In this document: piece by piece, positions 1-34,503 of the stretch
Layout: every line of letters starts with the position of its first letter
Numbering within the stretch: the first letter of the stretch is position 1
Assembly: GCA_949296425.1 (NCBI GenBank)
Contig: CASFPN010000018.1
Span: 1 to 34,503, forward strand
Origin: an uncultured bacterium
Lineage (GTDB): Bacteria; Cyanobacteriota; Vampirovibrionia; Gastranaerophilales; Gastranaerophilaceae
Length of the DNA: 34,503 bases
Direction: 5' to 3'
Position numbers and translations under genes: made by a program
The notes under the pieces: model-generated
Database searches by the model: none
Seen by the model: the letters and a program-made list of their open reading frames with translations, nothing else
What the model was told of the DNA's origin: nothing

Positions 1-140
1 GATAATTCCAAAAGAAAAAACATAAACATAACCTCCCTTGCAAAGGGAGGGGGACCGCGCAAGCGGTGGAGATAATTCCAAAAGAAAAAACATAAACATA
101 ACCTCCCTTGCAAAGGGAGGGGGACCGCGCAAGCGGTGGA
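1..140. repeat. Two perfect tandem copies of a 70-bp palindromic repeat
   Basis: Positions 1-70 and 71-140 are identical. Each copy has an A-rich lead and then two hairpins. The first has arms CCTCCCTT and AAGGGAGG around GCA. The second has arms ACCGC and GCGGT around a GCAA (GNRA-type) loop, and the unit ends in GGTGGA. A diverged copy of the two-hairpin core sits inside the methyltransferase gene at about 1742-1790, so this is an interspersed family. The left edge may continue outside the window. The final GGTGGA plus the next bases GG makes a Shine-Dalgarno for the gene starting at 152. Confidence 0.9.
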
Positions 141-151
141 GGGATTTTAAC

Positions 152-799
152 ATGAAAAAATTCTTTTTAACAACAGCAATAATGTTACTGATATCTTTAC
201 AAGGATTGTGTGCCGATGTAATTCCACAGAATGTAAGCCTTGAAAATACAAACACATTCGGACTTTATCAGGTTCCTTCAAAAATGACTTTATACGAACA
301 ACCGTCTGAAAAATCACATATTCTCCACAGCATAAGTTTCAGCGGCGAAAAAATTTTCCCTCCGGAAATAAAAGCAGACGATCTGTTTGTAGTATTTATA
401 CCGTCCAAAAACCTGGGGCTTCTTGCCGTATCTGATGAAACTGAAGAGTGGGTTCAGGTAATTTATAACAATAATACGGGCGCAAAAGGATGGCTGAAAA
501 AAGATGAAGACCCATACAGATTTATGACCTGGGTAATGTTTTACAATATGTACGGACGGAAATACGGATTAAAAATACTTAAAGAAGCTCCTGACAGCGT
601 AAAAGATCTTCACACATCAACTGATGACAAATCACAGGTTGTCAGTACAATAAATATGCCGCAAAAAATAAATCTAAACGTCATCAGGGGCAACTGGGCA
701 CTGGTAAGCGTTTACGATATAGACAGGGTGCCCAAAACTGGTTATGTCAGATGGCGCAGTGATAATGGGGTTAAATATTATTTTCCGAACCTTAAATAG
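152..799 (+). CDS. Secreted SH3-like domain protein
   Basis: A 215-residue protein with a typical signal peptide (MKKFF, then a hydrophobic run ending near LCA). The mature part has two stretches that look like bacterial SH3 modules. The first has LYEQPSEKS followed by WVQVIYNN and GAKGWLKK. The second has DLHTSTDDKSQVVSTI followed by GNWALVSVYD and GYVRWR. Such domains usually bind cell-wall peptides or envelope partners. I chose ATG 152 because GGAGG lies about nine bases upstream and the signal peptide begins there. The reading frame stays open upstream into the 70-bp repeat (TSLAKGGGPRKRWRD), but this is probably not translated. The exact family is not recognised. Confidence 0.75.
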   Translation: MKKFFLTTAIMLLISLQGLCADVIPQNVSLENTNTFGLYQVPSKMTLYEQPSEKSHILHSISFSGEKIFPPEIKADDLFVVFIPSKNLGLLAVSDETEEWVQVIYNNNTGAKGWLKKDEDPYRFMTWVMFYNMYGRKYGLKILKEAPDSVKDLHTSTDDKSQVVSTINMPQKINLNVIRGNWALVSVYDIDRVPKTGYVRWRSDNGVKYYFPNLK

Positions 800-900
800 A
801 GATTAAGAAAATAAGCATCAACCAGGCTATTTTTTATCAGCATATATTCCATATCTTCTTTACAATCCGAAAAAAAAGCTCGACAATAAGTTGTGTTTGT

Positions 901-917
901 TGTAGTGTAAAACTACA
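901..917. promoter_or_regulatory. Small inverted repeat ahead of rplI
   Basis: TGTAGT (901-906) and ACTACA (912-917) form a perfect 6-bp stem with a 5-base loop, 34 bases before the rplI start. A TATAAA-like box follows at 928-933, but I see no convincing -35 at normal spacing. It could be an operator or part of the leader. It has no T-tract, so it is not a terminator for the upstream gene. Confidence 0.3.
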
Positions 918-951
918 TGCAACTTGATATAAATAGCAAAGGAGAATTATT

Positions 952-1449
952 ATGCAGGTTATATTGAAAAAAGATGTACAGAACCTCGGTGAAGCAGGCG
1001 ACATCGTTAATGTAAAAGACGGTTACGCAAGAAACTTCCTGCTTCCTCAATCTGTTGCAGAAGTAGCTACTAAAGGCGCTTTGGAAAACAGAGAAAAGAA
1101 TTTGGCAAGAATTAAGGCTAAACAAGAAAAATTACACGCAGAAGCTTTGGAAACAGCTAAAAAAATCGAAGAATTTGCAAAACTTGAGCTTTCCGCTAAA
1201 GCAGGAGAATCAGGCAAATTGTTCGGTACAATAACTACAAAAAAACTCGCTGAAGAACTTCTTGCAAAATCAGGTATTGAAGTTGACAGAAAAAATGTTT
1301 CTTTAAATGCCCCGATCAACAAAGTCGGTGAATACAAAATGCTTATCAAACTTACTTCAAAAGTAAAATGCGAACTTGACGTTGTTGTTACAGCTTCCGA
1401 AGTACTCAAAGAATCAGTAGAAGAAGTTGAAGAAACAACCGAAGAATAA
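952..1449 (+). CDS. rplI: 50S ribosomal protein L9 (bL9)
   Basis: 165 residues. The N-terminal domain is the family signature: MQVILKKDVQNLGEAGDIVNVKDGYARNFLLP, quoted here by its ends MQVILKKDVQNLG and GYARNFLLPQ. A long charged helix follows (about residues 40-75), then a C-terminal rRNA-binding domain with GKLFGTITTK. The tail is acidic (VEEVEETTEE). bL9 binds 23S rRNA near the L1 stalk and helps hold the reading frame. AAGGAG lies eight bases before ATG 952. The next gene begins nine bases after the stop, so the methyltransferase is probably cotranscribed. Confidence 0.97.
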   Translation: MQVILKKDVQNLGEAGDIVNVKDGYARNFLLPQSVAEVATKGALENREKNLARIKAKQEKLHAEALETAKKIEEFAKLELSAKAGESGKLFGTITTKKLAEELLAKSGIEVDRKNVSLNAPINKVGEYKMLIKLTSKVKCELDVVVTASEVLKESVEEVEETTEE

Positions 1450-1458
1450 GGATATTTG

Positions 1459-2574
1459 ATGGCTGACGATTTGAAACTCAACTGTCTGGCAATCGGATCA
1501 TTGCCCTATAAAAATTTAGATGATGCGATGGTCGTTGTAACAAAAGATTTCAAATCAATTCCTTTCTGGCCGCAATTGCCTAAAATAAGTAAAAACGAAG
1601 ATATGATTGTCCAATTTTTGGAAAACATGCCTTCGTTTTTTTTCGATAAAAAATCAGGCAAAACTTATCTTGAAACAGAAAGCGACAAATTTTTTTCAGA
1701 TATTGAACAATTCTTCTGCGATTATGAAAAAATTATTTCTTATACCTCCCTTGCAAAGGGAGAGGATCCGCGTAAGCGATGGAGAGATTTACCCGACGCA
1801 ATAGAAAAATATGCTATAAATTATTCTTTATCGTTTCCTAAATTCATTGATATAGTAAAAGAAATAAAACCATCATACGCCAAAGGCCAAATTGTCGGGC
1901 CTTTCACGCTTGCCGCAACTCTTGTTGACAAAACCGGCAGATGTGCAATATATGATGAAACATTAAGGGAAATTATCGTTAAAACCCTTACAATAAAAGC
2001 TTTATGGCAGATTAAACAAATCAAATCCGCAAACAGCAATACTATCCCTATAATCTTTATTGATGAACCCTCAATATCACAACTTGGAACATCAGCATTC
2101 ATAACAATTACGCACGAAGAAGTTATTTCAATGTTGAAAGAAATTTCAGATATAATAAAAGCAAACGGAGCTTTAAGCGCCATCCACTGCTGCGGCAAAT
2201 GCGACTGGACAATACCTGTAAAAGCCGGAGTTGACATAATTAATCTTGATGCTTACGCTTATGCACAAAATTTAAGCCTTTTTGATAATTATCTAAAACC
2301 TTATTTTGAACAAGGGAAAAAAATTGCTTGGGGAGTTGTTCCAACGCTCAATGAGGAGTTGCTTGAAAAAGCCGATTTAAGTAAAATGGTTAAGATTTTT
2401 GAAAAAGCTGTAAACTATTTGACTGAAAAAGGAATTGATGAGAAAATTATTATAGATAATTCTCTGATAACTCCTTCCTGCGGTGCAGGCTCACTAAGTG
2501 AAGCTCTTGCTCTAAAAGCAATGGATTTAACAAAACAATTATCAGAGAGTTTGAAAGAAAGGTATTTAATTTGA
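1459..2574 (+). CDS. UroD/MetE-like zinc methyltransferase (possible core-MetE methionine synthase)
   Basis: 371 residues of the TIM-barrel superfamily that includes uroporphyrinogen decarboxylase, MtaA and the C-terminal half of cobalamin-independent methionine synthase. Visible landmarks are GQIVGPFTLAATL, FIDEPSISQLG (Asp202-Glu203-Pro204), the zinc-type motif His243-Cys244-Cys245 within AIHCCGKCDW, and a late Cys341 in LITPSCGAGS. That order (H-x-C, then a distal Cys) matches thiol-activating zinc methyltransferases, not UroD itself. It is far shorter than full MetE and lacks the folate-binding N-terminal half. ATG 1459 has AAGGA six bases upstream. The stop overlaps the CooC-like gene as TTGA. 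Residues about 96-111 are translated from a palindromic repeat. Transfer of methyl from a corrinoid protein to homocysteine is inferred from the CooC, FolD and AcsC/D-like genes in the window. Confidence 0.75.
   Translation: MADDLKLNCLAIGSLPYKNLDDAMVVVTKDFKSIPFWPQLPKISKNEDMIVQFLENMPSFFFDKKSGKTYLETESDKFFSDIEQFFCDYEKIISYTSLAKGEDPRKRWRDLPDAIEKYAINYSLSFPKFIDIVKEIKPSYAKGQIVGPFTLAATLVDKTGRCAIYDETLREIIVKTLTIKALWQIKQIKSANSNTIPIIFIDEPSISQLGTSAFITITHEEVISMLKEISDIIKANGALSAIHCCGKCDWTIPVKAGVDIINLDAYAYAQNLSLFDNYLKPYFEQGKKIAWGVVPTLNEELLEKADLSKMVKIFEKAVNYLTEKGIDEKIIIDNSLITPSCGAGSLSEALALKAMDLTKQLSESLKERYLI
1742..1790 (+). repeat. Palindromic repeat inserted in-frame in a coding region
   Basis: About 48 bp here align without gaps to the core of the 70-bp repeat at positions 1-140. 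The first 19 bases (ACCTCCCTTGCAAAGGGAG) are identical and the rest differ at a handful of positions. The reading frame is kept. The element encodes TSLAKGEDPRKRWRDL (residues 96-111), against TSLAKGGGPRKRWRDF in the open frame through the intergenic copy. The second hairpin is weakened here (TCCGC GTAA GCGAT). It resembles in concept the in-frame palindromic elements of Rickettsia, but the sequence is different. Confidence 0.88.
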
Positions 2575-3323
2575 CATTTAAACTGGCATTAACAGGAAAA
2601 AGCGGAAGCGGAAAAACAACAATAACAAAAGCGTTTTTAAGAATTTTTCAGGAATATTTCCCCGATAAATCAATACTTTTGTTTGACAACGATTTAACCG
2701 GCGAACTGGGGCACAGCTTCGGACTTGATATAAGAAACACAATTTACGGAATAAGAAGCGGGAAACACGAATATAAAACAGGAATCCCCGAAGGGATGAG
2801 CAAACAGGAGTTTGTTGAATGGGCAATGGAAGATATTGTCGTATCTTTGTATGACAATGTAGATATAATTGTTTCATGGTTTGTCGGCTCAAAAGATTGC
2901 CGCTGTCCGATTACAGGACAGATAAATGATGCTGTTTTAAAACTTTTACAAAGATATGATATCGTAATTTTTGACTGCGAATTTGATCTTAAATATTTAA
3001 ACCAGCTTGTTGATACGGATATAGATACAACACTCATTGTTGCAAACCCGACTGATGAAAGCGCACATCTTGCCAAGCGTATTGAAGAATTTAGTGCAAA
3101 ATACGCTGCAGGAAACCAGCTCGGGGTTATAATAAATAAAGTTGAAAACACCGATTTAACCTCCGTTTATGAACTTTTAAAACGGTATGACTTAGATGTT
3201 TTGGGTGTCGTCCCATTTGATGATGATTTAACAAACAAGTCAATTGAGCGCGAGTCAAAACTTGTTCAGGAGGCAATAAAGCAGTTTTATTTCCGGTTAA
3301 ATTTACCACAAATAAGGGAGTAA
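2571..3323 (+). CDS. CooC-like ATPase (metallocofactor maturation / corrinoid protein accessory)
   Basis: 250 residues of the MinD/ParA-type P-loop family. The N-terminus KLALTGKSGSGKTT is a deviant Walker A with both lysines (Lys10 and Lys15). A Cys110-Arg-Cys112 motif (GSKDCRCP) matches the C-x-C metal-binding motif that sets CooC proteins apart from other ParA relatives. DIVIFDCEFDL fits the Walker B region. CooC-type proteins use ATP to load nickel or mature CO dehydrogenase/acetyl-CoA synthase, and relatives accompany corrinoid iron-sulfur proteins. The TTG start at 2571 overlaps the previous stop by four bases, and AAAGG lies upstream at suitable distance. folD starts two bases after the stop. 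No CO dehydrogenase gene is in the window. Confidence 0.78.
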   Translation: MTFKLALTGKSGSGKTTITKAFLRIFQEYFPDKSILLFDNDLTGELGHSFGLDIRNTIYGIRSGKHEYKTGIPEGMSKQEFVEWAMEDIVVSLYDNVDIIVSWFVGSKDCRCPITGQINDAVLKLLQRYDIVIFDCEFDLKYLNQLVDTDIDTTLIVANPTDESAHLAKRIEEFSAKYAAGNQLGVIINKVENTDLTSVYELLKRYDLDVLGVVPFDDDLTNKSIERESKLVQEAIKQFYFRLNLPQIRE

Positions 3324-3325
3324 AA

Positions 3326-4159
3326 ATGGCAGTTATTTTAGACGGTAAAAAATTAAGAGATAAAATATTTGCAAATCTTAAAGCAAAGACTGACAGCATG
3401 CCTGTCAAACCGACGCTTGCAGTAATTCTTGCAGGGGATAATCCGTCAAGCATAATATATGTAAACAACAAAAAGAAATGCGCTGAAAAACTCGGGATAA
3501 ATTCCACTGTTATAACTTATTCATCGGATGTAAAAGAAAGCGAACTCCTTAATAAAGTCAATGAACTTAACAACAATAAAAATGTAACGGCAATTCTTGT
3601 ACAGCTTCCGCTGCCTGAGCATATTAACCAATTTAATATAATAGATGCAATAGCTCCGGAAAAAGACGTTGACGGACTTACTACTTATAACAGCGGCAAA
3701 CTTTTTTCGGGAGAAAAACCTTTTGTTTATCCATGTACTCCAAAAGGTATAATGTTATTACTGGATGAATACGGTATTGAAATTGAAGGTAAACACGCAG
3801 TTGTCATAGGACGTTCAAATCTTGTGGGCAAGCCTGTTGCGCAGATGCTTTTGAACAGAAATGCAACGGTTACAATGTGTCACAGCAAAACAAAAAACCT
3901 CTCAGACATAACAAAAACTGCTGATATATTAATTTCAGCAGTTGGGAAAAAAATTATAGGGGAAAATATGTTGAAAAATAATTGTGTCGTTATTGATGTG
4001 GGAATTTTCAGAGATGACCGCGGAAAAATATCCGGCGATGTCGATTTTGAAGCAGCTTCAAAAATTGCTTCATATATCACGCCTGTTCCAGGCGGTGTCG
4101 GTCCTATGACCATTGCATCATTGATGTTGAATACCGTTGAACTTGCCGCAAATAGTTAA
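3326..4159 (+). CDS. folD: Bifunctional methylenetetrahydrofolate dehydrogenase / methenyltetrahydrofolate cyclohydrolase
   Basis: 277 residues, normal for FolD. It interconverts 5,10-methylene-THF and 10-formyl-THF through methenyl-THF, using NADP. The catalytic Tyr45-x3-Lys49 lies in SIIYVNNKKK. Other family blocks are VQLPLPEHI, PEKDVDGLT, PCTPKGIMLLL, the Rossmann-site GRSNLVGKPVAQML and the C-terminal TPVPGGVGPMTIASLM. AAGGGAG ends just before the preceding stop and positions ATG 3326. It is the third gene of a tightly packed methyltransferase-cooC-folD run, which puts one-carbon folate chemistry beside a corrinoid-type methyl-transfer gene set. Confidence 0.97.
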   Translation: MAVILDGKKLRDKIFANLKAKTDSMPVKPTLAVILAGDNPSSIIYVNNKKKCAEKLGINSTVITYSSDVKESELLNKVNELNNNKNVTAILVQLPLPEHINQFNIIDAIAPEKDVDGLTTYNSGKLFSGEKPFVYPCTPKGIMLLLDEYGIEIEGKHAVVIGRSNLVGKPVAQMLLNRNATVTMCHSKTKNLSDITKTADILISAVGKKIIGENMLKNNCVVIDVGIFRDDRGKISGDVDFEAASKIASYITPVPGGVGPMTIASLMLNTVELAANS

Positions 4160-4293
4160 CTTTGTTTATTCCATACATTCTGATAAGAAAGGGTGAACAA
4201 ATTTACTAATCTTGAGTTCCGGCGCTTTCGCTTTGAATGACGGTCATTTGTCTGTTTAAGACACTGGACTGAGAATTGGATTACCTGCCGTTA

Positions 4294-4617
4294 CTAGCTG
4301 CCAATCAGGTTCAATGTGCAGGAAGATTTAATGTTGTTATTTACAAGGTTCTTCAAGCTTGAAATCTCATTTTCAATCAATGTAATCTGTGACTCAAGTG
4401 AATCCTGCCTTGTTTCAAGATATGATTCCGTTTGTTGAAGTTCTACATAATACGGATCATTCTCTAAATCACCATCATCTCCGAGGTCTTCGGCTCTCTC
4501 ACCCATTTGTTTGGTAATGTAGTTAGCTCTGCTCATTATAATCGTCTGTTCAAATTGCAGCTGGCTCTTCTGCAATGTGAATAAATTTTTCTGTGCATCA
4601 ATCGCTAAAAAAGTCAT
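4294..4617 (-). CDS. Small coiled-coil protein of unknown function
   Basis: 107 residues, mostly helical and charged, with no signal peptide or membrane segment. Heptad-like stretches cover QQTESYLETRQDSLESQITLIENEISSLKNLV. An acidic patch GERAEDLGDDGDLENDPYYVELQQ sits in the middle. I do not recognise the family. The start is supported by AAGGAGA seven bases upstream of the ATG at 4617. It stands alone and converges with folD. The upstream region shares the motif ATATAAAGTATTTTT (+ strand) with another unknown gene, the one starting at 19651. Confidence 0.65.
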   Translation of the reverse strand: MTFLAIDAQKNLFTLQKSQLQFEQTIIMSRANYITKQMGERAEDLGDDGDLENDPYYVELQQTESYLETRQDSLESQITLIENEISSLKNLVNNNIKSSCTLNLIGS

Positions 4618-5111
4618 CTCATCTCTCCTTATGTTTGTACTCTCTTACACATATAAAGTATTTTTAAAATCTCCAATTTCACAAAGTGTATTTTTTGTTA
4701 CATTTATTTACATAATAAAAATTATCGGCAACTAAAAACAAACTAATCGTACTTTATTTGCCTCCGTCGGGCCTTACAGGGGCACTTTTGGCGGCAAAAG
4801 TGCCTCAAAACCGGCGACACACATTCACTAATAATTTGCAAGGCTCAGCATACAGGCGTGTAAACTCGTTTTATAATCCGTCATGCTGAACTTGTTTCAG
4901 CATCTTTTTATCGCTCAAACAATACACGCCTTTGACATTTCCTTCGCCTGCAATTATTGCTCGTTCCGTTATCGTCGCATTATTTATTTTACGTGTGCGA
5001 ATGCACACAGTAATGACTTATTGTCTTAACGTCCTATTGACTTATTGTCTTTTGATAATTTTTGTTATGTCATTTTTTTGTTATAATAAGCGTAGAAAGA
5101 AAGGATGTACT
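4618..5111. other. Repeat-rich intergenic region between the coiled-coil gene and trpS
   Basis: No convincing gene. It holds a perfect 10-bp hairpin with GCGG loop (GGCACTTTTG at 4781-4790, CAAAAGTGCC at 4795-4804). A nested inverted repeat follows, with outer arms AGGCGTGTA (4854-4862) and TACACGCCT (4923-4931) and inner arms ATGCTGAA (4883-4890) and TTCAGCAT (4896-4903). There is also a 6-bp hairpin GTGTGC/GCACAC (4993-5008) and a direct repeat TGACTTATTGTCTT at 5014-5027 and 5038-5051. The trpS promoter follows. An open frame from 4932 that runs into trpS is probably not translated. Confidence 0.7.
5082..5087 (+). promoter_or_regulatory. -10 box of the trpS promoter
   Basis: A consensus TATAAT lies 24 bases before the trpS start, leaving room for the AAGGA ribosome site at 5101-5105. 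The -35 region is poor: TTGTTA at 5062-5067 is only 14 bases away. I see no T-box or attenuator-like structure between this box and the gene. Confidence 0.5.
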
Positions 5112-6113
5112 ATGGCAGACAGAATTGTATCAGGTATGCGCCCGACAGGAAAACTACATTTCGGACACTATTTGGGTGTTATTCAAAACTGGGTTGAACT
5201 ACAGTATAAATACGAAAGTTTTTTCTTCGCGGCTGACTGGCACGCACTTACAACTAAATACGACAAAACAGAAACCCTGAAAAATGACGTCAGAGATGTA
5301 ATTATAGACTGGCTTGCCTGCGGAATAGACCCGAAAGTTTCAACAATATATGTTCAATCTCTTGTTCCGGAAATAGCCGAACTTAACATATATTTAGGCA
5401 TGATTACCCCGCAAAACTGGGTTGAACGTGATCCTTGCCTTAAAGATATGGCAAAAATTTTAAGAACAAAAGAAGGCGCCGGTTCACAGATTAATTACGG
5501 ATTAATGGGATATCCAGTTTTGATGAGTGCTGATATTATGATGTTTAACTCAACATATATTCCAGTCGGAATAGACCAGGTTGCACATATCGAAATTACA
5601 AGAGATATAGCCAGAAGATTTAATAATATCTACAAAACTGATTTCTTTAACGAACCAAAACCTTTATTAAACAACTGCTCGTTAATCTGCGGATTAGACG
5701 GGAATAAAATGGGTAAATCTTTCCAAAATGACATAAAAATATCGGATACTGATGAAGTTACCGCAAAAAAAGTCATGACAGCAATAACTGACAGAAGCCG
5801 AATGAGAAAAGATGACCCGGGACATCCAGATGAATGCGAAGTTGCATTTAAATACTGGCAGATATTCGCTGCACAGGACGAAGTTCAAACAGTCAGATGC
5901 GAATGTGAAAAAGGACTTAGAGGATGCGCTGATTGTAAACGTATGTTAGGAAAAGTTATCAATGAAAAATTTGCGCCTATAAGAGAAAAACGCAAATACT
6001 ACGAAGAACACCCCCAAGAAGTTGACAAAATTATCAAAGAAGGCTCTGAAAAAGCCAGAGAAGAAGCGCAAAAAGTTATTAAAGAAGTAAGAAATATAAT
6101 CAAAATGTATTAA
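5112..6113 (+). CDS. trpS: Tryptophanyl-tRNA synthetase
   Basis: 333 residues, a standard bacterial TrpRS (class Ic). It charges tRNA-Trp with tryptophan. The ATP-site HIGH-like motif is HFGHYLG near residue 20 and the KMSKS-like loop is GNKMGKSFQND. Substrate-pocket blocks GLMGYPVLMSADIMMF and YIPVGIDQVAHIE are intact. I chose ATG 5112 (MADRIVSGMRPTG) because AAGGA is six bases upstream and homologues begin this way. It is a single-gene unit with its own -10 box, and a hairpin follows the stop. Confidence 0.97.
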   Translation: MADRIVSGMRPTGKLHFGHYLGVIQNWVELQYKYESFFFAADWHALTTKYDKTETLKNDVRDVIIDWLACGIDPKVSTIYVQSLVPEIAELNIYLGMITPQNWVERDPCLKDMAKILRTKEGAGSQINYGLMGYPVLMSADIMMFNSTYIPVGIDQVAHIEITRDIARRFNNIYKTDFFNEPKPLLNNCSLICGLDGNKMGKSFQNDIKISDTDEVTAKKVMTAITDRSRMRKDDPGHPDECEVAFKYWQIFAAQDEVQTVRCECEKGLRGCADCKRMLGKVINEKFAPIREKRKYYEEHPQEVDKIIKEGSEKAREEAQKVIKEVRNIIKMY

Positions 6114-6164
6114 AAAAAACACCGGGCAGACACAAAATAAACGGAGTAGTATTGTGTCTGCCCG
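6109..6164 (-). terminator. Intrinsic terminator (minus strand)
   Basis: A perfect 13-bp stem, CGGGCAGACACAA (6123-6135) and TTGTGTCTGCCCG (6152-6164), with a 16-base loop. On the minus strand it is followed by GTG and a run of eight T, as in a Rho-independent terminator. It would end transcripts coming leftward from the glycosidase/lpt genes. On the plus strand no T-run follows, so it is a weaker stop for trpS. Confidence 0.75.
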
Positions 6165-6368
6165 TAATCCGCGACTATGACTGCGGGTTTAAAGGAGTAT
6201 CCTTTCATAAAAATAGCCGTTATACAACGGCCATATCAAATTTGGTAAAAGGTTAGTGTGTAGGAGAAAATAAAGAAAAAGAAAATGGTTTATATCTCAT
6301 GTATTCCACTTTGTGAGATATCTTTAACATATATTAAGTATATATTTTACAATTATTAATATTTCTCT
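6165..6368 (-). ncRNA. Candidate structured 3' region or small RNA with several hairpins
   Basis: Upstream of the terminator (minus strand) are three more perfect hairpins in a row: GCCGTT/AACGGC (6216-6231), AAAGGA/TCCTTT (6191-6205) and CCGC/GCGG (6169-6186). The first is followed on the minus strand by TATTTTT. There is no coding frame. It may be the 3' untranslated region of the glycosidase mRNA, a processed small RNA or a set of stacked terminators. The functional call is a guess; the hairpins are plain in the sequence. Confidence 0.35.
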
Positions 6369-7163
6369 CTAATTCACAACCATAAATGATTTTAGACTTC
6401 TGCCTGCACCGTCTCCCACAGAAGTTACATTATATTTGTTAAGATAGTTCATTGAAGTTGAACTTCCGCCGTCAAACGCCATTGCCCTGTCCCAGCCAAG
6501 TTTTTTTACATATTCATGAACTTCATACATATCCATCGGATGCTCGTCAGTTATTATTAAAATATGCGCATCCTCACCTTTCAAGCCTATAATTGTTCTT
6601 GCTGTTTTGTGAAGCACGGAACAGCTCTCTCTTACGACTTCACCGTCTTTTTTTACAACAAAAAATTCTTCTTCAAGTCTTAACTGCGGGTATACAAGAG
6701 GCCCCCCTTGAGCAGATGTAATCAGTGCACAGCCAAAATCAACAGAACTTTTGTGCGGCACTATTTCATAACGGTATTGACCTCTGTCACACTCAAGAAC
6801 TCTGAATTCTGTTCTGTTAAGTATTTTTTCCATATTCTTGCGCAAAACCGGATTGTATAAAATTGATTCATTAAACTGCGGATCTTCCATTGTTACTCTG
6901 TCAGACACAATATATGACATAGATTTTTGATTTGCCGGGTCAAAATAACCTGCATTAATCGTCAATTTTGCTTTCGCCCTTTGATGGGCTTCTTTATTGG
7001 TTATAAGACTTTCCGAGCTGACAAATTTTATACGTTTTTTTATTTTGTCGCCTTTAAGCACAATATGATAAATTCCGTCATTGTACGTAACTTCAATAGG
7101 ATCGGCAATTGCCGTATTTGAAAGCAGTAACACAGAAATAAGGAAAAACAATATTTTTTTCAT
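6369..7163 (-). CDS. Exported phosphodiester glycosidase (NAGPA domain)
   Basis: 264 residues with a signal peptide (MKKILFFLISVLLLS, cleavage near AIA). The body has the marks of the phosphodiester glycosidase/NAGPA family (formerly DUF2233): INAGYFDP, KTARTIIGL, HILIITDEH, AFDGGSSTSMNY and a closing GRSLKSFMVV. Members cleave or mask sugar phosphodiesters such as GlcNAc-1-phosphodiester, and bacterial versions act on the cell envelope. It starts three bases after the LptF/G gene ends, so it is the third gene of the lptB operon, which suggests an envelope polysaccharide or LPS-related role. AAAGGA lies about ten bases upstream. Confidence 0.85.
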   Translation of the reverse strand: MKKILFFLISVLLLSNTAIADPIEVTYNDGIYHIVLKGDKIKKRIKFVSSESLITNKEAHQRAKAKLTINAGYFDPANQKSMSYIVSDRVTMEDPQFNESILYNPVLRKNMEKILNRTEFRVLECDRGQYRYEIVPHKSSVDFGCALITSAQGGPLVYPQLRLEEEFFVVKKDGEVVRESCSVLHKTARTIIGLKGEDAHILIITDEHPMDMYEVHEYVKKLGWDRAMAFDGGSSTSMNYLNKYNVTSVGDGAGRSLKSFMVVN

Positions 7164-7166
7164 AAT

Positions 7167-8282
7167 CTATAAATCCTTTGACTTGTAAAAAGCTACAATT
7201 GCACAGAAAAATGCAAAGGGCGGAAAAATTGCAGTAATAAGCGGGTGCAGTACACCTTTTTCTGCCAGAAGATCAAAAAACGGCAGTGTTATATAATAAA
7301 GGAAAATACAGCCGATTGCAATCGTAAAACCGACCAGTCTTTGTTCACGCGGCTTGCTGAATCCGAGAAGCGTTCCCATTATAGCAAGCAAAACACAAAC
7401 AAACGGATGGAAAAATCTCTGCAGATATTTGTTCAGCATATATCTGTATTCTTCATCCAGACCTTCTTTTTTAAGAAGTTTTATATAATTTTTTAAATCA
7501 TGATTATTGATTTCACGTTCTTTTTTTACCGAATATGTCATTAGAGTAAAGGCATTTTTAGCAGCTTCGCCTTCCAAAATATCCATTTTAGGAAGTGTCG
7601 CAATCTCAGTAAAAATCCCGTCGCCGGAAATTTTGTACTGCGTAATATCATATAATTCCCATTTTTCAGGAAGATTTTTGCCTGTTTTAGCATAAAAAAT
7701 ATTTTGCAGCTGATGAACATCTGAATACTGCTTTTTTGAAAAATCAAGAACAATCACATTATACATTGTATCTTTTGAAAACTTTGATATGACAACAGCA
7801 CTAACCGGCACACCGTCTTTGTCCTTTTGAGTATAAATATACTGGGTTGTGACATAGCCGCCCCTTAATGCAATGGATTTGTTGACCGACATAGGAATAA
7901 GTTTATCATAAGTTACAAAACATACCCATGTCACAATAAGACTGAGAACAATAACCGGTGCGGCAATTCTTGAAAAAGAAAGTCCGACTGCCCTGAAAAT
8001 AGTAAGTTCCGAATCTTTGCTTAATTTATCAAAAGTAAACAAGGTGCCTAAAAGCAGTCCGACAGGAAAAGCCTTCCCTAAAATTTTCGGAAGCTCGTAA
8101 AACAAGATAAGAATAGCTGTCTTAACCCCGTATTCACCAGCAAGAGTTCTTTTAATGGTATTCAAAAGCATCTCCGGTGCAATCCATACAACGGTAAAAA
8201 GCATAATTGCGACAATTGTCGCCAGCATTACCTGCATAAAAATATATCTGTCGTATATTGTTATTTTCGGAAATATTTTCAT
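7167..8282 (-). CDS. LptF/LptG-family LPS export permease
   Basis: 371 residues of the YjgP/YjgQ family. Hydrophobic segments lie near residues 15-35, 60-80 and 105-125, then comes a periplasmic beta-rich domain, and three more hydrophobic segments end the protein. YDRYIFMQVMLATIVAIM and LPKILGKAFPVGLLLGTLFTF are typical for the family. LptF and LptG form the inner-membrane channel that extracts LPS, powered by LptB. The ATG overlaps the lptB stop by one base (TAATG). Only one permease gene is here. It may work as a homodimer or with a partner elsewhere, so I leave F or G undecided. Confidence 0.88.
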   Translation of the reverse strand: MKIFPKITIYDRYIFMQVMLATIVAIMLFTVVWIAPEMLLNTIKRTLAGEYGVKTAILILFYELPKILGKAFPVGLLLGTLFTFDKLSKDSELTIFRAVGLSFSRIAAPVIVLSLIVTWVCFVTYDKLIPMSVNKSIALRGGYVTTQYIYTQKDKDGVPVSAVVISKFSKDTMYNVIVLDFSKKQYSDVHQLQNIFYAKTGKNLPEKWELYDITQYKISGDGIFTEIATLPKMDILEGEAAKNAFTLMTYSVKKEREINNHDLKNYIKLLKKEGLDEEYRYMLNKYLQRFFHPFVCVLLAIMGTLLGFSKPREQRLVGFTIAIGCIFLYYITLPFFDLLAEKGVLHPLITAIFPPFAFFCAIVAFYKSKDL

Positions 8283-9007
8283 TACAGGGCAAAATCCTTT
8301 CCTAAATAAAATTCCTTTGCAACCGGATCAACGGCAACATCTTCACTTTTGCCTTGAATTTTAATTTTTCCGTCGAAAATTACATAAGCTCTGTCTGTAA
8401 TGGAAAGAGTCGCCTTAGGGTTGTGATCTGTAATCAAAACACCGAGCCCTTTATCTTTTGAAATTTTTCTGATGTTATCTTTAATTTCTCCTATTGCAAT
8501 CGGGTCAATACCGGCAAAAGGTTCATCAAGAAGCATGAAATCAGGGCTCGCTGCAAGTGCTCGTGCAATTTCAACCCTTCGACGCTCACCGCCAGAAAGT
8601 GACACGGCAGCATAAGAGCGCAGCCTTGCTATACCAAATTCCGTAAGCAATTCTTCAAGCTTACGTTTTTTCTCATCAACAGTCAATTTCTCATTCATCT
8701 CAAGAACAAGTTTAATATTGTCTTCCACCGAAAGTTTCCTGAAAATAGACGCTTCCTGCGGCAGATAGCCTATACCGGCTCGTGCCCGCTCGTTCATAGG
8801 CCAGGAGGTAATATCTTCTCCGTCCAGCAATATATGGCCTTTATTCGGTTTAACAAGTCCCACAACCATATAAAACGTTGTAGTCTTGCCAGCACCGTTC
8901 GGGCCTAAAAGACAGACAACTTCGCCTTTGCTCATTTCAAAAGAAATATCATTAACTACACTTCTGTCGCCGTATATTTTAACAAGATTTTTAGCCTCAA
9001 TTCTCAT
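8282..9007 (-). CDS. lptB: LPS export ABC transporter ATP-binding protein
   Basis: 241 residues, the usual LptB length. Walker A is GPNGAGKT (35-42), the Q-loop is GYLPQEASIFRKLSVEDNI, the signature is LSGGERRRVEIARAL, Walker B is FMLLDEPFAGIDP and the switch histidine is in ITDHN. The Q-loop segment and C-terminus are diagnostic of LptB among ABC ATPases. I chose the ATG at 9007 (MRIEAKNLVKIYG): AAGGGG lies six bases upstream and the longer open frame to 9160 has no family similarity and crosses a promoter. It leads the lptB-permease-glycosidase operon. Confidence 0.95.
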   Translation of the reverse strand: MRIEAKNLVKIYGDRSVVNDISFEMSKGEVVCLLGPNGAGKTTTFYMVVGLVKPNKGHILLDGEDITSWPMNERARAGIGYLPQEASIFRKLSVEDNIKLVLEMNEKLTVDEKKRKLEELLTEFGIARLRSYAAVSLSGGERRRVEIARALAASPDFMLLDEPFAGIDPIAIGEIKDNIRKISKDKGLGVLITDHNPKATLSITDRAYVIFDGKIKIQGKSEDVAVDPVAKEFYLGKDFAL

Positions 9008-9033
9008 TCCATACCCCTTTTGTTCACAGCAAT

Positions 9034-9062
9034 ATTGTACTTGAAAAAATTTTTTATTGCAA
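9034..9062 (-). promoter_or_regulatory. Promoter of the lptB operon
   Basis: On the minus strand TTGCAA (9057-9062) and TACAAT (9034-9039) are separated by exactly 17 bases. Transcription would begin near 9027, leaving about 20 bases before the lptB start with its AAGGGG site. Confidence 0.7.
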
Positions 9063-9085
9063 TGAAATAAATTTAAATCAAAACA

Positions 9086-9146
9086 GGTGCTATGGGATAA
9101 GAGATTCCAAGACAGATCTGTCTTTAAAATCTCTTTATCCGACACC
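9086..9146 (-). terminator. Long hairpin, probable terminator of the SIMPL operon
   Basis: A nearly complete inverted repeat of 61 bp. Outer arms are GGTG (9086-9089) and CACC (9143-9146). Next come GGATAAGAGATT and AATCTCTTTATCC, matched but for one bulged T. At the centre is the palindrome AGACAGATCTGTCT. On the minus strand CACC is followed by TGTTTTGATTT, a modest T-tract. It lies just after the SIMPL gene and just before the lptB promoter, which fits a terminator. It may also be a repeat element. Confidence 0.5.
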
Positions 9147-9178
9147 TTAAACCATGGCAAACAGTGAGCTTTCTTACT

Positions 9179-9922
9179 TTATTTTACAAAGAATGTAGCA
9201 TTCACTGTGGCATAAATCTTTACAATACCTTTTTCTATAGATGTTGAAGAAGCTTTTGCCTCAGCCATATCAGCGCTGCCAATATTTGCGGCAAGCATAC
9301 GGTATTGAGGAGTTATGGAATTATTTGCACTGCAGCTGACATTCAATGAACGAACTCCGGTTATTGTTGTAGAAGCGGCTTTTGCAAGCAAATCGCCTCT
9401 GCTTCTTGCCTTTTGAGTAGCTTTTACAAGCAGCTGGTTGCATTCATCATCATATTTTGAAACAGAAAGAGCAAGGTTATCAACATTTGTTGCACCTAAA
9501 GATATTGCTTTGTCAATCATTGCCCCGACTTTGTCAATAGATTTTGTATGTATTACAACAGTGTTAGAAACCTGATATTTATCCAGATTTCTTTTATTTC
9601 CAGAATATGTATAAAGCGGAGATGCACTGTAATTTATGGTTTTAACGTAATCTCCGTTTGAGGAATTTATCATACCTTTTAATGCGGCAATAACTTTTTC
9701 CGAAATTTCTTTATTTTCGGTTGTTGCCTTTTGCAGAGATTTGTTGTCATAAGTTTGCACAGCAATCGAAATATCCGCTACATCCGGAGTAATTTCAGTA
9801 TTAGCAGATGTGCTTACTGATACAAAACCTCTCTCAACAGCTTCTGCAACAGCTTTTGTTGACATTGGCGAACATCCTAACAACAAACCTAAAACTAATG
9901 TAGTTAATAATACTTTTTTCAT
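9179..9922 (-). CDS. SIMPL-domain lipoprotein (DUF541)
   Basis: 247 residues. The N-terminus MKKVLLTTLVLGLLLGC is a lipoprotein signal with a lipobox LLGC, so the mature protein is probably lipid-anchored in the envelope. The rest matches the SIMPL/DUF541 family: GFVSVSTSANTEITPDVADISIAVQT near the start, YQVSNTVVIHTKSIDKVGAMIDKAISLGA in the middle and ATQKARSRGDLLAKA later. Biochemical function in this family is poorly defined; some members are outer-surface or periplasmic proteins. The ATG overlaps the upstream stop as ATGA, so it is translated with the membrane-protein gene. Confidence 0.88.
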   Translation of the reverse strand: MKKVLLTTLVLGLLLGCSPMSTKAVAEAVERGFVSVSTSANTEITPDVADISIAVQTYDNKSLQKATTENKEISEKVIAALKGMINSSNGDYVKTINYSASPLYTYSGNKRNLDKYQVSNTVVIHTKSIDKVGAMIDKAISLGATNVDNLALSVSKYDDECNQLLVKATQKARSRGDLLAKAASTTITGVRSLNVSCSANNSITPQYRMLAANIGSADMAEAKASSTSIEKGIVKIYATVNATFFVK

Positions 9923-10335
9923 ACGTTCTCCTTTTTATTTTCGGATTCATCTTCCGATTTATCCTGTTTTTCAACGGGTTTTGCGGATTTTAAAATCATG
10001 GAATTTATTGCTCTGGCTTGGGAATGAAGTTTAACACGTTCCAGAACTTGGCGCATTTCTTCATCAGTTAACCTGTCGGCAGCATTAAAAGCAACAAGAA
10101 ATTTTTTTCTGTCATTTATTATAAATCCGGATATTGCAATAATTGCCCACAGCAACAATCCTTGATAAATATTTATTGCAGGAATTAGCAAATAAGATGC
10201 CGCTAAATTCCACAAATGCATTGCTACAAATGCGGGAAATGCAATAAAACCTGCGACAAGACATGATGCTATAAATATCATCATTAATATACCGCGCAAA
10301 CCTGATACCTGTACTATTCTTGTTCTTCTTTTCAT
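9919..10335 (-). CDS. Small two-helix membrane protein, unknown function
   Basis: 138 residues from ATG 10335; a GTG at 10344 would add three residues. There is a basic N-terminus (KRRTR), two or three hydrophobic segments (GILMMIFIASCLVAGFIAF and LLLWAIIAISGFII among them), then a charged cytoplasmic-type tail rich in Lys and Glu (KQDKSEDESENKKENV). Not recognised. It sits 14 bases after ligA and overlaps the SIMPL lipoprotein gene by four bases, so it is probably part of the speB-ligA transcript and coupled to the SIMPL gene. Confidence 0.6.
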   Translation of the reverse strand: MKRRTRIVQVSGLRGILMMIFIASCLVAGFIAFPAFVAMHLWNLAASYLLIPAINIYQGLLLWAIIAISGFIINDRKKFLVAFNAADRLTDEEMRQVLERVKLHSQARAINSMILKSAKPVEKQDKSEDESENKKENV

Positions 10336-10349
10336 AAATCCCACACTTT

Positions 10350-12329
<1,980 letters not shown>

Positions 12330-12351
12330 TCATCCGCCATACAGGCATAAA

Positions 12352-13188
12352 TTATATTATCATCAATAATTCTCTGATAACTTTTGCAGCAACTGCTGTT
12401 GAAACGCCTGAAGGATCATAATCCGGAGCAAGTTCTACAACATCGGCACCTATTATATCAAAATCTTTTAAATATTCAAACCACCCGATAAGCTCATTAA
12501 ACTGCATACCACCGCTTTCGGGAGTTCCTGTCCCGGGCATAACCGACGGATCCAAAACATCAAGATCAACAGTTACAAAAATCTTTTTATCTTTTAAAGC
12601 ATCAAGCCCTGAATAATCTGATATCAGTGTGTTATACCTTCTCATAAACTCCCATTCTTCTTTCATACCTGACCTTATGCCTATTTGTCTTATATTTTCC
12701 GGTGAAATAATATTTGCAATATGACGAATTACAGCTGAATGTGACATTTCTTCACCCAAGTATTGTTCACGCAAATCAGTATGTGCATCAAAATGAACAA
12801 GAGCCAAGTTCTGATAAAAACCCGAAATTGCCTTAATTTCCGGCAAAGTAACAAGATGTTCGCCGCCTATTCCAAATAATTTTTTACCGTCTTTATAAAT
12901 TTCGCGGACATTTGTTTCAATTAAATCAAGTGATTTATATGTATTTCCGAGCGGAAATTCCAAATCTCCCGCATCGTGAAAATTTACTTCCTGAAGATGT
13001 TTGTCAAAACAAGGTGAATAATCTTCCATCCCCCAGCTTGCAAGCCTTATACGCTCAGGAGCAAAACGTGAACCAGAGCGGTAAGAAACTGTTCCGTCAA
13101 ACGGCATACCAAGCATTATGATATCCGATTTGTTATAATCTTCATTCTGTCCTATCCAATTTCTGTCCAAAAACGGTCCGCTCAACAT
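12352..13188 (-). CDS. speB: Agmatinase (ureohydrolase)
   Basis: 278 residues of the arginase/agmatinase family. It hydrolyses agmatine to putrescine and urea. The dimanganese site is seen in GGEH (His111), FDAHTD (Asp134, His136, Asp138) and VDLDVLDP. MPFDGTVSYRSGSRFAPERIR and the late ELAPDYDPSG favour agmatinase over arginase. ATG 13188 is chosen because AGGAGA is seven bases upstream and a good promoter lies behind it; the open frame to 13245 runs through that promoter. It leads the speB-ligA-membrane protein-SIMPL run. In this lineage the protein might instead act on another guanidino substrate. Confidence 0.9.
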   Translation of the reverse strand: MLSGPFLDRNWIGQNEDYNKSDIIMLGMPFDGTVSYRSGSRFAPERIRLASWGMEDYSPCFDKHLQEVNFHDAGDLEFPLGNTYKSLDLIETNVREIYKDGKKLFGIGGEHLVTLPEIKAISGFYQNLALVHFDAHTDLREQYLGEEMSHSAVIRHIANIISPENIRQIGIRSGMKEEWEFMRRYNTLISDYSGLDALKDKKIFVTVDLDVLDPSVMPGTGTPESGGMQFNELIGWFEYLKDFDIIGADVVELAPDYDPSGVSTAVAAKVIRELLMII

Positions 13189-13216
13189 AATTTTTCTCCT
13201 TATTTCTGTAAATAAA

Positions 13217-13245
13217 ATTCTACAATAAAACAACAAATTTTTCAA
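13217..13245 (-). promoter_or_regulatory. Promoter of the speB-ligA operon
   Basis: On the minus strand TTGAAA (13240-13245) and TAGAAT (13217-13222) are 17 bases apart. The start point would fall near 13210, about 20 bases before the speB ATG. Confidence 0.65.
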
Positions 13246-13279
13246 AATATTATGGTATAATAAATTAAAAAATATCCCG

Positions 13280-13438
13280 ATGAAAAATAAAACTGATGTT
13301 CCTTACTCTTTAACAGAAAATTTAAAAACAGAATTTAATGAAAGTTTAATTCCTTATGTTGTAAATATCTCGGTATATTCAAATATGGACAAAAATTTTT
13401 ATAAATTAATCAAACCTTCGCTTGTAAAAATTATTTGA
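13280..13438 (+). pseudogene. Remnant of a nucleotidyltransferase (MNT-type) gene
   Basis: A 52-codon open frame, MKNKTDVPYSLT to SLVKII. It resembles only the C-terminal end of minimal nucleotidyltransferases, with the pattern F-N-E-S-L-I-P-Y-V-V-N-I-S-V-Y and a closing IKPSLVKI. The catalytic GSRARG and D-x-D part is absent. A TATAAT box lies at 13256-13261, but there is no good ribosome site. It is most likely the tail of a decayed MNT/HEPN-type gene, though a small expressed protein cannot be excluded. Confidence 0.45.
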
Positions 13439-13573
13439 ATACTTTATATTTGTATGTCATCCTGAAATCATTTCACTATCTGAGTTGAGATGCTGAAATA
13501 AATTCTGTATACCAAAAGTTATAAAATTTAAATAGCTTGCATTTTTTAACTTAATCATTAAAATATAAAGTAT
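13439..13573. repeat. MITE-like segment with 13-bp terminal inverted repeats
   Basis: ATACTTTATATTT begins near 13440 and AAATATAAAGTAT ends at 13574, a perfect 13-bp inverted pair enclosing about 108 bp. Inside is a degraded palindromic repeat of the GTCATCCTGAA...GATGCTGAAATAAATTC type (about 13457-13514). The right arm overlaps the promoter and start codon of the next gene. It may be a decayed miniature element or a chance pairing of AT-rich sequence. Confidence 0.4.
13537..13564 (+). promoter_or_regulatory. Promoter of the gene at 13572, apparently leaderless
   Basis: TTGCAT (13537-13542) and TAAAAT (13559-13564) are 16 bases apart. The ATG follows the -10 box by seven bases, so the transcript would start at or next to the start codon. 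No Shine-Dalgarno is visible. Confidence 0.45.
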
Positions 13574-14135
13574 GAAAAAAATATTGTTGCTTCTGTTATT
13601 AACTTTGACGGGAACATTTGTAAATGCAGCAAATGTGGATTATGAACAAATATATCAGGAACTTGAAAAACCGGACTTTTCATTCGTTCATAATGTTGAT
13701 CCGGGCGAAATCTACGATATGCAAAATACCTCCTGGTCTCCATATCCGCTTTTCAGACTAACTTCTCCACTTTATTTTAAAGATATTATTATTGAACCCG
13801 GTTATTATCTTTTGACACCCCGCGAGCACAAAGGTAACTGGTATATTCTTTTCAAAGAACAGGGAAAAGTCAGGTATATAATACCTGTATACAACAGAGA
13901 AATCGTTCCTTTTGGATTTTATGACGAAAATCTGCCGAAACCTAAACTTACTCCGTCACAAAAATTCCATATAAAATTCTTTGACTTTGTTGGTAAATAT
14001 GTAAAAAGTTCACAGAGAAAACCGGCTCCGAACACCTTCCTTGAAACAACTGATCTTGATAATAATTTTATCTCAATAGTAATTTACTGGGGTGATTACA
14101 GATACTATATGGTATTACGCACGGTCAGACTGTAA
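13572..14135 (+). CDS. Exported protein of unknown function
   Basis: 187 residues. The signal peptide is clear (MKKILLLLLLTLTGTF, cleavage near VNA). The mature protein is rich in aromatic residues and predicted beta strands (GYYLLTPREHKGNWYILFKEQGKVRYIIPVY, given here only as GYYLLTPRE and WYILFKEQGKV). The last strand pair has IYWGDYRYYMVLRTV. No cysteine pairs or catalytic motifs stand out and I do not recognise the family. There is no ribosome site; the promoter spacing suggests a leaderless mRNA. It converges with the gene ending at 14145. Confidence 0.65.
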   Translation: MKKILLLLLLTLTGTFVNAANVDYEQIYQELEKPDFSFVHNVDPGEIYDMQNTSWSPYPLFRLTSPLYFKDIIIEPGYYLLTPREHKGNWYILFKEQGKVRYIIPVYNREIVPFGFYDENLPKPKLTPSQKFHIKFFDFVGKYVKSSQRKPAPNTFLETTDLDNNFISIVIYWGDYRYYMVLRTVRL

Positions 14136-14144
14136 ATTTAATAT

Positions 14145-14525
14145 CTAAGCTTCATCGGAATCGTCCATATCTTCATCTTTTTTAATTTTGTCTACAACCA
14201 TTTTAGCCATTTCTTTAGCTATAATATGCTGAGTTGTTTCAGGACAATTTCTTAACATTGTCATAGCAGTTTTCAAGGTTGAATCAATATCATACCAGCG
14301 GCCTTTTCTGTTATCATCAAGTCCTGAACCGACTGCATTTATAATATCTTCTACTGCTTCAAATTTTTCATTTTCAATATTGTGTTCAATAATTATTTTT
14401 ATCAAATTTAAAGCTATCTTTATTTGAGTTTCATCGTCTGATTGTTCAAGAGTTTGGACAGCCTGTGACAAAACAGGGTCTTTATCATACCAGCGTCGGT
14501 GGTGATTTGTGTATTCTTCTTTCAT
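14145..14525 (-). CDS. Small acidic protein with an internal duplication
   Basis: 126 residues from the ATG at 14525, which has AAGGAGAG about six bases upstream. Two related halves are visible: RRWYDKDPVLSQAVQTLE near the start and GRWYDIDSTLKTAMTMLR later. Each is followed by a helical stretch (TQIKIALNLIKIIIEHN and QHIIAKEMAKMVVDKI). The C-terminus is acidic (KKDEDMDDSDEA). It looks like a soluble helical repeat protein. Not recognised; no functional clue from the neighbouring fixX. Confidence 0.65.
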   Translation of the reverse strand: MKEEYTNHHRRWYDKDPVLSQAVQTLEQSDDETQIKIALNLIKIIIEHNIENEKFEAVEDIINAVGSGLDDNRKGRWYDIDSTLKTAMTMLRNCPETTQHIIAKEMAKMVVDKIKKDEDMDDSDEA

Positions 14526-14616
14526 AATGCCTCTCCTTATTTCAATACAATTATTATGAAGGCTTTCACCAAATATGTCAAGAGGCAGCATGCGTGGCTA
14601 ATAGGTTTTCCCTGCT

Positions 14617-14895
14617 TTATCCCTGTTTAAAGGTCACTCCTTTATTTCCCTTTGGGTATTCCCAGCCCAGAGAAGAACTTTCACAAGCAATTCTGCATGC
14701 ACCGCATTCAAGACAATTCTCAAAATTTACTATTAATTTTTGCTTAGCTTCATCCCATTCATAAACTTTTGCAGGACATATTATTGTACAAATTTTTGAT
14801 TTACATATTCTGCAGCATTCTTGAACAGGCTCAAGATGAGATTTTGTATCCGGTGTATATTTTACTGTGTATAGTTTATCTTCTAAATCACTCAT
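14617..14895 (-). CDS. fixX: FixX-like ferredoxin subunit of ETF:quinone oxidoreductase
   Basis: 92 residues, the usual FixX size. Cysteines 61, 64, 67 and 71 (NCLECGACRIAC) form a 4Fe-4S site, completed by earlier cysteines in ECCRICKSKICTIICPAKVYEW. The closing GWEYPKGNKGVTFKQG is characteristic of FixX. It passes electrons from the FixC flavoprotein. The ATG at 14895 overlaps the fixC stop as ATGA, so the two are translationally coupled. The longer open frame to 14913 adds residues with no support. Confidence 0.92.
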   Translation of the reverse strand: MSDLEDKLYTVKYTPDTKSHLEPVQECCRICKSKICTIICPAKVYEWDEAKQKLIVNFENCLECGACRIACESSSLGWEYPKGNKGVTFKQG

Positions 14896-16199
14896 TTTAT
14901 CAAAACACTCCATAATAACTTAACTGCAGCCCATAAATCTTTAAAAAGCTCTGATATTTTCCTTTCTGTAAAGAACGTTTTTATAAATTCATGGTATTTC
15001 TCGCGTTTGGGAACACTGTCAACAGAGGTAAACATTTCAAAAAAAGAATTAATTTTTTTAGGATAATACCCGAGAAATTCACCTGCTCTTTCCCCTATTC
15101 CGCTCATAAGATCTTTGTATGTTCTTAAATCTTTTATAATAAAAGAATTTTCAAGTTCTTCCTGATATCTTGCAAGCGCATGTTCGGAAAAATCCCCCTT
15201 TCCTAATGCAATAACAGCAGTTTCACCTGCAAGCTTTCCTGATATCATAGCGAGATTTGTGCCCTCCCAGTGCAAATTATTCACAAAACTTGCGGCATCA
15301 CCGCAAACCATTACACCGGCACCGAATAACACCGGCACTTTCTTAAACCCGCCCTCCGGAATCAAATGCGCGGAATATTCAAGCAATTCACCGTCTTTAA
15401 TCAAGGGAGCAATTTGAGGATGAGTTTTCATTTTATCTAAAAGTTCATAGGGTTTCACGCGGTGTTCAATAAGTTCGCTCAGAGTAACCCCAAGCCCTAT
15501 GCTTACAGAATCCTTGTTTGTATACAAAAATCCAAGGCCTAACATACCGGACATAGGCCCGCCAAAAATCTCGTATATACAACCCTCATCAGAATTTACA
15601 TGGAATCTTTCATTAATTATATCAGGCGGAAGTTTTATTACTTCTTTAACGCTCAAAGCAACATCTTCCGGTTTTAAATCTCCGCGCAAACCGATTTGTT
15701 TGGCAAGAAGTGAATTAACACCGTCAGCTAAAACAACGATATCGCAGAAATAGTCCTCTAATTCCGTTTTTACTCCTATAACACGACCGTCTTCGACAAT
15801 TAATTCTCTGACAACAGTTTCTTCGGCAAGGACAACCCCCTCTTTTGAAGCTTCTTGGCTCATCCAACGATCAAATTTCCCTCTTATAACAGAATAACTC
15901 ACAGGGTCTTCATGTTTTTTCTTATATGAAATAACCGTAGCATCATCATTTCCTAAAAGTGCATATTTATGCTCAACTGTTTTTCTTTCCAAAGGTGCTG
16001 TCTTTTCAAAATCAGGAAACACTTCACGTGTAGGCTGTGTATATATGGCACCGCCAAAAACATTTTTGCTCCCTGAAAATTTTCCGCGTTCTATCAATAC
16101 AACATTTTTACCAGCTCTCGCAATAGTGACAGCGCATGAAATACCGGCAGGGCCGCCGCCGACAACTATTACATCAACTTTATTTTCTTCTCTCGCCAT
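14892..16199 (-). CDS. fixC: FixC-like electron transfer flavoprotein:quinone oxidoreductase
   Basis: 435 residues, normal for FixC. The FAD-binding dinucleotide motif is VIVVGGGPAGISCAVTIARAG (GGGPAG at 14-19), the second FAD region is VLFGAGVMVCGDAASFVNNLHWEGTNLA, quoted by its core VMVCGDAASFVN. FixC oxidises an electron transfer flavoprotein and reduces quinone or ferredoxin-linked partners. ATG 16199 (MAREENKVDVIVV) has GGTGG a few bases upstream. Only fixX accompanies it; fixA and fixB are not in the window, so the ETF partner must be encoded elsewhere. Confidence 0.92.
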   Translation of the reverse strand: MAREENKVDVIVVGGGPAGISCAVTIARAGKNVVLIERGKFSGSKNVFGGAIYTQPTREVFPDFEKTAPLERKTVEHKYALLGNDDATVISYKKKHEDPVSYSVIRGKFDRWMSQEASKEGVVLAEETVVRELIVEDGRVIGVKTELEDYFCDIVVLADGVNSLLAKQIGLRGDLKPEDVALSVKEVIKLPPDIINERFHVNSDEGCIYEIFGGPMSGMLGLGFLYTNKDSVSIGLGVTLSELIEHRVKPYELLDKMKTHPQIAPLIKDGELLEYSAHLIPEGGFKKVPVLFGAGVMVCGDAASFVNNLHWEGTNLAMISGKLAGETAVIALGKGDFSEHALARYQEELENSFIIKDLRTYKDLMSGIGERAGEFLGYYPKKINSFFEMFTSVDSVPKREKYHEFIKTFFTERKISELFKDLWAAVKLLWSVLIK

Positions 16200-16264
16200 A
16201 AAACCACCAAAATTCTTTACAACTAAACTATACACCAAATTTTATTCATTGTAAAATAGTTTAT

Positions 16265-16780
16265 ATGATTATAACGGCAGGCAAATTTAAAGGACAAAAA
16301 ATAACCTCACCGGATGAGGGTATAACACGTCCTACGCTTTCAAAAATCCGAATGAGTATTTTCAACACTCTGCAGTCCTTAACAGACTTTGAAGAAAGTT
16401 CTTTTCTTGACATGTTTGCAGGCTCCGGTATTATGGGACTTGAAGCGCTTTCAAGAGGGTTTGCAAATGTAACGGCTATCGAAAAAAATCCTAAAGCCGC
16501 TCAAATTATAAAATTAAATTTTAAAAAGTTTGAGCCTTACCCAAATTTAATAATCGGTGACAGCATAAAAATTGCGCCGAAACTGAATATGAAATTTGAT
16601 GTAATTTATATTGACCCGCCGTACTTTTCAGGGGTATACGAACAAAGTCTTGCTGCTGTTTTAAATATTACAGGGAATATAATAATACTTGAACACGTTA
16701 CAGATATTGAATTTAGCGGCTATACTGTAATCAAACAAAAAAAATACGGAGACAAATTTATCACTTATTTGCACAAGTAA
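16265..16780 (+). CDS. rsmD: 16S rRNA (guanine(966)-N2)-methyltransferase
   Basis: 171 residues. RsmD methylates G966 of 16S rRNA in the 30S subunit. Family blocks present: GKFKGQKI, RPTLSKIRMSIFNTL, the SAM-binding FLDMFAGSGIMGLEALSRG, AIEKNPKA and the catalytic DPPY in IYIDPPYFSG. ATG 16265 lies seven bases after a TAAAAT box (16252-16257) and no Shine-Dalgarno is seen, so the mRNA may be leaderless. It is divergent from fixC and shares a bidirectional terminator with the HU gene. Confidence 0.93.
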   Translation: MIITAGKFKGQKITSPDEGITRPTLSKIRMSIFNTLQSLTDFEESSFLDMFAGSGIMGLEALSRGFANVTAIEKNPKAAQIIKLNFKKFEPYPNLIIGDSIKIAPKLNMKFDVIYIDPPYFSGVYEQSLAAVLNITGNIIILEHVTDIEFSGYTVIKQKKYGDKFITYLHK

Positions 16781-16785
16781 CAAGC

Positions 16786-16824
16786 AAAAAAATATCCGGA
16801 TGAAAAATCATCCGGATATTTTTT
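16786..16824. terminator. Bidirectional intrinsic terminator between rsmD and hup
   Basis: AATATCCGGATGA (16791-16803) and TCATCCGGATATT (16808-16820) pair perfectly around AAAA, flanked by an A-run on the left and a T-run on the right. It fits a Rho-independent terminator on both strands for the two convergent genes. Confidence 0.92.
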
Positions 16825-16839
16825 ATACTCATAAAAATG

Positions 16840-17112
16840 TTATTTAACCATTTCTTTGAATTTTTTACCTGCTGAAAAAGCTGGAACTGTTTTAGCGGCG
16901 ATTTTCAAAGGAGCACCTGTTTGAGGGTTTCTTCCTGTTCTTGCAGCTCTTTTACGCGGTTCGAATGTTCCGAAACCAACCAAAGTAACTTTTTTGCCTT
17001 TTGATACAGTTTTTTCAATTGTTTCTAAAGTTGCTGCAATGATGTCAGCAGTAGCTTTTTGAGAAACTTTTGCTTTTTTTGATACTTCTTTTACTAATTC
17101 TTCTTTGTTCAT
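16840..17112 (-). CDS. hup: HU-family DNA-binding protein
   Basis: 90 residues, the exact HU length. It bends and compacts DNA as a dimer. The signature GFGTFEPRKRAARTGRNPQTG and the DNA-intercalating arm proline in RNPQTG are intact, with the KTVPAFSAGKKFKEMV ending. MNKEELVKEVSKKAKVSQK is a typical start. AAAGGAGG precedes the ATG and a strong extended promoter lies at 17192-17219, in keeping with an abundant protein. Confidence 0.97.
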   Translation of the reverse strand: MNKEELVKEVSKKAKVSQKATADIIAATLETIEKTVSKGKKVTLVGFGTFEPRKRAARTGRNPQTGAPLKIAAKTVPAFSAGKKFKEMVK

Positions 17113-17191
17113 TATGAACCTCCTTTTAGTTTGTGCATACAGTAATTGAAACCATTCTCTCTCCGCATGCTTTTTAATATCGACAAAATTT

Positions 17192-17219
17192 ATTATAGCA
17201 TTTTATTTAAATTTGGCAA
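17192..17219 (-). promoter_or_regulatory. Promoter of hup
   Basis: On the minus strand TTGCCA (17214-17219), a 16-base spacer and TATAAT (17192-17197), preceded by TGC (extended -10). The leader to the ATG at 17112 is about 75 bases long. Confidence 0.75.
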
Positions 17220-17311
17220 GTGTTTTTAAAAATTTTTTTTATATCTTTTAAATATACACTGAATTTGCGGGGATAAGACAGGCACAAAACCTTTAACTGA
17301 GGGGCATTTTA

Positions 17312-18202
17312 TTAATTATAAGAATCTTCGTTAACCCTTGCAAATTTAACGTCTTTGTAAAAATATTGAAGAATTTGATAAGCATTGTAACCCTGTTTTG
17401 CAAGATTATTTGCACCATGCTGCGACATGCCGACTCCATGCCCGTTCTTTTTAACATTATCATCAAATGACGGGACAGAACGCAAATAAGGCAGAGAACT
17501 TCCCCAGTTATCAGCATTTGTCTGCCCGCCTGCAGAGGCAGAATAGTAGGCATTTATAACCTTCATATTGTATGTCAGAACAATTCCTTTAGTCTGATCA
17601 ACAGCATAATTTGTATCAACTGTTTCTTTAGAAGCTCCGCCATAAGCTTGATCTTCCGGAGTATCTTTCAAATCATAGCCAAATTTAGCACGTTTGCCCA
17701 AATTAGCCAACGCATAACTTCTCGCGGCTATTGCCTGAGCTTTATGTGCTTCTGTTGCCCACCCGGAAGGCATTTCTGAGGGAACAACCCCTTTTATGTA
17801 ATCTTCAAGCGGAACATTATTTATAACTGTAAGCTTGCCGTTTTTATTTTGAATCATTATAACGCCGCGGTACCACTTTCCCTTGGCGCTCACAAAGCCT
17901 TTATCAAATGTTCTTACAACTATATTATCGGAATCAATTTTATAATAAGTTCCGTTATAAAGTATTGCCATAAGATTGTGATAAGGCTTTATAACATATC
18001 CTTTCATTGCTTCCAAATCACATATTGTATGGTTTGTATTTGCATCAATAATTTTGCCGTCTATTGATGTTCCTACAGCAGTGGAATCAACGTCAGTTTG
18101 CAGCCCTATTTTGATTGCAAAACAAGGATTTATAAATACAAAATTACATATTAAAATTGAAAATAATATTATAATCTTCTTCACGCCTTTATTATAACAC
18201 AT
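17312..18202 (-). CDS. SpoIID/LytB-domain protein (peptidoglycan-processing)
   Basis: 296 residues. A signal peptide or anchor (KKIIILFSILICNFVFI) is followed by a SpoIID domain: PLEDYIKGVVPSEMPSGW, AHKAQAIAARSYAL, AYYSASAGGQT and GHGVGMSQHGANNLAKQGY. SpoIID is a lytic transglycosylase that cuts denuded glycan strands in sporulating firmicutes; relatives such as LytB modulate amidases and occur in cyanobacteria and other non-sporulating phyla. The start is uncertain. ATG 18202 has no ribosome site. GTG 18184 (VKKIIILF) lies about seven bases after a TGT-TATAAT box (18192-18197) and could be a leaderless start. Confidence 0.85.
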   Translation of the reverse strand: MCYNKGVKKIIILFSILICNFVFINPCFAIKIGLQTDVDSTAVGTSIDGKIIDANTNHTICDLEAMKGYVIKPYHNLMAILYNGTYYKIDSDNIVVRTFDKGFVSAKGKWYRGVIMIQNKNGKLTVINNVPLEDYIKGVVPSEMPSGWATEAHKAQAIAARSYALANLGKRAKFGYDLKDTPEDQAYGGASKETVDTNYAVDQTKGIVLTYNMKVINAYYSASAGGQTNADNWGSSLPYLRSVPSFDDNVKKNGHGVGMSQHGANNLAKQGYNAYQILQYFYKDVKFARVNEDSYN

Positions 18203-18250
18203 ATTTAAATAAAAGTGTTTAAATCATTAGATTGATTTATATAAATAATA

Positions 18251-18988
18251 TCAAATAGGTTTCCAGGCTGTGTTATATTTTACTACTTTAGCCGGATTAC
18301 CTGCTATAACGGTATACTCTTGTTCAAAACTTCTGGTCACAACGCTTTTTGCACCAACAATAGTATTATTCGGTAATGTTACCCGTTTTGTTAAATACAC
18401 ATCTTCTCCCAGCCACACATTACTACCGATAAAAACTCCCTCGCTGCAGTCCAAATTTTCACCCGTTAAATTATTATAAATTTTGTGCGGAAGTTCACCG
18501 GTTCTTATTTTAATATTCGAGGAAAACATACAATTATCTCCGATATAACATTTGTTATCCGGATTATAAATATAAAATATAACATAACCTGCTGACAAGT
18601 TTTTACCAGCTTTTAGCTCAGCATTTTTTACATAACTTGATTGGTTCCCAACCATAATTTGTGCGTTTCCGAATCCAACTAAATCCTCAAATTTAATATT
18701 GTTATTTTCCCCGTTTATCGTAATATCAAAATTTGATTTTACCTGGGCATTTCCTATAAAAATATTATTATTTTTACCATTTATGATTATATGAACTTTT
18801 ACATTTTCGGATGCAATAAAAATTATGTTGTTATTTTCATCAACACAGTTTTTGGAATAATCATTCATTCTAAAATTGAATTTTATCCCCAAAATTGATA
18901 TCTTTAATCTTGCAAACTCTCTTTTTACACTTATAAAATTAAAAAAATTGAATTCGGATAACTTTATCCTTTTCACACAAGTATTCAT
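18251..18988 (-). CDS. Left-handed beta-helix (hexapeptide) acyltransferase
   Basis: About 245 residues from ATG 18988; a TTG at 19030 would be longer, and neither start has a clear ribosome site. The N-terminal half has Asn-rich beta-helix turns (ENNNIIFIASENVKVHIIINGKNNN, described by ENNN, GKNNN and GENNN repeats). The C-terminal half has the acetyltransferase signature: IGDNCMFSSNIKIRTGE, VFIGSNVWLGEDVYLTK, TIVGAKSVVT and AGNPAKVVK. Related enzymes O- or N-acetylate sugars of capsule, colanic acid or LPS. The substrate cannot be told from this context. Confidence 0.8.
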   Translation of the reverse strand: MNTCVKRIKLSEFNFFNFISVKREFARLKISILGIKFNFRMNDYSKNCVDENNNIIFIASENVKVHIIINGKNNNIFIGNAQVKSNFDITINGENNNIKFEDLVGFGNAQIMVGNQSSYVKNAELKAGKNLSAGYVIFYIYNPDNKCYIGDNCMFSSNIKIRTGELPHKIYNNLTGENLDCSEGVFIGSNVWLGEDVYLTKRVTLPNNTIVGAKSVVTRSFEQEYTVIAGNPAKVVKYNTAWKPI

Positions 18989-19042
18989 TTTAAAATGGTA
19001 ATATACAAAAACTAAATTGTAATTAGACAAAAGTATATTATT

Positions 19043-19651
19043 TTATGCACGTATTTGCAAATTAGCCTTAACTCTTTTGGATGTTGTTTCACCTAATTTT
19101 TGACCGGTTGAATAAGATGCCATTGAGCCTCCCACAAAAAGCAATCCCTTTACAACAGCTCCGGCCTTACCATTTAATTTATGTTTTTCCAAATATTTAA
19201 CAACGGGTTTTATTAATTTAGATTTAGAAATAGTTTTAACACATTGCTGAACATCTTTTGATTTTATAATTTTATCATAATTCGCTTTAATTGCCCTCTC
19301 TCCCGCAAACATTGCGGATAATGCAGCAACTTCCGTTATACCTGTTTCAAGCTTATTATCCGACATTGCAGTTTTTACTGCACCGGATGCACAAATTAAA
19401 GGATTAACATTTTCAGAAGCGAACTTCAATGCTTTACCAGCATAATCAAATGCTTTATTTTCTTTCGCAAGGTCAGAAAATACGCTCAATGCACTTCTTG
19501 CAGTATTAGCAACCATACCGTCATATTTGGCAACTTCCTGAACAAGACCGGCAGCCTGCCCTGCTGCAACAGCACTTCTGCCGACATCACCGTTTCCAGT
19601 TTTGTCGACATTTCTACAGGTAAAAATACATGTTGCTACCGGACTAAACAC
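19043..19651 (-). CDS. Protein of unknown function, helical and Ala/Lys-rich
   Basis: 202 residues from GTG 19651, with AAGGTG about nine bases upstream. The protein has no signal peptide. Alternating Ala-rich and Lys-rich helices run through it, with a weakly hydrophobic Gly/Ala stretch near the end (AGAVVKGLLFVGGSMASYSTG). I do not recognise it. Its upstream DNA shares ATATAAAGTATTTTT and a TTTGTTACA-type motif with the unknown gene starting at 4617, which hints at common control. Confidence 0.55.
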   Translation of the reverse strand: MFSPVATCIFTCRNVDKTGNGDVGRSAVAAGQAAGLVQEVAKYDGMVANTARSALSVFSDLAKENKAFDYAGKALKFASENVNPLICASGAVKTAMSDNKLETGITEVAALSAMFAGERAIKANYDKIIKSKDVQQCVKTISKSKLIKPVVKYLEKHKLNGKAGAVVKGLLFVGGSMASYSTGQKLGETTSKRVKANLQIRA

Positions 19652-19778
19652 TATAATACACCTTTTTTACTACACTACATTAATATAAAGTATTTTTTTT
19701 AACAAAAATTGCCAAATATAACATTTTTTTTACATTTGTTACAAACTTAATGAACAAAAATAATATTTCTTCGTTCTA

Positions 19779-19806
19779 TTGATAACGGAGAAAAAACTGT
19801 TATAAT
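19779..19806 (+). promoter_or_regulatory. Promoter of the gene at 19814, leaderless type
   Basis: TTGATA (19779-19784), a 16-base spacer and TATAAT (19801-19806) preceded by TGT (extended -10). The ATG at 19814 lies seven bases after the -10 box, so transcription should start at or beside the A of ATG. There is no ribosome site. Confidence 0.7.
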
Positions 19807-19813
19807 ATAAATT

Positions 19814-20398
19814 ATGAAAAAACTACTTGTCATACTCGGATTATTATTGTTCGCAGTCAATGTCCGGTCGGAAGAATTGCCTGATATTCAGCTGTATATA
19901 AGAGATTATGATGCAATCGAAATTCCTACCGGTACATTTATTCCCGTCATAAACACTCAGGAAATTTCAACCCAATATTGTTCCGAGGGTTACAAGGTAA
20001 AATTTATCGCAACAAACGACATGTACCTTCATGATACAAATATTGTTCCAAGAGGAACGGAATTTTACGGCTACATTGAAAAAATTAACGCGCCTGTGGT
20101 AGGAACAAATGCCGCAATGAAAATTAAAATTACAAAAATGATTTATAAAGACGGTTATGAAGTGCCAGTGAGAGGATATTTATACACCTCAAATAATAAC
20201 ATATTCGGCGGGGAGCTTACACCGCCTGAAAAATATTTGAGAATTGCACAACGGCAGCAAAGAGTAAAAAGAACAACTCTGCAGCTAAGACCGGGTAATG
20301 TACGTCAAATGGGTAAACACACAACAATTGAATCAGGTTCCGATCAGATAATAGTACTGACAGACCCGGCAATGATAACCCATACCTTAACAAATTGA
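19814..20398 (+). CDS. Exported protein, paralogue of the next gene
   Basis: 194 residues with a signal peptide (MKKLLVILGLLLFAVNV, cleavage near RSE). The core reads IPTGTFIPVINTQEIST, then GYKVKFIATNDMYLHDTNIVPRGTEFYG, quoted as DMYLHDTNIVPRGTEF, then AAMKIKITKMIYKDGYEVPVRGYLYT. The same order of elements is found in the next gene (VPAGQSFPAVVTTPLS, DFYYNNNLVAPAGSSV, KLMLRFTQIVTPYGIQIPI), so they share one beta-rich domain. This layout recalls the C-terminal domain of VirB10/TrbI-like proteins, but that is only a resemblance. Position upstream of tonB-exbBD suggests an envelope role. Confidence 0.68.
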   Translation: MKKLLVILGLLLFAVNVRSEELPDIQLYIRDYDAIEIPTGTFIPVINTQEISTQYCSEGYKVKFIATNDMYLHDTNIVPRGTEFYGYIEKINAPVVGTNAAMKIKITKMIYKDGYEVPVRGYLYTSNNNIFGGELTPPEKYLRIAQRQQRVKRTTLQLRPGNVRQMGKHTTIESGSDQIIVLTDPAMITHTLTN

Positions 20399-20450
20399 CT
20401 TAAATTTAAAGGTAAAATAAAATATATATAAAACAAAAAGGAAGGTTAAT

Positions 20451-21197
20451 ATGATGGATAGAAAATTCGCAATTACTATAACTGCACTGCTTTTAACAAC
20501 AGGAGCAGCTTTTGCGGCCCCGAATTACAATTACGGACAGAATTCACCTGCTCCGCAATATCAGCAAAATTTTTATCCGACACAAACTTTAAGCGGAAAC
20601 CAAACACTGAAAGGCAGAGTTGTGACTGTTCCTGCTGGTCAAAGTTTCCCAGCTGTTGTTACAACCCCTTTAAGTTCAGCAAATTTAACAACCGGTCAAA
20701 ATGTTTCTATTGCTCTCGGGTCTGATTTTTACTATAACAATAATCTTGTTGCACCCGCGGGCAGTTCTGTGACAGGAACCGTTCTTGAAGTTTCCAAAGC
20801 AAAACACGGCAGCATGAACGGCAAATTGATGCTCAGATTTACACAAATAGTAACTCCTTACGGCATACAAATTCCAATTTCAGCAGTTGTTAAAACGAAT
20901 GACAACACAGGAGTGTTAATAGGCGGAACAAAAATGGATGTTGCTAAAGATTACGGCAAAGACGTAGCAGTTGGAGCCGGTGCAGGAGCTTTGGCAGGGG
21001 TTATAATTTCACCTCTTGCCGGCGGAGATATAGGTAAAGGTACAGCTCTGGCCACAGCAGTAGGTGCAGGCGGCGGTCTAATAAAATCTATATGGGATAA
21101 AGGCAATGATGTTGAAATCCCAGTAAACTCAACAATCGAGCTTGTACTTACCCAACCGATTACTGTTAACCCTGCAACGTTTAATACAAATTACTAA
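20451..21197 (+). CDS. Exported glycine-rich protein, paralogue of the previous gene
   Basis: 248 residues (a second ATG at 20454 is equally well placed after AAGGAAGG). A signal peptide (FAITITALLLTTGAAFA) is followed by a Gln/Asn/Tyr-rich linker and the same beta domain as the previous gene. Then comes a glycine/alanine-rich segment, VAVGAGAGALAGVIISPLAGG to TAVGAGGG, of the kind that inserts in or packs against membranes (as in glycine-zipper proteins). The end, VEIPVNSTIELVLTQPITV, also parallels the previous gene. It is probably an outer-membrane-associated or periplasmic protein. Function unknown. Confidence 0.68.
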   Translation: MMDRKFAITITALLLTTGAAFAAPNYNYGQNSPAPQYQQNFYPTQTLSGNQTLKGRVVTVPAGQSFPAVVTTPLSSANLTTGQNVSIALGSDFYYNNNLVAPAGSSVTGTVLEVSKAKHGSMNGKLMLRFTQIVTPYGIQIPISAVVKTNDNTGVLIGGTKMDVAKDYGKDVAVGAGAGALAGVIISPLAGGDIGKGTALATAVGAGGGLIKSIWDKGNDVEIPVNSTIELVLTQPITVNPATFNTNY

Positions 21198-21267
21198 GTA
21201 AACCGGGCGATAATTTTATTTTTGTTTTAAAATAGAATTAATCATACAGAATTTTTAAGGGGAGAAA

Positions 21268-22461
21268 ATGTCCTTATTAGGGAAATATACAGAAAATTTT
21301 ATAGAAGATGACGAGCGGGAAAACAATACAGGTTACACTACACCTGCAGTTTTGAAAAACGATGAAGACATAAGTCTGAAAAAATCAATTCTAATTTCGG
21401 CAATACTTCATCCGACAGTTGTGGGTATAAGCTGGCTTATAGTAGTTATCCTTGCTTTAATGGGAATTACATTTACAATTTTTGAAAAACCGAAACCTAA
21501 AGTTAACGATATTGAATTTGTACTTGTGGATAAGGAAGAAACACCCATCAATAAAAATACACCATACCGCGCAGATATAAATTCACGTGCCGGCGGACAC
21601 CACGATCCGACAAGAAAGGTATCCATGCCATCACCGGCCCCCGGAGCGCCAAAAGCGGCTTCACAGCCTGCTAAACAAGCTGCTGCGAAACCTGCTGCGG
21701 CACAAAATCCGCTTCAAAAAATAGTTAAACAGGTAACCCAGCAGGTTCAACCATCAACTCCTGCTCCGAAAAAACCTGCACAACAAGCAGCTCCCGGGCC
21801 TAAAAAACCTCAAGCCGCAAAACCTGCACCGCCGACAGCAAGACCGTCATTAAAACCGCCTTCAACACCTCGTCCTGTTGCACGTCCATCGAGTCCTTTT
21901 AGCGTACCTGTACCAAAAGGAGGAACAGGATCAGGCAGATATTCAACAGGCCCTATCAGCGGTTCGGGCACTTCCGCCAAAGGCGGAGGAGGCGGAAGTA
22001 CAGCTTCTTCAGGCTCAGGATCACATGCTCCGGCGCCGTCACTTGCGCCGACAGGTAGTTCCGGAACCAAGCTTGCCAAAGGCGGAGGTGGAGGAACAGG
22101 CGGTATTGGCAATCCAGGCCCCGGTAATCCTAACGGACGCCCCGGTATTGACGCCATCAGAGAACCAGATTTCGGTCCTTATATGAGAGAATTACAGCGG
22201 CGTATAAAAATGAACTGGGATCCGCCAAAAGGAAACGAAAGCAAACGTGTTGTTCTGCTTTTCAAAATCGCTAAAGACGGAAGATTACTTTCCTGCAGCG
22301 TGTTTAAATCTTCAGGACTTCCCGGAGCTGATAAAGCAGCAATAAATGCAGTTCAGGCAACAGCACCTTTCAGACCGCTGCCTGCAGAGTTCAAAGGTAA
22401 CAGTATTGATATTCAATTTACGTTTGATTACAACGTATTTGGAGCATCTGGATACAATTAG
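21268..22461 (+). CDS. TonB/TolA-like energy transducer
   Basis: 397 residues. There is a short cytoplasmic N-terminus, one membrane segment (about residues 40-72, VVGISWLIVVILALMGITF), then a long periplasmic linker rich in Pro, Ala, Lys, Gly and Ser, and a C-terminal TonB-like domain (about 300-390: YMRELQRRIKMNWDPPKG, VVLLFKIAKDGRLLSCSVFKSSG, AAINAVQATAPFRPLP). The linker would span the periplasm, and the tail contacts outer-membrane receptors or the Tol system. GGGGAG lies seven bases before ATG 21268. With exbB and two exbD downstream it makes a proton-driven outer-membrane transport or stability system. Confidence 0.88.
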   Translation: MSLLGKYTENFIEDDERENNTGYTTPAVLKNDEDISLKKSILISAILHPTVVGISWLIVVILALMGITFTIFEKPKPKVNDIEFVLVDKEETPINKNTPYRADINSRAGGHHDPTRKVSMPSPAPGAPKAASQPAKQAAAKPAAAQNPLQKIVKQVTQQVQPSTPAPKKPAQQAAPGPKKPQAAKPAPPTARPSLKPPSTPRPVARPSSPFSVPVPKGGTGSGRYSTGPISGSGTSAKGGGGGSTASSGSGSHAPAPSLAPTGSSGTKLAKGGGGGTGGIGNPGPGNPNGRPGIDAIREPDFGPYMRELQRRIKMNWDPPKGNESKRVVLLFKIAKDGRLLSCSVFKSSGLPGADKAAINAVQATAPFRPLPAEFKGNSIDIQFTFDYNVFGASGYN

Positions 22462-23072
22462 AAGCCAGGAATACAGGAGGGCAAGAAGGCAAACAAAAGA
22501 TAAATCTTAATAAAACAGATGCGAGGGATAAAAGAATACAAAACGAGTCCGCAATGACAATAATAACCCGAGTGCATTAACAATATAAAGCCGATTACAA
22601 GAGTATAATATAAAATTCTTGATTTTCAGGTAAAAGGCGATTTGTAAACAATCGTAAGCTATGGCAGAAGAAAAGAAAGGAGATTACGAAAGTTTTTAAA
22701 GCTAAAAAGATGCGAGGGACAAAAGAATACAAAACGAGTCCGTTATGACAATAACAACCCGAGTGCATTAACAATATAAAGCCGATTACAAGAGTATAAT
22801 TATAAAATTCCGATTTACCGGTAAAAGGCGATTTGTAAACAATCGTAAGCTATGGCAAAAGAAAAGAAAGGAGATTACGAAAGTTTTTAAAGCTAAAAAG
22901 ATGCGAGGGACAAAAGAATACAAAACGAGTCCGTTATGACATAACACCCGAGTGCATTAACAATATAAAGCCGACTACAAGAATATAATTATAAAATTTT
23001 TGATTTTCAGGTAAAAGGCGATTTGTAAACAATCGTAAGCTATGGTATAAAGAAAAAAAAGAGAGGATAATT
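22462..23072 (+). repeat. Three tandem ~191-bp repeats upstream of exbB
   Basis: No gene. Unit starts (GATGCGAGGG) fall at 22518, 22709 and 22900; a later landmark (GGTAAAAGGCGA) is spaced 191 and 190 bases. Each unit carries CGAGTGCATTAACAATATAAA, shortened here to GAGTGCATTAACAATATAAA, a TATAAT or ATATAAT box, the hairpin CGATT/AATCG in GCGATTTGTAAACAATCG, and GTAAGCTATGG. Units 1 and 2 end in AAAGGAGATTACG, which lines up with GAGAGGATAATTATG, the real ribosome site and start of exbB after unit 3. The array looks like duplications of the exbB leader. A regulatory RNA or multiple promoter is possible. Confidence 0.85.
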
Positions 23073-23723
23073 ATGGAACTACTACTAACATCAATTAAAA
23101 TGGACTGGCCGGTATTACTGCCGATTTTGGTCTGCTCAATTCTGGTTGTTGCAGTCGTAATCAACAGATTTTGTTTTTACAAGAAAAACAAAAGAGATGT
23201 TGTTTTATTCATTCCCAGATTGCAAAAAGAACTGGTAAAAAACAACCTAGACGGTGCACAAAATTTAGCCATACAATGCGGCGGAGTTATAGGAGAAGTA
23301 ACGGAAGAAGCTGTCAGAATTTTTTCGGAACAAAAAAACGGATTTTCCCGTTCTTTTGATATTGCAGCATCATTAGCCTCCAGAAAACTTGAAAGTCATT
23401 TGACTATCTTAGGTACAATTGGCGGTGTAGCTCCGTTTTTAGGTTTGTTCGGAACAGTTGTAAGAATTCTTTTTACCTTCCAGGATCTTGCAGCACAGGG
23501 AAACCAGTCAGCAGCTGTTGCATCAGGTATCGCATCAGCCTTGATTGCTACAGCATTCGGTCTTGGAGTTGCCATTGTAGCGGTAATTTTTTACAACTCA
23601 TTCCAATCAATTGTAAAACGTTATGAAGACGACTTTCAGCTAATCAAGTTATTATTCTTGAGTTTTGTAGATTCAAATGACGAATCAACAACACCGAGCA
23701 ATGCAAATATATCGCTGTCTTAA
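23073..23723 (+). CDS. exbB: ExbB/TolQ-family proton channel protein
   Basis: 216 residues. Three membrane segments: near the N-terminus (LLPILVCSILVVAVVINRF), then after a cytoplasmic loop with LASRKLESHLTILGTIGGVAPFLGLFGTV, and SGIASALIATAFGLGVAIVAVIFYN. The block GTIGGVAPFLGLFGTV and the following Ala-rich helix are the MotA/TolQ/ExbB signature. It forms the pentameric proton channel that, with ExbD, energises TonB. GAGAGG lies seven bases before ATG 23073. The long repeat leader separates it from the tonB-like gene. Confidence 0.93.
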   Translation: MELLLTSIKMDWPVLLPILVCSILVVAVVINRFCFYKKNKRDVVLFIPRLQKELVKNNLDGAQNLAIQCGGVIGEVTEEAVRIFSEQKNGFSRSFDIAASLASRKLESHLTILGTIGGVAPFLGLFGTVVRILFTFQDLAAQGNQSAAVASGIASALIATAFGLGVAIVAVIFYNSFQSIVKRYEDDFQLIKLLFLSFVDSNDESTTPSNANISLS

Positions 23724-23824
23724 CAAGATACTCGGGCACTAAGTTTTTAAGATACTAAGTTCGTAAACTCCTAGTGTCTTAGCACCTTAGTTTCCTAACA
23801 GCTTCAACTAAAAAGGTATAAAAT
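23724..23824 (+). repeat. Short spacer with CTAAG-type degenerate repeats
   Basis: The gap between exbB and the first exbD contains several near-copies of CTAAG/CTTAG: CACTAAG, ATACTAAG, GTCTTAG and CACCTTAG, partly as inverted pairs. It ends with AAAAAGG, the ribosome site of exbD. No gene is seen. It may be a decayed small palindromic element. Confidence 0.4.
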
Positions 23825-24274
23825 ATGGCAATGAAAACTAATAAGGGTAAAGAAGCCCTGTTCACAGAAATAAATATCACACCTTTGACAGATATTTTTC
23901 TGGTGCTGTTAATCATTATGATGGTCGTAGCCCCGACCTTCCAGTCAACAGACAGTTCCATAACTATCCCTGAGATTAACAGCGGAATTTCTATTGAACA
24001 GAAAAATGCAACAGTATCTGTAACAAAAGACGGAAAATTGTATTTGAACGGTAATCCTGTTACGGATGAAAATCTTACAAATGAACTTCTATCTTTAAAA
24101 CCTCAGCTTGAAAAACCGGAACTGGTTGTAAAAGCTGATGAAAAGGTGAGAAGTGCAAAAATTATGGAGATTATGAACGCAGCACAGGATGCCGAGTACA
24201 AAAAACTTATTGTTGCAGGTGAACCGTTGAGCAAAAAAGAACAAAAGAATCTTGAAGAAGGTAAAAAGATATAA
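23825..24274 (+). CDS. exbD: ExbD/TolR-family protein, first copy
   Basis: 149 residues. A short cytoplasmic N-terminus (FTEINITPLTDIF) leads into one membrane helix, TDIFLVLLIIMMVVAPTFQ, with the proton-carrying aspartate in PLTDIFL. The periplasmic domain has the ExbD pattern VTKDGKLYLNGNPVTDENL and PELVVKADEKV. It stabilises the ExbB channel and couples proton flow to the TonB-like protein. AAAAAGG is eight bases before the ATG. A second, related exbD follows 33 bases later. Confidence 0.92.
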   Translation: MAMKTNKGKEALFTEINITPLTDIFLVLLIIMMVVAPTFQSTDSSITIPEINSGISIEQKNATVSVTKDGKLYLNGNPVTDENLTNELLSLKPQLEKPELVVKADEKVRSAKIMEIMNAAQDAEYKKLIVAGEPLSKKEQKNLEEGKKI

Positions 24275-24307
24275 TTTCCTGACTTCTAAAATACAAATGG
24301 AGAAAAT

Positions 24308-24700
24308 ATGGCACGAAACAGAGATACATTTAATGAAATAAACATAACACCTTTAACAGATATCTTTCTGGTTCTGTTAATCATTATGATGGTAATAGCG
24401 CCTATGCTTGATCAGCAGGGGTTAAATTTGACCGTGCCTGAAAATGTTGCCGAGGAACAGGTTCAAAATAAAGAAACAAAAATTATGACAATAATGGTTT
24501 CTGCAGACGACAAATTTTATCTTGACGGTGCTGAAGTTCCGTCAAACGAACTTGAATCCGCAATATCCGCTCAGGCAAAAAATTATCCTGACGGACTTTT
24601 GATAAAAACCGATGCAGATTCATCCCATGGTGCTATGGTTAGAGTTATGGACAGTGCAAGAAATTCCGGAGTTACAAGCATATCCGTAGATCAAATCTAA
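24308..24700 (+). CDS. exbD: ExbD/TolR-family protein, second copy
   Basis: 130 residues. Its N-terminus, FNEINITPLTDIFLVLLIIM, is nearly identical to that of the first ExbD, while the periplasmic parts differ (MLDQQGLNLTVPENVAEE; LLIKTDADSSHGAMVRVMDSA). Two ExbD genes beside one ExbB are common where the channel drives more than one system. GGAGAAA lies upstream of the ATG. The stop overlaps the end of a small convergent gene by two bases. Confidence 0.92.
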   Translation: MARNRDTFNEINITPLTDIFLVLLIIMMVIAPMLDQQGLNLTVPENVAEEQVQNKETKIMTIMVSADDKFYLDGAEVPSNELESAISAQAKNYPDGLLIKTDADSSHGAMVRVMDSARNSGVTSISVDQI

Positions 24701-24873
24701 ACATTCCATTGTGGATTTCCGTCTGCAACGTCAAAGAATTTTTGCATTTTTTCTGAAACAGACACATCTTTTCCTTGCGGAAAAACACTGTTTGGACGTG
24801 TCATATCAACCTTTGCCATTTCATCAAATTTATTTATTCTCTCTTTTATTGCCTCAAAATTTATTATTTTCAT
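24697..24873 (-). CDS. 58-residue protein of unknown function, convergent with exbD
   Basis: The open frame has ATG 24873, a good ribosome site (GAGAGGG, about four bases upstream) and codon use like the neighbours. The protein starts MKIINFEAIKERINKFDEM, is soluble and charged, and ends FFDVADGNPQWNV. Its stop codon overlaps the exbD2 stop on the other strand. No family is recognised. The strong ribosome site and intact frame make it more likely real than chance. Confidence 0.55.
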   Translation of the reverse strand: MKIINFEAIKERINKFDEMAKVDMTRPNSVFPQGKDVSVSEKMQKFFDVADGNPQWNV

Positions 24874-25094
24874 ATAACCCTCTCATATAAAAAAAAATTC
24901 TGCCAGCACGAATTTCAGTAAATATTTTTTTATTTACAAAACTTTATCTTTTAAAAGTCGAGAAACTCAGAAGGCATAAGGTCAAGTTATTTTCTTGAGC
25001 CGAGCAGACATTAATAAACCTGCCTTCTTGTCCTTCTGCCTTCCAATACAAACTTATTCATCAGATAACTATAGCTATTTTTCCGCTTTTGCGT

Positions 25095-25100
25095 TATAAT
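25095..25100 (+). promoter_or_regulatory. -10 box of the ftsH operon
   Basis: A consensus TATAAT lies 35 bases before the ftsH ATG. The -35 position has only TAGCTA at 17-base spacing. The rest of the 24874-25135 gap is AT-rich, with a degenerate GAAGGC/GCCTTC inverted pair (about 24970 and 25020) and nothing else I can support. Confidence 0.5.
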
Positions 25101-25135
25101 AAAAAAGTTAAAATTTATTGAGAGAGGTATTTTTA

Positions 25136-27034
25136 ATGAATAAAAGTCAATCTGCAGGGATGTATATAGTACTGGCAATTGTTGTATTGCTTTTTGTTTC
25201 ATCCGTATTTTTGTCAAGTCCCACAACAAAGGTTACGGAAATTTCTTATTCCAACTTTTTAGAACGGCTTGATAAAGGAGAATTCAAAAAAATTGAAAAA
25301 GCAGATGACTTTTTATTTGCAATACCAAAAGTACAGCCAAAAACAGAAACTCCTAAAACCATAGCACCTTCAATGGAAAATCCTTTTGGTGTTCCGGCAG
25401 AAAAAGCTCCGGCTTTAAAATATAAAGTTTTAACACCGACATTTGATCCGGATTTAATGAAAAAATTGGATTCTTCTGATGCTGAAGTACAGATTACACG
25501 TGCTTCGGATTCTTCAAAGACACTGGGGAATATTTTAAGCTACCTTTTGCTTCCTATATTGTTCCTTGTTTTTCTTGCCGTTATGGCAAAAAGTATTCAG
25601 GCCGGCGGCTCTCAGGCAATGTCATTCGGCAAAAGCAAAGCTAAAATGCTTCTTGACAGTAAGGTTAAAACAACATTTAAAGATGTTGCCGGTATAGATG
25701 AGGAAAAGAAAGAATTAGAAGAAATTGTAGATTTCCTTAAAAACGGCGACAAATACATAAAGCTCGGAGCAAAAATTCCTAAGGGCGTACTTCTCGTAGG
25801 CCCTCCTGGGACAGGTAAAACTTTGATGGCCAAAGCAGTTGCAGGAGAAGCAGGAGTTCCGTTCTTTTCTATCAGCGGTTCTGATTTCGTCGAAATGTTT
25901 GTCGGTGTCGGTGCAAGCCGTGTAAGAGATTTGTTTGATCAAGCAAAAAAACACCAGCCCTGTATTATATTTATAGACGAAATTGACGCTGTCGGACGAC
26001 AAAGAGGGGCAGGTATGGGCGGCGGCCATGATGAACGCGAACAGACATTGAACCAGCTTCTTGTTGAAATGGACGGTTTTGATGAAAATACAAATATTAT
26101 CGTAATCGCTGCGACTAACAGACCCGACATCCTTGATAATGCACTATTAAGACCCGGAAGATTTGACAGACAGATTTACATAAATGCACCTGATGTTAAG
26201 GGCAGAGAAGAAATTTTAAAAGTCCATTCCAAAAACAAGCAGCTTGACACTGGAGTAGATTTAAAAACACTTGCAAAACGCACCCCCGGATTTACGGGAG
26301 CTGATTTACAAAACTTACTAAATGAAGCAGCACTTCTTGCTGCAAGACACAACAAAGACAAAATATCTATGGACGATATTGATAATTCAATCGACAGAGT
26401 TATTGCCGGTATTGAAAAGAAAAGCAGGGTAATGACAGATGAAGATAAAGAACTTACATCCTACCATGAAGTTGGTCATGCTCTTATTGCAAGACTTTTA
26501 AAAGACGCGGATGAACTTCACAAAGTTTCAATAATTCCGCGCGGATGGGCGCTTGGAGTCACCTGGACAAAACCAAAAGACGAAAAAGTACATACCAATA
26601 AAGCGAAACTCCTAGCACAAATTACCGTATCTTTAGGAGGACGTGCCGCTGAAGAAATAGTTTACGGGAAAGACAGAGTAAGCACAGGAGCTTCTCAAGA
26701 CCTTATTAATGTTACCAATATTGCAAGAAAAATGGTTACAGCATGGGGTATGTCAGACAAATTAGGCAATATGGCTTACGGTAAAAATCAGGAAAACGTA
26801 TTTATGGGCAGAGATTTCGGACACCAGAGAGATTACTCTGAACAGGTGGCATTTGAAATTGACGAAGAAATGAAACGTATTGTTGACGAAAAATATGAAG
26901 AAGCTAAAACAATACTAAATAACAACAGAGATATGCTAGAAGCTATTTCAAAAGAACTGCTCGATAAAGAAACTCTTGATGCATCGGAATTTGACGAAAT
27001 AATGAACAGAGTGGAAAGTGAAAGACAAAGTTAA
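25136..27034 (+). CDS. ftsH: ATP-dependent zinc metalloprotease FtsH
   Basis: 632 residues. The N-terminus holds two membrane segments around a periplasmic domain (about 6-27 and 130-150). The AAA domain has Walker A GPPGTGKT (222-229), Walker B FIDEID (Asp281, Glu282) and the second region of homology [20 protein letters not shown]. The pore motif MFVGVG is present. The protease zinc site is HEVGH (444-448). FtsH degrades unstable membrane and soluble proteins. I chose ATG 25136 ([10 protein letters not shown]) because GAGAGG lies before it; the frame upstream to a TTG is unlikely. The last 17 bases overlap the AcsD-like gene. Confidence 0.96.
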
Positions 27035-27680
27035 ATATATTCTGGAAGCTCCAATAAAATCACTTCACAAAATTATAGACAAAGATTGTGATATAACAGG
27101 ATTGATAATTGAAGAAGAAGCCGATAAAAAAATTTTAAAAAGGCTTCTTCCTAATATTAAAAGACCTGTAATGCTGAGATGTACAGGAGATGACGCAAAA
27201 GATAAAGTATTGCTGCCGCAATTTATTGAACTGCTTGACAGGGAAAGTATTATTGCATACGCAAATGAAAATACTTACAAAATTATTTTGCCTTTTGTAA
27301 TAAAAGGCAATCATAAACTTGTTATCCGTACTCCGATAGATATCAATCTTGCCAAAGAAATGAATATTTTAGCATCAGATTTAGGGCTTGCTATGGATAA
27401 AATAATTATAGATACCGATATCGGAGGCTTAGGATACGGTTTTGAATACGGCTACAGCATTATGGAAAAAATAAAACTGGAAGGCATAAACGATAAATAC
27501 CTTAATATGCCTCTGATTTCTTTTGCAGCGGAAGAAACAGCAAAAACAAAAGAAGCACGGGATGAAAAATTAGGGATTTTTCTGGAAATCGCCTCAGCAT
27601 CAGCCGTAAAAGCAGCCGGAGCAGATTATATTGTTCTGACCAAACCTGAAGCAGTAAAAACCATGAGGGAATTTGAATGA
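27018..27680 (+). CDS. AcsD-like small subunit of a corrinoid iron-sulfur protein
   Basis: 220 residues from GTG 27018. The block from about residue 130, [21 protein letters not shown] (GGLGYG at 136-141), followed by [19 protein letters not shown], matches the small subunit of the corrinoid iron-sulfur protein (AcsD/CdhD) of the Wood-Ljungdahl pathway. That family has a TIM barrel that helps hold the cobamide. The protein is about 100 residues shorter than the Moorella-type subunit, with the loss at the N-terminus. It overlaps ftsH by 17 bases and the next gene by four (ATGA), so it is translated with the AcsC-like partner. Confidence 0.8.
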
Positions 27681-28789
27681 CAGAACTTTCAGGACTGCAA
27701 ATTTTTAAATATCTTCCGGCCGCAAAAAAAACTGAAAATACAAACTGCAAGCAATGCGGCTCTCCAACCTGTATGGCTTATGCTCTGAAACTTGCCAAAC
27801 ATCAGACAGATATAGAAAAATGTCCGTATATTCCTGATGAACTAAAAAAAATTTATATTGAAAATTCCAAGCAGCCCCAGAAAACTGTTGAAATTCAAGG
27901 AGTAAAAATAGGCGGGGAAAACGTACTATACAGACATGAAAAAACCTTTATAAACAAAACAGCGATTGCTGTTGTCATTGATATGTCAAAAGCTGACTGG
28001 AAAGAAAAACTTACAAGGGTACAAAATTTTGAGATAACAAGAGTAAACGAACATTTAAAAATTGATTTAATAATAACTAAAAACGGCACTTTAACGGATA
28101 CTATAAGTTATGAGGATTTAAAAAAACTGCCCCTCACAGAAATTGTTGACGAAGATTTTAAAAAGACATCTGAAAAACTTGTCAAAATTAGACACAAAGC
28201 AATTCTTGAAAAAGATGAAAATTATTCAGCTCCTGTTTATGTATATTTCAGCCACAGCGATGATTTGAACAAGCTTTGTGCAAAAGCGGGCTATTATATT
28301 TGCAAATACGCAAATATGCTTGTATTTGAAGACTTTGACGAAAATATGATGGCAGCTATTATGAGCCTGCGCCAGAATATCTTCACGGATCCTCAAAAAC
28401 CTTTGCAGGTGGAATCAAAAATTTATGAATTTAACAACCCTGATGAAAATTCTCTCATCTTTATGACAACAAACTTTGCACTGACATTTTTTGCAGTTGC
28501 AAATGAACTTGAAAGCCTTCCTGTACCGTCATATTTAATTGTAATTCCTGCAGAAGGCATGAGTGTATTGACTGCGTGGTCAGCAGAAAAATTCACTGCA
28601 AAAATTGTTGCAAATACTCTGAGAAAACTTGATTTTGCAAGCAAAGTTAAAAACAGAAAAATCATTATCCCAGGACTTTTAGCTCACATGAAAGAGGAGC
28701 TGGAAGAAGAAATAAACGACTTTGAAATAGTTGTAGGAACAATTGATGCCTTTGCTATAGGTGAATTCGTAAAAAAGCTGGATCTCTAA
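27677..28789 (+). CDS. AcsC-like large subunit of a corrinoid iron-sulfur protein
   Basis: 370 residues. The N-terminal 4Fe-4S motif is Cys24-x2-Cys27-x4-Cys32-x16-Cys49 (NCKQCGSPTCMAYALKLA...KCPYI), the same spacing as AcsC/CdhE. A barrel-like middle follows. The C-terminal domain has IPAEGMSVLTAWSAEKF, KIIIPGLLAHMKEELEEE and VVGTIDAFAIGEFVKKL, which fit the cobamide-binding domain of the family. It is 70-80 residues shorter than typical AcsC. It would carry a methyl group on cobalt. With the AcsD-like gene it forms a complete, reduced corrinoid protein. No acsA, acsB or acsE is nearby. Confidence 0.82.
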   Translation: MTELSGLQIFKYLPAAKKTENTNCKQCGSPTCMAYALKLAKHQTDIEKCPYIPDELKKIYIENSKQPQKTVEIQGVKIGGENVLYRHEKTFINKTAIAVVIDMSKADWKEKLTRVQNFEITRVNEHLKIDLIITKNGTLTDTISYEDLKKLPLTEIVDEDFKKTSEKLVKIRHKAILEKDENYSAPVYVYFSHSDDLNKLCAKAGYYICKYANMLVFEDFDENMMAAIMSLRQNIFTDPQKPLQVESKIYEFNNPDENSLIFMTTNFALTFFAVANELESLPVPSYLIVIPAEGMSVLTAWSAEKFTAKIVANTLRKLDFASKVKNRKIIIPGLLAHMKEELEEEINDFEIVVGTIDAFAIGEFVKKLDL

Positions 28790-28989
28790 TCAGGGGTAAA
28801 TTCTAGCAGATCGGAAATTTTGCAGTTGAAGTATTTACATAAAAGATCAAGAGTTCTTAATTCATAAGCCGTTGTCTTGTTTGTTCGCCATCTTGACAAT
28901 GTATTTGTGCTTATGCCGGTTTTAGCAGAAATATCCTTTGCTGTTGTTCTATGACGCCAAATTAAATCATCTAAATTACAAGTAATCAT
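28786..28989 (-). CDS. Small XRE-family transcriptional regulator
   Basis: 67 residues, almost entirely a Cro/CI helix-turn-helix: DLIWRHRTTAKDISAKTGIS then TNTLSRWRTNKTTAYELRTL, ending LCKYFNCKISDLLEF. It should bind DNA as a dimer. The likely operator is the 30-bp palindrome just upstream (29044-29073), and a half-site AGTAATCA also overlaps its own start codon. A TATACT box (28997-29002) ends seven bases before the ATG and AAGG is too close to be a normal ribosome site, so the mRNA may be leaderless. Its stop overlaps the AcsC-like stop. Confidence 0.85.
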   Translation of the reverse strand: MITCNLDDLIWRHRTTAKDISAKTGISTNTLSRWRTNKTTAYELRTLDLLCKYFNCKISDLLEFTPD

Positions 28990-28996
28990 ACCTTAA

Positions 28997-29073
28997 AGTA
29001 TAAACTTGTTATTATAAACTTGACATTAATCACCTTATTGAGTAATTTGATTACTATATATAGTAATCAAATT
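28997..29073. promoter_or_regulatory. Divergent promoter/operator region with a perfect 30-bp palindrome
   Basis: AATTTGATTACTA (29044-29056), TATA, then TAGTAATCAAATT (29061-29073): 13-bp arms without a mismatch. A rightward promoter TTGACA (29020-29025) with TAATTT 17 bases later overlaps the left arm, so bound protein would block it. Two direct copies of TATAAACTTG lie at 28999-29008 and 29013-29022 on the XRE side. The half-site AGTAATCA recurs at 28981-28988. Confidence 0.75.
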
Positions 29074-29087
29074 TAAAGAAGGTTTAT

Positions 29088-29273
29088 ATGATTTGGAATA
29101 TTATGAATTGGATACTCGAGCTCGAAGAATATTTTGTCCTCACAGTAAAAAAAATTTTTTTAATTAATATCCTTATGCAAATGGAAAATATTATCCCCGA
29201 TAATACAATTTACCTTTATCAACTCAGGAACTGGCAGTTCGATCTTGCGGATATAATAGAATTTTATATATAA
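29088..29273 (+). CDS. 61-residue protein under the XRE operator
   Basis: ATG 29088 with AAGAAGG five bases upstream, directly behind the palindrome and promoter. The protein is rich in Ile, Leu, Trp and aromatic residues: MIWNIMNWILELEEYF, then FLINILMQMENIIP and YLYQLRNWQFDLADIIEF. It may associate with membranes or be amphipathic. No family is recognised. Its pairing with a divergent XRE regulator recalls small regulated toxin or phage-type gene pairs, but nothing proves that. Confidence 0.6.
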   Translation: MIWNIMNWILELEEYFVLTVKKIFLINILMQMENIIPDNTIYLYQLRNWQFDLADIIEFYI

Positions 29274-29328
29274 TAGCAAAAAAATTTCTGTCCTAATTTC
29301 ATATATAATATAATTGAAAAGGGCAGAT

Positions 29329-29733
29329 ATGAAAATTCAAAATTCACAAAGTCGGACAAATTTTAACGGTCTTTATTTCAAAAAAGTTTCCCCTCAGATA
29401 GAGGAAGCTTTTAGAGAATGTCCGGCAATCAAAGATCTTGCCAAACTAAATGATGTATTTATTTCACAATTCACCCGCAAAGTAAAAGAACCTTACGGGA
29501 AAGTAATTGAATACGGTTACAAATGCAAAGTTGTTTCTCCGTCAAACCTTTTCTCTCGCAAAAAACGGGTTATGCTAAAAGGAATATCAGAATCAGCACT
29601 TGATTTATCACAATACAAAAACAAAAAAGAAGTTAAACAAGCTATAATTAATGACCTATCCGAACAAATAAGCTATCTTAAAAATTTCAGAGATTTTATT
29701 GAAAACTTTACTAAAATTGAAAAAAAATATTAA
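29329..29733 (+). CDS. Small protein of unknown function with FNG motif
   Basis: 134 residues from ATG 29329; AAAAGGG is five bases upstream and TATAAT-like boxes lie near 29303-29313. The start, KIQNSQSRTNFNGLYFKK, is polar and may be exposed. The rest is basic and helical at the end (KKEVKQAIINDLSEQISYLKN). It has no signal peptide or membrane segment. Not recognised. It converges with fliR, ending three bases before the fliR stop. Confidence 0.6.
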   Translation: MKIQNSQSRTNFNGLYFKKVSPQIEEAFRECPAIKDLAKLNDVFISQFTRKVKEPYGKVIEYGYKCKVVSPSNLFSRKKRVMLKGISESALDLSQYKNKKEVKQAIINDLSEQISYLKNFRDFIENFTKIEKKY

Positions 29734-29736
29734 AAA

Positions 29737-30516
29737 TCAAATTATTTTTGCAAAAGACAGAAAATAATCGGAAATTATATTCACAAGCATAGGTAAAATC
29801 CAAACCATTATAGCAGCGCCAAGTACAGGTTTAAAAAGAAAACTTAACTGGAAAACGTTTACCTGAGGAGCCGTTTTAGAAATTACCCCGAGAATTATAT
29901 CCTGTCCAAGAGTCGCAAGCAAAACCGGAGAAGCTATTTGAAGCCCCATAAATAAAACATTGGAGGACAGCTCTACCAGATAATCAAGGTTAACAAGTTT
30001 AGAAAGCGGAATTAATGTCGCATCAAGCGGGAAAATTTCAAAACTTCTAATCAATGCGCTTAATAACCAATAAACACCGCCAAGTTGAATAAAAATTAAC
30101 AATCCTAAAAATGAAAAACATTTGCCGACAATTGAAACCTGAGAAGATGTCGTAGGATCTAAAACCATTGCGGAAGAAAGCCCCATCTGCATATTAACCA
30201 TATCACCGCCGGCATCCACAGCAATTAGTATCAACTGAGCAACATAGCCGAGCATTGCACCGACCACTATATTTAAAAATACGGAAAGTACAAAAGATTC
30301 CTTTATTATTGTCAAATCAGGCTTTACAACACATGTCAAAACAATTGAAAGAATCAAGGCAAGGCTCAATTTCACCATCCCGGGAATTTCTTTACGGTTA
30401 AAGACGGGGGCAAGTCTGAAAAATCCCAGAAGTCTTGCAAATATGAATATTCCAGCGGCCAAATACGCATTCAGCATCGGAAACATCTTCATTAATTCTG
30501 TGATAATTTCTTCCAA
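29737..30516 (-). CDS. fliR: Flagellar biosynthesis protein FliR
   Basis: 259 residues with about six hydrophobic segments, standard for FliR. It is part of the export gate (FliP-FliQ-FliR) in the flagellar type III secretion system. ARLLGFFRLAPVFNRKEIP and AGGDMVNMQMGLSSAMVLDP are family blocks. The start is a TTG at 30516, with GGGAGA eight to nine bases upstream, inside the end of fliQ; it begins four bases after the fliQ stop. It is the last gene of the flagellar operon. Confidence 0.93.
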   Translation of the reverse strand: MEEIITELMKMFPMLNAYLAAGIFIFARLLGFFRLAPVFNRKEIPGMVKLSLALILSIVLTCVVKPDLTIIKESFVLSVFLNIVVGAMLGYVAQLILIAVDAGGDMVNMQMGLSSAMVLDPTTSSQVSIVGKCFSFLGLLIFIQLGGVYWLLSALIRSFEIFPLDATLIPLSKLVNLDYLVELSSNVLFMGLQIASPVLLATLGQDIILGVISKTAPQVNVFQLSFLFKPVLGAAIMVWILPMLVNIISDYFLSFAKII

Positions 30517-30520
30517 TCAA

Positions 30521-31009
30521 CTATCTCCCAAGTATTGTATTGGTTTCTACAAAATCAGGTTTTGGCATCGGAGTCCGCGGACTCGGCAAATACTTAACTT
30601 TTTGTTGGTTATCTATATAAGGAACCTTACCGGGATTTTTCATTATTTCATCTATAGACGGCTGGTTATTAAATCTGTCAGTCATCTCATGCTCAAACGG
30701 AGATGTGTATTTATAATAATCAGCAGGCAAAACATAAGAATCATTTTTTGATACAAGGTTAAATGCCATTGCAAACCCGTCCGTTACAAAACCTTTCAGC
30801 ATATTAATAAATCCTATGCCGCCCATAACAATCACCAGAAAAACCCCGAGAATTTTCGGTGCTGCAGCTATTGTCTGTTCCTGAACCTGTGTTACAGCCT
30901 GTAAAATACCCACAACAAGACCTATACCCGCTGCGACAAGTACACAGGGCATTGATATCGCAAGCATTATCAAAAAGCCTTTTGCTAAGTATTCAACTAA
31001 AACTTCCAT
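30521..31009 (-). CDS. fliQ: Flagellar biosynthesis protein FliQ with a long C-terminal extension
   Basis: 162 residues, where FliQ is normally about 90. Residues 1-86 are a full FliQ with two membrane helices: FLIMLAISMPCVLVAAGIGL, the VGILQAVTQVQEQTI loop and LGVFLVIVMGGIGFINML. Residues from about 87 on are extra: hydrophilic, with YYKYTSPFEHEMTDRFNNQP and a Pro-rich end (PSPRTPMPKPDF). The extension could reach into the export gate vestibule or cytoplasm. The frame is open without a stop where FliQ usually ends, and fliR follows directly. AGGAAA precedes the ATG. Confidence 0.92.
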   Translation of the reverse strand: MEVLVEYLAKGFLIMLAISMPCVLVAAGIGLVVGILQAVTQVQEQTIAAAPKILGVFLVIVMGGIGFINMLKGFVTDGFAMAFNLVSKNDSYVLPADYYKYTSPFEHEMTDRFNNQPSIDEIMKNPGKVPYIDNQQKVKYLPSPRTPMPKPDFVETNTILGR

Positions 31010-31089
31010 TTTTTATTTCCTCATAAAGCATCTTATCCTGTTTATACTTATTTCCTCTCAACGACTCAGGAGAGTTAGCGAGAAGATCG

Positions 31090-31731
31090 TCAGTTGTAAC
31101 TGGTTACAAGCCCCTGTACAATCAGTGCCCAGCCGTCTACCGCAATAAATATCAACAGTTTAAATGGCAAAGATATAATTGTCGGCGACAGCATAAACAT
31201 ACCAAGCGCAAGCAATATATTTGCAACAACAAGGTCTAAAACTATAAACGGTACAAAAATAATGAACCCGATTTCAAATGACGTTTTCAATTCACTTATA
31301 ATGAATGCCGGAGCAACCTGCCATACAGTAATCTCATCAGGAGTTTTCGGGGCTGTTCCTTTTGACATTTCAACAAAAAACGCCAGATCACTTTCCCGGG
31401 TCTGTTTCATCATAAACTCTTTCAAAGGTTTTGAACCTTCGTTTATTGCCTCAACGATGTTCTGATTTTTGTGGTAAGGAACAGAACCCAGCTCGTACAT
31501 TTTCTGGAATGTTGAACCCATTGTATAAAATGTCAAAATCATTGCAAGCCCAATAATGACAATTGAAGGCGGAACCTGTTGCGTTCCTAAAGCAGTTTTT
31601 AACATTGAAAATACAATCACGAAACGTAAAAAACTCGTCATACAGCAAAATACCAGCGGTAGAAGCGAAAATACCGTCATAAGTATTAACATTTGCAGTA
31701 CGGGATTCATATCTTTTATTATAGTATCCAT
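31090..31731 (-). CDS. fliP: Flagellar biosynthesis protein FliP
   Basis: 213 residues. The core export-gate protein. Family blocks: LPLVFCCMTSFLRFVIVFSMLKTALGTQQVPP (ends quoted: FLRFVIVFSML and GTQQVPPS), AFIISELKTSFEIGF and MFMLSPTIISLPFKLLIF. It is about 30 residues shorter than E. coli FliP because the cleaved N-terminal signal peptide is missing, as in some other phyla. AAAGGAT lies before the ATG within a short duplicated motif (GGATACTATAAT twice). An 80-base gap separates it from fliQ. Confidence 0.95.
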   Translation of the reverse strand: MDTIIKDMNPVLQMLILMTVFSLLPLVFCCMTSFLRFVIVFSMLKTALGTQQVPPSIVIIGLAMILTFYTMGSTFQKMYELGSVPYHKNQNIVEAINEGSKPLKEFMMKQTRESDLAFFVEMSKGTAPKTPDEITVWQVAPAFIISELKTSFEIGFIIFVPFIVLDLVVANILLALGMFMLSPTIISLPFKLLIFIAVDGWALIVQGLVTSYN

Positions 31732-31745
31732 TATAGTATCCTTTT

Positions 31746-32117
31746 TTACAATTTATTTATCAGGTCTTTAAATACTTTTTTAGGTTGATGAGCTTTGTTT
31801 ATACTGACAATTGACGGGAGTTCGTCAACACTGTGCGTATTTTCAGGCTGAACTTTTTTTAAATTCTCATCTGTTATATCAAGTTTTGAAATAAGCGCTG
31901 TTTTGTCAACATCAGATGCCACAAGAAACCTTTCATTACCAGCACGAATAACATAAAGGTTTTTGCGGGGACCAAGACCTATACAATCTTCAATATCAAG
32001 AAATTTTGATTTTGATACCGAACAGTAAGAGAATTTCTTATAAACAAAAACAGCAAGAAAAATTATACCGATCATTGCCGCTGTATAAACTATGAAATTT
32101 ATCAAATATCCGCTCAT
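31746..32117 (-). CDS. fliO: FliO-like flagellar assembly protein
   Basis: 123 residues from ATG 32117, with GAGAGGG five bases upstream. One membrane segment near the N-terminus (LINFIVYTAAMIGIIFLAVFV) is followed by a small beta domain: FLDIEDCIGLGPRKNLYVIRAGNERFLVASD, with the FliO pattern GLGPRKNLYVI and FLVASD. FliO helps FliP oligomerise. Weak conservation is normal for this family. Its position between the C-ring gene and fliP supports the call and marks the system as flagellar and not a virulence-type injectisome. Confidence 0.85.
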   Translation of the reverse strand: MSGYLINFIVYTAAMIGIIFLAVFVYKKFSYCSVSKSKFLDIEDCIGLGPRKNLYVIRAGNERFLVASDVDKTALISKLDITDENLKKVQPENTHSVDELPSIVSINKAHQPKKVFKDLINKL

Positions 32118-32231
32118 TTTTACCCTCTCAGTTAATTTCGGTGTCTGAAATTGTAGTATTTCCAATGTCAAACCGTTATCCTTAAAAAAACTTTGTAAAC
32201 AACTTCCTGCCCTGTTGCCCTATATTGTTCG

Positions 32232-33422
32232 TTATATATCTTCATCCTCCAGCTCAAAATCGCTGTAGTCAAATTCATCCTCCTCATCTGCCGGTTTTCC
32301 GTCCGCCTGTACAGGCGCCTGCTGGTTATTTGCCTGTTCAACGGCAGGCTCTGCGGCTTGTCCTTCAATATCTGCCGGCTGAACAGACTGCCCTGCAGCC
32401 GACTCTTTTGCAGGCATTTGTGCAATCACTTCTTCCACCTTCACACCGTACCTGTCATTTACAATAACCAGTTCTCCGCGCGCAATGGGTTTATCTTCAA
32501 CGCTCAATGTAACTTTATTATCATATATTGAGGTAAGGTCTACAACAAGCCCTTCCTCAATACTTTTTAACTCACCCAGTGTAATTTTTACTGTATCGAA
32601 TCGAGCACTCATCTCAACCTCGATACTATCCCAGAGATTTGTATTCTCTCCTGCCATATTGTCTTCTCCTCCTTCGTTTTCCACCGGTATTACCAGTCCC
32701 AAATTCGGGTTTAAATTTATTTCTTTCTCATAATCCTTAAACTTCATAACCATGTGATTTATGTTACTGTTATCAAAAACAACAATGTCATCAACATCAA
32801 TATTTTTTACATCCACAAGCTTGAATTTTGTATTTCCTACTTTTATGGCAACATCTATAACACTTCTGGAAAAATTGCCGTAATCGAACTTATCACCTTT
32901 TGAAACAACTGTTTCCGGCTTCAACAGAACTTCCGGTAAAGTTATTACAAACTTTGCGACCTGATTTTTTTCAATATCTTTTAACAAAAAATTCAAATGA
33001 ACAACATCAAAATTAGTTCGTTTCAAGGTCGGCGGGGGCGGGGAAAGAAATTTTGACGTCATATTAAACATATAATCATTAAATGATGTTATAATTTTAG
33101 CTTCCAAATCAGTTAGTTTGTTAAGATTAAATTTTGAATTAGGTTTTCCTAAAACCTTGTCCAAAACAATTGCGACAGCTTTTTCCGACATACGGAAAAA
33201 CATATCATGTAGCTTATCTATTCGGATTTTTGTAACAAAATATGCATCTTTATCCATTAAAGTATTTATATTTTTACTAATTCCAGCCAGAATAAACTGA
33301 AATCCGGGAAGAAAAAATTCATCACAGGCAGCCTGAACGGCAGGCGGATAATTTTTTTCAAACCAGCTATACTGCGCATACAATTCTTTATAATCTATTG
33401 AGTTGATTTTTTGATTAATCAT
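32232..33422 (-). CDS. SpoA-domain C-ring protein (FliM/FliN/FliY-like)
   Basis: 396 residues. The N-terminal 130 or so residues match no family I recognise. Then come two SpoA (FliMN-C) domains: one about 170-230 (VVSKGDKFDYGNFSRSVIDV to IVVFDNSNINHMVMKF) and one about 268-330 (ARFDTVKITLGELKSIEEG, VVDLTSIYDNKVTLSVEDK, GELVIVNDRYGVKVEEV). The second is FliN-like. The tail is rich in Gln, Ala, Pro and ends acidic (DEEDEFDYSDFELEDEDI). Two SpoA domains in one chain are seen in FliY and SctQ proteins. It would form the switch complex. The ribosome site is weak. Confidence 0.82.
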   Translation of the reverse strand: MINQKINSIDYKELYAQYSWFEKNYPPAVQAACDEFFLPGFQFILAGISKNINTLMDKDAYFVTKIRIDKLHDMFFRMSEKAVAIVLDKVLGKPNSKFNLNKLTDLEAKIITSFNDYMFNMTSKFLSPPPPTLKRTNFDVVHLNFLLKDIEKNQVAKFVITLPEVLLKPETVVSKGDKFDYGNFSRSVIDVAIKVGNTKFKLVDVKNIDVDDIVVFDNSNINHMVMKFKDYEKEINLNPNLGLVIPVENEGGEDNMAGENTNLWDSIEVEMSARFDTVKITLGELKSIEEGLVVDLTSIYDNKVTLSVEDKPIARGELVIVNDRYGVKVEEVIAQMPAKESAAGQSVQPADIEGQAAEPAVEQANNQQAPVQADGKPADEEDEFDYSDFELEDEDI

Positions 33423-33589
33423 AATTAATCTGCTATCCCTTGTTCAAGTCTGTAATAATGAGCTTTCCCCATAAATACAATAGACGATTTAATAACACTG
33501 CACATCAATCATTTAATGGATATTTTAGAAAAATCAAAAAATACAAAAGAATAAGATTAAATAGAGAGTTTTAATATTAAATAAAAATT

Positions 33590-34396
33590 TTACCACGGAT
33601 AATCTTCTGTCATCTGCCAGTTATCATACATTATTATTCGCGCGGAACAAGTTGCTGCATCATAGTTGTTCTTTTTGCTGCAGCGCTGTTTGATAAATTC
33701 TTCCGTCTGATGTGAAGCACCGGGTACAATTCCTCGTTCCGTTAAAGAGAAATTGAAAAAATCTCTCCCGTAAATATTGTTTTTTTTAGGCCCGTTCAAA
33801 TCAACATATATATTATTTGACATTGATACAAACGTACCGTCATTTATAAAAAAACTTATTCTGTTGTCATCAGAATTATCAACTACGGCAACCTCTTGTT
33901 TTCTTGCTCCTGTGCGCGTCTGCCATGGAAAATTTTCCGAATAACCGCATTCCTGAAAGGTTAAGCATACATCAGCACCGTTCAAATAAGGTTTCCAGTA
34001 TTTGTTGAAAAAAGCATTAGCGCCTATATCATCTTTCTTTTCCCAGTAAGCATATTCATCATTATAGTATTCCGACAGTTTAAAAGCCTGGTTTAATACG
34101 GAATAAGTTTTTTTCAACCGATTTAACGTCACATCTTTTTGACGTTTCGCTATTAACACAGGCATAGTCATCACAATTACAACACCTATGATGCCGAGGG
34201 TAATGAGAACTTCAGCAAGGGTAAAAGCGCATTGGCGTTGATGATTCGGCAGATCTACGTGCGTAGTAGCTTTTACAAGGGTAAAGACGTATTTGCGTTG
34301 ACTGACCGGCAGATCTACGTGCGTAGCACCCTCGCAATGACAGGATACTCCCTCCCTGATTAGGGAGGGTTGGGGTGGGTATTGATTGTTACCCAT
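33590..34396 (-). CDS. Type IV prepilin-like protein with a repeat-derived leader
   Basis: 268 residues. The prepilin motif is FTLAEVLITLGIIGVVIVM, with Phe58 as the expected first mature residue and Glu62 as the conserved Glu5; the residue before the cut is Ala, not Gly. The mature pseudopilin-like body has DLNGPKKNNIYGRDFF, cysteines in DVCLTFQECGY and CSKKNNYDAATCSA, and ends QMTEDYPW. The first 57 residues are not a normal leader. They come from palindromic repeats (PPQPSLIREG; CHCEGATHVDLP) and a 60-bp tandem duplication. No other in-frame Met or suitable GTG/TTG lies before the FTLAEV motif, so ATG 34396 is the only start, with AAGGA seven bases upstream. Confidence 0.82.
   Translation of the reverse strand: MGNNQYPPQPSLIREGVSCHCEGATHVDLPVSQRKYVFTLVKATTHVDLPNHQRQCAFTLAEVLITLGIIGVVIVMTMPVLIAKRQKDVTLNRLKKTYSVLNQAFKLSEYYNDEYAYWEKKDDIGANAFFNKYWKPYLNGADVCLTFQECGYSENFPWQTRTGARKQEVAVVDNSDDNRISFFINDGTFVSMSNNIYVDLNGPKKNNIYGRDFFNFSLTERGIVPGASHQTEEFIKQRCSKKNNYDAATCSARIIMYDNWQMTEDYPW
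34211..34330 (-). repeat. 60-bp tandem duplication in the prepilin leader
   Basis: 34211-34270 and 34271-34330 align without gaps. Both contain CAAGGGTAAA near the start and CGGCAGATCTACGTGCGTAG near the end. Read on the minus strand they encode THVDLP..QR...FTL..A twice, exactly 20 residues apart (residues 25-44 and 45-64). The copy next to the pilin body keeps FTLAEV; the outer copy has decayed to FTLVKA. Confidence 0.9.
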
Positions 34397-34424
34397 CCTC
34401 TTATCCTTCCCTAATAAGGGAAGG
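34350..34424. repeat. Composite palindromic repeat at the prepilin start
   Basis: Three hairpins in a row: CCCTCCCT/AGGGAGGG around GATT (34350-34369), GGGTA/TACCC (34377-34394) and CCTTCCCT/AGGGAAGG around AATA (34405-34424). The prepilin start codon lies between the second and third. Translated, the first gives PSLIREG. It is a different family from the repeat at 1-140 though built in the same way. Beyond it, to 34503, the sequence is TCTTCTTA-rich with no gene seen. Confidence 0.8.
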
Positions 34425-34503
34425 AAGGAGGTAGTTTCTGTTAATAGCCTATCTTCATATCTTCTTATCTTCTTAACTTCTAAACTAGCTTCGCATCTAT
34501 GCC

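Follow-up and report, generated by a model that had tools for sequence, protein, structure and literature searches.

A two-hairpin repeat of about 46 nt found in frame within conserved genes and before start codons in Gastranaerophilales

The window, the whole 34,503-nt stretch of DNA analysed here, is contig C18 of a 2.0 Mb draft genome, probably a metagenome-assembled genome (MAG), assembled into 46 contigs. Relatives sampled at class and phylum level, together with related contig titles, assign it to Candidatus Gastranaerophilales, a group of non-photosynthetic Cyanobacteriota (the class being presumed). It begins with two tandem units carrying a short palindromic element, and a further copy of the element lies within a gene encoding a MetE/UroD-superfamily-like protein. 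The features are as follows.

1–70, + strand: 70-nt tandem unit 1, including an element copy that starts at 32.
71–140, + strand: 70-nt tandem unit 2, 100% identical to unit 1.
102–147, + strand: complete copy of the element, within the 5′ leader of gene 152–799 (covariance model, E = 1.2e-21).
138–142, + strand: GGAGG at the 3′ end of the element, in the position of a Shine–Dalgarno sequence, 9 nt before the ATG at 152.
152–799, + strand: gene for a 215-aa protein with no NCBIfam match; its leader element is common to five other congeners.
1459–2574, + strand: host gene of the genic copy, for a 371-aa MetE/UroD-superfamily-like protein; single match in its own genome.
1745–1790, + strand: genic element copy, in frame; net insertion of 42 nt (1745–1786), plus ATTT.
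1745–1763, + strand: hairpin 1 of this genic copy, with one pair lost from the 8-bp consensus stem.
1767–1780, + strand: hairpin 2 of this genic copy, with its outer pairs lost; the consensus has a 5-bp stem and a 4-nt loop.

The host ORF is intact and open along its whole length of 371 codons. Its product weakly matches the NCBIfam model PRK06052, methionine synthase (E = 3e-4), and scores E = 0.05 against URO-D; matches to the PDB were of the PPR-repeat type, restricted to residues 295–352, and were set aside. CTCCCTTGCAAAGGGAG..GATCCGCGTAAGCGATGGAG occupies 1746–1784 within the ORF, and residues 96–111 of the protein read TSLAKGEDPRKRWRDL. A preliminary description had claimed that a two-hairpin repeat, present twice in noncoding DNA at 1–140, recurs in frame inside this gene, and that the intergenic copies can be read in one frame. 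The coordinates and translation of the genic copy proved correct, and the copy at 102–147 translates in one frame to TSLAKGGGPRKRWRDF. The two identical units at 1–140 are also present, but the term ‘noncoding’ is too simple for them, the second being the immediate 5′ leader of gene 152–799 with its putative Shine–Dalgarno sequence.

The element has the consensus ACCTCCCTTGYAAAGGGAGGGGRACCGCGYAAGCGGTGGAGGGATTT, and the conserved unit reaches GGAGGGATTT, which gives a length of about 46 nt. The genome of the window contains 13 copies with three or fewer mismatches to the pattern, against none for a reversed control pattern. From 32 copies a covariance model was built, which finds 30 matches here at E ≤ 0.1. 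The genic copy, itself one of the copies in the model-building set, scores E = 5e-17 per genome; the pattern counts and this score together exclude a chance resemblance. Tandem 70-nt arrays lie at, or adjoin, the ends of contigs C10, C18, C34 and C40 of this genome (G000), so the assemblies probably break there and the copy number is underestimated. The two hairpins fold stably (−21.8 kcal/mol, z = −3.4; −3.4 and −4.9 by strand), and the element is thus palindromic with a stable secondary structure, as Rickettsia palindromic elements (RPEs) are. The sequence would also allow a pairing of GGAGG with the 5′ CCTCC in place of hairpin 1. In its common GCAA-loop form, the consensus contains no stop codon in any of the six frames. 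An Rfam search with the element gave no match.

The host protein is matched in 101 of the 146 family genomes. In the preliminary description, residues 96–111 were taken for an insertion, a view that the same residues in repeat-free homologues from distant lineages would have contradicted; the alignment bore it out, 14 residues being absent at the insertion point from all 29 family orthologues aligned first (63–83% identity). Two of these orthologues, L020 and L042, show additional small length differences near this point. At the DNA level, a clean gain of 42 nt, net 14 residues, is seen between TTTCTTATA and ATTTACCC. Two congeners share the site: in G190 the copy has diverged, six of the seven substitutions within its insert being residue-changing, and G230 has a variant with a net insertion of 39 nt.

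Other genic sites were judged from copies in context and from an alignment of 60 homologous regions plus earlier loci, with genes named by matches to solved structures or NCBIfam, otherwise by recognisable motifs. The element is inserted in frame at 13 sites across 12 genes: those for the MetE/UroD-like protein, PepP, a U32 peptidase/TrhP-like protein (two sites), MurF, TsaD, RlmD, QueE, GH38, MiaB, ValS (in genus g10), DnaX (in a linker) and MetH. The ORF-spanning candidates L068, L103, L151, L162, L166, L186 and L330 were left out of this count, because the gene was not verified, the copy was start-proximal or antisense, or an empty orthologue was missing. Genic copies use both orientations and five of the six frames, the element being antisense at both U32 sites and in MurF, RlmD and DnaX. 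The recommended search for in-frame genic copies in relatives has revealed many of them, in various genes, frames and orientations, which agrees with the suggested parallel with the in-frame palindromic elements of Rickettsia, in another lineage.

Congeneric orthologues without the element exist for 11 of the 13 sites (10 genes), namely all except those in DnaX and MetH. The contrast for MetH is a solved MetH without the element (4ccz), and the DnaX insertion site is assigned with less confidence. Solved TsaD (6n9a) and PepP (5jqk, 2zsg) also have no element; for TsaD, PepP and MetH, the alignment to the solved homologues holds up to either edge of the insert, opposite which they have just a gap or a shortened linker. 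For ValS, the best structural match (1gax) goes no further than the insertion point, and a second structure, 4xkz, has a shorter segment across it; this insertion therefore rests mainly on the congeneric alignment. Several sites are common to species: PepP and U32 to four each, TsaD to three, MurF to two and the MetE/UroD-like site to two plus the variant.

Some congeneric orthologues of ValS, RlmD and PepP contain other repeats instead of the element. Other inserts also occupy the same loops in TsaD (G340 and G287; L282, L283), U32 (G287; L321), PepP (G176 and G428) and RlmD (G250; L293), which points to these positions being permissive. The RlmD insert of G250 is of the RHSEQSEESVDKSAQND type. 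The ValS loop used by the element in g10 has a different insert (...GCADPLNASNQAARAL), shared by several congeners, at L303, L306, L308, L315 and L316. Other in-frame repeat families, for example PPHPSPLPLGEG and SPRPLGEGACKAGEG, were seen in RlmD, QueE, an FAD enzyme and MiaB (L179, L186, L187 and L144, in G426 and G287).

The inserts change faster than the remaining protein (pN/pS 0.57 vs 0.14, pooled with PepP not included), and the frame is kept; translated and largely tolerated sequence would behave in this way, and the pattern speaks against excision or bypass. The U32 inserts are nearly unchanged across four species; this could reflect constraint, youth or conversion. The genic inserts are probably translated and, in most of the host proteins, apparently placed in loops. 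The surface loop that the preliminary description suggested for the window protein is approached indirectly, through the gap or linker positions in solved TsaD, PepP and MetH; an AlphaFold model of the window protein made without an alignment has a pLDDT of 37, too low to be used. A transcript from which the insert is excised, or ribosomes that hop over its hairpins, would be a different outcome. The stability of these hairpins speaks for it, and hairpin-driven bypassing exists elsewhere, in gene 60 of phage T4 and in the byps of yeast mitochondria. However, every counted genic copy is open and continues in frame into conserved protein on both sides, which skipping does not need, and the genic copy of the window has kept its frame although its hairpins are partly decayed; skipping or removal is therefore very unlikely. 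Even less probable is that the 16 residues are native and resemble the repeat fortuitously: a gene open throughout is in favour of this, but the residues are missing from the 29 orthologues and the same DNA sequence recurs in unrelated genes and intergenic DNA. The draft state of the genome and the start of the window in a tandem array at a contig end, where assemblies break, could raise the suspicion of an assembly artefact or a decaying pseudogene. Yet the same insertion, with substitutions of its own, is present in the assembly of G190, another species; the frame continues in a gene matched once in its genome, and other targets (ValS, TsaD and MurF) come from families generally regarded as essential. 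This suspicion has next to no probability either.

Copies outside genes show a different bias. In 28 of the 76 copies without a spanning ORF, GGAGGG lies in the sense orientation just upstream of an ATG (counted for ORFs of at least 100 codons), and in the reverse orientation this was found for none. In the leader sequences inspected, the spacing from GGAGG to ATG is about 4–9 nt, and the terminal GGAGGG of these leader copies probably acts as a Shine–Dalgarno sequence. The genes concerned include those recognised by sequence as PheS, HydF, TsaB and RuvA, as well as gene 152–799 of the window. It might be proposed that the element is mainly a regulatory or ribosome-binding module of 5′ leaders and that the genic copies are rare by-products. 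The sense-only placement before start codons, the recurrence of leader sites across several species and the potential CCTCC–GGAGG pairing all agree with this proposal. On the other hand, many copies lie far from starts, in tandem arrays or antisense within genes, and element-free orthologues of two genes, TsaB and a gene for a 104-aa protein, carry GAGGGATT, or a sequence close to it, ahead of the ATG, so the element may only replace an existing site. A leader module as the main role is accordingly unlikely, though less so than skipping of the insert. At these two genes the element may have been inserted at, or merged with, the native ribosome-binding site.

The reading preferred here, which is held with high confidence, is that of a non-autonomous two-hairpin repeat of about 46 nt that spreads in some Gastranaerophilales and is tolerated in frame or at ribosome-binding sites. 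Only genic copies that add a net length divisible by three, in a frame free of stops, would survive; the openness of the GCAA-loop form in every frame makes such survival likely. The insert would be translated as a hydrophilic segment of 10–17 residues, located in a loop or linker that tolerates it, and would then drift under relaxed selection. Copies at ribosome-binding sites would persist when in sense, their terminal GGAGGG taking the role of the Shine–Dalgarno sequence. The element is probably mobile; no target-site duplication, a trait of MITEs, was seen by eye at the occupied and empty junctions compared, and ancestral residues have also been lost at some sites, so precise mobility is inferred. 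A Y1/RAYT transposase was considered as the mobiliser and rejected: Y1_Tnp was found in 6 of 33 congeners and neither in the genome of the window nor in the element-rich G426. No elements were found near the Y1 genes of congeners.

The element was detected by the covariance model in 21 of 33 congeneric species (E ≤ 0.1) and, under stricter filters (E ≤ 1e-6), in 8 of 146 family genomes and 5 of 41 genera. In G119, 122 weak model matches were obtained, many of them longer (65–85 nt), suggesting a separate amplified subfamily. The exact pattern matched 16 GTDB contigs, 12 titled Gastranaerophilales, three uncultured bacterium and one Oscillospiraceae MAG; none of the 16 was from Rickettsiales. 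The Oscillospiraceae MAG (L103, JAFQQV010000054.1) and 53 viral contig stretches contain near-identical elements or elements of the same architecture. The viral stretches (L331–L383) have 38–66% GC, and many have a different second hairpin; the narrower pattern gave one match in viral contigs. Since covariation among close copies is too weak to judge hairpin 2, it was assessed on this wider architecture, where 25 distinct arms are found and a stem of at least 5 bp forms in 74% of cases, as against 4% of shuffles; the arms vary between related elements and the pairing is kept. This suggests a broad superfamily of such elements, perhaps all homologous, in gut bacteria. A bolder joint proposal can be advanced tentatively, at somewhat below even chances. 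It envisages a cross-phylum superfamily with a constant CTCCCTT/AAGGGAG hairpin, a variable second hairpin and a GGAGGGATT end; it would insert repeatedly at ribosome-binding sites and in permissive protein loops, and would have remodelled leaders and proteins of Gastranaerophilales core genes in an RPE-like manner with a mobilisation of its own.

RPEs (RPE-1 to RPE-3 and others) are about 100–150 bp long and have been reported in Rickettsia and Wolbachia, where they lie between genes and also, in frame, inside numerous unrelated core genes, with sites shared by orthologues; the encoded segments are reported as solvent-exposed, and there are several families and possible insertion hotspots (PMC10969869, PMC3767692). 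The present element resembles them in its in-frame palindromic insertions in several unrelated conserved genes, at sites shared by orthologues, and in its intergenic copies; more than one repeat family and possible hotspots of insertion are a further likeness. Unlike RPEs, it is about 46 nt long, belongs to the Cyanobacteriota class Vampirovibrionia rather than Rickettsiales, and uses five frames, both orientations and start-codon positions; its sequence is probably different from theirs as well. It is not classed as an RPE because of its length and lineage. Wolbachia palindromic elements (Ogata 2005, cited in PMC3767692) are likewise palindromic repeats that code for protein, but their host is an alphaproteobacterial endosymbiont. 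Palindromic amphipathic repeat coding elements (PARCEL) encode motifs of 25 residues, arrayed in tandem within ORFs that have no assigned function (PMC2996958). Dyad-symmetric DNA coding for protein is common to both, but PARCEL are not single inserts in conserved enzymes. With REP/REPIN repeats and MITEs, the element shares a short, hairpin-forming, dispersed and non-autonomous character. Those repeats are typically intergenic, REPs being tied to Y1 transposases and MITEs showing target duplications, whereas the element has neither a linked Y1 transposase nor an observed target duplication. Literature searches with its sequence string gave irrelevant matches only, and no paper on such repeats was among the top matches for Gastranaerophilales or Melainabacteria.

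Protein-invading palindromic repeats have so far been known mainly from Rickettsia and Wolbachia, and Rickettsia has been regarded as unusual in how often they enter housekeeping proteins in frame. The 46-nt element does the same in about 12 genes of gut bacteria, and its occupied and empty orthologues form natural before-and-after pairs, which allow testing of how proteins gain segments from mobile DNA, and such elements are also retained at ribosome-binding sites. It should be borne in mind that proteins of Gastranaerophilales genomes carry repeat-derived segments.

Two other repeats were noticed in the window. Three tandem copies of a unit of ~190 nt (about 87–92% identical) lie at 22513–23064, between an ORF that ends at 22461 and one that starts at 23073, and two copies of a 51-nt sequence, spaced by 60 nt, lie at 34216–34326 inside ORF 33590–34396.
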